Shown here: positions 1 to 46,704 of the stretch, piece by piece
Position numbering within the stretch: the stretch's first letter is position 1
Layout of the letters: each line of letters begins with the position of its first letter
NCBI GenBank assembly: GCA_003155655.1
Contig: PMDS01000079.1
Span: forward strand, 1 to 46,704
Source of the DNA: Melioribacter sp.
GTDB taxonomy: Bacteria; Bacteroidota; Ignavibacteria; Ignavibacteriales; Melioribacteraceae
Reading direction: 5' to 3'
Length of the DNA stretch: 46,704 nt
Notes under the pieces: model-generated
The model's input: only the letters and a program-made list of their open reading frames with translations
What the model was told of the DNA's origin: nothing
Databases searched by the model: none
Position numbers and translations under genes: made by a program

Positions 1-1
1 T

Positions 2-123
2 CTCCACCGTAAAGAGGCTGTGTGATAATTCGGTTTTTTTAGAAAAATGTTTTGATTTCATTCTAAAAACGAACCCAAAATGTGCTTGACACCCTATTTT
101 CACACAGCCTCTAAACGGTGGAG
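2..123. repeat. Palindromic repeat split by an insertion
   Basis: The arms CTCCACCG (2-9) and CGGTGGAG (116-123) are perfect reverse complements. Rejoined across one copy of TAAA they make the 20-bp palindrome CTCCACCGTAAACGGTGGAG. Two relatives of the same palindrome, also with a TAAA centre, lie at 23943-23962 and 24064-24083, and a GTTAT sequence follows closely downstream. Here the TAAA centre is duplicated (10-13 and 112-115) on either side of a 98-bp segment, so the palindrome appears to be a pre-existing repeat that was a target for insertion. Confidence 0.7.
14..111. mobile_element. MITE-like non-coding insertion, 98 bp
   Basis: The segment is bounded by perfect 11-bp terminal inverted repeats, GAGGCTGTGTG (14-24) and CACACAGCCTC (101-111). 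The similarity continues to about 17 of 20 positions. It is flanked by a 4-bp direct repeat, TAAA, consistent with a target-site duplication. There is no ORF inside, so any movement would need a transposase supplied from elsewhere. The GAGGCTGTGTG-type ends resemble those of some DDE insertion sequences, but I cannot assign a family from the sequence alone. An internally deleted IS is an equivalent description. Confidence 0.65.
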
Positions 124-195
124 TTATGAAGTTTTAAAATCAATTGGCGTAAATACCGTTTTTGCGTAACGTGAGTTATTAAATAATTTTTAATA

Positions 196-219
196 TTGCC
201 GCAGCCGTGGCTGCGGCAA
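196..219. repeat. GC-rich palindrome downstream of the susD-like gene
   Basis: Ten-bp arms TTGCCGCAGC and GCTGCGGCAA pair perfectly around a CGTG loop, in an otherwise AT-rich spacer 14 bp past the susD-like stop codon. For the minus-strand gene the T-run precedes the hairpin rather than following it, so it is not a canonical intrinsic terminator. It may protect or define the 3' end, or be another of the short palindromic repeats of this genome. Confidence 0.5.
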
Positions 220-232
220 AAAACTAATTAAC

Positions 233-1453
233 TTAAAATGTAAAATTTGGATTTTTATTTATTTCATCTTGCGGAATTGGTAAATATTCCCACATACCCG
301 CTATATGTAACTTGTTAAATCGTCTTTCATCAATTATTCTGTTTCCTGTCAAGAATAATTCTTTATCCCTTTCAACAAAAATATCGTCGAGTGTTGGCGC
401 CACTGTTAAAAGAGAAGTCATACCATGAGATGCTCTGACAGCATTGATTAAAGTCATTGGTGTCCCGGCATTCACACCACGTAAAGTACATTCAGCTTTC
501 ATCAAATTAACTTCCTGCCAATTAATTAAAGCAAGCGGTGTGAAAGACTGATCAGAATTCAATAAATATTTTGCCTGCTGCCAATAACTGTAGCCTTTAT
601 ATGTTATCGGAATTAATGGAATACGTTTAGCCTCTTCCGGATTTGCCGTTATGTAACCGGCAAACCTGAAATCAACACCCCATTGATCTCTTTGTGCGCC
701 TGCCTGGGCAACATAAAAATTAGGTTGACTGATATTAGCGCCAATCTGCCATGCATTATCACCCTGCACCAAACCCAGGTTAAGATAAGTAACCGCATTA
801 GCATAATCTGCCATATACAAATATGTTCTTCCAATCAAAGAATTAACCAATTTTATATTGAAGGCATCTGTGGTATACTTTAAAGCTTCTTTCCATTTGC
901 TTATTGCCTGTGCATAAAGAACATTGCTGGAAAGATAAGGACCACCGGCTATACATCAGCCGCCATCTGTTTTGGCTCTTCCCTGCCATGATGCTAAACA
1001 GTACCTTGCATAAGCGCCATCTAAATAAGCGTTGAACAGTCCTTTATTTTTTAATGACTGATTTGTAAAAGTGATTTTGTTCAGGCATCTCCATGCAAGT
1101 GTATCAGCTTCCATTCTTAATACATATATTTTATATAATGCAGCGTTAATACTATTATTATCAAATGGAATATTTACTGCTAGATCAAGTTCCTGGTATT
1201 GCGGATATGTTGCGTTGTACATCCTTAGGTCAAAATATAATTGATCGGATAGGCCGTCAACTGTCAGCATGGGCTCTGCAATATCTGTCAACCTGTTTTG
1301 TAGACCGGTAACCATGAAATCTATGTTAGATTCATTATTTAGTTGATCATCAACTATCTTGTCATTAGTAAACGGCAGATCAGTTACCCAGTCATTGCAC
1401 GCTGCTAATGCAATTAAGATTATAAAAAATGATAAGCGATATATTTTTTTCAT
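233..1453 (-). pseudogene. SusD/RagB-like lipoprotein, broken by in-frame TGA
   Basis: SusD-like proteins are surface lipoproteins that bind substrate and cap the SusC channel. The gene starts at ATG 1453, with GGAG at 1460-1463, 22 bp after susC ends. A lipoprotein signal (LAAC lipobox) is followed by SusD-like sequence, including the WQGR region and TPR-like repeats, to a stop at 233. Codon 166 (956-958) is TGA. The reading frame continues unbroken on both sides of it for about 407 codons in total, so this is a nonsense change rather than a frameshift. The next codon is Cys and the flanks are Gly-rich, so a GGA-to-TGA change is the simplest origin. TGA is an ordinary stop elsewhere in the window (DedA, nuoB, nuoL). 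Sequencing error, recent pseudogene and read-through are all possible; the high integrity downstream suggests a recent event. Confidence 0.8.
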
Positions 1454-1474
1454 TTTATTCTCCAATTATTTTTT

Positions 1475-4450
1475 TTAGAAACCAAATCTTACCCAGAAGT
1501 TGTAGGTACGCGGCTGAGGCAATGTGCCAAGATCGCTTGCATAAGTTCCAACTGCATTTGCTCCGGAACCGCCTGAATAGTTGACTTCATAATCAAGATC
1601 ATATTTCGAAGTTCTCCAAACATTTCTAACTGAAAAACCTACTACAAGATTTGATATATAATTGTTAAGCATATATTCTTTCATTAAGTCGGAACAATCG
1701 AAACTTAAGCTTAACTCTCTGAGCGCAAAATAATCTGCCGGGAAAATCCAGTTGCCCTGGTAACCGGTATACATTGATGCAAATTTGTTTGCTGCGTCAA
1801 TATATTCCTGTGTACCGGGTGTTAATGGTGTTACCGATGGATCTACAGGCAATTTATATAATGAATTGATGCCTAATTGAGTTGCAAGCCTGTTATATGG
1901 CAAATAACTTCCTGCTCTTGCAGCGCGGTAAAGTGTATAGCTCCAAACACTATTATGTAATCCAAACTCAGCAAAAGCATATAAGTTAAAGTTTTTAAGG
2001 AAACGGAAATTAGCTGAGAATGAACCTGAATGATCCGGAATTGGACTTCCTTTATCTACTTTTACAATATTTCCATTTGCGTCTTTAAGAGGATTAACGC
2101 CTGTCATTTTACCGGTAGTTGGATTCAATATTGGTCCGGCTGATACTTGTGCATAGAACTCATGTTTTCTCCATCCAACTTTTTCAACATTTTCCTGACC
2201 ATCTAAAAGCTCGGTAGTATTACCTAAATCCTGTACCTCGCTATTCTGATAATTCCAAATAAAAGTAAGACCTAAATCATAATCAGCAGTTTTAATAGGG
2301 TTAACCTGTAACTGTGCCTCATAACCCCAGTTTCTGACTTTACCAATATTAAACGGGTATGTAAGAGAAGCAGCAACATTTGGATCAGGATTATAATAAC
2401 CATATGAAGGAGCTAAACTAGAGTAAACAATTGAGTTCTCCGCATTTTGTCTGTAATGTGTAAACTCAAGTGAAAACATTTTCAGGAATTCTATATCAAT
2501 TCCCAATTCTAATTCTTTAATATTTTCCGGTTTTATCCCCGGGTTACCAATTGAGTTTGGAACAAGACCTACGCCGTTACCCTGATTTACAGCAGTCCAT
2601 GTAAATGGAATACCATCAAGCTGTCCGGGTAACTGGCCTGTAGCGCCATAACTTGCTCTCAGCTTTAGCATTTGAATTGATTCGGGTAAGAGTCCAAATT
2701 TGTCTAAACGTACAGCACCGCTTATTTTTGGATAGGTAGCAAAAGGGGCATCTTCACCAAAGGCACTTGCATAATCTCTTCTTATAGCCAAAGTCCAGAA
2801 ATAAGTATTATCCCATGAGAAGTTATTTTCCCAAAAAAGTCCGGCATCCCTGGCATAAAAATAAGTGTTGAGTATTCCATCATTTTGTGCTGCTGCATCA
2901 ATTGTAGTAATGTAAGGACTGTTAAAATTTTCAACATTCTCACTATTTGTAAAAATACTTCTATCCTGTAACTGCATACCGGCAATTGTTGTAAAGTTTA
3001 ATTTTTCAAAGAAGTTGAAAAAATATCTTGCATTTAAATCATAGGTAAACCTTTTTGAGTCTCTATCGTATAAAGATCTATAGCCATAGTTATAACTTCC
3101 AAAAGTATAACCAACCGGATAATATTGATCCTGGCGGAAAGCATTGTAGTCTACACCAAAACCTCCGTTAATTTCAAGATTACCAAATGGCTTCCATGTA
3201 ATTTTAGCTGATCCAATAAATTGATCTATTTTACTGATATCTTGCTCGGCAGCTAATGCAGAACTATCTGTTGCTAAAAATGCAGGATAATAAGAAAATG
3301 CATTAAGCATCCATCCCCATGTATTATTATCATTATTGGGCCTTGCTACTTTATTCCATATATATGAAGTATTTAATTGTAGACTGAAATTTTCAGAAGG
3401 AACTGCAGTTAGGTTCAATCTTATGTCCTTTCTATCCAGATTATTTTGTGCCGGAATAAGACCTCCTTCAAGCCTGCTTTCAAACGAAGTGTAATACTTC
3501 AATAATCCATTGCCGCCTGTGACACTAACCTGGTGATCCTGTATATAACCCAGGGGTGAGAGAATTGAATTTATTGTTTTTGCGTTGTAGTATTTATCTT
3601 CACTGTATTTAAATGATGGTGTATTAAATCCATAATCGAACTGATAATTAATAGAATACCCCTTGCCGGATCCGAGTCCTAATTTTCCCTGCTTTGTTGT
3701 AATTAATACAACTCCATTAGAACCGCTTGTACCGTACATTGCAGCAGCAGAAGGACCTTTTAAAACTTCAATGTTTTCTATATCATTTGGATTAAGATCA
3801 GCCAAAAGACTGATACTCTGCCCGCCGACACTTATGCCATAAATTTCGGTGTTGTCCATGCGGGTTCCGTCGACATAAATAACAGGTTGTTCATTTCCAT
3901 TCAAACCGCCGCCGCCCCTGATAAAGAAGCGCCATCCGGAACTAACGTTGCCCGATGCTGTCTGAAGATTAACACCGGATATTTTACCTGTAACAAGCTG
4001 GGAAAAACTTGAGTAAGATTGTTTATCAGTTAATTCTTTAGCAGCAATGTGTGCAACCGCAACTTCTGCAACAGATTTTGAAGTCTTGGATGCAATACCG
4101 GTTACAACAACTTCTTCAGCCTGAAAGACGTCTTCATCCAGGCTAAAATTTCTAGCAATGTTAGAACCATCAAGAATTATTCTAACTGATTTCTTTTTAT
4201 AGTTGACATATGAAGCAGATAGTTCCACCTCCTGACCTTTTGCAAGATTTGCAGGAACTTCAAAACTATAATTTCCATCAACATTAGTTGATGCCCCAAG
4301 ATTCATTGGCTTAAGAACAACACTTGCACCGATCAAGCCATCGCCGGTTTTTGCGTCAGTTACTTTTCCCTGAATCTTAAACATTCCTTGACCAAGAGTA
4401 CTTATTTGCATTAGTACAAGGAAAAATAAAAAGAGTAGAAATTTCTTCAT
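1475..4450 (-). CDS. SusC/RagA-type TonB-dependent outer-membrane receptor
   Basis: This 991-aa protein imports an oligomeric substrate across the outer membrane using TonB energy. It has a signal peptide (residues 1-20), a carboxypeptidase-regulatory-like/DUF4480 domain (about 23-110), a TonB-box-like EEVVVTG segment (about 111), a plug domain with FFIRGGGGLNG and the VLKGPSAAAMYG signature (about 120-255), and a beta-barrel ending in an aromatic F at the C-terminus (VRFGF). The length is typical of the family. AAGGAGG lies just upstream of the ATG. The broken SusD partner follows after 21 bp and would be co-transcribed. The sugar or peptide substrate cannot be read from the sequence, because no glycan-degrading enzyme lies next to it. 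Confidence 0.93.
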   Translation of the reverse strand: MKKFLLFLFFLVLMQISTLGQGMFKIQGKVTDAKTGDGLIGASVVLKPMNLGASTNVDGNYSFEVPANLAKGQEVELSASYVNYKKKSVRIILDGSNIARNFSLDEDVFQAEEVVVTGIASKTSKSVAEVAVAHIAAKELTDKQSYSSFSQLVTGKISGVNLQTASGNVSSGWRFFIRGGGGLNGNEQPVIYVDGTRMDNTEIYGISVGGQSISLLADLNPNDIENIEVLKGPSAAAMYGTSGSNGVVLITTKQGKLGLGSGKGYSINYQFDYGFNTPSFKYSEDKYYNAKTINSILSPLGYIQDHQVSVTGGNGLLKYYTSFESRLEGGLIPAQNNLDRKDIRLNLTAVPSENFSLQLNTSYIWNKVARPNNDNNTWGWMLNAFSYYPAFLATDSSALAAEQDISKIDQFIGSAKITWKPFGNLEINGGFGVDYNAFRQDQYYPVGYTFGSYNYGYRSLYDRDSKRFTYDLNARYFFNFFEKLNFTTIAGMQLQDRSIFTNSENVENFNSPYITTIDAAAQNDGILNTYFYARDAGLFWENNFSWDNTYFWTLAIRRDYASAFGEDAPFATYPKISGAVRLDKFGLLPESIQMLKLRASYGATGQLPGQLDGIPFTWTAVNQGNGVGLVPNSIGNPGIKPENIKELELGIDIEFLKMFSLEFTHYRQNAENSIVYSSLAPSYGYYNPDPNVAASLTYPFNIGKVRNWGYEAQLQVNPIKTADYDLGLTFIWNYQNSEVQDLGNTTELLDGQENVEKVGWRKHEFYAQVSAGPILNPTTGKMTGVNPLKDANGNIVKVDKGSPIPDHSGSFSANFRFLKNFNLYAFAEFGLHNSVWSYTLYRAARAGSYLPYNRLATQLGINSLYKLPVDPSVTPLTPGTQEYIDAANKFASMYTGYQGNWIFPADYFALRELSLSFDCSDLMKEYMLNNYISNLVVGFSVRNVWRTSKYDLDYEVNYSGGSGANAVGTYASDLGTLPQPRTYNFWVRFGF

Positions 4451-4525
4451 TTACTCCTCCTTAATGAATTTGAAAAATTATTGGTTATACCTTCCAGCCA
4501 GATTTCAGAAGATTTAATTGAAATA

Positions 4526-4554
4526 ATTAAACTTTAACATCTAACTAGTTGCAA
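4526..4554 (-). promoter_or_regulatory. Putative sigma70-like promoter of susC
   Basis: On the minus strand, TTGCAA (4554-4549) and TTTAAT (4531-4526) are separated by 17 bp. Transcription would start near 4519, about 70 nt before the susC ATG. The match to consensus is moderate and the assignment is by pattern only. Confidence 0.35.
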
Positions 4555-4590
4555 AATAATTTTAGAGAAGGCTGTTTGAAATGAATCTTT

Positions 4591-4620
4591 GCCGTGCGGT
4601 TTTATTAAATGATTAACGGC
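4591..4620 (-). promoter_or_regulatory. Possible LytTR-type site upstream of susC
   Basis: Read on the minus strand, CCGTTAAT and CCGCACGG cores occur exactly 20 bp apart. That is the same period as the ACCGCTTAAAT repeats in front of the LytS/LytTR operon. LytTR regulators generally bind two short direct repeats about two helical turns apart, often with a CCGTT-like core. The site would lie roughly 70-100 bp before the proposed susC start point. The second core is degenerate, and the ends (GCCGT/ACGGC) could instead form a hairpin. Confidence 0.25.
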
Positions 4621-4653
4621 TAAGAGAGAGTTCGATTGAATATTCCGGCAGGA

Positions 4654-4899
4654 TCATTTTACTAACTCTTTATCTTTTTCGCCGCTGACATTATTTTTGT
4701 TTATAATCTTCAGCTCAATTTTAGAAGAAAGGCTTAGCAAAGCAATCATGATAATTATTATACCCACCATTGCAGCAATACCAAATAAATGTAAATATTG
4801 ATCAGATATTTTTATTGATTGAGAAAATTTGAAGTATTGGAATGGAACAAATAAAATCACCCCGGTTATAATTAATAAAAAGTTAGTTCTCTTCTTCAT
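4654..4899 (-). CDS. Small two-TM membrane protein, unknown
   Basis: An 81-aa protein with a KKR N-terminus, two hydrophobic stretches (about residues 7-22 and 38-57) and a charged C-terminal tail rich in Lys and Glu, so probably an inner-membrane protein with a cytosolic tail. I do not recognise a family. It lies on the same strand as susC/susD, 203 bp upstream, and is divergent from the LytS kinase gene. A hairpin or operator-like palindrome (TTGTATA/TATACAA, 4946-4963) sits 47 bp before its start. It could be a target or accessory of the adjacent two-component system. Confidence 0.55.
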   Translation of the reverse strand: MKKRTNFLLIITGVILFVPFQYFKFSQSIKISDQYLHLFGIAAMVGIIIIMIALLSLSSKIELKIINKNNVSGEKDKELVK

Positions 4900-4945
4900 A
4901 CAACACCCGTAATTAAATTTAGAGTTAATTGAATACTGAACAACG

Positions 4946-4963
4946 TTGTATATTTTTATACAA
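4946..4963. promoter_or_regulatory. Palindrome in the divergent spacer
   Basis: TTGTATA and TATACAA pair perfectly around TTTT in the 297-bp spacer between the small membrane gene and the kinase gene. It may be an operator or just a small hairpin. Apart from this and the 20-bp-period repeats nearer the kinase, I see nothing gene-like in the spacer. Confidence 0.3.
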
Positions 4964-5070
4964 TCATTGAATATATTTTTTTATACCAGGGATTTCTAAT
5001 GCTTCTAATTTAAAGAAACCACAATTGATTAGACGCATAAAAATCAAAAAGTTTGGTCGATAAAAAATTA

Positions 5071-5121
5071 CCCGCATGAATAGATGGCTAACCGCTTAAA
5101 TAACTATATGACCGCTTAAAT
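5071..5121 (+). promoter_or_regulatory. Three direct repeats with 20-bp period, probable LytTR operator
   Basis: ACCGCTTAAAT occurs identically at 5091-5101 and 5111-5121. A related copy, CCCGCATGAAT (8 of 11 positions), lies at 5071-5081. The three copies are spaced exactly 20 bp apart, which places them on nearly the same face of the helix. LytTR response regulators typically bind tandem short direct repeats with about two-turn spacing, and the operon that follows encodes one, so autoregulation is the natural reading. The repeat is seen directly; the binding protein is inferred. Confidence 0.6.
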
Positions 5122-5196
5122 TTTTTAGATTATTTTTGAATAAAGAATTACGATATTCTCATCAAAAAATAGCAGTAATATATAAGGACTCTTGAA

Positions 5197-6306
5197 TTGT
5201 TACTTAATAAAATAAATAGCTTTTTAAAGGAACAGTTCCTTGAAAGGAAATACCCTTCATTCTACTTTTTAAATGCAGTAGGTTGGATAATAATAATACT
5301 TGCAGATTCTTTAATAGTAAGCCCCATCGAAGTGTTTTCAAGTTTTCATATGTTTATTTCAAACACTGTGGAATGGTCATTCGGTTATTTAGTTACGTGG
5401 TATTTAAGAAATATCTATAAAGATTATAATTACAGGTCAAAATCATTAGTAAGCACTATGCTCTACATACTTTTTATTTCTCTATTAGGCTCAATATTAT
5501 TTTATTTTGTTGCATATCTGATTGATATCTTATTCAACCTGCACTTAATAAATAGATATTTGCAAATCATATTTAGTCTTAGATCCATAGCAGAAAGATT
5601 GACCGAGTTTTATCCGATAATGACTACCTGGAGCTTATCATATTTTGGAATTAAGTTCTGGCTCGATTTAAGTGCAGAAAGGGAGCGGGCCGAAAAAGCC
5701 GATCTGCTTGCACAAAGCGCACAATTACAAATGCTGCGGTATCAGGTTAACCCTCACTTTTTGTTCAATTCATTTAGTTCATTGCGCGCCTTAATAAGAA
5801 GTAATTCAAGTAAGGCTGAAGAGATGGTTGGTAAATTATCAGAGTTTTACAGATACACGCTTCTTACAAAGAGCAGTTCCGAAGTACCATTAATAGATGA
5901 GATTGAAGCCATACAGTATTATGCAGAAATAGAAAAAATACGGTTTGAAGATAAGATAGATTTTCAATTTGATATTGAACCGCTTGCAGAGGAATATCCT
6001 ATTCCAAATTTCTTACTTAATCCTTTAGTTGAGAATGCAATTAAATACGGAATGAAAACAAGTGAGATGCCTCTGCAAATTAAAATTATTGCGCAGGTAA
6101 AGAATGGTAAACTGTTAATTATTGTTAAAAATTCCGGGAAATTGATATTTGACAAAAATGATTTGGAAATTTACGGAACCGGAACGGGGCTCTCAAACAT
6201 CAAAAGAAGGTTGGAATACTCTTATCCCGGTAATTTCAGCTTTGAGATAAAAGAAGAAGAAGGATTTGTTATAATAACAATTGAAATCTATAAGGAGTTG
6301 AAATGA
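5197..6306 (+). CDS. LytS-type sensor histidine kinase
   Basis: A 369-aa kinase that senses an unknown signal and phosphorylates the adjacent LytTR regulator. The N-terminal 150 residues hold about four membrane helices with no large extracytoplasmic domain. A short coiled-coil (about 158-180) leads into a His_kinase domain (PF06580 type) with phospho-acceptor H187 in NPHFLFN. A GHKL ATPase domain follows, with the N-box NPLVENAIKYG (275-285) and a GTGTGLSN G-box near 328. The start is TTG at 5197, chosen because AAGGA at 5184-5188 is well spaced and no in-frame ATG precedes the first helix. The stop overlaps the regulator start (ATGA-type, 4 nt), indicating translational coupling. Confidence 0.92.
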   Translation: MLLNKINSFLKEQFLERKYPSFYFLNAVGWIIIILADSLIVSPIEVFSSFHMFISNTVEWSFGYLVTWYLRNIYKDYNYRSKSLVSTMLYILFISLLGSILFYFVAYLIDILFNLHLINRYLQIIFSLRSIAERLTEFYPIMTTWSLSYFGIKFWLDLSAERERAEKADLLAQSAQLQMLRYQVNPHFLFNSFSSLRALIRSNSSKAEEMVGKLSEFYRYTLLTKSSSEVPLIDEIEAIQYYAEIEKIRFEDKIDFQFDIEPLAEEYPIPNFLLNPLVENAIKYGMKTSEMPLQIKIIAQVKNGKLLIIVKNSGKLIFDKNDLEIYGTGTGLSNIKRRLEYSYPGNFSFEIKEEEGFVIITIEIYKELK

Positions 6307-7028
6307 CCAAGATATATAAAGCCCTAATTATAGATGATGAAAAATTAGCGCGGGAAGATTTAAAATCTTTACTAAGCGATTTTCCTAAAATTGAAATAGT
6401 TGGCGAAGCAGGTAATGTAGCTGAAGCAAAAAAAGCAATTGAAGGATTAGGACCTGATTTAATCTTTTTAGATATACAAATGCCGGGAAAATCCGGTTTT
6501 GACCTTCTTTCTGAATTGAAAATAAATGCTGATATTATATTTGTTACTGCATATGATGAATATGCAATTAAAGCTTTTGAAGTTAATGCCCAGGATTATT
6601 TACTTAAACCGGTTAATAAAGAACGTCTTGCTCTTGCTTTAGAACATCTTGAATCTAATGATGAAGCTCAACTTCAGTTTGTTAAAAAATTAGATTATGC
6701 CGATAACGTATTTTTGATGATTAATAATTCTTACCAGTTTATTAGAATTAGCACAATAATGAAAATTACAGCCGCAGGTAATTATTCGGAAATCCTGACA
6801 AGTAACAAAACAAAAGGGCTTGTTCTTAAATCAATGCGGGAATGGGAATCCAGATTGCCTGATAATTATTTTGCACGCATACATAGAAATACAATAATTA
6901 ACTTGGAATTTATAGACCATGTTGAAGACTGGTTCAATTATTCTTACCAGATTCATATAAAAGGTTTGGAACCTCCTGTAGTAATGAGCCGGCGTTATGC
7001 AGTCAAGCTGAAAGACAGGATGTCATAA
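6303..7028 (+). CDS. LytTR-family response regulator
   Basis: A 241-aa transcription regulator. The receiver domain (1-120) has the acidic pair D11/D12, phospho-acceptor D57 in FLDIQMPG, the switch Thr in VTAYDEY (about 85) and the KPVNKE Lys. The C-terminal LytTR DNA-binding domain (about 145-241) carries the family pattern ARIHRNTIINLEFI. It is translationally coupled to the kinase. The 20-bp-period repeats at 5071-5121, and perhaps those at 4591-4620, are candidate targets, which would make susC part of its regulon. That regulon is inference. Confidence 0.93.
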   Translation: MTKIYKALIIDDEKLAREDLKSLLSDFPKIEIVGEAGNVAEAKKAIEGLGPDLIFLDIQMPGKSGFDLLSELKINADIIFVTAYDEYAIKAFEVNAQDYLLKPVNKERLALALEHLESNDEAQLQFVKKLDYADNVFLMINNSYQFIRISTIMKITAAGNYSEILTSNKTKGLVLKSMREWESRLPDNYFARIHRNTIINLEFIDHVEDWFNYSYQIHIKGLEPPVVMSRRYAVKLKDRMS

Positions 7029-7199
7029 TCTTTTTAGTTCATATATTTTTCAACTTCCTCTCTGTAAACTTATTTAACCTCTTATAAAATTCACCTGCCG
7101 TTAAACAATAACAAGTGTGTATAAAATAATAATAAAACCATATTACAGCCGGAATTAATTTTTATAAAATGTTCTATGAAAATTTGATGGATATTTTTT

Positions 7200-7302
7200 G
7201 AGGCTGAGTAATAAGGGTAAGGGTCCCTTTCTTTCGATGCATATTTTAGCCTCCTGGAACCTCTCTGAAGATCATACTCCTCTTCTTCAGAGAGGAGTTT
7301 TT
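7200..7302 (+). ncRNA. Candidate small structured RNA
   Basis: An outer stem, GAGGCT (7200-7205) with AGCCTC (7248-7253), encloses an inner AAGGG/CCCTT hairpin (7213-7229). A perfect 12-bp terminator hairpin follows at once. There is no ORF, and the structure stands about 180 bp past the LytTR gene. This arrangement suits an independent sRNA or a processed 3' UTR. I see no strong promoter immediately upstream, so it could equally be just the long 3' end of the two-component operon. Confidence 0.3.
7260..7302 (+). terminator. Intrinsic terminator, 12-bp stem
   Basis: CCTCTCTGAAGA (7260-7271) pairs perfectly with TCTTCAGAGAGG (7284-7295) and is followed by AGTTTTT. It probably ends transcription from the LytS/LytTR operon or from the candidate RNA that precedes it. 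Confidence 0.8.
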
Positions 7303-7547
7303 AATCCCTGCTTTTCCTTAAAAATATTTTTTCTTTGGTGATTAATTATCATCAAAACTAAATTCTCATATATTAAGTCAAATATTCATTTGAACGGCTG
7401 TACAAAAATTTAAGTGGTGTATCAATCATAATAGGTAAAAAGTCTAAAGGATGTAATTCGGAAAGTTTCTTTGAATGATCTGAAATTTTTTTAATGAACC
7501 AGGACTTCCGACAAAATAAATTATAAACAAACTCCGAAGGAGGAAAT

Positions 7548-8009
7548 ATGAAGACGCGACTGTTGGTATTATCAATATTGTGTTCTCTTTTTCTAATAAC
7601 AAATGATGTACTGCCTCAGGTAGCTAAACCATTAGAAATTGATGCAAGACACGAAATTGTATACAAAGATCCTATTAAAGGATTAAATTCTGCAGATGCA
7701 GATATTCGTTTGGACTGCGCGTTTGTACTGGGTGAATTAAAATGCCAGAAAGCAGCAATTTCCCTTATGCGTTTATTGCGTGAAGATCCAAGTGAAGCTG
7801 TCCGCATTGTTGCGGCTGAATCATTAATTAAAATTGATGATCCGGTTGGTGTTTACCTTGTTAACAGAACTGCTAAGTTTAATGAATTTGAGCATGTTCG
7901 TAAACTCTGCGAAAAATTTTACAACTCATATGTTTATGAGCAATTGACCGCAGCACATCCGGATGCCAGTAAGGAAGAAATTCTTGCTGCTATGGCTACA
8001 AAAAAATAA
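7548..8009 (+). CDS. Secreted HEAT-repeat protein
   Basis: A 153-aa protein with a Sec signal peptide (residues 1-24), then two or three HEAT-like helical repeats. DIRLDCAFVLGELKC and AVRIVAAESLIKIDDP are the clearest (about 48-110). HEAT repeats form protein-binding solenoids, so a periplasmic or outer-membrane scaffold role is plausible, but no partner is evident. The RBS GAAGGAGGA is very strong, and the gene stands alone between two terminators, suggesting a monocistronic and possibly well-expressed gene. Confidence 0.75.
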   Translation: MKTRLLVLSILCSLFLITNDVLPQVAKPLEIDARHEIVYKDPIKGLNSADADIRLDCAFVLGELKCQKAAISLMRLLREDPSEAVRIVAAESLIKIDDPVGVYLVNRTAKFNEFEHVRKLCEKFYNSYVYEQLTAAHPDASKEEILAAMATKK

Positions 8010-8053
8010 TTTTCTGATTTCCCGTTTTCAAGCTAATTCCGCACTATAAATAT

Positions 8054-8080
8054 AGAGAAGGATGAATGTCCTTCTCTTTT
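8054..8080 (+). terminator. Intrinsic terminator of the HEAT-repeat gene
   Basis: AGAGAAGGA (8054-8062) and TCCTTCTCT (8069-8077) form a perfect 9-bp stem with a 6-nt loop followed by TTT, 44 bp after the stop codon. Confidence 0.75.
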
Positions 8081-8289
8081 ATATTCACAAATGAATTAAA
8101 ACCCGCTTGGTTTTTACAGCCTATAATCATAATTTTACATACAAAATTTTTGAAACTGCGTAACATTAGTTTAACTTGAGGTTGTAATCATTTTCCGCGC
8201 TGTAATAGCAATTCACAAGAAAAAGGCTTTTTCTATTCCGCCTCAAATTTTTTGTCAGTGCAGTCATTAATAAAATATCCGGAGTGTTA

Positions 8290-10098
8290 GTGAAAGAAAT
8301 TAGAAACATTGCAATAATTGCACATGTTGATCATGGCAAAACTACTTTAGTAGATCAAATACTTAAACAATGCAGCGTATTTAGAAAAAACCAGGTAGTT
8401 CGGGAAAGATTCCTGGATTCTAATGATCTTGAAAGAGAACGCGGCATAACAATTCTTGCAAAAAACATAAGTATCCCATATAAAGATTTTAAAATAAATG
8501 TAATTGATACTCCCGGTCACGCAGATTTTGGCGGAGAAGTTGAACGTGTATTAAAAATGGCAGATGGCGTTCTTCTTCTTGTGGATGCTTTTGAGGGACC
8601 AATGCCACAAACGCGCTTTGTTTTGGAAAAAGCTTTAGCGCTTCATCTAAAACCAATTATTGTAATAAATAAAATTGATAGACCAGATAACCGTCCTGAA
8701 GAAGTACTTGATGAAATTTATGATTTATTTATTGAACTTGACGCTCATGAAGACCAGCTCGATTTTCCGGTTATTTACGCAAGCGGGCGCCAGGGCTGGG
8801 CGGTAAGAAACCTGGATGAACCTAGAGAAAATTTAGTACCGCTTCTCGATTCAATCATCAAGGATATTCCCACACCTCCTATTCAGGAAGGATCAACGCA
8901 GATTCAAGTAACAACACTTGATTATAATGATTATGTTGGAAGAATTGGAATAGGAAGGGTTTTCAGGGGTGTTTTGAAGCGTAATGAAAAATTATCAATA
9001 ATTAAACGTGATGGTTCGGTTCATGATGCTGTTCCAAAACAAATTTTTATTTTTGACGGTTTAACACGTGCAGAAGTTGATGAAGTTCAATGCGGCGATA
9101 TTTGTGCAATTGTTGGAATTGAGGATATTGATATTGGAGATACAATTGCAGATGCAGAAAACCCTGAACCGCTAGAAATTATTTCTATCGATGAGCCAAC
9201 AATAAGTATGACGTTTACCGTTAATAACTCCCCTTTTTACGGACGGGAAGGAAAATATGTTACTTCACGTCAATTAAGAGACAGGCTTTATAAAGAACTT
9301 GAACATAATGTTTCTATGAAGGTTCATGATACTGCATCACCGGATTCATACAAAGTTTCCGGGAGAGGAATTTTGCACCTATCGATATTAATTGAGAATA
9401 TGAGACGTGAAGGTTATGAACTTCAAATACGTGAGCCAAAAGTTATATATAAAGAAATTAACCATAAGAAAGCAGAGCCAATTGAAGTCCTTGTGGTTGA
9501 CGTACCTTCAGAATCAGCCGGTAAAGTTATTGAACTTGTAGGTCAGCGCAGGGGTGAAATGGTTAAGATGGATAATAAAGGAAGTATGGTAAAGATTGAA
9601 TTCCACATCCCCACCCGTGGAATTGTTGGTTTGCGTACAAAAGTATTAACTGCAACTTCCGGGGAAGGTGTTATACACCACCGTTTTTTCCAGTATGAAT
9701 ATTTTAAGGGAGCAATTAACAAATCCACTAATGGAGTATTGATCTCGATGGATGAAGGTCCTTCCACAGCTTATGCAATAGATTCGCTGCAAGACCGGGG
9801 TAAATTTTTTATTGATCCCGGCGATTTAGTATACCGCGGACAAATAATTGGTGAACATACCAAAGAAAATGACATAGAGGTAAACATCCAGCGCGGTAAA
9901 AAGCTTTCCAATATGCGCGCTTCCGGATCAGACAAGGCAGTAAAAATTACACCTGCTATCAAATTTTCACTTGAAGAGGCACTTGAGTATATTCAGGATG
10001 ATGAGATGGTAGAAGTGACCCCAAAATCGATAAGATTAAGAAAATTGCACCTGGACACCAATGAAAGAAAAAGATATAATCTTGGAAAAACTATTTGA
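8290..10098 (+). CDS. typA: Ribosome-associated GTPase TypA/BipA
   Basis: A 602-aa translational GTPase that binds the ribosome and helps large-subunit assembly and growth at low temperature or under stress. The G domain (1-200) has the P-loop AHVDHGKTT, switch [16 protein letters not shown] and G4 NKIDRP. EF-Tu domain 2, EF-G domain III/V-like folds and the BipA-specific C-terminal domain follow, and total length is typical. The GTG at 8290 was chosen because GGAG (8281-8284) is 5 nt upstream and the product then begins [15 protein letters not shown], as in the family. A GTG two codons earlier overlaps that Shine-Dalgarno. The csp gene follows within 90 bp. Confidence 0.96.
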
Positions 10099-10187
10099 TT
10101 TTTAATTAAAGAGGATTAATTTTAGTGCTAGAGATTCCTGCTTCATTTGGCAGGAACAAATTAACATCAAAAGGAGAGAAGTACAGT

Positions 10188-10388
10188 ATGGAAAAAGGTA
10201 CAGTTAAATGGTTTAACGACAAAAAAGGATTTGGTTTCATCACACCTGAATCGGGACCAGATGTTTTTGTCCACCACACAGCTATTGTAGCTGATGGTTT
10301 CAAAACCCTTTCAGAAGGTGATAAGGTTGAGTTTGAAATCGTTAATGGAGCTAAAGGACCTGGCGCTGCTAACGTTAAGAAAATTTAA
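10188..10388 (+). CDS. Cold-shock-domain protein
   Basis: A 66-aa single-domain RNA chaperone of the CspA family. RNP1 KGFGFIT and RNP2 VFVHHTAI, which stack on single-stranded nucleic acid, are intact, and the length is canonical. The frame stays open upstream to 10125, but the real start is ATG 10188, preceded by AAGGAGAG (10171-10178). A strong terminator follows. Its place 89 bp behind typA suggests co-transcription of two cold- and stress-related translation factors. The A-rich leader could have its own start point. Confidence 0.95.
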
Positions 10389-10413
10389 TGCACGTCTAAA
10401 CTTAAACGCCAAT

Positions 10414-10446
10414 AAAAAAAAGCCCCGGAACGCGGGGCTTTTTTGC
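10414..10446 (+). terminator. Strong intrinsic terminator of csp
   Basis: AGCCCCG (10421-10427) pairs with CGGGGCT (10433-10439) around a GAACG loop, with an A-run before and TTTTTT after. It is GC-rich in an AT-rich background and would work in both directions. Confidence 0.92.
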
Positions 10447-10474
10447 TTTTAAAAATAATTCACTCTCGTAATTT

Positions 10475-10590
10475 TTGTAAAGACGACCGGTTCGGTCGTC
10501 TCAGAAATAGATAAAGATATAACTTAAAGCCTGGTTGTCTTACAGTTTGAAAAATTCGATGAGACGATGCACCGCATAGTCTTTACAAAT
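10475..10590. repeat. Paired REP-like hairpins (inverted pair), copy 1
   Basis: Two hairpins face each other. AGACGACCG/CGGTCGTCT (10481-10501) follows TTTGTAA, and AGACGATGC/GCATAGTCT (10562-10582, one mismatch) precedes TTTACAAA. The outer edges are therefore inverted copies (TTTGTAAAGAC / GTCTTTACAAA) about 100 bp apart. A second unit with the same architecture but different stem sequences is at 13718-13797. This is the layout of REP pairs or of a short MITE; no ORF lies inside. Confidence 0.7.
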
Positions 10591-10661
10591 ACCGAAAAAG
10601 ATTCTTGACACATAAGGTAATAATTCGTTTTTTATAATTGAAATTTTAATAAAAACTGCAA

Positions 10662-11384
10662 ATGAACAGGTACAGGAACAAATCCCCTGAAGAAGTAATT
10701 AAACTGGTAACTACAGAAATTATATTACGCGCAGTTAAACTTGGTAGAAAAAAGAACAGAAAAATATTTATCAGTAAAACCTCGGGTGGTAAAGGAATTG
10801 AGGTTCAGGAATTAGACCCTTCTACTGTTGAAGGGAAAGCAAATCTTGAAAAATTTTTTAATCCGGTCAGAAGACACTATACTTTTTCCGGACTTGGTTC
10901 ACATGAAGAAAAAAACTCAATTCACTGGAGAGCGCTTAACCTTCCTTTTGGAAGAAGAACACTCTTGACTTTTCAAGTTGCAGTTTCATTTTTTCTTAAA
11001 GGTAATAAATTTAAAAATAAATTTTACAGGTGGATGGGTGCTCATATTGGTACCGGTGCAGAAATTATGCAGATGGTTTGGCTGGATCATTTTAGACCTG
11101 AACTTGTGTTTATTGGAAATGACACCTTACTTGGCGCTTATGCACATTTGACTGTACACGCCTATGAAGGCACCGGCAAATTCCGTTATGGTATAATTGA
11201 AATTGGCAATAATTGTAAAATTGGCGCCGGAACCGGAATGGGACCGATTCAAATTGAAGATAATGTTAGAACATTGCCCGGCACAACTCTTTCTCCTTAC
11301 TTTTCAAGAATAAAAGCGGGTTCAGTAGTTGGCTGGAACCCTCCAAACGTAAAAGAACAAGACATTGAACTCCCCGAAAAATAA
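10662..11384 (+). CDS. Left-handed beta-helix (hexapeptide) acyltransferase-like protein
   Basis: A 240-aa cytosolic protein. The N-terminal ~95 residues are basic with no recognised domain. From about 125 on, isoleucine- and glycine-rich hexapeptide-type turns (HIGTGAEI, FIGNDTLLG, IEIGNNCKIGAG, IQIEDNV, IKAGSVVG) suggest the left-handed beta-helix of LbH acyltransferases such as those making surface polysaccharide or acyl-amino sugars. The His in TVHAY could be catalytic. The substrate is unknown, and neighbours (csp, S46 peptidase) give no clue. It lies between a REP pair and the peptidase on the plus strand. Confidence 0.65.
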   Translation: MNRYRNKSPEEVIKLVTTEIILRAVKLGRKKNRKIFISKTSGGKGIEVQELDPSTVEGKANLEKFFNPVRRHYTFSGLGSHEEKNSIHWRALNLPFGRRTLLTFQVAVSFFLKGNKFKNKFYRWMGAHIGTGAEIMQMVWLDHFRPELVFIGNDTLLGAYAHLTVHAYEGTGKFRYGIIEIGNNCKIGAGTGMGPIQIEDNVRTLPGTTLSPYFSRIKAGSVVGWNPPNVKEQDIELPEK

Positions 11385-11512
11385 TTTGTAAAAATAATTT
11401 CCTCAACCGTTCGTCAAAAAATACTTCATTCTGAACAACAAATTGCTTATTAATAGCGTCTAAATTGAGCTCCACTTAATTGACTTTCCTTTTAACTAAT
11501 AAGGAGACATGT

Positions 11513-13660
11513 ATGAAAAAATATTTTACAGCTTTCCTTCTTTCTCTACTACTCTATGTAACAACATTTGCCCAGGAAGGAATGTGGCTTCTAAACCAGC
11601 TCGACCAACTCGATTTAAAGAATAAGGGTTTGCAAATCGAAGTAAGTGATATTTACAATAACAAGAAACCTTCTCTCAGCAGCGCTGTCGTTCAGTTAGG
11701 AGGTGGCACAGCATCTTTTGTTTCTCCCGAAGGATTAATAATTACGAATCATCATGTTGCATATACAGCACTTCAACGTGCTTCTGATATAAAAAGTGAT
11801 TTCCTCACAAATGGATTTTTAGCTTCTAAGCATGAAGACGAAATTAAAGCTCCAGGGTATGTAGCCCAAATGCTAACCGGGATGAAAGATGTTACATCAG
11901 AAATTCTTGATGCGGGTAAAACTGCCGGCGATGCTGTTTCTAAGGACAAATTAATAAATGCAAAAATCACACAGATGACAGAAGCAATCAGAAACGGCAG
12001 GGATGATATAAATGCTACAGTTGCACAAATGTATAACGGTAAACAGTATATTCTTTTTGTTTACCAACTATTTAAAGATATAAGAATAGTTTACTCTCCC
12101 CCGCTTGCAATCGGTAAGTTTGGCGGTGAAATAGATAATTGGATGTGGCCGCGCCACACGGGAGATTTTTCTTTTCTTCGTATTTACGTTGCTCCGGATG
12201 GAACGGGTAAAGAATTTGATAAGAATAATGTTCCATATAAGCCAAAAGTATGGCTTAAAGTTGCCAAGGAAAATATTAAAGACGGTGATTTTACTTTTGT
12301 AGTTGGTTTCCCGGGATTTACTACACGCTATAGATCATCAAATTCTGTTGAGTGGAATTATAAATACAACTATCCTTTTGCTATAAAAAATTATAAAGAA
12401 ATTATTCAGATGCTGGATGACATAACAAAAAATGATCATGCAGGTGAGTTAAAAGTGGCAAGTCTTAAAACCGGTTTGGCAAATACTCTAAAGAATTTTG
12501 AAGGCAAAGTAAGCGGGATGAAAAAAACAAATTTCCTTCAGAATAAACTAGATTTCGAAAAAGATTTTATGAACTGGATAAACAGTGACCCGCAAAGAAA
12601 AGCAAAATATGGCGGTCTTATTTCCAATGAAAAAGAACAGTACAAATTAATTGCTAAAACCAGGGAAAGAGATAACGTTTTGGGGATAATCCAAGGACTG
12701 GCAGGCACACCATTAAGTGTGGCAGAACAGATTGTATTTATTGTATCACAAATGGAAAAACCAGCCGGTGAAAGGCAGCCGGGTTTTACCGAAAGAGTAG
12801 TTGATCAGTCTATTGATAATATTCAGTATACGTATGCTGACACTTATGAACCGGCAGACAAAGCATTGCTGGTTCGCGCTTTAAAAATGGCAAATGATCT
12901 TCCACCGGATCAACGTATAAAACCGCTTGAATATATTTTTGCTGATAAATCAAAGACAATTGAACAATTTGTTGATGATGCTGCTAAAGCAACCAAACTT
13001 AATGATGTAGAATACGCAAAAAGTTTATTCAAAAAAACTTCCAAAGAATTAGAAGCATTAAATGATCCTTTTATTAAAATGGCTCTTAGCATTCAGCCAT
13101 TATCTGATGAGATAGTTGATGTAAACCTAACTTTTGGCTCCAATGTAACAGCCATTAGAAAACAATATCTTGATGCACTTTACGAATGGAAAGGTTCCGG
13201 ACTTTACCCGGATGCAAACTCAACTATACGTTTTACATCCGGCAGAATTAAAGGATACTCACCTTCCGATGCAGTATGGTATTATCCATTTACTACACTT
13301 AAAGGTGTAATTGAAAAAAATACTGGAGAAGAACCATTTGATGTTCCTGCCGGATTGTTTGATCTATACAACAAAAAAGATTACGGCAGATGGATGGATC
13401 CTATTTTAAAAGATGTACCGGTGGCATTCACTCACCAGGTTGATATTACGGGCGGCAATAGCGGCAGTCCTGTCATGAATGCTAAAGGTGAATTAATTGG
13501 TGTTATTTTTGACGGCAACTATGAAGCAATGATTAGTGACTGGCAGTATGATTTTGATTTACAGCGGGCTATTTCTGTAGATATCCGGTATGTACTTTTT
13601 GTTACTGAAAAATACGGTAAGGCCGGATTCATTCTTGATGAAATGGGTGTAGCTCACTAA
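11513..13660 (+). CDS. S46 family dipeptidyl-peptidase (DPP7/DPP11 type)
   Basis: A 715-aa exported serine exopeptidase that releases dipeptides from peptide N-termini in the periplasm, feeding amino-acid catabolism. A signal peptide (1-20, cut after FAQ) is followed by a chymotrypsin-like fold. The His motif ITNHHVAY is near 80, the Asp region GGEIDNWMWPRHTGDF is near 220, and the nucleophile S650 is in GGNSGSPV. The residue after FD in IFDGNYEA is Gly; Gly there is associated with DPP7-like rather than acidic-residue-specific DPP11 enzymes, so broad hydrophobic specificity is the better guess. ATG 11513 has AAGGAG at 11501-11506; a TTG 33 nt earlier is unlikely. Family length is typical. 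Confidence 0.94.
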   Translation: MKKYFTAFLLSLLLYVTTFAQEGMWLLNQLDQLDLKNKGLQIEVSDIYNNKKPSLSSAVVQLGGGTASFVSPEGLIITNHHVAYTALQRASDIKSDFLTNGFLASKHEDEIKAPGYVAQMLTGMKDVTSEILDAGKTAGDAVSKDKLINAKITQMTEAIRNGRDDINATVAQMYNGKQYILFVYQLFKDIRIVYSPPLAIGKFGGEIDNWMWPRHTGDFSFLRIYVAPDGTGKEFDKNNVPYKPKVWLKVAKENIKDGDFTFVVGFPGFTTRYRSSNSVEWNYKYNYPFAIKNYKEIIQMLDDITKNDHAGELKVASLKTGLANTLKNFEGKVSGMKKTNFLQNKLDFEKDFMNWINSDPQRKAKYGGLISNEKEQYKLIAKTRERDNVLGIIQGLAGTPLSVAEQIVFIVSQMEKPAGERQPGFTERVVDQSIDNIQYTYADTYEPADKALLVRALKMANDLPPDQRIKPLEYIFADKSKTIEQFVDDAAKATKLNDVEYAKSLFKKTSKELEALNDPFIKMALSIQPLSDEIVDVNLTFGSNVTAIRKQYLDALYEWKGSGLYPDANSTIRFTSGRIKGYSPSDAVWYYPFTTLKGVIEKNTGEEPFDVPAGLFDLYNKKDYGRWMDPILKDVPVAFTHQVDITGGNSGSPVMNAKGELIGVIFDGNYEAMISDWQYDFDLQRAISVDIRYVLFVTEKYGKAGFILDEMGVAH

Positions 13661-13677
13661 TAATTTATTTTTCTTAA

Positions 13678-13711
13678 AAGGCAGATAATTAATTGTCTGC
13701 CGCCTTTTTTT
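13678..13711 (+). terminator. Intrinsic terminator of the S46 peptidase gene
   Basis: GGCAGA (13680-13685) and TCTGCC (13696-13701), extended by AATT/AATT pairing, are followed by GCC and seven T. The hairpin lies 19 bp past the stop codon. Confidence 0.8.
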
Positions 13712-13717
13712 AATTAA

Positions 13718-13797
13718 TTGTAAAGACGCGTAGCACGCGTCTCAATGAAGTTGTTTTTGTTTTAATTGAGACGCACGCGGTGCGTCTCTACAACAAT
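13718..13797. repeat. Paired REP-like hairpins, copy 2
   Basis: AGACGCGT/ACGCGTCT (13724-13742, loop AGC) and AGACGCAC/GTGCGTCT (13769-13787, loop GCG) are both perfect stems facing each other, bordered by TTGTAA and TACAA. The outer AGAC/GTCT parts are shared with the unit at 10475-10590. The inner stem bases differ but remain paired, so structure is conserved over sequence. It sits between a terminator and the next gene. Confidence 0.75.
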
Positions 13798-13902
13798 TAA
13801 TCAAATACTATAATTATTTTTATTACTTGTATTTATGTCCGAATAATTTTAATCTTGCATCATCTTAGAATTTCCAGATGTATTTTCTAAATAAAATATT
13901 CT

Positions 13903-14748
13903 ATGGCCGAAAATTTATCCGTCTTCTGTGCTAAAGATGTATCTTTCAAATCTGAGATGATTCCCATTGATAACCGTGTTTCACTTAAGCTAATAATTTT
14001 TACTCCCCCGGCAAAAAATAATAATCCAGCAATTGTTTTTATACCCGGCTGGATTTCATTAATTGATGGATGGTCTGATGTTTTGCAGGAAATGACAAAA
14101 GATTTTACAGTTTACTATTTGGAAACGAGAGAAAAAATTTCATCACAAATTTCCGGCAATGCAGATATTAGCGTTGAAGCCATTGGTAAAGATATTGTTA
14201 ATCTAATATCTAAATTAAATTTAAAAACGAATGAATATATTTTATTCGGAAGTTCTTTAGGCGCTTCTGCAATATTGGATTGTGCGTATTTCTTAAATGA
14301 AAAGCCTTTATGTTTGGTTTTAATTGGACCGAATGCGGTAATTAAAATCCCAAGGTTTGGAATTTTTCTTTTAAATCTCTTCTATCCCCCTCTTTACAAT
14401 TTTTGTAAACCTTATGTAAAATGGTATTTAAAGAATTTTCGTCTTAATACAAAAGATGACAATGAACAGTATTTAAAATATTGTAATACTTTGGATGCTG
14501 CTGATCCATGGAAATTGAAAAAAGCGGCACTTGCCCTCTCAAAATATTCAGTCTGGAATTCATTATCTTCCATTAATATTCCTTCCCTTCTAATTGGTGC
14601 GTCAAAAGATAAAATACATGAGCCTGGTAATCTTAGAAAAATTGTTTCAATGTTGAAGCACTCAACTAATACCGACCTAGGTACAAATAAAGAGACTCAC
14701 AGCAAGAAGGTAGTTGAGGAAATGAGGAAGTATCTGGCGGGATTGTAA
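13903..14748 (+). CDS. Alpha/beta hydrolase
   Basis: A 281-aa cytosolic enzyme with the alpha/beta-hydrolase fold. The oxyanion region is FIPGWIS (about residue 47-53), the nucleophile elbow is GSSLGAS (about 117-123), an acid candidate is the Asp in GASKDKIHEP (about 244), and the catalytic His candidate is in KETHSKK near the C-terminus. A lid-like insertion lies between. The substrate (ester, thioester or lipid) cannot be told. The gene stands alone, and the oppositely oriented ABC-F gene ends 6 bp away (convergent). Confidence 0.8.
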   Translation: MAENLSVFCAKDVSFKSEMIPIDNRVSLKLIIFTPPAKNNNPAIVFIPGWISLIDGWSDVLQEMTKDFTVYYLETREKISSQISGNADISVEAIGKDIVNLISKLNLKTNEYILFGSSLGASAILDCAYFLNEKPLCLVLIGPNAVIKIPRFGIFLLNLFYPPLYNFCKPYVKWYLKNFRLNTKDDNEQYLKYCNTLDAADPWKLKKAALALSKYSVWNSLSSINIPSLLIGASKDKIHEPGNLRKIVSMLKHSTNTDLGTNKETHSKKVVEEMRKYLAGL

Positions 14749-14754
14749 TTAATC

Positions 14755-16650
14755 CTATGTAATATCAGTTTTATTATTCTTAATATTTTCCAATTCTTCC
14801 CACCTGGTAAAAAGATTTTTTATTTTCTCTTTTTCTTCTTTAAGCTGCAAATTCAATTCATTAGTTTGAGTGGCGAACTTTTCATAAAAATCGGGGGAAG
14901 AAAATATAGCTTCAATTCTTTCAACTTCCGATTCAGCATTAACAATGCTTTCTTCAATTGTTTCAAGTTCTTTAGCTTCCTTCCATGTTAACTTTTTAAT
15001 TTTTGCTTTTACTCTTGAGTCTTCCTTCTTTTCTTTTTTCTCAAGTGACTCTTCCTGCACAATTTTTCTTTTTCTTTTCTCAGAATAATAATCATAATTG
15101 CCTTCACTAAAATAAATCTTTCCGTTTCCTTCAAATGCAAGAATTCCATTACAAACACGATTGAGAAAAAACCTATCATGACTAACTACAACCACACAGC
15201 CGTCAAATGCAATCAGGGCTTCTTCAAGTACACGCAGAGTAGGTAGATCAAGATCGTTGGTTGGTTCATCCAGCAGTAAAAAATTGCCGCCATTCTTTAA
15301 AATTTTTGCAAGGGTTAAGCGGCTTTTCTCACCCCCTGATAATCTGCCGACTTTTGTATTTATCCTGTCATCAGTAAACAGAAAACGTCGCAGGTAAGTC
15401 CATATAGACATTTCCTGCTTTCCAAACTTAATTGACTCGCTCCCCTCACCTATTGCTTCAAATACTGTATCTTCATCATTTAATAACAGACGCGCCTGGT
15501 CTACATAATTAAATTCTGTTTTCTCACTATAATCAATTATTCCAGTTGTAGGAGATATATTGCCTAGAATCATTCTTAGCAAAGTTGTTTTGCCGACACC
15601 ATTTTTACCAACAATTCCTAATTTTCTTCCTGCCTGAAAATTAAAGATCAAACCTTCAAAAAGTTTTATACCGCCAAGTACAATTCCGACATTTTTAAGT
15701 TCAACTACTTTATTGCCCAATTTCTCTGCAGGCGGAATGATTAACTCAACGTCCAACTCAACTTCCGTGTTTTCCTTGGATGCGACTTCATAAAAATTAT
15801 CAAGACGGCTTTTCGCTTTCGTCCTTCTTGCACGCGGACCTCTCATAACCCAATCAAGTTCGCGGCGTAAAAAATTCTGTCTTTTATTTTCTTCAGCTTC
15901 TTTAATTGCCTGTCTTTCTGATTTGTTTATCAGGTAATCAGTATAATTGCCCTGATGAGAAAAAAACACTCCGTTTGCAAGCTCAACAATCCTTGTTGCA
16001 ATTCTATCGAGGAAATAACGGTCGTGAGTAACAAAGACGCATGTGCCTTTGTATCCGGCAAGAAAATTTTCTATCCATTCAATTGAGTCGGTATCAAGAT
16101 GGTTTGTAGGTTCGTCAAGTATAAGTAAGTCCGGCTGTGAAATTAAAGCACGGCATAAGGCAACCCGTCTTTTTTCTCCGCCGGATAAAATTTTAACTTC
16201 TCTATCAGGCTCCGGAGCATGCAGCTCTTTAATGAGAAGGTCAATCTTCCGCTCTAGATTCCAGCCGTCAACCTGTAAAATTTTTTCTTCAAGAACGTGT
16301 CTTTGTGTTGAATCATGAGGTAGTTTTTCATAAATCTCTAATAATTCGAGAATATGTTCAGCGCCATCCATAATGTTATCATAAACAGATTTGCTTTCAT
16401 CTAGTGTAAATTCTTGTGAAAGAAAACCAATAACCAGCTCTTTCCTTTTTGCCACTTCACCGCTATCAGGAGGCATAATACCTGAAATTACTTTGAGAAA
16501 AGTTGATTTACCAGCACCGTTCCGGCCAACTAATCCAATCCTGTCCCCTTCATGAATGCTTAAAGAAGCCTTATCAAGTATTATCTGTTCCCCGTAATGC
16601 ACTTCAAGTTCTTTGGCAGTGAGTATTACAGGCGAAATGTTATTTTCCAT
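14755..16650 (-). CDS. ABC-F family ATPase (Uup-like)
   Basis: A 631-aa soluble protein with two ABC ATPase domains and no membrane segments; ABC-F proteins act on the ribosome to relieve stalling or help assembly. Domain 1 has Walker A GRNGAGKST, signature LSGGEKRR and Walker B LLILDEPTNHLD. The interdomain P-site linker contains RGPRARRTKAKSRL. Domain 2 has GKNGVGKTT, LSGGEKSR and FLLLDEPTNDLD. The C-terminal ~90 residues form a Lys/Glu-rich coiled coil, as in Uup, and length matches Uup (about 635 aa). EttA is less likely, because EttA lacks that coiled coil. Confidence 0.9.
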   Translation of the reverse strand: MENNISPVILTAKELEVHYGEQIILDKASLSIHEGDRIGLVGRNGAGKSTFLKVISGIMPPDSGEVAKRKELVIGFLSQEFTLDESKSVYDNIMDGAEHILELLEIYEKLPHDSTQRHVLEEKILQVDGWNLERKIDLLIKELHAPEPDREVKILSGGEKRRVALCRALISQPDLLILDEPTNHLDTDSIEWIENFLAGYKGTCVFVTHDRYFLDRIATRIVELANGVFFSHQGNYTDYLINKSERQAIKEAEENKRQNFLRRELDWVMRGPRARRTKAKSRLDNFYEVASKENTEVELDVELIIPPAEKLGNKVVELKNVGIVLGGIKLFEGLIFNFQAGRKLGIVGKNGVGKTTLLRMILGNISPTTGIIDYSEKTEFNYVDQARLLLNDEDTVFEAIGEGSESIKFGKQEMSIWTYLRRFLFTDDRINTKVGRLSGGEKSRLTLAKILKNGGNFLLLDEPTNDLDLPTLRVLEEALIAFDGCVVVVSHDRFFLNRVCNGILAFEGNGKIYFSEGNYDYYSEKRKRKIVQEESLEKKEKKEDSRVKAKIKKLTWKEAKELETIEESIVNAESEVERIEAIFSSPDFYEKFATQTNELNLQLKEEKEKIKNLFTRWEELENIKNNKTDIT

Positions 16651-16808
16651 TTATTCTGATTTAAAATGACCCGGCAAATATAATCATTAATATAATGTTG
16701 AATTCTAAACAGTTGAGGAATTGAAGTTAATTATCTTGTACAAAGAAATCTATTAATAAACCATTAACTGTCACGTAAATTTTTTTATTTTACTTTTTTA
16801 TGGCATTT

Positions 16809-16836
16809 TTGCACTTACATTTGTTACGTCTATTAT
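16809..16836 (+). promoter_or_regulatory. Putative promoter of aguB-aguA
   Basis: TTGCAC (16809-16814) and TATTAT (16831-16836) are 16 bp apart. The predicted start near 16843 leaves a 25-nt leader that contains the AAGGA Shine-Dalgarno (16855-16859). Confidence 0.45.
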
Positions 16837-16867
16837 TAATTGATTTTGAGTTACAAGGATTATTCAA

Positions 16868-17770
16868 ATGGGAAAAAACCTTAGCAAAAATTTTACAGTT
16901 GGATTACTTCAGCTTTCTTTTTCGGCAAAGCCCGAAGCAAATCTTAAAAAGGCTGTTGAATGGACGGCAAAAGCAGCTAAAAAAGGCGCACAAATTATTT
17001 GTTTACCCGAGCTTTACCGCTCTCAATATTTTTGTCAAAGAGAAGATTCAAAACTATTTGATCTTGCTGAACAAATCGATGGAATTTCAGTTTCAACATT
17101 TCAAAAAACAGCAAAAAAATATAAAGTAGTCATTATTGTACCAATTTTTGAAAAACGTTCATTAGGTTTATATCATAACAGCGCGGTTATAATTGATGCA
17201 GATGGAAAAGTAGCCGGCATATACAGAAAAATGCATATTCCGGATGATCCGTCATATTATGAGAAATATTATTTCACTCCGGGAGATCTTGGATTTAAAT
17301 CTTTTATAACAAAGTATGGAACAATTGGAACATTGATATGCTGGGATCAATGGTACCCTGAAGGTGCACGTTTAACAGCTCTGCAAGGAGCAACAATTTT
17401 ATTCTACCCAACTGCAATAGGCTGGCATCCTTCTGAAAAAGAAAAATATGGAGAAAGACAGCGCGATTCCTGGATTACAATTCAGCGCAGCCATGCAATT
17501 GCAAATGGAGTATATGTAGCTTCTATAAACCGCGTGGGGCTTGAGAAACAAATTGAATCTCAGGATGGAATAGAATTTTGGGGTTCGTCATTTATTGCTG
17601 ACCCGCAAGGTGTTGTACTTGCCCAGGCTTCTAATGATAAGGAAGAAATCTTGATTGCTGAAATTAATCTGGATCATTTAGAAAATGTACGCAGGAACTG
17701 GCCATTTTTAAGAGATAGAAGAATTGACGCATATAGTGGAATTACCCAAAGATTTTTAGATGAGAAATAA
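16868..17770 (+). CDS. aguB: N-carbamoylputrescine amidase
   Basis: A 300-aa nitrilase-superfamily enzyme that hydrolyses N-carbamoylputrescine to putrescine, CO2 and ammonia, the last step of the agmatine route. The catalytic triad is visible: Glu in CLPELYRSQYF, Lys in YRKMHIPDDP and Cys in TLICWDQWYPE. The DPSYYEKYYFTPGDLG segment is typical of AguB rather than generic nitrilases. Length is canonical. ATG 16868 has AAGGA 8 nt upstream. The agmatine deiminase gene starts 3 nt after the stop, so the pair is a translationally linked operon. Confidence 0.94.
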   Translation: MGKNLSKNFTVGLLQLSFSAKPEANLKKAVEWTAKAAKKGAQIICLPELYRSQYFCQREDSKLFDLAEQIDGISVSTFQKTAKKYKVVIIVPIFEKRSLGLYHNSAVIIDADGKVAGIYRKMHIPDDPSYYEKYYFTPGDLGFKSFITKYGTIGTLICWDQWYPEGARLTALQGATILFYPTAIGWHPSEKEKYGERQRDSWITIQRSHAIANGVYVASINRVGLEKQIESQDGIEFWGSSFIADPQGVVLAQASNDKEEILIAEINLDHLENVRRNWPFLRDRRIDAYSGITQRFLDEK

Positions 17771-17772
17771 TT

Positions 17773-18825
17773 TTGGCTGAAATATCCTCAGAAATAAAAT
17801 ATAGAATGCCGGCAGAGTGGGAAACCCACAAATCAACAATTATTTGCTGGCCTCATCAAAAAGAAGACTGGCCCGGAAAGTTTGCTCCTATTCCCTGGGT
17901 TTATGCGGAGATTGTCCGCAAAATAATTCCTGGTGAAAAAGTAAACATCCTAATTCAATCAAAAGCTGAAAAAGAAAAGGTAAAAAAAATACTTGCAAAA
18001 GTTCATGTTGATTTGTCTTATATAGAATTTGTAGTTGCAGAAACAGACCGCGGCTGGATGAGAGATACGAGTCCGGCATTTGTAAAAAGTGAAGATAATA
18101 TTTATTGTGCATTATTTAAATTCAATGGCTGGGCTAAATACGATAACTGGAAAAAAGATAAAAACATTCCTAAAATTTTGTCAAAATCATTAAAAATTAA
18201 TTTAATTGACGTCTTGCACAATAATCAAAAAGTTGTTCTTGAGGGAGGCTCAATTGATATAAACGGAAAAGGCACCCTTATTACAACAGAGGAATGTTTA
18301 TTGGATGAAAAAATCCAGACCCGTAATCCCGGATTTACAAAAAGTGATTATGAAACAATTTTTAAAAAATATCTTGGGATCACAAATGTTCTTTGGCTTG
18401 GTAAAGGTATAGCGGGCGATGACACCCACGGACACGTAGATGATCTTTGCCGGTTTGTAAATAAAGATACAGTCGTTCTGTGCAGGGATAAAAATCAGAG
18501 TGATGATAATTATTACAATCTTGAAGAAAATTTTGAACATGTTGAGGATTTTAAATTAGAAGACGGCTCTAAATTAAATGTTTTTGAATTGCCAATGCCC
18601 TCACCACTTCACTTTGAGGATTTGCGGCTTCCTGCTTCTTACGCAAATTTTTATATCTGCAATCAGGCTGTTCTCGTTCCTACATTTAACGATAAAAATG
18701 ATAAACTTGCGTTGGGAATTATTTCTGAATTATTACCTAATAAAGAAGTAATTGGCATACATGCGGTCGATTTAGTGTGGGGATTGGGTACATTACACTG
18801 CCTTACGCATGAAGAACCCGCATAA
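17773..18825 (+). CDS. aguA: Agmatine deiminase
   Basis: A 350-aa enzyme of the guanidino-group-modifying (PAD/AgDI) fold that converts agmatine to N-carbamoylputrescine and ammonia. Substrate-site motifs are RMPAEWE and ICWPHQ near the N-terminus, WMRDTSP (about 94-100), the EGGSID loop, GDDTHGHVDDLCRF with the catalytic His and Asp, and the nucleophile C343 in GTLHCLTHEE. The start is TTG at 17773, immediately after aguB. An in-frame ATG at 17806 would remove residues before PAEWE, so TTG is preferred. With aguB it makes putrescine. An arginine decarboxylase gene is not in the window. Confidence 0.93.
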   Translation: MAEISSEIKYRMPAEWETHKSTIICWPHQKEDWPGKFAPIPWVYAEIVRKIIPGEKVNILIQSKAEKEKVKKILAKVHVDLSYIEFVVAETDRGWMRDTSPAFVKSEDNIYCALFKFNGWAKYDNWKKDKNIPKILSKSLKINLIDVLHNNQKVVLEGGSIDINGKGTLITTEECLLDEKIQTRNPGFTKSDYETIFKKYLGITNVLWLGKGIAGDDTHGHVDDLCRFVNKDTVVLCRDKNQSDDNYYNLEENFEHVEDFKLEDGSKLNVFELPMPSPLHFEDLRLPASYANFYICNQAVLVPTFNDKNDKLALGIISELLPNKEVIGIHAVDLVWGLGTLHCLTHEEPA

Positions 18826-18887
18826 TTATTCATTGATAATATTCCGCTTTACACTTAGATTGTATTTCAAAAAAATATTGGTGAAAG

Positions 18888-20132
18888 ATGAACTCAATTG
18901 AGTGGACTTTTCAACTCCGGTTCATAGTTGCACTTGCACTTGGATTTTTAATTGGTCTTGAGCGTGAAAGCACAAAATCTAAAAGAAAAAGTGTAATCCT
19001 TGGGGGTATAAGAACATATCCTATAATAAGCATGCTTGGATTTGGCTGTGCATGGTTATTTCAACTTGGCGCAACATTTATGCTTCCTTTGGGATTGCTG
19101 GCAATATGCTTTCTTGCAGCAATTGGATATTACAGGAAAACTCAGGCTGATAAATTTGGTGTGACAAGTGAAGTTTCTGCACTTTTAACTTTTGTTGTTG
19201 GAGCACTTGCCCTTCTAGTTGATATTTGGGCAGCTATGGCATTGGGTATAATTAATACAATGCTGCTTTCTGAAAAAGCCGGCTTGGAAAATATTGTTGA
19301 AAAACTGAATAAGAATGAATTTACTGCCGTTCTAAAATTTTTACTTGTAACATTAATTATTCTACCAGTTTTACCGAATAAGAATTTTACAGATTTTGAA
19401 TTAAATCCTTCTAAAATGTGGCAGATAGTAATACTTGTTTCTTCAGTAGGATTTGTAGGTTATATTTTATCAAAAGTTATAGGACAAAAAATTGGTTTGT
19501 GGCTTACCGGATTTGTTGGAGGAATTGTCTCAAGCACTGCAGTCTGCATAGCTTATGGAAGAGTTGCACAAAAAAATCCACTCCAAGGACCAAGCGCCCT
19601 TGAAACAACAGTAGTGGCAAGCAGTGTAATGTACCTTCGCATTTTGGTTTTGATTTTTATTATCAACCCTACAGTATTAAATGTGTTATGGTGGAAATTA
19701 ATAATACTTTGTCTTATTGGTTTTGCATTATCTTTTATTAGAATTAATGATGCCAGGATACCAAAGACAACTGAAGAAGGTGTTAAACAGCTGCAAAACC
19801 CTTTTGAACTTCGTCCTGCTTTGGTATTTGCAATTCTTTTTGTACTTCTTTCAGTAGTAACAAAATTGGTAAAACAATATATTGGTGTTCAAGGGTTATT
19901 AACACTATCAGCAATAGTCGGGCTATCCGATATTGATCCATTTATTCTATCATTAGTCCATGGAGCACAAACAGATATTTCTCTTGTTGCTTCTGCAATA
20001 ATTATAGCAATGATGAGTAATACAATTATTAAAGGAATTTATTTCAGTTATTTTGTTCCTTCGCTTCGCTTAAAAACCTTGGAAAGATTTGGATTTCTTG
20101 CATTAGCTCACATTCCATTATTATTTTTCTAG
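18888..20132 (+). CDS. MgtC/DUF4010 family membrane protein
   Basis: A 414-aa integral membrane protein with about 12 hydrophobic helices. The N-terminal part has the MgtC/SapB signature (RFIVALALGFLIGLERE and GGIRTYPIISMLGF, residues 8-55), and the C-terminal two thirds match the DUF4010 type. Full MgtC proteins affect Mg2+ homeostasis and ATP synthase, but the function of the DUF4010 fusion is unknown. The N-terminal LERE...GGIRTYP pattern is intact. It follows aguA by 62 bp on the same strand and precedes an MFS gene. Confidence 0.82.
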   Translation: MNSIEWTFQLRFIVALALGFLIGLERESTKSKRKSVILGGIRTYPIISMLGFGCAWLFQLGATFMLPLGLLAICFLAAIGYYRKTQADKFGVTSEVSALLTFVVGALALLVDIWAAMALGIINTMLLSEKAGLENIVEKLNKNEFTAVLKFLLVTLIILPVLPNKNFTDFELNPSKMWQIVILVSSVGFVGYILSKVIGQKIGLWLTGFVGGIVSSTAVCIAYGRVAQKNPLQGPSALETTVVASSVMYLRILVLIFIINPTVLNVLWWKLIILCLIGFALSFIRINDARIPKTTEEGVKQLQNPFELRPALVFAILFVLLSVVTKLVKQYIGVQGLLTLSAIVGLSDIDPFILSLVHGAQTDISLVASAIIIAMMSNTIIKGIYFSYFVPSLRLKTLERFGFLALAHIPLLFF

Positions 20133-20219
20133 AATTGGTAAATGATTTTTTTCTTTTGTAATTAGCGCCGGGAATTATGGTTTGATCATTAATTTATCAC
20201 AAACGAGAAAGGATAATTT

Positions 20220-21455
20220 TTGAATCCGCCCAAGGAAAATCTTATAAAAAATATATTAAATGCCACTGTGCTTATTTCTGCGCTTGGCTATTTTGTAGAT
20301 ATTTATGATCTAATTCTATTTGGTATAGTCCGCATACCAAGCCTTACATATCTAGGAATTAAAGGTGAACAATTAATTAGCGTAGGAGTTTTACTTTTAA
20401 ATTCACAAATGGCCGGCATGCTAATAGGTGGAATTATTTTTGGAATTTGGGGAGATAAAAAAGGACGTCTTTCTGTATTATTCGGTTCAATTTTTCTTTA
20501 TTCAATTGCAAATTTGCTTAATGCCTTTGTAACCTCTGTAGGAATGTATGCAGTTTTAAGATTTGTTGCCGGTGTTGGACTTGCCGGCGAGCTTGGCGCA
20601 GCAGTTACATTAGTAAGTGAAGTTATGTCTAAAGAAACCCGTGGTTACGGAACAGCCATAGTTGCAACTATTGGCGTAACAGGTGCAATATTTGCAGCTA
20701 TTATTGGTGATATGTTCCCCTGGCAATGGGCTTTTATTATCGGCGGTATACTTGGATTGATTCTTCTTGTTTTACGGATCAAGATGTTTGAATCCGGTAT
20801 GTATCAATCCATTCAAAATTCAAAAGTATCTAAAGGTAATTTTTTAATGCTGTTTACATCAAGCGATAGGTTTTTCCGTTATTTATACTGCATACTTATA
20901 GGTTTGCCAATTTGGTTTGTAGTTGGAATTCTAATTACGTTTTCACCGGAGTTTGCGAAAGTACTAGGCGTTCAGGGCCCAATCTCGGCGGGTAATTCAA
21001 TACTTTTTACTTATACGGGATTAATTTTTGGTGATTTCGCCAGCGGGTTTTTAAGTCAATATATGAAAAGCAGAAAAAAAATCGTAACAATTTTCATCTT
21101 GCTGACTGCGATTTTCATTCTAGTTTATCTTTTCACTAGTGGTTTAACAGTTACAATGTTTTATGGCTTGTGTGTTCTCCTGGGAATATCAATCGGATAC
21201 TGGGCTGTTTTCGTTACAACTGCCTCCGAACAATTTGGCACTAATTTAAGATCAACAGTAACAACAACAGTTCCAAATTTTATACGCGGTTCTGTTTTAC
21301 CAATTACTTTTGCCTTTACAACTTTACGCCCCGCTTTTGGTATGATCTACTCTGCATTGCTGGTGGGGATAGTTTCTATATTAATAGCATTGTTTGCCAT
21401 CTACAAGCTTGAGGAAACTTATAGCAAGGACCTTAATTACCTCGAGGAAAATTAA
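20220..21455 (+). CDS. MFS transporter, metabolite:H+ symporter type
   Basis: A 411-aa secondary transporter with 12 predicted helices. The loop 2-3 motif A appears as GDKKGRLSVLFGS. The GVGLAGELGAAVTLVSE helix 5 region and overall pattern resemble the ProP/sialate/aromatic-acid symporter group, so a small organic solute is likely, but the substrate is not determinable. The start is TTG at 20220 with AAAGGA at 20208-20213. The DedA gene begins 38 bp downstream. Confidence 0.85.
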   Translation: MNPPKENLIKNILNATVLISALGYFVDIYDLILFGIVRIPSLTYLGIKGEQLISVGVLLLNSQMAGMLIGGIIFGIWGDKKGRLSVLFGSIFLYSIANLLNAFVTSVGMYAVLRFVAGVGLAGELGAAVTLVSEVMSKETRGYGTAIVATIGVTGAIFAAIIGDMFPWQWAFIIGGILGLILLVLRIKMFESGMYQSIQNSKVSKGNFLMLFTSSDRFFRYLYCILIGLPIWFVVGILITFSPEFAKVLGVQGPISAGNSILFTYTGLIFGDFASGFLSQYMKSRKKIVTIFILLTAIFILVYLFTSGLTVTMFYGLCVLLGISIGYWAVFVTTASEQFGTNLRSTVTTTVPNFIRGSVLPITFAFTTLRPAFGMIYSALLVGIVSILIALFAIYKLEETYSKDLNYLEEN

Positions 21456-21493
21456 TATCTTTGTAGAATTTATATTAACTAATCCGAAGAATT

Positions 21494-22141
21494 ATGGAAT
21501 TTATAAAATACCTTATTGATCTTTTTCTTCATCTTGATGTACATCTTGGTGAACTGATTCAACAGTACCATACTTTTACTTATGTAATTTTATTAATAGT
21601 TATTTTTGCCGAAACAGGATTTGTGTTTTTTCCATTTCTGCCGGGCGATTCGCTTCTTTTTGCCGCTGGAACATTCGCAGCAGTAGGTTCGTTAAACGTT
21701 CATCTGTTATTTGTTATATTATCCTGTGCTGCAATTTTGGGTGATACGGTAAATTATTGGATCGGACATTATCTTGGCGAAAAATTGTTTAACAAATATC
21801 CTCGTACACTAAAAAAAGAGTATATAGATAAGACAAATAAATTCTATGAAAAATACGGCGGAAAAACTATAATTATAGCCCGGTTTGTTCCAATTGTAAG
21901 AAGTTTTGCACCATTTGTTGCAGGAGTTGGGTCAATGACTTATTCCAAATTTATTTCTTACAATATTATAGGCGGAGTTCTTTGGTGTGCTTCATTTGTT
22001 TATTGCGGATATTTTTTTGGTAATCTTTCTATAGTTAAAAACAATTTTTCTTTTGTTATAATTGCAATAATTTTTATTTCAATTTTGCCCGGAATAATTG
22101 AATTTATAAAACATAAGCGAGCTAATTCAAAAATTAGCTGA
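21494..22141 (+). CDS. DedA/SNARE-associated family membrane protein
   Basis: A 215-aa inner-membrane protein of the DedA (VTT) superfamily, whose members flip undecaprenyl phosphate or phospholipids. Family features are the re-entrant-loop signature ETGFVFFPFLPGDSLLF (about 39-55), GDTVNYWIGHYLG, KTIIIARFVPIVRSFAPFVAGVG with its key Arg residues, and a tryptophan-containing helix NIIGGVLWC. Length is typical. It ends with TGA and is followed after 30 bp by the ExbB gene. Confidence 0.92.
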   Translation: MEFIKYLIDLFLHLDVHLGELIQQYHTFTYVILLIVIFAETGFVFFPFLPGDSLLFAAGTFAAVGSLNVHLLFVILSCAAILGDTVNYWIGHYLGEKLFNKYPRTLKKEYIDKTNKFYEKYGGKTIIIARFVPIVRSFAPFVAGVGSMTYSKFISYNIIGGVLWCASFVYCGYFFGNLSIVKNNFSFVIIAIIFISILPGIIEFIKHKRANSKIS

Positions 22142-22171
22142 TAATATTAAATTGATTTTTGGAGACCTTTT

Positions 22172-22816
22172 ATGGGTAATGAATCATTACTAGACCTTTT
22201 AATGCATGGCGGCTTTACAATATTCATTTTGTTGATCTGTTCTATATTATCTCTTAAAGTAGTAATCGAGAAGCTGATTCAATTCAACTGTCTAAAGCAA
22301 AGGCATAATGATGACCTTTTAAATAAAATAATGGAATGTATTGAAAGAAAAAGCTTGAAAGATGCCTTGCAAACATGCAAGACATATAAAATCAATGTAT
22401 TATTCTTTAAAATCTCCTCTCCATTAGCATCTGTATTTAAACACATATTTGAACATTTTTACTTAACAAAGGAAGAATTGCAGGAATCTGCATTCAATAA
22501 ACTTGATCAGGAAACAGCAAAATTAGAAAATGGGTTAGGAGTACTGGCAACACTTGGCAGTATTTCGCCATTCATTGGATTATTTGGAACAGTGGTAGGA
22601 ATTATTAAATCCTTCCAAGCTCTTTCTTTAAGCGATACATCAAACTATGCTCACGTTATGAGCGGAATAGCGGAAGCATTAATTGCAACTGCAGCAGGAT
22701 TGTTCGTTGCAGTGCCATCAGTTTTATTCTATAATTATTTTATGAAAAAATTAAAATTAAATCTTCCGTCATTAGATGAAACTATTTATTCTCTTATAAG
22801 AACAATAAAGAAGTAG
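22172..22816 (+). CDS. exbB: MotA/TolQ/ExbB proton channel
   Basis: A 214-aa three-helix stator subunit that with ExbD uses the proton-motive force to drive TonB. Helix 1 is at about 13-30. A large cytosolic segment separates it from the two C-terminal helices, with LGSISPFIGLFGTVVGII (about 129-146) and GIAEALIATAAGLFVAVPSV (about 165-185), the pore-forming signature. TolQ of a Tol-Pal system is an alternative, but the following ExbD and TonB genes, and the absence of tolB/pal here, favour ExbB. The ATG is 30 bp after dedA. Confidence 0.88.
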   Translation: MGNESLLDLLMHGGFTIFILLICSILSLKVVIEKLIQFNCLKQRHNDDLLNKIMECIERKSLKDALQTCKTYKINVLFFKISSPLASVFKHIFEHFYLTKEELQESAFNKLDQETAKLENGLGVLATLGSISPFIGLFGTVVGIIKSFQALSLSDTSNYAHVMSGIAEALIATAAGLFVAVPSVLFYNYFMKKLKLNLPSLDETIYSLIRTIKK

Positions 22817-22823
22817 GGCTGAA

Positions 22824-23240
22824 ATGAGAAGACATCAACTTAGCGAAAAAGAGTTCTCAGAAATTAACATAACACCATTTACAGATGTTGTACTTGTACT
22901 GCTTATAATTTTTATGATAACAAGTCCGTTTCTTATTACCGGCTCATTTAAAGTAAAACTGCCTCAATCTACAAATTCTGATACTGAAATAACCAAAGGC
23001 GCTGAAATATATTTGAATGACAGGAATGAAATTTCAATTAATGGAAAAATTGTCTCTTACGCAGAACTTTATTCTACTCTGCAAAATGAGTTTAACCGGA
23101 CAGGGACAAAAGAAGTAATTGTTAAAGCTGATAAAAATGTCCGCCATGGATCATTTATACAACTGCTTGATGCTTTGAAGAGTGCCGGCGCTGTTAAATT
23201 ATTAATTGCTACAACGCGGGTTGAGACAAGTAATCCTTAA
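22824..23240 (+). CDS. exbD: ExbD/TolR biopolymer transport protein
   Basis: A 138-aa protein with a short cytosolic N-terminus, one helix containing the essential proton-carrying Asp (INITPFTDVVLVLLIIFMI, Asp at residue 20), and a periplasmic ExbD domain with KVKLPQS and a C-terminal VIVKADKNVRHG...LLDALKSAG. The order and spacing (7 bp after exbB) are those of a TonB energising operon. Confidence 0.92.
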   Translation: MRRHQLSEKEFSEINITPFTDVVLVLLIIFMITSPFLITGSFKVKLPQSTNSDTEITKGAEIYLNDRNEISINGKIVSYAELYSTLQNEFNRTGTKEVIVKADKNVRHGSFIQLLDALKSAGAVKLLIATTRVETSNP

Positions 23241-23267
23241 TAATTTAGCGGATTATAATAGAATGAA

Positions 23268-23936
23268 ATGTCTGATAAGCTGAATAAAAATATCCCCATT
23301 CTCTTTTCATTTGTAACTCACTTAGTTGTTCTAATATTTTTTTATTTTATTGGATTGTACAGTTCCGCGAATAATGGGAATGGTTTTATAGAAGTTGGTT
23401 TAGACAATGCCCCGGGCAGCGGCGGGAATGCTGCAATAGAGAATGAAGAAAAAATTAATCCTGATAAAATGAGAGCTGATGAGAAAATAATGAGTCCTGA
23501 TAAGAAAAATGATATAGACAAGAAGTCAGACAGGCAACAAGGTAATACCGGGGGCAGCGGAACAGGAACCGGTAATGGCGGTACGGGTAGCGGTAATGGA
23601 ATTAATCTTGGGATCCCCTCACCTCCAAAGCCTAAAGTAGATGATGTTTATTTTGTAGCAGTTGATGAGATGCCTGAACCAATTGGAGGAATTGAAAAAA
23701 TAATTTCACAGTTACATCTTTCACCAGGGACTAAAAATGGAGGAACTGTTTTTGTACTAGCATTTATAGATGAGAATGGTTCTGTAAGAAAAACCTTACT
23801 TACAAAAGGCATTGGCAGCATGTTTGACGAAGCCGCATTGCGTGCCGTATCAATGACAAGATTCAAACCCGGTAAAGATCATGGAAAATATGTTAAAGTA
23901 CAGGTACAGATACCTGTACCTGTTAACAATAATTAA
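23268..23936 (+). CDS. TonB-family energy transducer
   Basis: A 222-aa protein linking the ExbB-ExbD motor to outer-membrane receptors. A membrane anchor (about 10-28) is followed by a periplasmic linker rich in Lys, Asp, Gly and Asn (GTGTGNGGTGSGNG near 100) instead of the usual Pro-Lys stretch. A TonB C-terminal domain (about 130-222) follows, with PIGGIEKI, FVLAFIDENGSV and FDEAALRAVSMTRFKPG. The C-terminus VQIPVPV is typical. It ends the plus-strand cluster; the SusC-like receptor at 1.5-4.5 kb is a possible client. Confidence 0.9.
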   Translation: MSDKLNKNIPILFSFVTHLVVLIFFYFIGLYSSANNGNGFIEVGLDNAPGSGGNAAIENEEKINPDKMRADEKIMSPDKKNDIDKKSDRQQGNTGGSGTGTGNGGTGSGNGINLGIPSPPKPKVDDVYFVAVDEMPEPIGGIEKIISQLHLSPGTKNGGTVFVLAFIDENGSVRKTLLTKGIGSMFDEAALRAVSMTRFKPGKDHGKYVKVQVQIPVPVNNN

Positions 23937-23942
23937 CTTTAC

Positions 23943-24083
23943 TTCTGCCGTAAACGGTGGAGGAATGTGGAGTTATATTTCTAACGACGTCCTTCAGGAC
24001 GTGGGGTGTAACTAAGTAAAAATTTTTTGGGCTAAAGCCCTTTTCGTTTTTGTTGTCCTTTTTCTCCGCCGTAAACGACGGAG
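23943..24083. repeat. Cluster of four short palindromes between convergent genes
   Basis: In 140 bp there are: a TAAA-centred palindrome with a degenerate left arm (23943-23962, right arm CGGTGGAG); ACGTCC/GGACGT around TTCA (23987-24002); GGGCT/AGCCC around AA followed by TTTT (24029-24044); and CTCCGCCG/CGACGGAG around TAAA (24064-24083, one mismatch). The first and last are relatives of the split palindrome at 2-123, and both are followed by GAGTTAT-like sequence. The GGGCT hairpin plus T-run may terminate tonB. The cluster is not coding. Confidence 0.7.
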
Positions 24084-24105
24084 TTATATTGTTAAAGTGA
24101 GTTAA

Positions 24106-25575
24106 TTATTTTTTTTGGAAATTTTTCCATACATAATAAACAGGAATTCCGATCAGAACAATAATTAGTCCTCGCAAAGTAAATTCCGGTTTTTCTACTA
24201 ATAAAATTATTGAAATTGTAGAAGCAAGAATTATATATATAACGGGTAATACAGGATAACCAAAAGTCTTATACGGCCTTTCAACATTAGGTTGTTTCTT
24301 CCTAAGAATAAAAACCCCAATAATAGTTAATATGTAAAATATCAGGACTGTAAAAACAACATAATCAAGCAATTGCCCATAAGTACCCGAAAGACAAAGC
24401 AAACAAGCCCACACACCTTGAAAGATTAATGCTTTTGAAGGAACAGAATTTTTATTCAATTCACCTGAAGATTTAAAAAACAATTTATCTTTTGCCATTG
24501 CATAATAAACCCTGGCCCCGGCAAGTATTAATCCATTGTTACAGCCAAATGTAGAAACCATAATAAGCAGCGCCATAATAATTGCAGCAGGTTCCCCAAA
24601 AAATAACTGTGCAGCAGCAGTTCCCACTCTGTCTTCAGCAGCAAATTGAATTCCAAGACTTGTAACATCTTTCCCATCCATACTGCCGGCTAAAGGCAGA
24701 ACAACAAGGTAAGCCACATTAGCAAGTATATAAAGTATTGTAACAATTGCAGTTCCATACAGCAAACTCAAGGGAATATTGCGTTTCGGGTTTTTAACTT
24801 CCCCGGCAGTAAATGTAATATTTTCCCAGGCAACGCTGGCAAAAAGAGATCCCACCATTGCAACCGCGACAGCAGTTATGAATGAAAAACCTGTTATTGT
24901 TTCGATCCAATCAATTTTTCCGCCGGCGATGTGAAGCCATTTTGCGTCCCACATATTTGAAAAATTTGCACTTATTGCATGACTGTTTGAGCCAATTATT
25001 ATTCCCAGCAAAATTAATCCCAGAAGTGAAGCCACTTTAGCAGTTGTAAAAATATTCTGTACTGTTTTACCTTCACGTATTCCCCTGACATTATTATAAG
25101 TCAATAAAACTATTGTTGCAATTGCAAGAAGCTGCCCGGCAGAAATATTCAATCCAAATAATGAAAGTAAAATATTCTTCATACTGAACCATGGAATTAT
25201 TACCCCAGTAAATTTTGCAAATGCAACAGCAACCGCCGCAATTGTTCCGGTTTGGATTACAAGAAAAAGAGTCCAGCCATATAAAAATCCAACCAGCGGG
25301 TTATATGCCTCGCGCAGGTAAACATACTGACCACCTGCATGAGGCATCATTGCAGCAAGTTCTCCATAACCAAGTGCGCCGATTAATGTAATTATACCTG
25401 TAATCAGCCAAACTACTAAAAGCATACCGCTGGAACCAACAGTCCTGGAAATATCTGCACTAACAATAAAGATTCCTGATCCGATCATTGAACCAATTAC
25501 GATCATTGTGGAATCATATAAACTTAATTCGCGCTTGAACTCCATTGCTGACTGGTGAGTGGATTTTTTTTCCAT
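24106..25575 (-). CDS. APC-superfamily amino-acid permease
   Basis: A 489-aa inner-membrane transporter with 12 predicted helices. The helix-1 substrate site GSMIGSGIFIVSADISR (about 28-44) and the helix 6 region (SVAWENITFTAGEVKNPKRN) are characteristic of APC and LAT-type amino-acid exchangers or permeases. The substrate is not predictable. It is transcribed from the minus strand downstream of amt, from which a terminator separates it. Confidence 0.9.
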   Translation of the reverse strand: MEKKSTHQSAMEFKRELSLYDSTMIVIGSMIGSGIFIVSADISRTVGSSGMLLVVWLITGIITLIGALGYGELAAMMPHAGGQYVYLREAYNPLVGFLYGWTLFLVIQTGTIAAVAVAFAKFTGVIIPWFSMKNILLSLFGLNISAGQLLAIATIVLLTYNNVRGIREGKTVQNIFTTAKVASLLGLILLGIIIGSNSHAISANFSNMWDAKWLHIAGGKIDWIETITGFSFITAVAVAMVGSLFASVAWENITFTAGEVKNPKRNIPLSLLYGTAIVTILYILANVAYLVVLPLAGSMDGKDVTSLGIQFAAEDRVGTAAAQLFFGEPAAIIMALLIMVSTFGCNNGLILAGARVYYAMAKDKLFFKSSGELNKNSVPSKALIFQGVWACLLCLSGTYGQLLDYVVFTVLIFYILTIIGVFILRKKQPNVERPYKTFGYPVLPVIYIILASTISIILLVEKPEFTLRGLIIVLIGIPVYYVWKNFQKK

Positions 25576-25633
25576 AATTCTTCCGCCTTGAATTTTAGGA
25601 TTGAATTTAATTTATGATTTGATTAAGTGCTAC

Positions 25634-25661
25634 AAAAAAACCGCCCAGTAGGACGGTTTTT
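25634..25661 (-). terminator. Terminator of amt
   Basis: On the minus strand the AAAACCG and CGGTTTT arms flank an imperfect inner stem (TCC/GGG region), and the hairpin is followed by seven T. It lies 27 bp past the amt stop and ahead of the permease gene. An A-run on the other side makes it potentially bidirectional. Confidence 0.8.
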
Positions 25662-25687
25662 ATAAGTTGAATTATTATAAGTATTCA

Positions 25688-27013
25688 CTATAAATCCCAC
25701 GAAGGCATTCTAGCCCGAATACTTTCTCCGTGTTGACTTATATCAAGTCCTTCAATTTCTTCTTCTTTTGAGACCCTCATAGGTATCAATTTATCGGTAA
25801 TTATATACAGTAAATAAGAACCGCCGAACGTAAAAACACCAACTATAACCAATGCAAGCATGTGGGCAAGAAAAGTTGCAGTAACTCCATTAATCAAACC
25901 AACATCTTTTGCAAAAATGCCTGTAAAAATCATTCCAACAATACCACCCAAACCATGGCACGGAAATACATCAAGTGCATCATCCAGGGTAGTTTTACCT
26001 TTCCATGCAACCGCAATATTGCTTACACAGGCAGCAGTAGCCCCAATAAAAATACTTGCACCAACCGATACATATCCAGCGGCGGGAGTAATTGCAACAA
26101 GCCCAACTACAGCACCGATGCATGCACTCATTGCAGAAGGTTTTCTACCCATTAAAACATCAAAGAAAATCCAGGCTATAGCTGCAGAAGCCGATGCAGT
26201 ATTTGTTGTTGCAAAAGCAAGAGCAGCTAAGCCATTTGCCGCCATTGCAGAGCCGGCATTGAATCCAAACCAGCCAAACCAGAGAAGCCCTGTTCCTAAA
26301 ATTACGTATGGAATATTGGCAGGAATATGCCTTTCCTTTGCTATGTGTGCATGCCTCCTTCCCAAATGCAGAGCACCTGCCAAAGCTGCAAAACCTGCGG
26401 ACATGTGAACAACTGTTCCCCCGGCAAAATCCAAAACGCCAAGCTTTCTTAAAAATCCATCGGGATGCCATGTCATGTGCGCTAAAGGCGCATAAATTAC
26501 CAGACTAAATAAAACGATGAAAAGTAAGTAAGCAGAAAAACGAATTCTTTCAGCAAATGAACCGGTTATTAAAGCAGGTGTAATAATTGCAAACTTCAAT
26601 TGGAACATTGCAAACAACAATAAAGGAAATGTTGGTGCAAGAGCCGGATCGGTTTCACCATTAACACCACGAAACATGAAATACGTAAATGGATTTCCGA
26701 CTATTCCGCCAATTGAATCTCCAAAAGCAAGACTGAATCCAACAACTACCCAAATAATGCTTATTGCGCCCATCGCAATAAAACTTTGAAGCATTGTTGA
26801 TATTATATTTTTCTGCCCAACCATACCGCCGTAAAAGAATGCAAGTCCGGGTGTCATCAAAAGAACAAGACCGGTTGCGGTAAGCATCCACGCCGTATCG
26901 CCTGAATTAACAGGACCACCTTTAACATGCGAATAATTAAAATTTAGAACTGCACCGGTTATTGCAATAATTGCAAATAAAATAAACGGAACGTATTTAT
27001 TGTATTTACCCAT
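25688..27013 (-). CDS. amt: Ammonium transporter, Amt family
   Basis: A 441-aa trimeric ammonium channel with 11-12 helices. The family signature DFAGGTVVHMSAG carries the conserved Asp (about residue 195) and the first pore His. The second pore His is in DVFPCHGLGGIVG (about 350). An N-terminal hydrophobic segment may be a cleaved signal, as in E. coli AmtB. No PII gene (glnB/glnK) lies next to it, unlike the usual glnK-amt pair. GGAGAAAGG lies directly in front of the ATG, and a near-consensus promoter is upstream. Confidence 0.95.
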   Translation of the reverse strand: MGKYNKYVPFILFAIIAITGAVLNFNYSHVKGGPVNSGDTAWMLTATGLVLLMTPGLAFFYGGMVGQKNIISTMLQSFIAMGAISIIWVVVGFSLAFGDSIGGIVGNPFTYFMFRGVNGETDPALAPTFPLLLFAMFQLKFAIITPALITGSFAERIRFSAYLLFIVLFSLVIYAPLAHMTWHPDGFLRKLGVLDFAGGTVVHMSAGFAALAGALHLGRRHAHIAKERHIPANIPYVILGTGLLWFGWFGFNAGSAMAANGLAALAFATTNTASASAAIAWIFFDVLMGRKPSAMSACIGAVVGLVAITPAAGYVSVGASIFIGATAACVSNIAVAWKGKTTLDDALDVFPCHGLGGIVGMIFTGIFAKDVGLINGVTATFLAHMLALVIVGVFTFGGSYLLYIITDKLIPMRVSKEEEIEGLDISQHGESIRARMPSWDL

Positions 27014-27032
27014 CCTTTCTCCAAAATGAGTT

Positions 27033-27061
27033 ATTATAAGGATTATTTACGGTTTTGACAA
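27033..27061 (-). promoter_or_regulatory. Promoter of amt, near-consensus sigma70
   Basis: On the minus strand TTGTCA (27061-27056) and TATAAT (27038-27033) are 17 bp apart, an almost perfect sigma70-type promoter. The expected start near 27026 leaves a leader of about 12 nt that consists mainly of the Shine-Dalgarno sequence. Confidence 0.65.
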
Positions 27062-27068
27062 AATATTT

Positions 27069-27110
27069 CCTAATTATATTAGGATTAAACACAAATATAC
27101 CTAATATAAT
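27069..27110. promoter_or_regulatory. Putative operator upstream of the amt promoter
   Basis: CCTAAT/ATTAGG around TAT forms a perfect 15-bp dyad (27069-27083), 7 bp upstream of the -35 box. A second half-site-like copy, CCTAATATAAT, starts 31 bp away at 27100, about three helical turns. Ammonium transporters are commonly regulated by nitrogen status, so an activator site is plausible; the protein is unknown. Confidence 0.35.
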
Positions 27111-27160
27111 AACAGAATTGCAAAAATATTTCTGAAAAACTGTTCTTATAAAGAGGAATG

Positions 27161-27192
27161 ATAAGCAGTCCCTCAAGCTCTGGACTGCTTAT
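27161..27192 (-). terminator. Hairpin terminator after htpG
   Basis: ATAAGCAGTCC and GGACTGCTTAT form a perfect 11-bp stem with a 10-nt loop, 13 bp past the htpG stop. On the minus strand only a weak T-rich tail follows, so termination may be partial, but a role in ending or protecting htpG mRNA is likely. Confidence 0.6.
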
Positions 27193-27204
27193 TATTATAA
27201 AGTA

Positions 27205-29115
27205 TTAATCGATTTTTTTTACAGTAAGATACCAATCACTTGATGATGCCAGAGTCTGGTTGATTCTTTGTACCAGGTTATGCGGATCATCGAGACTGCC
27301 TTCTTGAAGCAACGCTGATTCAAAAAGTTGTTCCGTGGCAGTTCTTATAAAATCATCATTGGAATCAACTTTGAATACTTTTATCAAATTACGGATTAAT
27401 TTATTGTTTTGATTTACTTCGAAAATTTTCTTTTGCAGGGATATATCTTTGTTAGACATTCTCATAATTTTTTGCATTGTAGCCGATAGTCCTTCATCCT
27501 TAGACACAACACATGCAGCACTATCGATAAGACGGGTGGATTTAACAACATCTTCAACGCGGCCGGATAAAATACTTTTCATTTTGGCCAGCAGGCTGAA
27601 AAAATGTTTTTCATCATCAGTACTTAGATCCTGAAAATCGCTTTTTTTCTCTTCTATATTTTTGATTTCGTCTAATTTTTTAGAGTCTACAGTCTCTGCC
27701 GATTTGAATTCGAAATCCTTATACTTTCTAATTGATGAAATTACAAACTCATCAATCGGATCATACAAGTATAAAACTTCCATTCCTTTATTCTTAAAAA
27801 TTTCCATATGAGGATCTAATAATAAAGATTCACGGTTAGCCCCTGTTATATAATAAATATCTTTTTGCCCTTCTTTCATCCTGGAAGAATAATCAGTTAA
27901 GGAGATCAATTCTTCTTTATCTTTACAAACTGATGAATTAAAACGGAGTAATTCGATATATTTCTCTTGATTGGCATAATCACCATAGCCAAGTTTGAAT
28001 ATTTTTCCATGCTCCTTCCAGAATTTTATGTAATTATCCTGGTTGTTTTTTACCTTTTCAATCAGGTAAGCTAAAACAGTACTTGTAACACTTGAAGCAA
28101 TTTTTGAAAAAACGACATTCTCCTGTAAAGTCTCACGGGAAATATTTAAAGGCAGGTCTTCCGAATCGACAACACCCTTTACAAAACTTAAATATTCGGG
28201 AAGAAGGTCTTTATTTTTGTGCTGGATTAGAACCCGGCGTACATATAAATCCAATCCATAATTTTCACGGTCGTAAAAATAAAGCTCATTGCTCTTTTTA
28301 GGTATGAATAAAAGCGCATTGAATTGAATCGGCGCATCAACAGATTTGTGAATAACATCCATCGGGTCATCGTTATCATACGTCAAAGACTTGTAAAATT
28401 CATTGTACTGCTCATCTTTGATAGAACTTTTAGGTTCACGCCAGATTGCGCTAACAGTATTAATTTTTTCATTAGCAAGGAGAATCGGGTAGGAGATAAA
28501 ATTTGAGTGTTTCTTTATAATATTTTCCAGTCTCCATTTTTCTGCAAATTCTCCCGCATCTTCTTTTAGATGAATTTCAATTGTAGTTCCACGTGTAATT
28601 TTCCCTTCAAATTCTGAAATTTCATAATCACCAAGTCCGTCAGACTTCCATTCAATTGCAGGTTCATCTTTTTGGAATGATTTGGTTTTTATTGTTACCT
28701 CTTTTGCAACCATAAAAACAGAATAAAAACCAACTCCAAATTTCCCGATTATATTATTGGCATCCGATTTAGTCTGCTCAATCATTTTAACAAACTCTTC
28801 GGTACCTGATTTAGCAATTGTTCCAATATTTGCAATTAGTTCATCACGCGTCATGCCGATACCGGTATCAATTATGGTAAGAAGTTTTTCTTTTTCATCA
28901 AATTCAATTTTAATTTCCAGTTTAATATCATTATCCTCAATAACTGCCCCCCGCGTCGATTCGAAGCGCAGCTTATCAAGAGCGTCTGATGCATTAGAAA
29001 TAAGTTCACGTAAGAAGATTTCGCGGCTTGTATATAGAGAATGAACGAGTATATCGAGGAGCTTTTTTACTTCAGCTTTGAATTCATATTTTTTAGCAGT
29101 TGTATGCTCACTCAT
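27205..29115 (-). CDS. htpG: Chaperone HtpG (bacterial Hsp90)
   Basis: A 636-aa ATP-dependent chaperone. The N-terminal GHKL ATPase domain has NASDALDKLRF, DTGIGMTRDEL, GTIAKSGT and GKFGVGFYSVFMVA (residues 35-130). The middle domain carries the catalytic Arg region NISRETLQEN (about 320-330), and the C-terminal dimerisation domain ends without the eukaryotic MEEVD. Length is canonical. GGAGGAAC precedes the ATG. A terminator-like hairpin follows the gene and a putative promoter precedes it, so it is likely monocistronic. Confidence 0.97.
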   Translation of the reverse strand: MSEHTTAKKYEFKAEVKKLLDILVHSLYTSREIFLRELISNASDALDKLRFESTRGAVIEDNDIKLEIKIEFDEKEKLLTIIDTGIGMTRDELIANIGTIAKSGTEEFVKMIEQTKSDANNIIGKFGVGFYSVFMVAKEVTIKTKSFQKDEPAIEWKSDGLGDYEISEFEGKITRGTTIEIHLKEDAGEFAEKWRLENIIKKHSNFISYPILLANEKINTVSAIWREPKSSIKDEQYNEFYKSLTYDNDDPMDVIHKSVDAPIQFNALLFIPKKSNELYFYDRENYGLDLYVRRVLIQHKNKDLLPEYLSFVKGVVDSEDLPLNISRETLQENVVFSKIASSVTSTVLAYLIEKVKNNQDNYIKFWKEHGKIFKLGYGDYANQEKYIELLRFNSSVCKDKEELISLTDYSSRMKEGQKDIYYITGANRESLLLDPHMEIFKNKGMEVLYLYDPIDEFVISSIRKYKDFEFKSAETVDSKKLDEIKNIEEKKSDFQDLSTDDEKHFFSLLAKMKSILSGRVEDVVKSTRLIDSAACVVSKDEGLSATMQKIMRMSNKDISLQKKIFEVNQNNKLIRNLIKVFKVDSNDDFIRTATEQLFESALLQEGSLDDPHNLVQRINQTLASSSDWYLTVKKID

Positions 29116-29147
29116 AGTTCCTCCATTAATAAATTTATATCATAAGA

Positions 29148-29176
29148 AATATATTGTTGTGTAAAAATACAAACAA
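29148..29176 (-). promoter_or_regulatory. Putative promoter of htpG
   Basis: On the minus strand TTGTTT (29176-29171) and TATATT (29153-29148) are separated by 17 bp, about 35 bp before the htpG start codon. No CIRCE or other heat-shock operator is visible beside it. Confidence 0.45.
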
Positions 29177-29226
29177 TGTAATTTTACCTCAACAATGTTA
29201 GATGCGCCAGTATGGTAAGAAATTGC

Positions 29227-29394
29227 TTATTTATCTTTTTTATGATCTTCAGTTTCTTCCCCGCTTAGGGCCTTTTTAAAAGATTTAATCCCTTGCCCTA
29301 ATCCTTTTGCAAGTTCCGGAATTTTTTTCCCGCCAAATAGTAGAAAAATGATAAAAAGAATAATTAGCAGTTCGCCAAAGCCGATATTTTCCAT
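29227..29394 (-). CDS. tatA: Sec-independent translocase subunit TatA/TatE
   Basis: A 55-aa protein read on the minus strand from ATG 29394 to TAA 29227. One membrane helix (about residues 7-20, [12 protein letters not shown]) is followed by the conserved [24 protein letters not shown] amphipathic region (given here as [10 protein letters not shown] and [10 protein letters not shown]), then a short charged tail with DHKKDK. TatA oligomers form the path for folded proteins across the inner membrane. No tatC or tatB lies next to it, so tatC must be elsewhere. An AAAGGAAAG-like Shine-Dalgarno precedes the start. Confidence 0.92.
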
Positions 29395-29478
29395 TTACTT
29401 TCCTTTATATTAAATCAATGATAAAAATAAAAACAATTACACTCTTTACAAAATCCAAACGAAATAAGTTCCTTGCTG

Positions 29479-31506
29479 TTAAAATTTGACATCAAATCCG
29501 GGCAAAGCATCTGGAGAATATTTTTTTATTTGCAACATTAATTCAACAGCGCCTTTAATATTGCCTTCATTCACAAAAATATTTTTAAGATAAAGACGTG
29601 AAATAGCATTAAACGGATCATAATCTGATGCTTCTTTTAAAAATATTTTAGCTTCTTCATATTTACCAGCATGGTAATATGAATAACCGCGTATTGTTAG
29701 TGCATCTGCTTTTCTTTGAGGACAATAATATGTTATACTGTCACATTCCAGTGAAATTCGTTTTAACATATCTTTATCATTGCTATCTAACATTTTTAGA
29801 AAATAATCATTGGCCTTAATAAAATGTTTGACAAATTTAACATTACATTCATTCAAAACAATTTCCTTTTCCGGTATAAGTTTTCTAGTAAAAATAGGAA
29901 GCAACTGGTGCAACTCTTCCGAATATAAAAGCTGAGTGTAATAATTCTCTTTAAATTCTTTCTGAACAAACAAAGCACATTCAGCAAATGCGCTTGGTTT
30001 GCCGCCGGCGGGAAATATAATATAATCAGGATTTTGCTTTAGCACATAGGCGGCATTATAATGCCTCTCTTTCCATATTACGGGCAGCTCATTATCGATT
30101 CCATAAACTTCTTCAGGATTATGCGCAATATAGGAGTTAGTCAGTCCCACAAGATCAATTATTTTTGAATTTGTATAATATGAGAATGTTCCTATAGTAG
30201 ACATTGCAACAAACGGAATATGCCCCGATAATTCTTCTCTTTCATTAATCCACCGGGCATAAATTTTCATTTTTTGGACTAAGCCTGCCTCATATGAACG
30301 TTTAGTCATCATTTCATCTTTCTGTTTTTTATAATTTATAAAAGAGTACGCTATAATTAAGATTAGTAATAACGAAAGGGATAAATATTTTGTATACTTG
30401 TTGTTAAAGGCAATTAAATCAAAAAAAACCTTAATTGATTTAGCAAATAGAATATATGTCAGTGGCATTATTGGAAGGAAAAACCGTCCAATTGGAAGAA
30501 CATCTCCCCCAATTATGATAACACATAATATCCAGGGGAAAATCAGCAAATATAATAAAAGATACTTCTTAAATATTTTTTTATAAATAAATAATACTAA
30601 AGGCAGAACAAGAATTAGCCCATAAGCCAGATTTGCTTTGTTGAATTCCAAGAAATATTTAATACCACGCTGCACAAATTGTATAGTGAATTCAGTTTTA
30701 GCATAAAAAGTATTTGGCAATGGGTAACCATAGTATATAAGTCTAAAAATGAGAAAAACCGTTAAAGGAATTAAATAAATGATAATTTCTTTTATAAAAG
30801 TTTTATCGAAAATACTCAGCAGTAATTGTCTATTAATTAATTTTGTTTTTCCAATTAGTTTGGTAATAATTTTATGAAGTATAATTAATAAGAAGAAAAT
30901 CATTCCTTCAGGTCTCAGAAGAGAATTACAAATAGAAACGATTAAAAACGGATAATTTGGTTTGTCTCTGTTTCCTTTCAAATAAAAAATTATTGAAAGA
31001 AGAAGGAGTGAAACAAACATTGTTGTTTCCATACCGCTTACACCCCAATATATCAATGGTGTTGAAAAAGCCAGCATTATTACCGGAACAACATCGAATA
31101 GAATTCTTATAATTTTTGAACTCTTAATATTTGATGAACTTTTATCATTTTCATTAAAAATATCTGAGAGTACAAATGTGAGAATGATGAGGACTATACT
31201 AAAGAAGAGCGAAAGATATTGAGTAAAATTTTCAAGAGAGATATCGCGGCTTAAAAACCCAACAATGCTGAGAATAATTACCCATAAAAAATTTGTATAC
31301 CCTTCAACTCTTTCACCCTGATTAAATACAAGACCATAACCATTTATAAAATTTTTAACATAACGCAAAGCAGTGAATGCATCATCTTGAATAAATTGTA
31401 CAGGGAGAGCATTCTTCAAAAACAGAATAATAATACCAATGAGTATAAAACCGGTTAAGAGTTTAGGAATGAACTTATTTATTATTTTATTATCCAAGCG
31501 GATCAA
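29479..31506 (-). CDS. GT-C-fold membrane glycosyltransferase-like protein with C-terminal TPR
   Basis: A 675-aa protein with a cytosolic N-terminus and about 11-13 membrane helices (residues 15-420). The first periplasmic loop contains [14 protein letters not shown] followed by [18 protein letters not shown]. Paired acidic residues in this loop are typical of lipid-phosphosugar-dependent GT-C enzymes, and this form resembles the arabinofuranosyltransferase/AftB-like group. The C-terminal ~250 residues are soluble and end in TPR-like helices ([20 protein letters not shown] near 600). Acceptor and donor are unknown; surface glycan or glycoprotein assembly is likely. It is divergent from the MATE gene across 80 bp. 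Confidence 0.7.
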
Positions 31507-31586
31507 TTTTTACCACAGTAAATTAGCGACTTGCAAAAACAATTTACTAATTTTCTTATACAGAAATATTAAAATCATATAAATAG

Positions 31587-32918
31587 ATGGATTATAAATC
31601 CAACATAAGGGAAACAATTAAACTTGCCGCGCCAATTTCATTTGGACAGTTTGGTCATGTAATGCTGGGCGTTATCGACAGTATGATGGTAGGCAGAGTC
31701 GGACCTGCATCATTAGCAGCTTCATCACTAGTCAATGGTATATTTTTCCTAATAGTAGTTATTGGAATTGGATTATCAATGGCAGCAACCCCGCTCATTG
31801 CAATTTCCAAAGGAGCCGGGAAATTTAGTGATTGCGGCAAAACACTTAATCATTCAGTTGCAGTAAATTTTGTTTTTTCAATTTTTATCACAATTACAGC
31901 TTTTTTGTGTTCTTATTTAATTCCATATTTAAACCAGCCTATAGATGTTGTAAAAGAGGCGGTTCCTTACCTGCAAGTTTTATCGCTATCTGTAATTCCT
32001 TTCATGTTGTTTCAATCATACCGTCAATTCCTTGAAGGATTATCAATACCATATCCACCAATGATAATTGCATTAGTGGCAAATATATCTCATGCATTTT
32101 TAAATTGGTTGTTTATATACGGAAATTTTGGTTTGCCTGCATTAGGCTTATTTGGCGCGGGCATTGCAACAACATTTACAAGATGGATGATGGCGCTTGT
32201 ATTGATAGTTTTTATTCTGAATTATAAAAAGGTAAAAATTTACAAGCCACAATTTAATTTCCATTCATTTGATTTTTCTCTTATTAAAAAATTGATCTCT
32301 GTAGGCTTGCCAAGCGGGTTTCAATATTTTCTTGAAGTTTCTTCATTTGCGTTTGGCGCTGTTATGATGGGCTGGCTTGGCAGAACCCAATTAGCCGCTC
32401 ACCAGGTTGCAATTAATCTTGCTTCTATTACTTATATGATTATTCTTGGTATTGCATCCGCAGGAACAATTAGAGTTGGCGAAGCAGTTGGGAACAAAAA
32501 AATAACCCAAATAAGAAGAGCCGGATTTAGTGCAATGGCACTTGCCGCATCATTGATGTTCATATTTGGAATTTGTTTTATTTTATTTCACAATTTTTTA
32601 CCTACTCTATATGTGAATGATAAAGAAGTAATATCCATAGCATCACAGCTTCTTATCATAGCAGCATTGTTTCAAATCTTTGATGGACTGCAATCATCCG
32701 GGATTGGTGTGCTGAGGGGATTAACCGACACTAAAATCCCTATGATACTTTCTTTAGCAGCATATTGGCTGGTTGGAATTCCGGTAGCAGGAATACTTGG
32801 ATTCTATTTTAAACTGGGCGCAATTGGTATTTGGACAGGATTATTGCTTGGTTTAGTTTCACTTGGTACTATAGTGCTTTTTAGATTTAATATTAAAAGC
32901 AAAACTATTTTTGATTAA
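31587..32918 (+). CDS. MATE family efflux transporter (NorM-like)
   Basis: A 443-aa inner-membrane antiporter with 12 helices in two related halves. Family features include SFGQFGHVMLGVIDSMMVG at residues 18-36 and the second-half SVGLPSGFQYFLEVSSFAFG with GWLGRTQLAAHQVAIN. MATE proteins export cationic drugs or metabolites using Na+ or H+. The substrate is unknown. It is divergent from the GT-C-like gene, and the 131-bp spacer before the next gene shows no clear terminator. Confidence 0.92.
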   Translation: MDYKSNIRETIKLAAPISFGQFGHVMLGVIDSMMVGRVGPASLAASSLVNGIFFLIVVIGIGLSMAATPLIAISKGAGKFSDCGKTLNHSVAVNFVFSIFITITAFLCSYLIPYLNQPIDVVKEAVPYLQVLSLSVIPFMLFQSYRQFLEGLSIPYPPMIIALVANISHAFLNWLFIYGNFGLPALGLFGAGIATTFTRWMMALVLIVFILNYKKVKIYKPQFNFHSFDFSLIKKLISVGLPSGFQYFLEVSSFAFGAVMMGWLGRTQLAAHQVAINLASITYMIILGIASAGTIRVGEAVGNKKITQIRRAGFSAMALAASLMFIFGICFILFHNFLPTLYVNDKEVISIASQLLIIAALFQIFDGLQSSGIGVLRGLTDTKIPMILSLAAYWLVGIPVAGILGFYFKLGAIGIWTGLLLGLVSLGTIVLFRFNIKSKTIFD

Positions 32919-33049
32919 TCAATAGATATCATATTAACAATTTGCCATTCAATAACTGCTAAATAATCAGCTCGTAGAAATATCTTATTAAATTATTCTT
33001 ATTTTTGCGCTTGTTTATTTTCATTATAGAAATTTTCAAGAAAGGAATT

Positions 33050-33958
33050 ATGGGAAGGTTTGCGTCATTATTTGTGATAATAGCTGCTGCGTTGTGGGGC
33101 GTTGATGGAATTATTCTGACTCCTCAACTGTATGGACTGCCTGTACCTCTTGTAGTACTTATTGAAAGCTCAATAGTGACATTGTTCCTTTCACCGATCT
33201 TCATAAAAGACCTACCAAAACTAAAATCACTGGATATTAAAGACTGGGCAGCATTTGCCGGTGTTGCACTGTTTGGCGGAGCAATTGGAACTATGGCAAT
33301 TACAAAGGCTCTTTTCTATGTTAATTTTGTAAATCTATCTATTGTAATTCTAATACAAAAGCTGCAACCGGTTTTTGCACTTACTCTTGCAGGACTTTTA
33401 TTAAAAGAAAAACTGCCAAGAATATTTTTCCTTTGGGCTGCATCCGCAGTTATAGGAGCATACCTAATGACTTTTGGAATATCTACGCCAAATCTTGCAA
33501 ACGGTGATAAAACAACATATGCGGCATTACTTTCATTGGTAGCTGCAATAAGTTTTAGTTCTTCCACAGTATTCAGTAAAAGAGCATTGCGCAATGTTGG
33601 CTTCAAAATGAGTACTTACCTGCGATTTCTTATTTCAGGTTTTATTATGCTAATCATTGCAGGCACTTTAGGTGATATAAAAGCAATATCAATTATATCG
33701 GTAAATCAATGGCTAATTTTCTTATTAATTGCTTTTACAACTGGAGGCGCGGCAATTTTTCTTTATTATTATGGATTAAAAAGAATAACTGCCTCTGTTG
33801 CCACGATATGTGAACTGGCATTTCCACTAACTGCAGTTGTACTTGAGTATTTTGTAAGAGGGAATATTTTAGCTCCAATACAATGGTTTGGAGTTTTGAT
33901 TTTGATTTTCAGTATTATAAAAGTATCCGGGATTAATCTTATAAATCAAAAAAATTAA
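33050..33958 (+). CDS. EamA (DMT) family transporter
   Basis: A 302-aa protein with ten helices in two EamA repeats (about 5-140 and 155-300), typical of drug/metabolite exporters. KLQPVFALTLAGLLLKEKL marks the end of repeat 1 and its equivalent ELAFPLTAVVLEYFVRG the end of repeat 2. ATG 33050 was chosen because AAAGGA lies 7-12 nt before it; the frame is open up to a TTG at 33005 that would add 15 residues. The gene is convergent with the next one, whose stop lies 8 bp away. Confidence 0.88.
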   Translation: MGRFASLFVIIAAALWGVDGIILTPQLYGLPVPLVVLIESSIVTLFLSPIFIKDLPKLKSLDIKDWAAFAGVALFGGAIGTMAITKALFYVNFVNLSIVILIQKLQPVFALTLAGLLLKEKLPRIFFLWAASAVIGAYLMTFGISTPNLANGDKTTYAALLSLVAAISFSSSTVFSKRALRNVGFKMSTYLRFLISGFIMLIIAGTLGDIKAISIISVNQWLIFLLIAFTTGGAAIFLYYYGLKRITASVATICELAFPLTAVVLEYFVRGNILAPIQWFGVLILIFSIIKVSGINLINQKN

Positions 33959-33965
33959 AGTTGAT

Positions 33966-34847
33966 TTAGCTTTTTAATTTATTTGCCGTTTCGGAAACAA
34001 TAATCCAGCGATTGCCTTCCTTTTTCCAGATACGCAAATAATTAAATTTTTCGTTTGAATTAGTCTCAGAATTATTAACCGCTAATTCACCATAGGTAAA
34101 TCCAAAATCTTTTGAAGATGAGATTTTCCCTCCAACCGGATTGAATTGATAGTGCAGTCCTTTCTGTGAGAGATAATCAGTTATGTTCCATTTGCCAACG
34201 ATTGGAAAAACGCCATCTCTTAATAAGCGTGAATCTTCATCAATATATTTCCTGTAAGTTGCAGCAGCGCCAATTTGAAACGAAAGAGTTGAAAATTGCT
34301 TTTCCAACTGTAATAATTCTGTTGGTTTACTGTGTTTAATTCCTTTTATCAACGGATTTGAAATTTTCTTTGAAGTATCAAATGCTAAAGGTTCAATTTT
34401 AGTTATTGGTTTATCATTATTGATCCCCATATCAAAAACAAACTTCCATTTGCCGCTATTCTGTTTTTGCCAAACAGTGCAGAAATTACCGTAAGCAGAA
34501 GCAGACGAATCATTTTTATTTTTCTTCCATTCCCATGGTCCGGATGAAAAGCCCATATCGCCCGACTTGCTAATAAAAGCTTTACATGGATACCAGCTTA
34601 GCAAACCGGTTCTTGGTTGTTTATCCTCCTCAAAATGTTTTTTACCATTTACCGGATTTGGTGCAAATAAAACCGCATCATCTGCAATGAATTTTAGAAA
34701 AGCTTCCCTAGTTCCAATTTCTCCAGCGCTTGCAGAGAAAGAGTATTCAGTTGCAATCAATGTATTAAGATCATAATTCTTTTGTTGTGCATGAATAATT
34801 AATGCAACTGAAAAACAATACAGTGCTGCAAATACAATCTTTTTCAT
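33966..34847 (-). CDS. Secreted protein with two NTF2/SnoaL-like domains
   Basis: A 293-aa protein with a Sec signal peptide (1-20, cut near HAQ) and two related alpha+beta segments (about 25-150 and 170-293). Both have a helical start with the pattern AAxxRKYI / EAFLKFIADD and a strand-rich end with KxWxFVxDMG / RIWKKEGNRWIIV, typical of DUF4440/SnoaL-type NTF2 folds. The family binds small ligands or acts as scaffold or enzyme, so function is open. It follows the MsrB gene by 6 bp on the same strand, so the two are probably co-expressed. Confidence 0.7.
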   Translation of the reverse strand: MKKIVFAALYCFSVALIIHAQQKNYDLNTLIATEYSFSASAGEIGTREAFLKFIADDAVLFAPNPVNGKKHFEEDKQPRTGLLSWYPCKAFISKSGDMGFSSGPWEWKKNKNDSSASAYGNFCTVWQKQNSGKWKFVFDMGINNDKPITKIEPLAFDTSKKISNPLIKGIKHSKPTELLQLEKQFSTLSFQIGAAATYRKYIDEDSRLLRDGVFPIVGKWNITDYLSQKGLHYQFNPVGGKISSSKDFGFTYGELAVNNSETNSNEKFNYLRIWKKEGNRWIIVSETANKLKS

Positions 34848-34853
34848 AAATAA

Positions 34854-35372
34854 CTATTGTTTATCTTTTTGAACACTTTGCTTTTCAAATTGTAAGGACA
34901 CGGAATTAATGCAATATCTTTGCCCGGTTGGTTTAGGCCCGTCATCAAAGACATGACCCAGATGACTTCCGCAATTGGCACACATTACTTCAACTCTATG
35001 CATGCCAAAACTATAGTCATCTTTAATAATGAAGTTCTTATTATTAATCACGTCGTAAAAGCTTGGCCAGCCGCAATCACTATCAAATTTTGTATCGGAG
35101 CTGAATAATAATGCACCACAAGCCGCACATTTGTAATTACCTTTTTCTCTAGTATTAACGTATTCCCCACTGAAAGGGCGTTCTGTTCCCTTCTCGCGAA
35201 GTACATGGTATTGTTCAGGAGTTAATATTTTTTTCCACTCTTCTTCTGTTTTTTGAACTTTCACAGACATATCATTGCCTTTCTTTTGATTTGTCTTAAC
35301 ACTGTCTTGAGAACATGCTGTACTGACTGAAATGAGAAACGTCAATACAATTAGAATGACATTTCTTTTCAT
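34854..35372 (-). CDS. msrB: Peptide-methionine (R)-S-oxide reductase, exported lipoprotein
   Basis: A 172-aa MsrB that repairs methionine-R-sulfoxide in exported proteins. The lipoprotein signal ends in a SVSTAC lipobox (Cys about residue 20). The MsrB domain (about 38-165) has two zinc CXXC pairs ([10 protein letters not shown] and [12 protein letters not shown]), the GWPSFYD substrate loop and the catalytic Cys in [11 protein letters not shown]. It is a standalone MsrB without MsrA. It is probably tethered in the periplasm, and co-transcribed with the downstream NTF2-like gene. Confidence 0.94.
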
Positions 35373-35423
35373 TGTGGTTCCTTTCTATAATGTTTTACAA
35401 AGTGTAAAATTGTTTTTAGAGAT

Positions 35424-36392
35424 CTATTTTCCTTCAATTATTTTTTTTTGATAATCTTCTGCGGCTTCCAGTGTGTTGAAATATCCTATTCTTACCCTAT
35501 ACCATGTTGCTCCTCTTACTAATCCTTCCGTAATAAAAGCATTGTGTCCTGCGCCTTTCAATCTTGCAACTTCACTGTCGGCTTTTGATTTATTCTTCCA
35601 TGAAGAAACCTGGAATGAATATTTTGATCCATCTGTAAATATTGTACTTTTTGGATTTGTCTCAACTTCATTTTCAGAATCTTTAGAAAGTATACCGGGT
35701 TTAATTTGCTTTTGTTCCACGCTATTCTGTTTTGGTTCTTCAGTTTTAGGGGTATTTTTTTTCTGCAGTTCTGTAATTGTAATTGCTTTTTGAGCTGAAT
35801 CTTTTTTACTTAGGTAAAGCGCTACCCTATTGAAAGCAGAAGATGTATCAGAAATAACAGGTTTAATATTTTCTACTTTTTTTGTAACAACCGGGATTGT
35901 TTGAACCGGTTCATTTTTCTTATCATTTTTAACAGGGGGCGTATTCTGAGTATCTATAGGAACTACCCCGCTATTTAAATATTCTAAGGCTTTATTAAAA
36001 ATTGCAGTCATTATCTCATTACCCTCAATAGGAACGGAAAAATTATCACTGCTGGAAGCAAATCCCGGCAATGAAGTCTCTCCAAGAATTTTTAAGTCCT
36101 TATCATAATATAAAGTTCCAATGACAGAATATTTTTTTAATGCGGCATTAAACAATATTTGAGACTTAACACTCGATGCTTCTTTATTCAGCGAGACGAT
36201 GGATTGAGCTTTTTTATATACTGTAATACTTAGAACCGATATTTGCCCGCTGAATTGTTTAATGGTTGAAGTATCAACATACACAGTTTGGCCGGACAAT
36301 TCAAGAATGTTAATCCATTTTGGTCCGGGCGCCTGTGCATAAATAACTTCTAAAGAAAAAATTAAAATTACGAGAATTGATTTAAGTTTCAT
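35424..36392 (-). CDS. SPOR-domain protein with surface-adhesin-like N-terminus
   Basis: A 322-aa exported protein. A signal peptide (1-19) leads to an N-terminal beta-rich domain (about 22-150) with the pattern WINILELSGQTVYVDTSTIK, seen in small secreted proteins of unknown role. A low-complexity Lys/Pro/Gln linker (about 150-240) follows, then a C-terminal SPOR domain (about 250-322: YSFQVSSWKNKSKADSEVARL and WYRVRIGYFNTLEAAEDY, quoted in parts). SPOR domains bind denuded peptidoglycan, often at the septum. It is divergent from the nuo operon. Confidence 0.82.
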   Translation of the reverse strand: MKLKSILVILIFSLEVIYAQAPGPKWINILELSGQTVYVDTSTIKQFSGQISVLSITVYKKAQSIVSLNKEASSVKSQILFNAALKKYSVIGTLYYDKDLKILGETSLPGFASSSDNFSVPIEGNEIMTAIFNKALEYLNSGVVPIDTQNTPPVKNDKKNEPVQTIPVVTKKVENIKPVISDTSSAFNRVALYLSKKDSAQKAITITELQKKNTPKTEEPKQNSVEQKQIKPGILSKDSENEVETNPKSTIFTDGSKYSFQVSSWKNKSKADSEVARLKGAGHNAFITEGLVRGATWYRVRIGYFNTLEAAEDYQKKIIEGK

Positions 36393-36485
36393 TTTGATGA
36401 GTTCTTGATTTATTCCTCCTATAATTTAATTAAAAAAATAATGCAATTAAAAAATTTGCAGAATATTAATTAATGAATTGATTTC

Positions 36486-36514
36486 TTGACAAAAATACTT
36501 TGTTATGCTATTTT
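36486..36514 (+). promoter_or_regulatory. Promoter of the nuo operon
   Basis: TTGACA (36486-36491), a perfect -35 box, is 17 bp from TATTTT (36509-36514). The predicted start near 36521 leaves a leader of about 17 nt before the nuoA ATG, with no clear Shine-Dalgarno in it. Confidence 0.65.
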
Positions 36515-36537
36515 CGACGCAACATTTTTGAAAAAAT

Positions 36538-36951
36538 ATGCTAACTGAGTTTGGTAAAATTTTTATTTTCATAATTCTGGCGCTTGTATTTGTAATAATC
36601 ACTCTTTTCGTAAATAAACTTCTCCGACCCGACAGACCAACATTTGAAAAACAAAAAGTATATGAATGCGGAGAAAATCCTGAAGGATCACCCTGGATTA
36701 AATTTAACATAAGATTCTATGTAGTTGCACTTATCTTTTTAATCTTTGACGTTGAAGTTGTTTTGCTTTTTCCATGGGCTTTAACTTATAAAGAATATGG
36801 CTTATATGGATTTTTGGTTGGAATAATATTTTTGCTTGTACTTGGTTTAGGAATGGCTTACGAATGGCGTAAAGGTGATTTGGAATGGGCCCGCCCAACT
36901 CCCAAACCACCAATACTTGATGATATTTTAAGAAAAGAAGTTAATAATTAA
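36538..36951 (+). CDS. nuoA: Complex I subunit A (NuoA)
   Basis: A 137-aa membrane subunit of proton-pumping NADH/ferredoxin:quinone oxidoreductase. It has three helices with the conserved YECGENPEGS loop near the quinone site (Cys about 41) and the acidic FDVEVVLLFPWA helix 2. The N-terminus starts directly in helix 1. First gene of the operon; nuoB follows after 41 bp. Confidence 0.95.
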   Translation: MLTEFGKIFIFIILALVFVIITLFVNKLLRPDRPTFEKQKVYECGENPEGSPWIKFNIRFYVVALIFLIFDVEVVLLFPWALTYKEYGLYGFLVGIIFLLVLGLGMAYEWRKGDLEWARPTPKPPILDDILRKEVNN

Positions 36952-36992
36952 TTCTTTGCTGTTTAAATTCTGATAATTAATTAAGAATTACA

Positions 36993-37484
36993 ATGGGTTT
37001 ACTAGATAAAGAATTTTCCGAAGGCAACATTGTAATATCCAATGTAGAAGACCTTTTTAATTGGGCACGACTATCATCTATCTGGCAGCTTGGGTTTGGA
37101 CTAGCTTGCTGCGCAATTGAAATGATGGCTACATCGATGTCTCACTATGATTTTGACCGTTTTGGTGTCATTCCACGAAATACGCCCCGTCAAGCAGATG
37201 CAATAATAATTTCCGGTACAGTAACATTAAAGATGGCTACCAGGATAAAAAGATTATATGAACAAATGCCTGACCCGAAGTACATTATCTCTATGGGCAG
37301 CTGCGCTAATTGCGGCGGGCCGTATTGGGAGCATGGCTACCATGTTTTAAAAGGAATCGACAGGATTATACCCGTTGATGTTTATGTACCCGGTTGTCCT
37401 CCAAGACCGGAGGCTTTATTAGAAGGACTTTTAAAATTACAAGAAAAAATTCGAAATGAATCACTGAGAAAAAAATCTGCATGA
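36993..37484 (+). CDS. nuoB: Complex I subunit B (NuoB), N2 cluster
   Basis: A 163-aa peripheral-arm subunit that holds the terminal [4Fe-4S] cluster N2, the direct electron donor to quinone. The ligands are visible: tandem Cys in [11 protein letters not shown], the Cys in [13 protein letters not shown] and [13 protein letters not shown]. Its TGA stop overlaps the nuoC ATG by 4 nt. Confidence 0.97.
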
Positions 37485-38029
37485 AGAATCCTGAAGAAAT
37501 TTTTAATCTCTTAAAAGAGAAATTTGGCGATTCAATCCTTGGTATTGATAAAGATACTCCTACTGAAGCAATAATTTCAATTAATCCCGGTCAAATACAT
37601 CGTGTTTCAAAATTTTTACGTGAGAATGAAGAGTTGAAGTTTGACAGCCTTATGTGTCTTTCCGGTGTTGATGATGCCAATGGCGAAAAAATAAAAGAAG
37701 AAGATGGTTCCGAAATAATTAAAGGCGGAACATTAAGTGTTTATTATCATCTTCATTCAGTAGATCTGAAACATAAAATTACATTAAAAGTCTCAACTCC
37801 AAGAGAAGATCCTAAAGTTGAATCAGTAGAAAATATTTGGAAATCAGCCAATTGGCATGAGAGAGAAGCATTTGATCTAGTTGGGATAGTTTTTTTGAAT
37901 CATCCTGATCTAAGAAGAATATTAATGCCCTATGATTGGGATGAATTTACAGAAGAAATTAGCAGACATCCATTAAGGAAAGATTATAAGAATCCGGAAT
38001 TTTATCAAGGGATGAAAGTTCCTTATTAG
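37481..38029 (+). CDS. nuoC: Complex I subunit C (NuoC)
   Basis: A 182-aa peripheral-arm subunit (30 kDa type), not fused to NuoD. The family signature [26 protein letters not shown] (about 124-149; key WHEREAFD and HPDLRRI) and the C-terminal HPLRKDY are present. The stop TAG is the first unit of the heptad array that precedes the four-helix gene, so the coding end and the repeat overlap. Confidence 0.96.
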
Positions 38030-38061
38030 TAATTAGTATTGAGTACCTAGTATTTAGAAGG
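38027..38061. repeat. Heptad array, left flank of the four-helix gene
   Basis: Five consecutive 7-bp units run from the nuoC stop to the RBS of the next gene: TAGTAAT, TAGTATT, GAGTACC, TAGTATT, TAGAAGG. The stretch 38033-38057 is an imperfect inverted repeat (22 of 25 positions) of 38435-38459 on the other side of the gene. Because 7 is not a multiple of 3, the TAG and TAA triplets fall in all three frames. Confidence 0.75.
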
Positions 38062-38066
38062 GTTTA

Positions 38067-38420
38067 ATGCATAATTACAAAGAATTGAAGGTTTGGCAGA
38101 AAGCCAGAGAGTTGGTAAAGTTCATTTATATTTTGACAAAGAAGTTTCCAAAAGACGAACTCTATGGAATTACTTCACAGATGAGAAGAGCTGCAATTTC
38201 AATTTCTTCTAATATTGCAGAAGGCTCAGGACATTCTTCTAAAAAAGATTTCATCAGATTTCTGGAATTTTCTTATTCATCTGCAAGTGAACTGGAAACG
38301 CAAATAATTTTGTCTTACGATTTGGAATTCATTAAAGAAAATGAATTAAATGAAGGATCAAATAGAATTTCTGAAATTCAGAAAATGCTAAAAGGCTTAA
38401 TAGATTCATTAAATAATTAG
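38067..38420 (+). CDS. Four-helix-bundle protein (S23/IVP family)
   Basis: A 117-aa all-helical protein of the S23 or 23S-rRNA-intervening-sequence family (TIGR02436 type). It contains the core pattern KELKVWQKARELVKFIY, YGITSQMRRAAISISSNIAEG and KDFIRFLEFSYSSASELETQ. Relatives are encoded in rRNA intervening sequences or stand alone, and the related Avd proteins of diversity-generating retroelements are basic homopentamers that bind nucleic acid. Its cellular role is unknown. It is not a complex I subunit, yet it sits in frame-compatible orientation between nuoC and nuoD. Heptad arrays in opposite orientation flank it, which suggests a small inserted unit. AAGGG lies 6 nt before the ATG. Confidence 0.88.
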   Translation: MHNYKELKVWQKARELVKFIYILTKKFPKDELYGITSQMRRAAISISSNIAEGSGHSSKKDFIRFLEFSYSSASELETQIILSYDLEFIKENELNEGSNRISEIQKMLKGLIDSLNN

Positions 38421-38426
38421 TTTTTG

Positions 38427-38461
38427 ACTAAGGACTAAATACTCAGTACTAAATACTAAGC
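38427..38461. repeat. Heptad array, right flank of the four-helix gene
   Basis: Five 7-bp units in the opposite orientation to the left flank: ACTAAGG, ACTAAAT, ACTCAGT, ACTAAAT, ACTAAGC. TAA triplets again fall in different frames. The array runs up to the nuoD start region, leaving no recognisable Shine-Dalgarno for nuoD. Confidence 0.75.
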
Positions 38462-38466
38462 ATGAA

Positions 38467-39582
38467 ATGCAATTAAAAACTGAATCAATGACGTTAAATA
38501 TGGGTCCCCAGCATCCTTCGACACATGGAGTGCTGAGACTTGAACTAGAGATAGAAGGTGAACTAGTTCTTAATGTTATACCGCATCTCGGTTATCTTCA
38601 TCGCTGTTTTGAAAAGCACGCTGAAGCAATGCAATACAACCAGGTAGTACCTTATACAGACCGTCTTGATTATCTTGCCTCGATAGGAAACAATTTTGGA
38701 TATGCAATTACAGTTGAAAAACTATTAGGAATAAAAGTACCTGAACGCGTTGAATATATTAGAGTAATAATGGCAGAATTACAGCGCATTGCTTCCCACC
38801 AGGTTGCGCTTGGTTCTAATGGCGCTGATTTAGGCGCTTTTACTCCTTTCCTCTATTTATTCCGCGACCGTGAACATATTTTGAGTATAATTGAAGAAAC
38901 TTGCGGTGCAAGAATGTTATACAATTATATATGGGTTGGCGGACTATCACATGATGTTCATCCGGATTTTGTCTTCAAGACAAAGGAGTTTGTTGAATAC
39001 TATAAACCAATGATAGTTGAGCTTGATAACCTTCTTTCTTATAATAAAATTTTTATTGAACGCACTGCAAACGTAGGCATACTTCCGCTGGATACAGCAA
39101 TAAATTTTGGCGCATCAGGACCTACATTAAGAGGCAGCGGAATTAAGTTTGATCTTAGAAGAGATGATCCATACTCAATTTATGACAGATTTGATTATGA
39201 TATACCTTTTGGACAAGGGTTACAAGGAACTGTTGGGGATTGCTGGGACAGATATTATGTACGTGTCCGGGAAATGGAACAAAGTTTGAAAATTATTGAG
39301 CAGGCAATTGATCAAATTCCAGAAGGGGATGTAAAATCAGCTATTCCTAAAAGAATAAAACCACCTAAAGGGACTGCATACGCACGCGTTGAAAATCCCC
39401 GCGGTGAACTTGGTTATTTTATAATTAGCGATGGCAACACTAATCCATTCAGGGTAAAAGTCCGTGCGCCATCTTTTGTAAATCTAGAAGTTCTTGGAGA
39501 ATTGTGCAAAGGTAATTTAGTTTCTGATGTTGTTGCAATTCTCGGAAGCATTGATATTGTATTGGGAGAAGTGGATAGATAA
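38467..39582 (+). CDS. nuoD: Complex I subunit D (NuoD)
   Basis: A 371-aa 49-kDa-type subunit forming the quinone-binding site with NuoB. It starts near [16 protein letters not shown]-type sequence (here [19 protein letters not shown]), with the quinone-site His and the Tyr-bearing loop near [11 protein letters not shown]. The C-terminus DIVLGEVDR is the family's usual end. The ATG at 38467 has no clear Shine-Dalgarno; another ATG at 38488 would still leave the GPQHPSTHG core. The stop overlaps nuoH by one base. Confidence 0.96.
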
Positions 39583-40649
39583 TGTACCAATATTTATACG
39601 ATTTAACCGGTAGTGGAATTTTATCTGCATTTATTGTTGCATCATTTCCATTGGTAAATGTTTTAATTGTTGTAGTAGTCGGCGTTTACCTTGAAAGAAA
39701 AGTATCGGCACACATGCAGGATAGATTAGGTCCGATGAGAACGGGCTGGCATGGTTCACTTCAGCTTATTGCAGATTTCATAAAGTTGTTACAAAAAGAA
39801 GATATATCTTCAAAAGATACAGACAAGTTCCTTTTTAATCTTGCTCCGGTTTTGGTTTTTACTGCTGCATTTGCAGCTTACGCCACTATTCCCTTTTCAA
39901 GTAAATTAATTGGTTCGGAAGCTGAAGTTGGAATTTTCTACATTATTGCTATTTCCGGTATTGTTGTTGTCAGCATTTTGATGGCTGGCTGGTCTGCTAA
40001 TAATAAATATTCACTTCTTGGCGCAATGCGTTCTGTTGCACAGATTATAAGTTATGAAATCCCTACTGCACTTGTTGTTCTTTCTATTGTAATGCTTACC
40101 GGAACGCTTAGTTTAGGAAAAATGAGCGAGATGCAGACAGCTTATTTCTGGAATTGGAATATACTTGGCGGTGCGGGATTCGGATTTACGAAATTTTTAC
40201 TTATTCCCTTTATGGTTGTTGGATTCATAATTATATATATAAGCACACTTGCAGAAACAAATAGAACACCATTCGATATTCCCGAAGCTGAGTCTGAACT
40301 TGTTGCGGGATATTTTACAGAATACTGCGGAATGAAATATGCAATGTTTATGCTCTCGGAATATGGGAATATGTTTGCTGTATCTGCAATAATTTCAATT
40401 TTATTTTTCGGCGGCTACCAGTCTCCTTTTGGTTACTTTGGAAATTCGTTAAACGCGCATTGGATGATCCCTTATGAGCAGGCATTTTGGTTTTTATTAA
40501 AAAGCTGGATTTTTATTTTAGTTCAAATGTGGCTGCGCTGGACCTTACCAAGATTACGTGTTGATCAATTAATGACAGTATGCTGGAAATACTTAATACC
40601 TTATGCAATATTAAATTTAATTATAATTGGAATAATATCTTTATTATAA
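39582..40649 (+). CDS. nuoH: Complex I subunit H (NuoH)
   Basis: A 355-aa membrane subunit with eight helices that links quinone chemistry to the pumping arm. Signature sequences are VYLERKVSAHMQDRLGPMRTGW (key ERKVSAHMQDR) and the loop ETNRTPFDIPEAESELVAGY of the charged E-channel. Translation is probably coupled to nuoD (TAATG overlap). No nuoE, nuoF or nuoG gene lies between nuoD and nuoH. Confidence 0.96.
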   Translation: MYQYLYDLTGSGILSAFIVASFPLVNVLIVVVVGVYLERKVSAHMQDRLGPMRTGWHGSLQLIADFIKLLQKEDISSKDTDKFLFNLAPVLVFTAAFAAYATIPFSSKLIGSEAEVGIFYIIAISGIVVVSILMAGWSANNKYSLLGAMRSVAQIISYEIPTALVVLSIVMLTGTLSLGKMSEMQTAYFWNWNILGGAGFGFTKFLLIPFMVVGFIIIYISTLAETNRTPFDIPEAESELVAGYFTEYCGMKYAMFMLSEYGNMFAVSAIISILFFGGYQSPFGYFGNSLNAHWMIPYEQAFWFLLKSWIFILVQMWLRWTLPRLRVDQLMTVCWKYLIPYAILNLIIIGIISLL

Positions 40650-40681
40650 ACTGAGACTGCCTATTGCAGACTGAAAATGTA

Positions 40682-41251
40682 ATGAAACAATATTTAAAAA
40701 ATACATGGCTTGGAATTTGGACAGTGCTTGTCGGGATGAAAATAACGTTCAAGCATTTATTTGTACCGGCAGTGACAATTCAATATCCGGATGTACGCTT
40801 AAAATTACCTGAACGTGAGAGGAACCGACTTTACGTTAACATGGATGACTGCATTGGCTGCGACCAGTGTTCACGTGCTTGCCCAGTTAATTGTATTGAT
40901 ATTGAAACTGTAAAATCAATCCCGGGAGAAGATCTCGGTATAACTTCAAATGGGAAAAAGAAAGCATTGTGGGTTACTACTTTTACAATTGATTTTGCAA
41001 AATGCTGCTATTGCCAGTTGTGTGTATTCCCCTGCCCTACCGAATGTATTTATATGACGGATGTATTTGAATTTTCCGAGTATGAAAGATCAAACTTTCT
41101 TTATAAGTTTTCTACTTTAACTGACGAAGAATCGGCACAGAAGAAAATTAACCTGGAAAAATTCCAGGCAGAAAAAGAAGCTCAAAAAGCTGCGGCTGCT
41201 TCAAAACCGGCTGCTCCGGCTTCATCACAAGAAGAAAAAAAATCTGAGTAA
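40682..41251 (+). CDS. nuoI: Complex I subunit I (NuoI), two [4Fe-4S] clusters
   Basis: A 189-aa ferredoxin-like subunit carrying clusters N6a and N6b. The motifs are CIGCDQCSRACPVNC and CCYCQLCVFPCPTEC. The start chosen is ATG 40682 (MKQYLKNTW); an in-frame TTG at 40664 would add six residues and is not excluded. The last ~35 residues form an unusual tail rich in Ala, Lys, Pro and Glu with no cluster ligand, probably disordered. Confidence 0.94.
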   Translation: MKQYLKNTWLGIWTVLVGMKITFKHLFVPAVTIQYPDVRLKLPERERNRLYVNMDDCIGCDQCSRACPVNCIDIETVKSIPGEDLGITSNGKKKALWVTTFTIDFAKCCYCQLCVFPCPTECIYMTDVFEFSEYERSNFLYKFSTLTDEESAQKKINLEKFQAEKEAQKAAAASKPAAPASSQEEKKSE

Positions 41252-41266
41252 AAGAGAAATAGATTT

Positions 41267-41764
41267 ATGGATTTTTACGATATAATATTTTACCTGTTTG
41301 CTGTAATCACTTTAGCTTCTGCATTTGTTGTAGTAACTACAAGAAATATTATTTACTCTGCATTCAGTCTTTTATTTACTTTTTTTGGCGTTGCAGGTAT
41401 ATATGTTTTGTTAGGCGCAGACTTTATAGCTGTTGTTCAGATAATGGTTTATGTAGGCGGTATTCTGATTCTTTTGCTATTTGGTGTTATGCTTACCAAC
41501 AAAATAACAACGGTTGAGATACGTACCGGCACAGCGAATGTTTTACCGGCTTCAATTGCAGTTGGAATTTTAGCAGGTTCAATAGTTACCGTAATGATGT
41601 GGACTGATTGGAAATCAAAACCAGGTGAAATTCCAATTACTACAACCAAAGCATTAGGCAGCTTACTAATAAACGATTATGTTTTAATTTTTGAATTACT
41701 TGGGATATTACTTCTTATAGCTTTGATCGGCGCAGCTTCAATTGCGAGAAGGGAAAAAGAGTAA
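41267..41764 (+). CDS. nuoJ: Complex I subunit J (NuoJ)
   Basis: A 165-aa membrane subunit with five helices. The conserved helix 3 region is FIAVVQIMVYVGGILILLLFGVML, shown by VQIMVYVGGILILLLF. The C-terminus IARREKE is typical. The TAA stop is followed directly by a heptad array before nuoK. Confidence 0.94.
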   Translation: MDFYDIIFYLFAVITLASAFVVVTTRNIIYSAFSLLFTFFGVAGIYVLLGADFIAVVQIMVYVGGILILLLFGVMLTNKITTVEIRTGTANVLPASIAVGILAGSIVTVMMWTDWKSKPGEIPITTTKALGSLLINDYVLIFELLGILLLIALIGAASIARREKE

Positions 41765-41765
41765 C

Positions 41766-41800
41766 TAGTATTTAGTAATTAGTATCTAGTATTTAGATAA
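41766..41800. repeat. Solo heptad array between nuoJ and nuoK
   Basis: Five 7-bp units, TAGTATT, TAGTAAT, TAGTATC, TAGTATT and TAGATAA, start 2 bp after the nuoJ stop. Several units are identical to those beside the four-helix gene, but no gene is enclosed here. It resembles an empty or scar copy of the same repeat, or an array without cargo. The remaining spacer holds only the GGAG of nuoK. Confidence 0.75.
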
Positions 41801-41820
41801 AAATAAAGAGTGGAGTTAGA

Positions 41821-42132
41821 TTGTTACATGTTGGTTTAATACATTTTCTAATTATAAGTGCCTTTTTATTTTCATTTGGCATTTATGGAATAGTTACGCG
41901 CAAAAATGCAGTTATGGTATTAATGGGAATTGAACTGATACTTAATTCAGCTAATATAAATTTTGTAGCATTTTCAAGATATGGCAATTTCGGATTGGGG
42001 GGACAGGTAATTGCACTATTTGTAATCATTCTTGCGGCAGCTGAAGCAGCTATTGCGTTAGCAATAGTTTTAAATATTTATAAAACATTTGCCAACGTTA
42101 ATGTTGACGAAATAGATCACTTAAAAGAATAG
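41821..42132 (+). CDS. nuoK: Complex I subunit K (NuoK)
   Basis: A 103-aa three-helix subunit with the conserved channel Glu residues in VMVLMGIELILNSANINF (helix 2) and LAAAEAAIALAIVLNIYK (helix 3). TTG 41821 is the start, supported by GGAG at 41812-41815. It is followed by nuoL after 2 bp. Confidence 0.95.
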   Translation: MLHVGLIHFLIISAFLFSFGIYGIVTRKNAVMVLMGIELILNSANINFVAFSRYGNFGLGGQVIALFVIILAAAEAAIALAIVLNIYKTFANVNVDEIDHLKE

Positions 42133-42134
42133 TT

Positions 42135-44228
42135 ATGAGCGAAAGTTTATTAATTAATATTTGTATTGTTATTCTTTTTCTACCACTTGTTGGATTTTCC
42201 ACAGTAATAATATTAGGGAAAAAAATACCTAAACTTTACATTTTTGAGGTTACTATTCTTGGAGTAGCACTGCTTCTATCTATTATTGTTGCATACACAA
42301 AACTTACATTTTACAGCACAAAAAATATTATCGGTGCCTTCACCTGGATTACAATGAGCAATGCCCCTGTTGGGGATTCAATTAGTATTGATCTTGGGAT
42401 GAAGATAGATAACATTACCGTATTAATGCTTTTTGTTGTTAACTTAATAAGTTTTCTAGTTCACGTTTATTCCATTGAATATATGCGTGGTGATAAAAGA
42501 TACACGCGCTATTTCGCCTATCTAGGAATTTTTACTTTTTCGATGCTTGGTATAGTGCTCACTCACAATTTATTAATGATGTATATCTTTTGGGAATTGG
42601 TTGGAGTTTCATCATACTTATTAATTGGTTTCTGGTTCGAAAAAAAATCTGCCGCTGATGCAGGCAAAAAAGCATTTATTGTAAATAGAATTGGCGATAT
42701 TGGAATGTTCATCGGTATCTTAATTCTGTTTACACAGTACAAAACATTTACATTTGATACAATATATCAACAGATTGCTTCAGGAAATCTTCCGTTTGGC
42801 AGTAATGGATGGCTAACCGCAGCAGGAATTTTAGTTTTTCTTGGCGCCGTTGGAAAATCAGCACAATTCCCTCTTCATGTATGGCTGCCCGATGCAATGG
42901 AAGGTCCTACACCTGTAAGCGCTTTAATTCATGCTGCTACAATGGTTGCTGCAGGTGTTTATCTTATTATTAGAATTTTTCCAATGCTTACAGCAGACGC
43001 GATGTTAGTAATTGCAGTTACCGGCGCGGTTACATCTCTTGTTGCTGCTACAATTGCACTTACTCAAAATGATATTAAAAAGGTATTGGCTTACTCCACA
43101 GTTTCACAGTTGGGTTACATGGTAATGTCCCTGGGTGTTGGCGCCTATGTTTTTGCATTCTTCCATCTTGTAACACATGCATTCTTCAAAGCATGCTTGT
43201 TCCTAGGTTCCGGTTCAGTCATTCATTCAATGCACCACGAACAGGATATACGCAATATGGGCGGACTTAGAAAGAAAATGCCGATTACTTATTTCACATT
43301 TTTGATATCCACACTTGCAATATCCGGCATACCATTCTTTTCAGGATTTTTAAGCAAAGATGGAATTCTTGCCGGTACGCTTGCTTTTGGAAAACTTACG
43401 GGTCATTGGCTGATTCCAATTATAGGATTTACAGTCGCCGGATTGACAGCATTCTATATGTTCCGTCTTGTAATTCTAACTTTTCATGGTGAACCAAGAG
43501 ATCATCATAAATTTGAACATGCGCATGAATCACCTTTTGTTATGGCTGCCCCGCTGGTTGTTTTGGCAGCTTTATCAATTTTTATCTGGTACACTCCAAA
43601 TCCTATTGGTGCAGACCAGGGCTGGTTTATGAAAGACTGGGTTAAAGCGCCATCACAAGTCACTCCTCTCGAAACTAGATTTGACTTCATGAAACCCAGC
43701 AGTGAAGAAGCTAAGGCAGAAGTTCACGGCGAAGTTGTACATTCTGTTGAGTACACTGAAACAATGCACTGGGCTCATTATCCTGCAATGGTTATGTCTC
43801 TTATTTTAGCAGGACTCGGAATATTAATTGCATTCATGTTTTATCAATGGAAAAAATTCAGCGCAGATAAACTTGCAGATAAAATTAAGCCGCTGTATAA
43901 TTTTTCATTGAACAAGTGGTACCTTGATGAAGTTTACGATAAAACAGCAATTGCAGGTACGTTAATTTTTAGCTCTATACTTTCCTGGTTTGATAATAAA
44001 ATTGTTGATGGAATTGTAAATGGTTCAGCAACTGTAACCAAATTCACATCCGGAATGAGCGGCTGGTTCGATACTTATGTTGTTGATGGTTTTGTAAACT
44101 TCACAGCATTTTTCAGCGGTTTTATTGGTCTCTCTTTCAGAAGATTACAAACCGGAAAAGTGCAGACATATATTGTGTTTATAGTTTTTGCAGTTGTTAT
44201 TCTGTTTCTGATCTTTAAGCCGTTTTGA
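42135..44228 (+). CDS. nuoL: Complex I subunit L (NuoL), antiporter-like
   Basis: A 697-aa antiporter-like pumping subunit with about 16 helices. The key Glu is in the WELVGVSSYLLIGFW helix 5 region, and the Lys and His regions are GAVGKSAQFPLHVWLPDAMEGPTPV and TQNDIKKVLAYSTVSQLGYM. A long C-terminal amphipathic lateral helix and final anchor helix (about 600-697) are present, as in NuoL but not NuoM. Length is normal. Confidence 0.96.
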   Translation: MSESLLINICIVILFLPLVGFSTVIILGKKIPKLYIFEVTILGVALLLSIIVAYTKLTFYSTKNIIGAFTWITMSNAPVGDSISIDLGMKIDNITVLMLFVVNLISFLVHVYSIEYMRGDKRYTRYFAYLGIFTFSMLGIVLTHNLLMMYIFWELVGVSSYLLIGFWFEKKSAADAGKKAFIVNRIGDIGMFIGILILFTQYKTFTFDTIYQQIASGNLPFGSNGWLTAAGILVFLGAVGKSAQFPLHVWLPDAMEGPTPVSALIHAATMVAAGVYLIIRIFPMLTADAMLVIAVTGAVTSLVAATIALTQNDIKKVLAYSTVSQLGYMVMSLGVGAYVFAFFHLVTHAFFKACLFLGSGSVIHSMHHEQDIRNMGGLRKKMPITYFTFLISTLAISGIPFFSGFLSKDGILAGTLAFGKLTGHWLIPIIGFTVAGLTAFYMFRLVILTFHGEPRDHHKFEHAHESPFVMAAPLVVLAALSIFIWYTPNPIGADQGWFMKDWVKAPSQVTPLETRFDFMKPSSEEAKAEVHGEVVHSVEYTETMHWAHYPAMVMSLILAGLGILIAFMFYQWKKFSADKLADKIKPLYNFSLNKWYLDEVYDKTAIAGTLIFSSILSWFDNKIVDGIVNGSATVTKFTSGMSGWFDTYVVDGFVNFTAFFSGFIGLSFRRLQTGKVQTYIVFIVFAVVILFLIFKPF

Positions 44229-44285
44229 AATATTTGTTTAAGATTCTTTGCATAGTTCAAGCAGGGAATAAATTTTTAAGAAGTT

Positions 44286-44320
44286 GCTAATAGCTAATTG
44301 CTATAGGCTAAAAGCTAAAA
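44286..44320. repeat. Solo heptad array (GCTAAT type) between nuoL and nuoM
   Basis: Five 7-bp units, GCTAATA, GCTAATT, GCTATAG, GCTAAAA and GCTAAAA, lie 57 bp after the nuoL stop. The unit differs in sequence from the TAGTATT arrays but has the same unit length and count. TAA/TAG triplets again occur in several frames. Confidence 0.65.
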
Positions 44321-44339
44321 TAAAAATAGGTTAGTAAAT

Positions 44340-45941
44340 ATGATTGGATTCCCGATTCTTTCGTTAATTACTTTTCTCCCTGTGGCGGGTATGTTCTTAA
44401 TTCTTTTTATGAAGAAGGAACAGCCTAATTCAATAAAATATTTATCAATTGGCATTACTGCAATACAAGTTGTTCTAGCTGTCATCTTGCTTGCCAATTA
44501 TAATTATTCAGCAGCAGGTGTTTACCAGGAGAAATCTTTTCAATTCATAGAAAAGTTCAGATGGATAAATATCTCCGGTCTCTCATTGCTTGGAACAGTA
44601 AAAGTTGATTACTTCCTTGGCATTGACGGCTTGAGTACACCAATGGTTTTATTAACCGCATTAATTTCGTTCATAGCAGCAATTTCTTCATGGACAATTA
44701 ATAAATCTATTAAAGGCTATTTTGCCCTGTTTCTACTTCTTGACGCCGGAATGATGGGTGTTTTTGTTTCTTTAGATTTCTTCCTGTTCTACATTTTCTG
44801 GGAACTAATGCTTCTTCCGATGTACTTCTTAATTGGAATTTGGGGCGGTCCAAGAAAAGAATATGCAGCTATTAAGTTTTTTATTTACACTTTATTCGGA
44901 AGCGTCTTTATTCTATTGGTTATGATCGGTTTATACTTCAGCGCTACCGAGCTTATGCCAGACGGCGCAAGAGTTCATACATTCAGCATGTTAGCATTAA
45001 TGAATCCGGGCAATTATTCTTTTGACGGAATTCTTTCAATGATGAATCCCAGTAATTTAAGACTCGTTGCTTACATTGCTCTCTTTGTTGGTTTTGCAAT
45101 CAAGATTCCAATGTTCCCCTTCCATACATGGCTGCCCGATGCACACGTTGAAGCTCCAACACCAATTTCAGTTATACTTGCCGGCGTTCTTTTGAAAATG
45201 GGCACATATGGAATTTTAAGAATCAGTTACCCAATCTTTCCGGATATAACCCGGCAGTTAATGTGGTGGATAGCTCTCTTTGGAATGATAAATATTATTT
45301 ACGGCGCTCTCGTTGCTCTTGCGCAAAAAGATTTCAAAAAACTTATTGCCTACTCATCCATTTCTCACATGGGTTACGTTTTATTAGGAATGGCTTCTTT
45401 AACAACCGTGGGATTGAATGGCGCAATATTCCAGATGTTTAATCACGGTACAATTACTGCAATGCTCTTCTTGATAGTAGGTGTAGTATATGACCGTGCA
45501 CATACAAGAGGATTAAATGATTTTGGCGGACTTGCAGCTCAAATGCCAATCTATACAGGGTTTGTTACAGTAGCATTTTTTGCAGCAATTGGTTTACCGA
45601 GCATGAGCGGCTTCGTATCCGAGGCGCTTGTATTTATCGGTTCATTTGGAGTTGCTTCCATAAGAGCTATTTCAATGATCTCTACTCTTGGAATTCTATT
45701 AGGTGCAGGCTACATGTTATGGACAATGCAGAGAGTTTTCTTTGGACCGTTGAATGAAAAATGGGCAACCCTAAAAGACCTTGACAAACGTGAATACCTG
45801 ATGTTCATTCCTCTTACTCTAATTATTATTTTCCTGGGAGTTTATCCATCGGGAATGCTGAACATTATGAATACATCAGTTAATACTCTTGTACAGTTTG
45901 TTACAACAACTATAAGTTCAACTTCATTAGGCGGATTATAA
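44340..45941 (+). CDS. nuoM: Complex I subunit M (NuoM), antiporter-like
   Basis: A 533-aa antiporter-like subunit with about 14 helices. Key positions are the Glu in WELMLLPMYFLIGIWGG, the HTWLPDAHVEAPTPISVILAGVLLK stretch (key HTWLPDAHVEAP) and KDFKKLIAYSSISHMGYV. No lateral helix is present, which separates it from NuoL. The 111-bp gap from nuoL contains a heptad array. Confidence 0.96.
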   Translation: MIGFPILSLITFLPVAGMFLILFMKKEQPNSIKYLSIGITAIQVVLAVILLANYNYSAAGVYQEKSFQFIEKFRWINISGLSLLGTVKVDYFLGIDGLSTPMVLLTALISFIAAISSWTINKSIKGYFALFLLLDAGMMGVFVSLDFFLFYIFWELMLLPMYFLIGIWGGPRKEYAAIKFFIYTLFGSVFILLVMIGLYFSATELMPDGARVHTFSMLALMNPGNYSFDGILSMMNPSNLRLVAYIALFVGFAIKIPMFPFHTWLPDAHVEAPTPISVILAGVLLKMGTYGILRISYPIFPDITRQLMWWIALFGMINIIYGALVALAQKDFKKLIAYSSISHMGYVLLGMASLTTVGLNGAIFQMFNHGTITAMLFLIVGVVYDRAHTRGLNDFGGLAAQMPIYTGFVTVAFFAAIGLPSMSGFVSEALVFIGSFGVASIRAISMISTLGILLGAGYMLWTMQRVFFGPLNEKWATLKDLDKREYLMFIPLTLIIIFLGVYPSGMLNIMNTSVNTLVQFVTTTISSTSLGGL

Positions 45942-45946
45942 TATTA

Positions 45947-46704
45947 ATGATGGTAAATGCAAATTTATTTCAGTCGCTGAATCTAATTGTTCCGGAAATT
46001 GTACTTTCTATCGCGCTAATTGTATTAGTCGCTGCAGATTTAATTTTCCATAAAGACAAGAAATTAATTCCTTATGTAGCATTGGCTGGAATTTTAATTA
46101 CAGGGTACTTTGTAATAAACCAGTTTGGAGATTATGGTTTTGCATTTAAGTCTTCCTCGTTGATATATGGAAATTTTGGGATGGTTGCAGTTGATTCCTT
46201 TGGTTTGTTTTTCAAGTTGATTGTTGTTGCCTCTACAATTTTGATAATCTTCTTTTCTTTCTCATCTGATGAGATACAAAAAATTACCGACCGTGTTGGC
46301 GAATATTATGCTTTGATATTCGGAATGATCCTGGGAATGTTCTTAATGATTTCCGCTACTGATTTGATATTGATTTACTTATCAATGGAATTGATGTCAC
46401 TTTCGTCCTATGTGCTTTCCGGCTTTACAAAATTAAGAGACAGGAATAGTGAAGCTGCATTAAAATATTTACTCTTTGGCGCAACTTCATCCGGTTTAAT
46501 GTTATTTGGAATTTCTCTTATCTATGGTCTGACAGGCAGTACAAATCTTTACGTGATCAATTCATTAATCCAAAATCCTCATTTAAATCTGTTTGCATTT
46601 TCATTTGCCTGCATTTTGATTTTTGCAGGTATAGGATATAAAATTTCATCCGCACCATTTCATTTCTGGACTCCGGATGTTTATGAGGGCGCACCAATAA
46701 CAAT
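45947..46704 (+). CDS. nuoN: Complex I subunit N (NuoN), 5' part
   Basis: The frame opens at ATG 45947 (a second ATG follows at once) and stays open to the window end, giving about 252 residues of an expected ~480. It has hydrophobic helices, the NuoN-like DLILIYLSMELMSLSSYVLSGF region (key YLSMELMSLSSYVL, with its Glu) and SAPFHFWTPDVYEGAP at the edge. The 5 bp after nuoM places it as the last gene of the operon. The 3' half lies outside the window. Confidence 0.95.
   Translation, partial: MMVNANLFQSLNLIVPEIVLSIALIVLVAADLIFHKDKKLIPYVALAGILITGYFVINQFGDYGFAFKSSSLIYGNFGMVAVDSFGLFFKLIVVASTILIIFFSFSSDEIQKITDRVGEYYALIFGMILGMFLMISATDLILIYLSMELMSLSSYVLSGFTKLRDRNSEAALKYLLFGATSSGLMLFGISLIYGLTGSTNLYVINSLIQNPHLNLFAFSFACILIFAGIGYKISSAPFHFWTPDVYEGAPIT

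Follow-up and report, generated by a model that had tools for sequence, protein, structure and literature searches.

The five-unit heptamer arrays at the nuoJ/nuoK and nuoL/nuoM junctions of the nuo operon of Melioribacter sp. (contig PMDS01000079.1; the window, that is, the whole stretch of DNA analysed, comprises 46,704 nucleotides) stand alone but belong to the array type found, in opposite orientations, on the two sides of an S23/IVP gene at nuoC/nuoD. The S23 element itself lies between co-directional genes and runs from one array through the S23 gene to an inverted array, an array forming each end. The combination of five-unit repeats with a five-membered ring suggests that each subunit of the S23 ring reads one unit of the repeat, and we give about an even chance to the interpretation that the S23/IVP ring protein docks on the arrays, which would act mainly as DNA, the solo arrays being gene-less copies.

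In the proposed mechanism a single homopentamer would sit on a single array, each subunit taking one unit, and the array would work chiefly as DNA. The paired arrays would serve as the ends of the S23 element, the solo arrays would have been left or spread by that element without its gene, and a helper would move it. DNA action is favoured because AG lies on the top strand in the left array and on the bottom strand in the right one, an arrangement resembling terminal inverted repeats, and because solo arrays face both directions. Docking of this kind predicts that each five-membered ring takes five units spaced by 7 or 8 nt.

Repeat arrays in the nuo operon

Tandem Repeats Finder located period-7 arrays at 38025-38057, 38427-38460, 41766-41796 and 44286-44318. 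A scan of the whole window for periods 5-16 (threshold 11; null of 10 dinucleotide shuffles) placed period 7 above threshold at 38426-38459, 41760-41796 and 44286-44320, with 0-2 arrays at each other period and an average of 0.1 in shuffles at period 7, while the array at 38025-38060 scored just 9, below threshold. Letter shuffles matched the observed score in 1/2000 cases for the 38025-38060 array and in 0/2000 for each of the other three. The five-unit 7-nt repeats that an earlier note on this DNA had described at nuoJ/nuoK and nuoL/nuoM are real.

The nuoJ/nuoK array (41767..41796, + strand) has five AG in 7-nt steps within units of TAGTATT type, between nuoJ (41267..41764, +) and nuoK (41821..42132, +), and a sixth AG at 41760 falls within the last sense codon of nuoJ. 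The nuoL/nuoM array (44287..44316, - strand) has five AG on the - strand, seen as five CT on the + strand, also in 7-nt steps and of GCTAAT type, between nuoL (42135..44228, +) and nuoM (44340..45941, +). At the S23 element, the left end (38027..38057, +) holds five AG in 7-nt steps (38028-38057) and the right end (38428..38457, -) is an array inverted relative to the first, with five CT on the + strand and five AG on the - strand; the two ends are 88% complementary over 25 nt around the ORF. The host genes are nuoC upstream (Complex1_30kDa; 37481..38029, +) and nuoD downstream (Complex1_49kDa; 38467..39582, +).

The earlier note took all four arrays to be 35 bp long and to lie just after stop codons or before starts. 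Their lengths are instead about 30-37 bp. The stop TAG of nuoC (38027-38029) contains the first AG of the left array, and the nuoL/nuoM array starts 58 nt past the nuoL stop and ends ~23 nt ahead of nuoM. Its further suggestion that the solo arrays are scars or targets of the nuoC/nuoD unit gains partial support at nuoJ/nuoK, where 32 nt of the array match the left end of the S23 element at 88% identity, and from numerous gene-less arrays that share the element's unit type; these may be scars, targets or binding sites. The unit at nuoL/nuoM is of another kind. A CRISPR array was ruled out, as the 7-nt units stand head-to-tail without spacers, and an Rfam scan of 36300-46704 (E up to 1) gave a single match, under its gathering score and away from the arrays.

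The S23/IVP protein at nuoC/nuoD

The gene between the two arms (38067..38420, +) encodes a four-helix-bundle protein of 117 aa that scores above the curated cut-offs of PF05635 and TIGR02436 (138.1 versus 33.8 bits and 131.3 versus 24 bits). Its AlphaFold model (pLDDT 97) has the fold of 2gsc and 2rld, with TM 0.97 and 0.86, respectively. Both structures contain five chains, and 2gsc has been described as a toroidal homopentamer (PMC4990558); solved S23 proteins are pentamers, a state known from relatives of the window's protein only. An identity as Avd was rejected, as the Avd models fell under cut-off (36.5 versus 80 bits and 32.1 versus 40).

The S23 gene is the sole ORF between the arms, which lack a transposase and form terminal inverted repeats. 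In the comparison of filled and empty nuoC/nuoD junctions for target-site duplication the flanks were highly diverged.

S23/IVP genes framed by arrays in other genomes

We surveyed 161 S23/IVP genes from order-level relatives and a named multi-phylum set. The order-level set drew on 93 unique profile matches within the sampled loci, themselves a subset of the matches listed, and comprised 80 full-length genes with flanking sequence, or 81 when no flank length was demanded; from 587 confirmed places found via one peptide pattern, the best 80 formed the named set. Two loci (L050 and L206) have identical flanks and one (L045) has masked letters. Runs of AG occurred in upstream flanks and runs of CT in downstream flanks; long runs had, with few exceptions, a step of 7 or 8 nt, and the modal long run was five. 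The AG core was chosen post hoc, after the data had been seen, and an any-dinucleotide test served as guard; here the mode was also five (51/161 and 61/161), with five or more in 4/483 and 6/483 shuffles. Several rows are orthologues, and the count was therefore also collapsed to 77 insertion sites, where the mode of five persisted.

The same step occurred in both arms of 56 of the 57 genes in which each had at least four AG/CT, five-and-five being the most frequent pair (22), and the inverted flank match exceeded the 95th percentile for mixed pairs in 56/80 and 51/80 cases. Unit similarity was 0.604 within an arm, 0.597 across the arms of one element and 0.451 between elements. Both unit similarity and step length tracked protein kinship across different sites (Mantel 1/2000 and 0/2000), and the nearest protein shared the step length in 79/91 cases (shuffled mean 50.2). 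Kinship of units with protein would also be expected from plain co-inheritance, a point against docking. An origin of the arrays as functionless minisatellites born of slippage fits the over-representation of heptamer repeats in many bacteria, for which slippage has been suggested (PMC4692102), and the long and regular form of certain arrays. We consider this explanation highly improbable, given the fixed modal number, an AG core kept despite varied units, inverted pairing around one gene family and a step length tied to the protein.

Departures from this pattern also occurred: two clear same-step arms were missing in 70/161 S23 genes, some lineages used other cores such as GGT, and the cas loci of cyanobacteria had arrays of 14-15 units. 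In two cyanobacterial plasmids S23 units were located inside cas operons. An S23 link to CRISPR has been noted by others (PMC3936711, PMC10910872) and may mirror such an arrangement. The genes lacking matched arms, the other cores, and unit counts other than five at cas loci, in solo arrays, in Coxiella and in Xanthomonas argue against docking.

Neighbouring genes were mostly co-directional with S23 (upstream 152/157, downstream 140/152), placing the S23 genes inside operons, and a median distance of 26 nt separated the end of the left array from the S23 start codon. These two features are among those that an element acting at the RNA level would explain, in which the pentamer reads the left array in the mRNA leader in a TRAP-like autoregulation, or in which the arms pair and RNase III removes the element as with the 23S rRNA intervening sequence (IVS). 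Strict co-direction fits an RNA role equally, RNase III cleaves the known IVS at its inverted ends and heptamers precede the S23 ORF of that IVS (PMC4990558), and the fold relative Avd belongs to a ribonucleoprotein according to PDB titles. The sense RNA of the right array, however, is without AG, and solo arrays face both ways. Mismatches between arms had no excess of G-U over A-C (91 versus 88 in the order-level set; 68 versus 118 in the named set, in the opposite direction, p 0.0003), so that a sense-RNA stem under pairing selection was rejected. A strict hairpin register was likewise rejected, in-register pairing in 22 elements (0.644) being barely better than pairing one unit out (0.60 and 0.60) or two units out (0.58 and 0.64). 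We regard an RNA-level element as rather unlikely and retain docking on DNA as the preferred reading.

The earlier note had proposed that a 7-bp period, by placing stops in all frames, blocks read-through. At S23 genes the arrays do often supply the upstream stop: the first AG lay within it in 30/87 loci, and this stop was TAG in 39/87 compared to 42/215 for other genes of those loci. Left arms also had three-frame stops more often than letter shuffles (step 7, 37/61 versus 16.8; step 8, 14/30 versus 7.5). The three-frame set was nevertheless missing in 40/91 left and 63/91 right arms, the nuoJ and nuoL stops precede their arrays, and arrays occur between convergent and divergent genes. The stop-codon property is at most a side property, and stop cassettes as the explanation of the arrays seem to us scarcely credible.

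Solo arrays across genomes

A sample covering 400 kb (8.7%) of the genome contained 12 period-7 arrays compared to 1 in one shuffle; ten of the 12 lay at least 94% outside ORFs and two were arms of another S23 gene. Other periods also exceeded the shuffle but were lower, with 11 arrays at period 14 (a harmonic), 6 at period 12 and 5 each at periods 6, 8, 15 and 22. The earlier note had named a lack of excess 7-bp periodicity over shuffled sequence, or randomly varying unit counts, as refuting its reading; the periodicity is in excess in the sample as in the window (three arrays versus a mean of 0.1), and unit counts are non-random.

Solo TAGTATT arrays were assembled from 17 sites into 16 rows (one site was without a run, one row repeats its neighbour's array and a place on contig C124 was left out). 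Five AG were found in 11/16 rows, near genes of mixed function, and unit counts were non-random here as at the 161 S23 genes, with five as the mode. The eight rows located between two co-directional genes comprised four that face with the genes and four against. Solo arrays in relatives had five units in 9/27 cases and six to eight in 12/27.

Relation to known systems

The S23 element resembles the 23S rRNA IVS with an S23p ORF of Leptospira and Coxiella in its protein family and inverted ends, and the Coxiella IVS has tandem GACAGAT heptamers ahead of the ORF, three plus one degenerate and fewer in certain strains (PMC4990558). It differs in that it lies in a protein operon, between nuoC and nuoD and not inside an rRNA gene, which rejects a 23S rRNA IVS location, and in that both its ends are AG/CT unit arrays. 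Heptamer intergenic repeats have also been described as GGGAATC in Xanthomonas, mostly with four units by the authors' count, and GGGGA(T/C)T in Nostoc (PMC4692102), and as TAACTGA in Beggiatoaceae, Cyanobacteria and Bacteroidetes (PMC4679880). They are likewise intergenic, tandem and numerous per genome, and those of Xanthomonas often have close inverted pairs, but their unit sequences differ from those of the nuo arrays and the available text of these sources does not report five units. A term search of that text did not find the S23/IVP gene named in PMC4692102 or PMC4679880. Membership of the nuo arrays in the TAACTGA repeats was rejected, as the exact unit is absent and the nuo units are of TAGTATT and GCTAATA types. 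Heptamer arrays and S23 genes have each been published already, and a general link between them was not found in the literature searched, a scope that leaves preprint servers and most subscription journals outside.

Avd of diversity-generating retroelements has the same fold (4dwl, TM 0.83; the DGR ribonucleoprotein 8ub7 and others), but Avd model scores for the S23 protein are sub-cut-off and S23 number does not vary with the presence of RVT_1, the reverse transcriptase family searched. REP sequences with a RAYT transposase provide a second parallel, in which a gene is framed by inverted repeats and gene-less copies are scattered in the genome; the S23 element differs in having no transposase inside the unit and in having unit arrays instead of single hairpins as ends. 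TRAP forms a ring of 11 subunits and recognises (G/U)AG triplets placed at regular intervals in RNA, and S23 would resemble it as a ring protein with evenly spaced AG units matched in number to its subunits. The helical fold of S23 is unrelated to TRAP, the number is five and not eleven, and DNA is suspected rather than RNA.

In the widest form of the reading, S23 pentamers would count units in repeat DNA, each ring taking five AG units, and heptamer arrays across Bacteroidota, Cyanobacteria, Clostridia and others, including the long-described but unexplained Xanthomonas, Nostoc and Beggiatoaceae repeats, would be the footprint of one widespread S23 element family, which a Y1-type transposase might move in trans; we put this forward tentatively and consider it doubtful. 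Docking, if true, would provide the first substrate for a very widespread family of unassigned function, whose members are annotated as 'four helix bundle protein' or S23. It would also supply the cause that is missing from several published descriptions of bacterial heptamer repeats, and explain why S23 genes occur in operons as varied as rRNA, cas and metabolic ones. Docking would further join Avd, as a fold relative, to units that seemingly need no reverse transcriptase.

Descent, spread and helper genes

A single clade of the seven nuoC/nuoD S23 copies was not rejected (p-AU 0.48). The window's S23 protein has 70% identity to one from another family compared to 61-63% to those of two congeners, and nuoC shows the reverse, with 63% to the other family and 69-70% to the congeners. 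Identities of protein and neighbour were uncorrelated in the nuoC/nuoD cluster (0.12 and -0.61, 10 pairs). These copies can be interpreted as vertical descent with losses or, alternatively, as repeated arrival. Direct movement or target duplication was not seen, and shared junctions indicate much vertical descent.

Such persistence could also reflect a host regulon, in which the arrays are operator or terminator-like sites bound by S23 or another protein, the S23 genes are adjacent regulators and mobility plays no part. Some S23 genes hold one junction over many species, protein-neighbour identity correlations reached 0.60 and 0.64 in 90 same-site pairs, and the 16 solo rows lie near mixed-function genes. 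We judge this unlikely, since genomes carry many S23 copies (up to 19 matches), internal stops occur in 6/14 S23 places, one genus has both filled and tightly closed nuoC/nuoD junctions, and the arms are inverted on both sides of the gene.

Help in trans by a reverse transcriptase of the RVT_1 family, the one family searched, was rejected, as S23 counts did not differ between 11 genomes with RVT_1 and 28 without (p 0.99). The window's genome carries one RVT_1 match, located on a different contig, and 28/39 genomes have none. For the genome-count comparison four own-element matches were subtracted from the window's genome, where the listing gives three, and genomes with the TAGTATT-type unit were designated after the sequences had been seen. 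Annotated phage records gave no match. Without correction for kinship, S23 number rose with that of Y1_Tnp (rho 0.42, p 0.008) and showed no correlation with DDE_Tnp_1 number (rho 0.03); in the five genomes that lack Y1_Tnp there were 0, 1, 1, 2 and 4 S23 matches.

The nuo operon element and its solo arrays

Between nuoC and nuoD of the window's nuo operon, at 38067-38420, lies a gene for an S23/IVP four-helix-bundle protein of 117 aa (PF05635, 138.1 bits), preceded by a 7-nt array and followed by an inverted array (the two arms of an S23 element). The arrays at nuoJ/nuoK (41767-41796, + strand) and nuoL/nuoM (44287-44316, - strand) have no attached S23 gene, and the five-fold heptad arrays that an earlier note had described at both junctions were borne out, each comprising five AG at exact 7-nt steps. 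By this count all four window arrays hold five units, with the AG strand being + for the left end at nuoC/nuoD and for nuoJ/nuoK and - for the right end and for nuoL/nuoM; three of the four exceeded a periodicity threshold that 0.1 arrays exceeded in the shuffled window. Congeneric loci (L074, L076, L078 and L079) carry different small, hairpin-like repeats of type GTCATCCTGAGCGGAGCGAAGGATCT in the nuoJ/nuoK and nuoL/nuoM spacers, and both junctions seem to tolerate several families of repeats.

The window's element shares its protein and complementary ends with the S23/IVS of rRNA but is not located in rRNA, and was therefore assigned to this kind as a variant. Published work already describes S23 units in rRNA (PMC4990558), where they are also dispersed among the rRNA insertions that CPR bacteria carry (PMC11270868), and, in Coxiella, heptamers preceding the S23 ORF (PMC4990558). 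A general link between arrays and S23 genes, the number five, and a tie between step length and protein kinship were not found in the literature searched.

Array framing of S23 genes

The window's genome has 14 PF05635 places representing 13 genes (two places overlap), with internal stops in six of the places. Inspection by eye showed clear inverted short-unit arrays at 9 of the 13, with units varying from gene to gene, while the remainder had a one-sided array (one), irregular repeats (one) or no arrays (two). For 80 full-length S23 genes of order-level relatives (order set), the flanks had elevated autocorrelation at lags 7, 14 and 21 (for lag 7, 0.39 vs 0.28 within genes), and in 56/80 the match of the left flank to the inverted right flank exceeded the 95th percentile for mixed pairs. 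In the named set, the best 80 of 587 places from many phyla, this was so in 51/80, with lags 7 and 8 raised. Inspection by eye also showed arms on viral contigs, at no fewer than 3 of the 11 S23 genes there, and on cyanobacterial plasmids, at several of the 10 genes, with runs of 3 to 15 on the plasmids. At two of these plasmid loci (L384, L385) the S23 gene is flanked by cas6 and cas4, and 14-15 heptamers make up the AG array upstream of it; cas loci with S23 genes are already reported in parts of PMC3936711 and PMC10910872. Telomere-like arrays, e.g. TAGGGTT/TTAGGTT, frame the S23 genes of L239 and L263, and an S23 lineage at one common junction (L005, L111, L138, L151, L152) has irregular repeats, AAAGAATC and GAGCGAAGCGATTC, rather than clear AG arms.

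Unit number and the S23 protein

For each step, the longest run of AG upstream and of CT downstream was determined in the order and named sets (161 elements together). At step 7, order set upstream runs were four in 9, five in 12, six in 2, seven in 3 and nine in 1, and downstream runs four in 7, five in 13 and six in 1; at step 8 they were four in 4, six in 1 and eight in 1 upstream, and three in 4 and five in 3 downstream. Among the best 80 of 587, step 7 gave four in 9, five in 11, six in 5, seven in 4, eight in 1 and thirteen in 1 upstream, and four in 8, five in 21, six in 3 and longer in 3 downstream; step 8 gave four in 3, five in 14, six in 3 and longer in 3 upstream, and four in 2, five in 19, six in 3 and longer in 2 downstream. 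Runs of at least five at steps 7 and 8 numbered 130 in the expected orientation vs 10 in the wrong one (CT upstream, AG downstream; 640 flank-by-step tests each), and were rare at steps 5, 6, 9 and 10: step 6 had a single element, with six units upstream and eight downstream, and step 9 had two downstream flanks (five and six). Counting any dinucleotide, the mode was five in both arms (51/161 and 61/161; six in 14 and 10), and shuffles gave runs of at least five in 4/483 and 6/483. The mode was still five when one element was drawn per insertion site (77 sites; 23.8 up and 29.8 down, compared with 17.0 and 12.6 for four and 5.9 and 7.9 for six). Both arms had at least four units in 57 elements, with equal step in 56, and five-and-five was the most frequent pair (22).

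An AlphaFold model of the window's S23 protein (mean pLDDT 97) gave TM scores of 0.97 to 2gsc, 0.86 to 2rld and 0.83 to Avd, the accessory protein of diversity-generating retroelements (DGR); PF05635 is the most frequent family of one DGR survey, according to part of PMC10053308. Both 2gsc and 2rld contain five chains, and the 2gsc protein is described as a toroidal homopentamer in a section of PMC4990558. Because five units match five subunits, we infer a mechanism in which the five array units would correspond to the five subunits of the S23 ring.

The arms also track the protein. In the 91/161 elements having two clear arms of equal step, unit likeness was 0.597 across arms, 0.604 within an arm and 0.451 between elements. 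Unit similarity increased with protein identity for elements at different sites (step 7, r 0.217, 1/2000 shuffles; step 8, r 0.491, 0/2000), and in 79/91 elements the closest protein from a different site had equal step (shuffled mean 50.2, maximum 70). This kinship would be expected alike from recognition by the protein and from joint inheritance of a moving unit, and is no proof of binding.

Genomic location of elements

S23 genes were co-directional with the upstream neighbour in 152/157 cases having one within 400 nt, with the downstream neighbour in 140/152 and with both in 135/161. A left AG run of at least four, together with a clear upstream gene, was present in 87 elements. In 30 of these the run's first AG fell inside the upstream stop codon, and this stop was TAG in 39 of the 87 vs 42/215 other genes of the loci. 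Of 29 readable nuoC/nuoD junctions, five held an element, one held a decayed remnant, and at least eight had a nuoC stop, TGA in all eight, that touched or overlapped the nuoD start; other loci supplied two further nuoC/nuoD elements (G005, G037). One locus of G037 (L098) has a nuoI-nuoJ gap of ~3.3 kb. Junctions recurred across many species in clusters of up to 11 loci with a common upstream gene, some presumably sdhA/sdhB and similar junctions, as named from our own reading of the sequences. Protein and neighbour identities correlated in 90 same-site pairs (0.60 and 0.64), indicating that much of this junction sharing reflects vertical descent.

Solo arrays across genomes

Allowing up to three mismatches, TTAGTATTTAGTATTTAGTAT had 32 matches in the window's genome vs 2 for the reversed pattern. 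Excluding the nuoC/nuoD unit, the match nearest a PF05635 match was the nuoJ/nuoK array, 3.3 kb away, followed by a match on contig C133 at 9 kb; the remaining matches lay on contigs without a PF05635 match, some close to contig ends. The AG run in 16 solo-array rows of this genome, one of which repeats its neighbour's array, was five in 11, three in 2, six in 2 and nine in 1, and in 20 stretches from relatives, one of them with an S23 ORF, 27 runs were three in 2, four in 4, five in 9, six in 6, seven in 4 and eight in 2. Matches of the TAGTATT type, the unit of the nuoC/nuoD and nuoJ/nuoK arrays, were more numerous in genomes with a TAGTATT-type nuo unit (p 0.009, own matches removed, kinship uncorrected). 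In 447 kb, the window's genome had 18 intergenic AG runs of at least four at step 7. Such runs were absent from the 400 kb sampled in three genomes that have 0-2 S23 matches; G001, with 17 S23 matches, had 4 in 400 kb, a weak signal as step 8 also gave 4 and other steps at most 3. Genome-wide heptamer arrays are recorded for Xanthomonas and Nostoc in part of PMC4692102 and for Beggiatoaceae in part of PMC4679880.

Eight of the 16 solo-array rows lay between co-directional gene pairs, four oriented with the genes and four against. This two-way orientation and the mirrored AG strand at the two ends of an element lead us to lean, without proof, towards the array acting as DNA. An RNA-level role, to which the strict co-direction of the genes points, is less favoured, as the G-U excess looked for in the arms was absent and the pairing register of an RNA stem was weak.

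S23 copy number in 39 genomes of the order showed no correlation with DDE_Tnp_1 or RVT_1, and correlated with Y1_Tnp transposase number (rho 0.42, kinship uncorrected). An inverted array pair without a gene was found on contig C48 (62177-62252), and a locus of G038 (L381) has solo arrays at 682 and 1175, ~500 nt apart and outward-facing, the opposite of an S23 unit.
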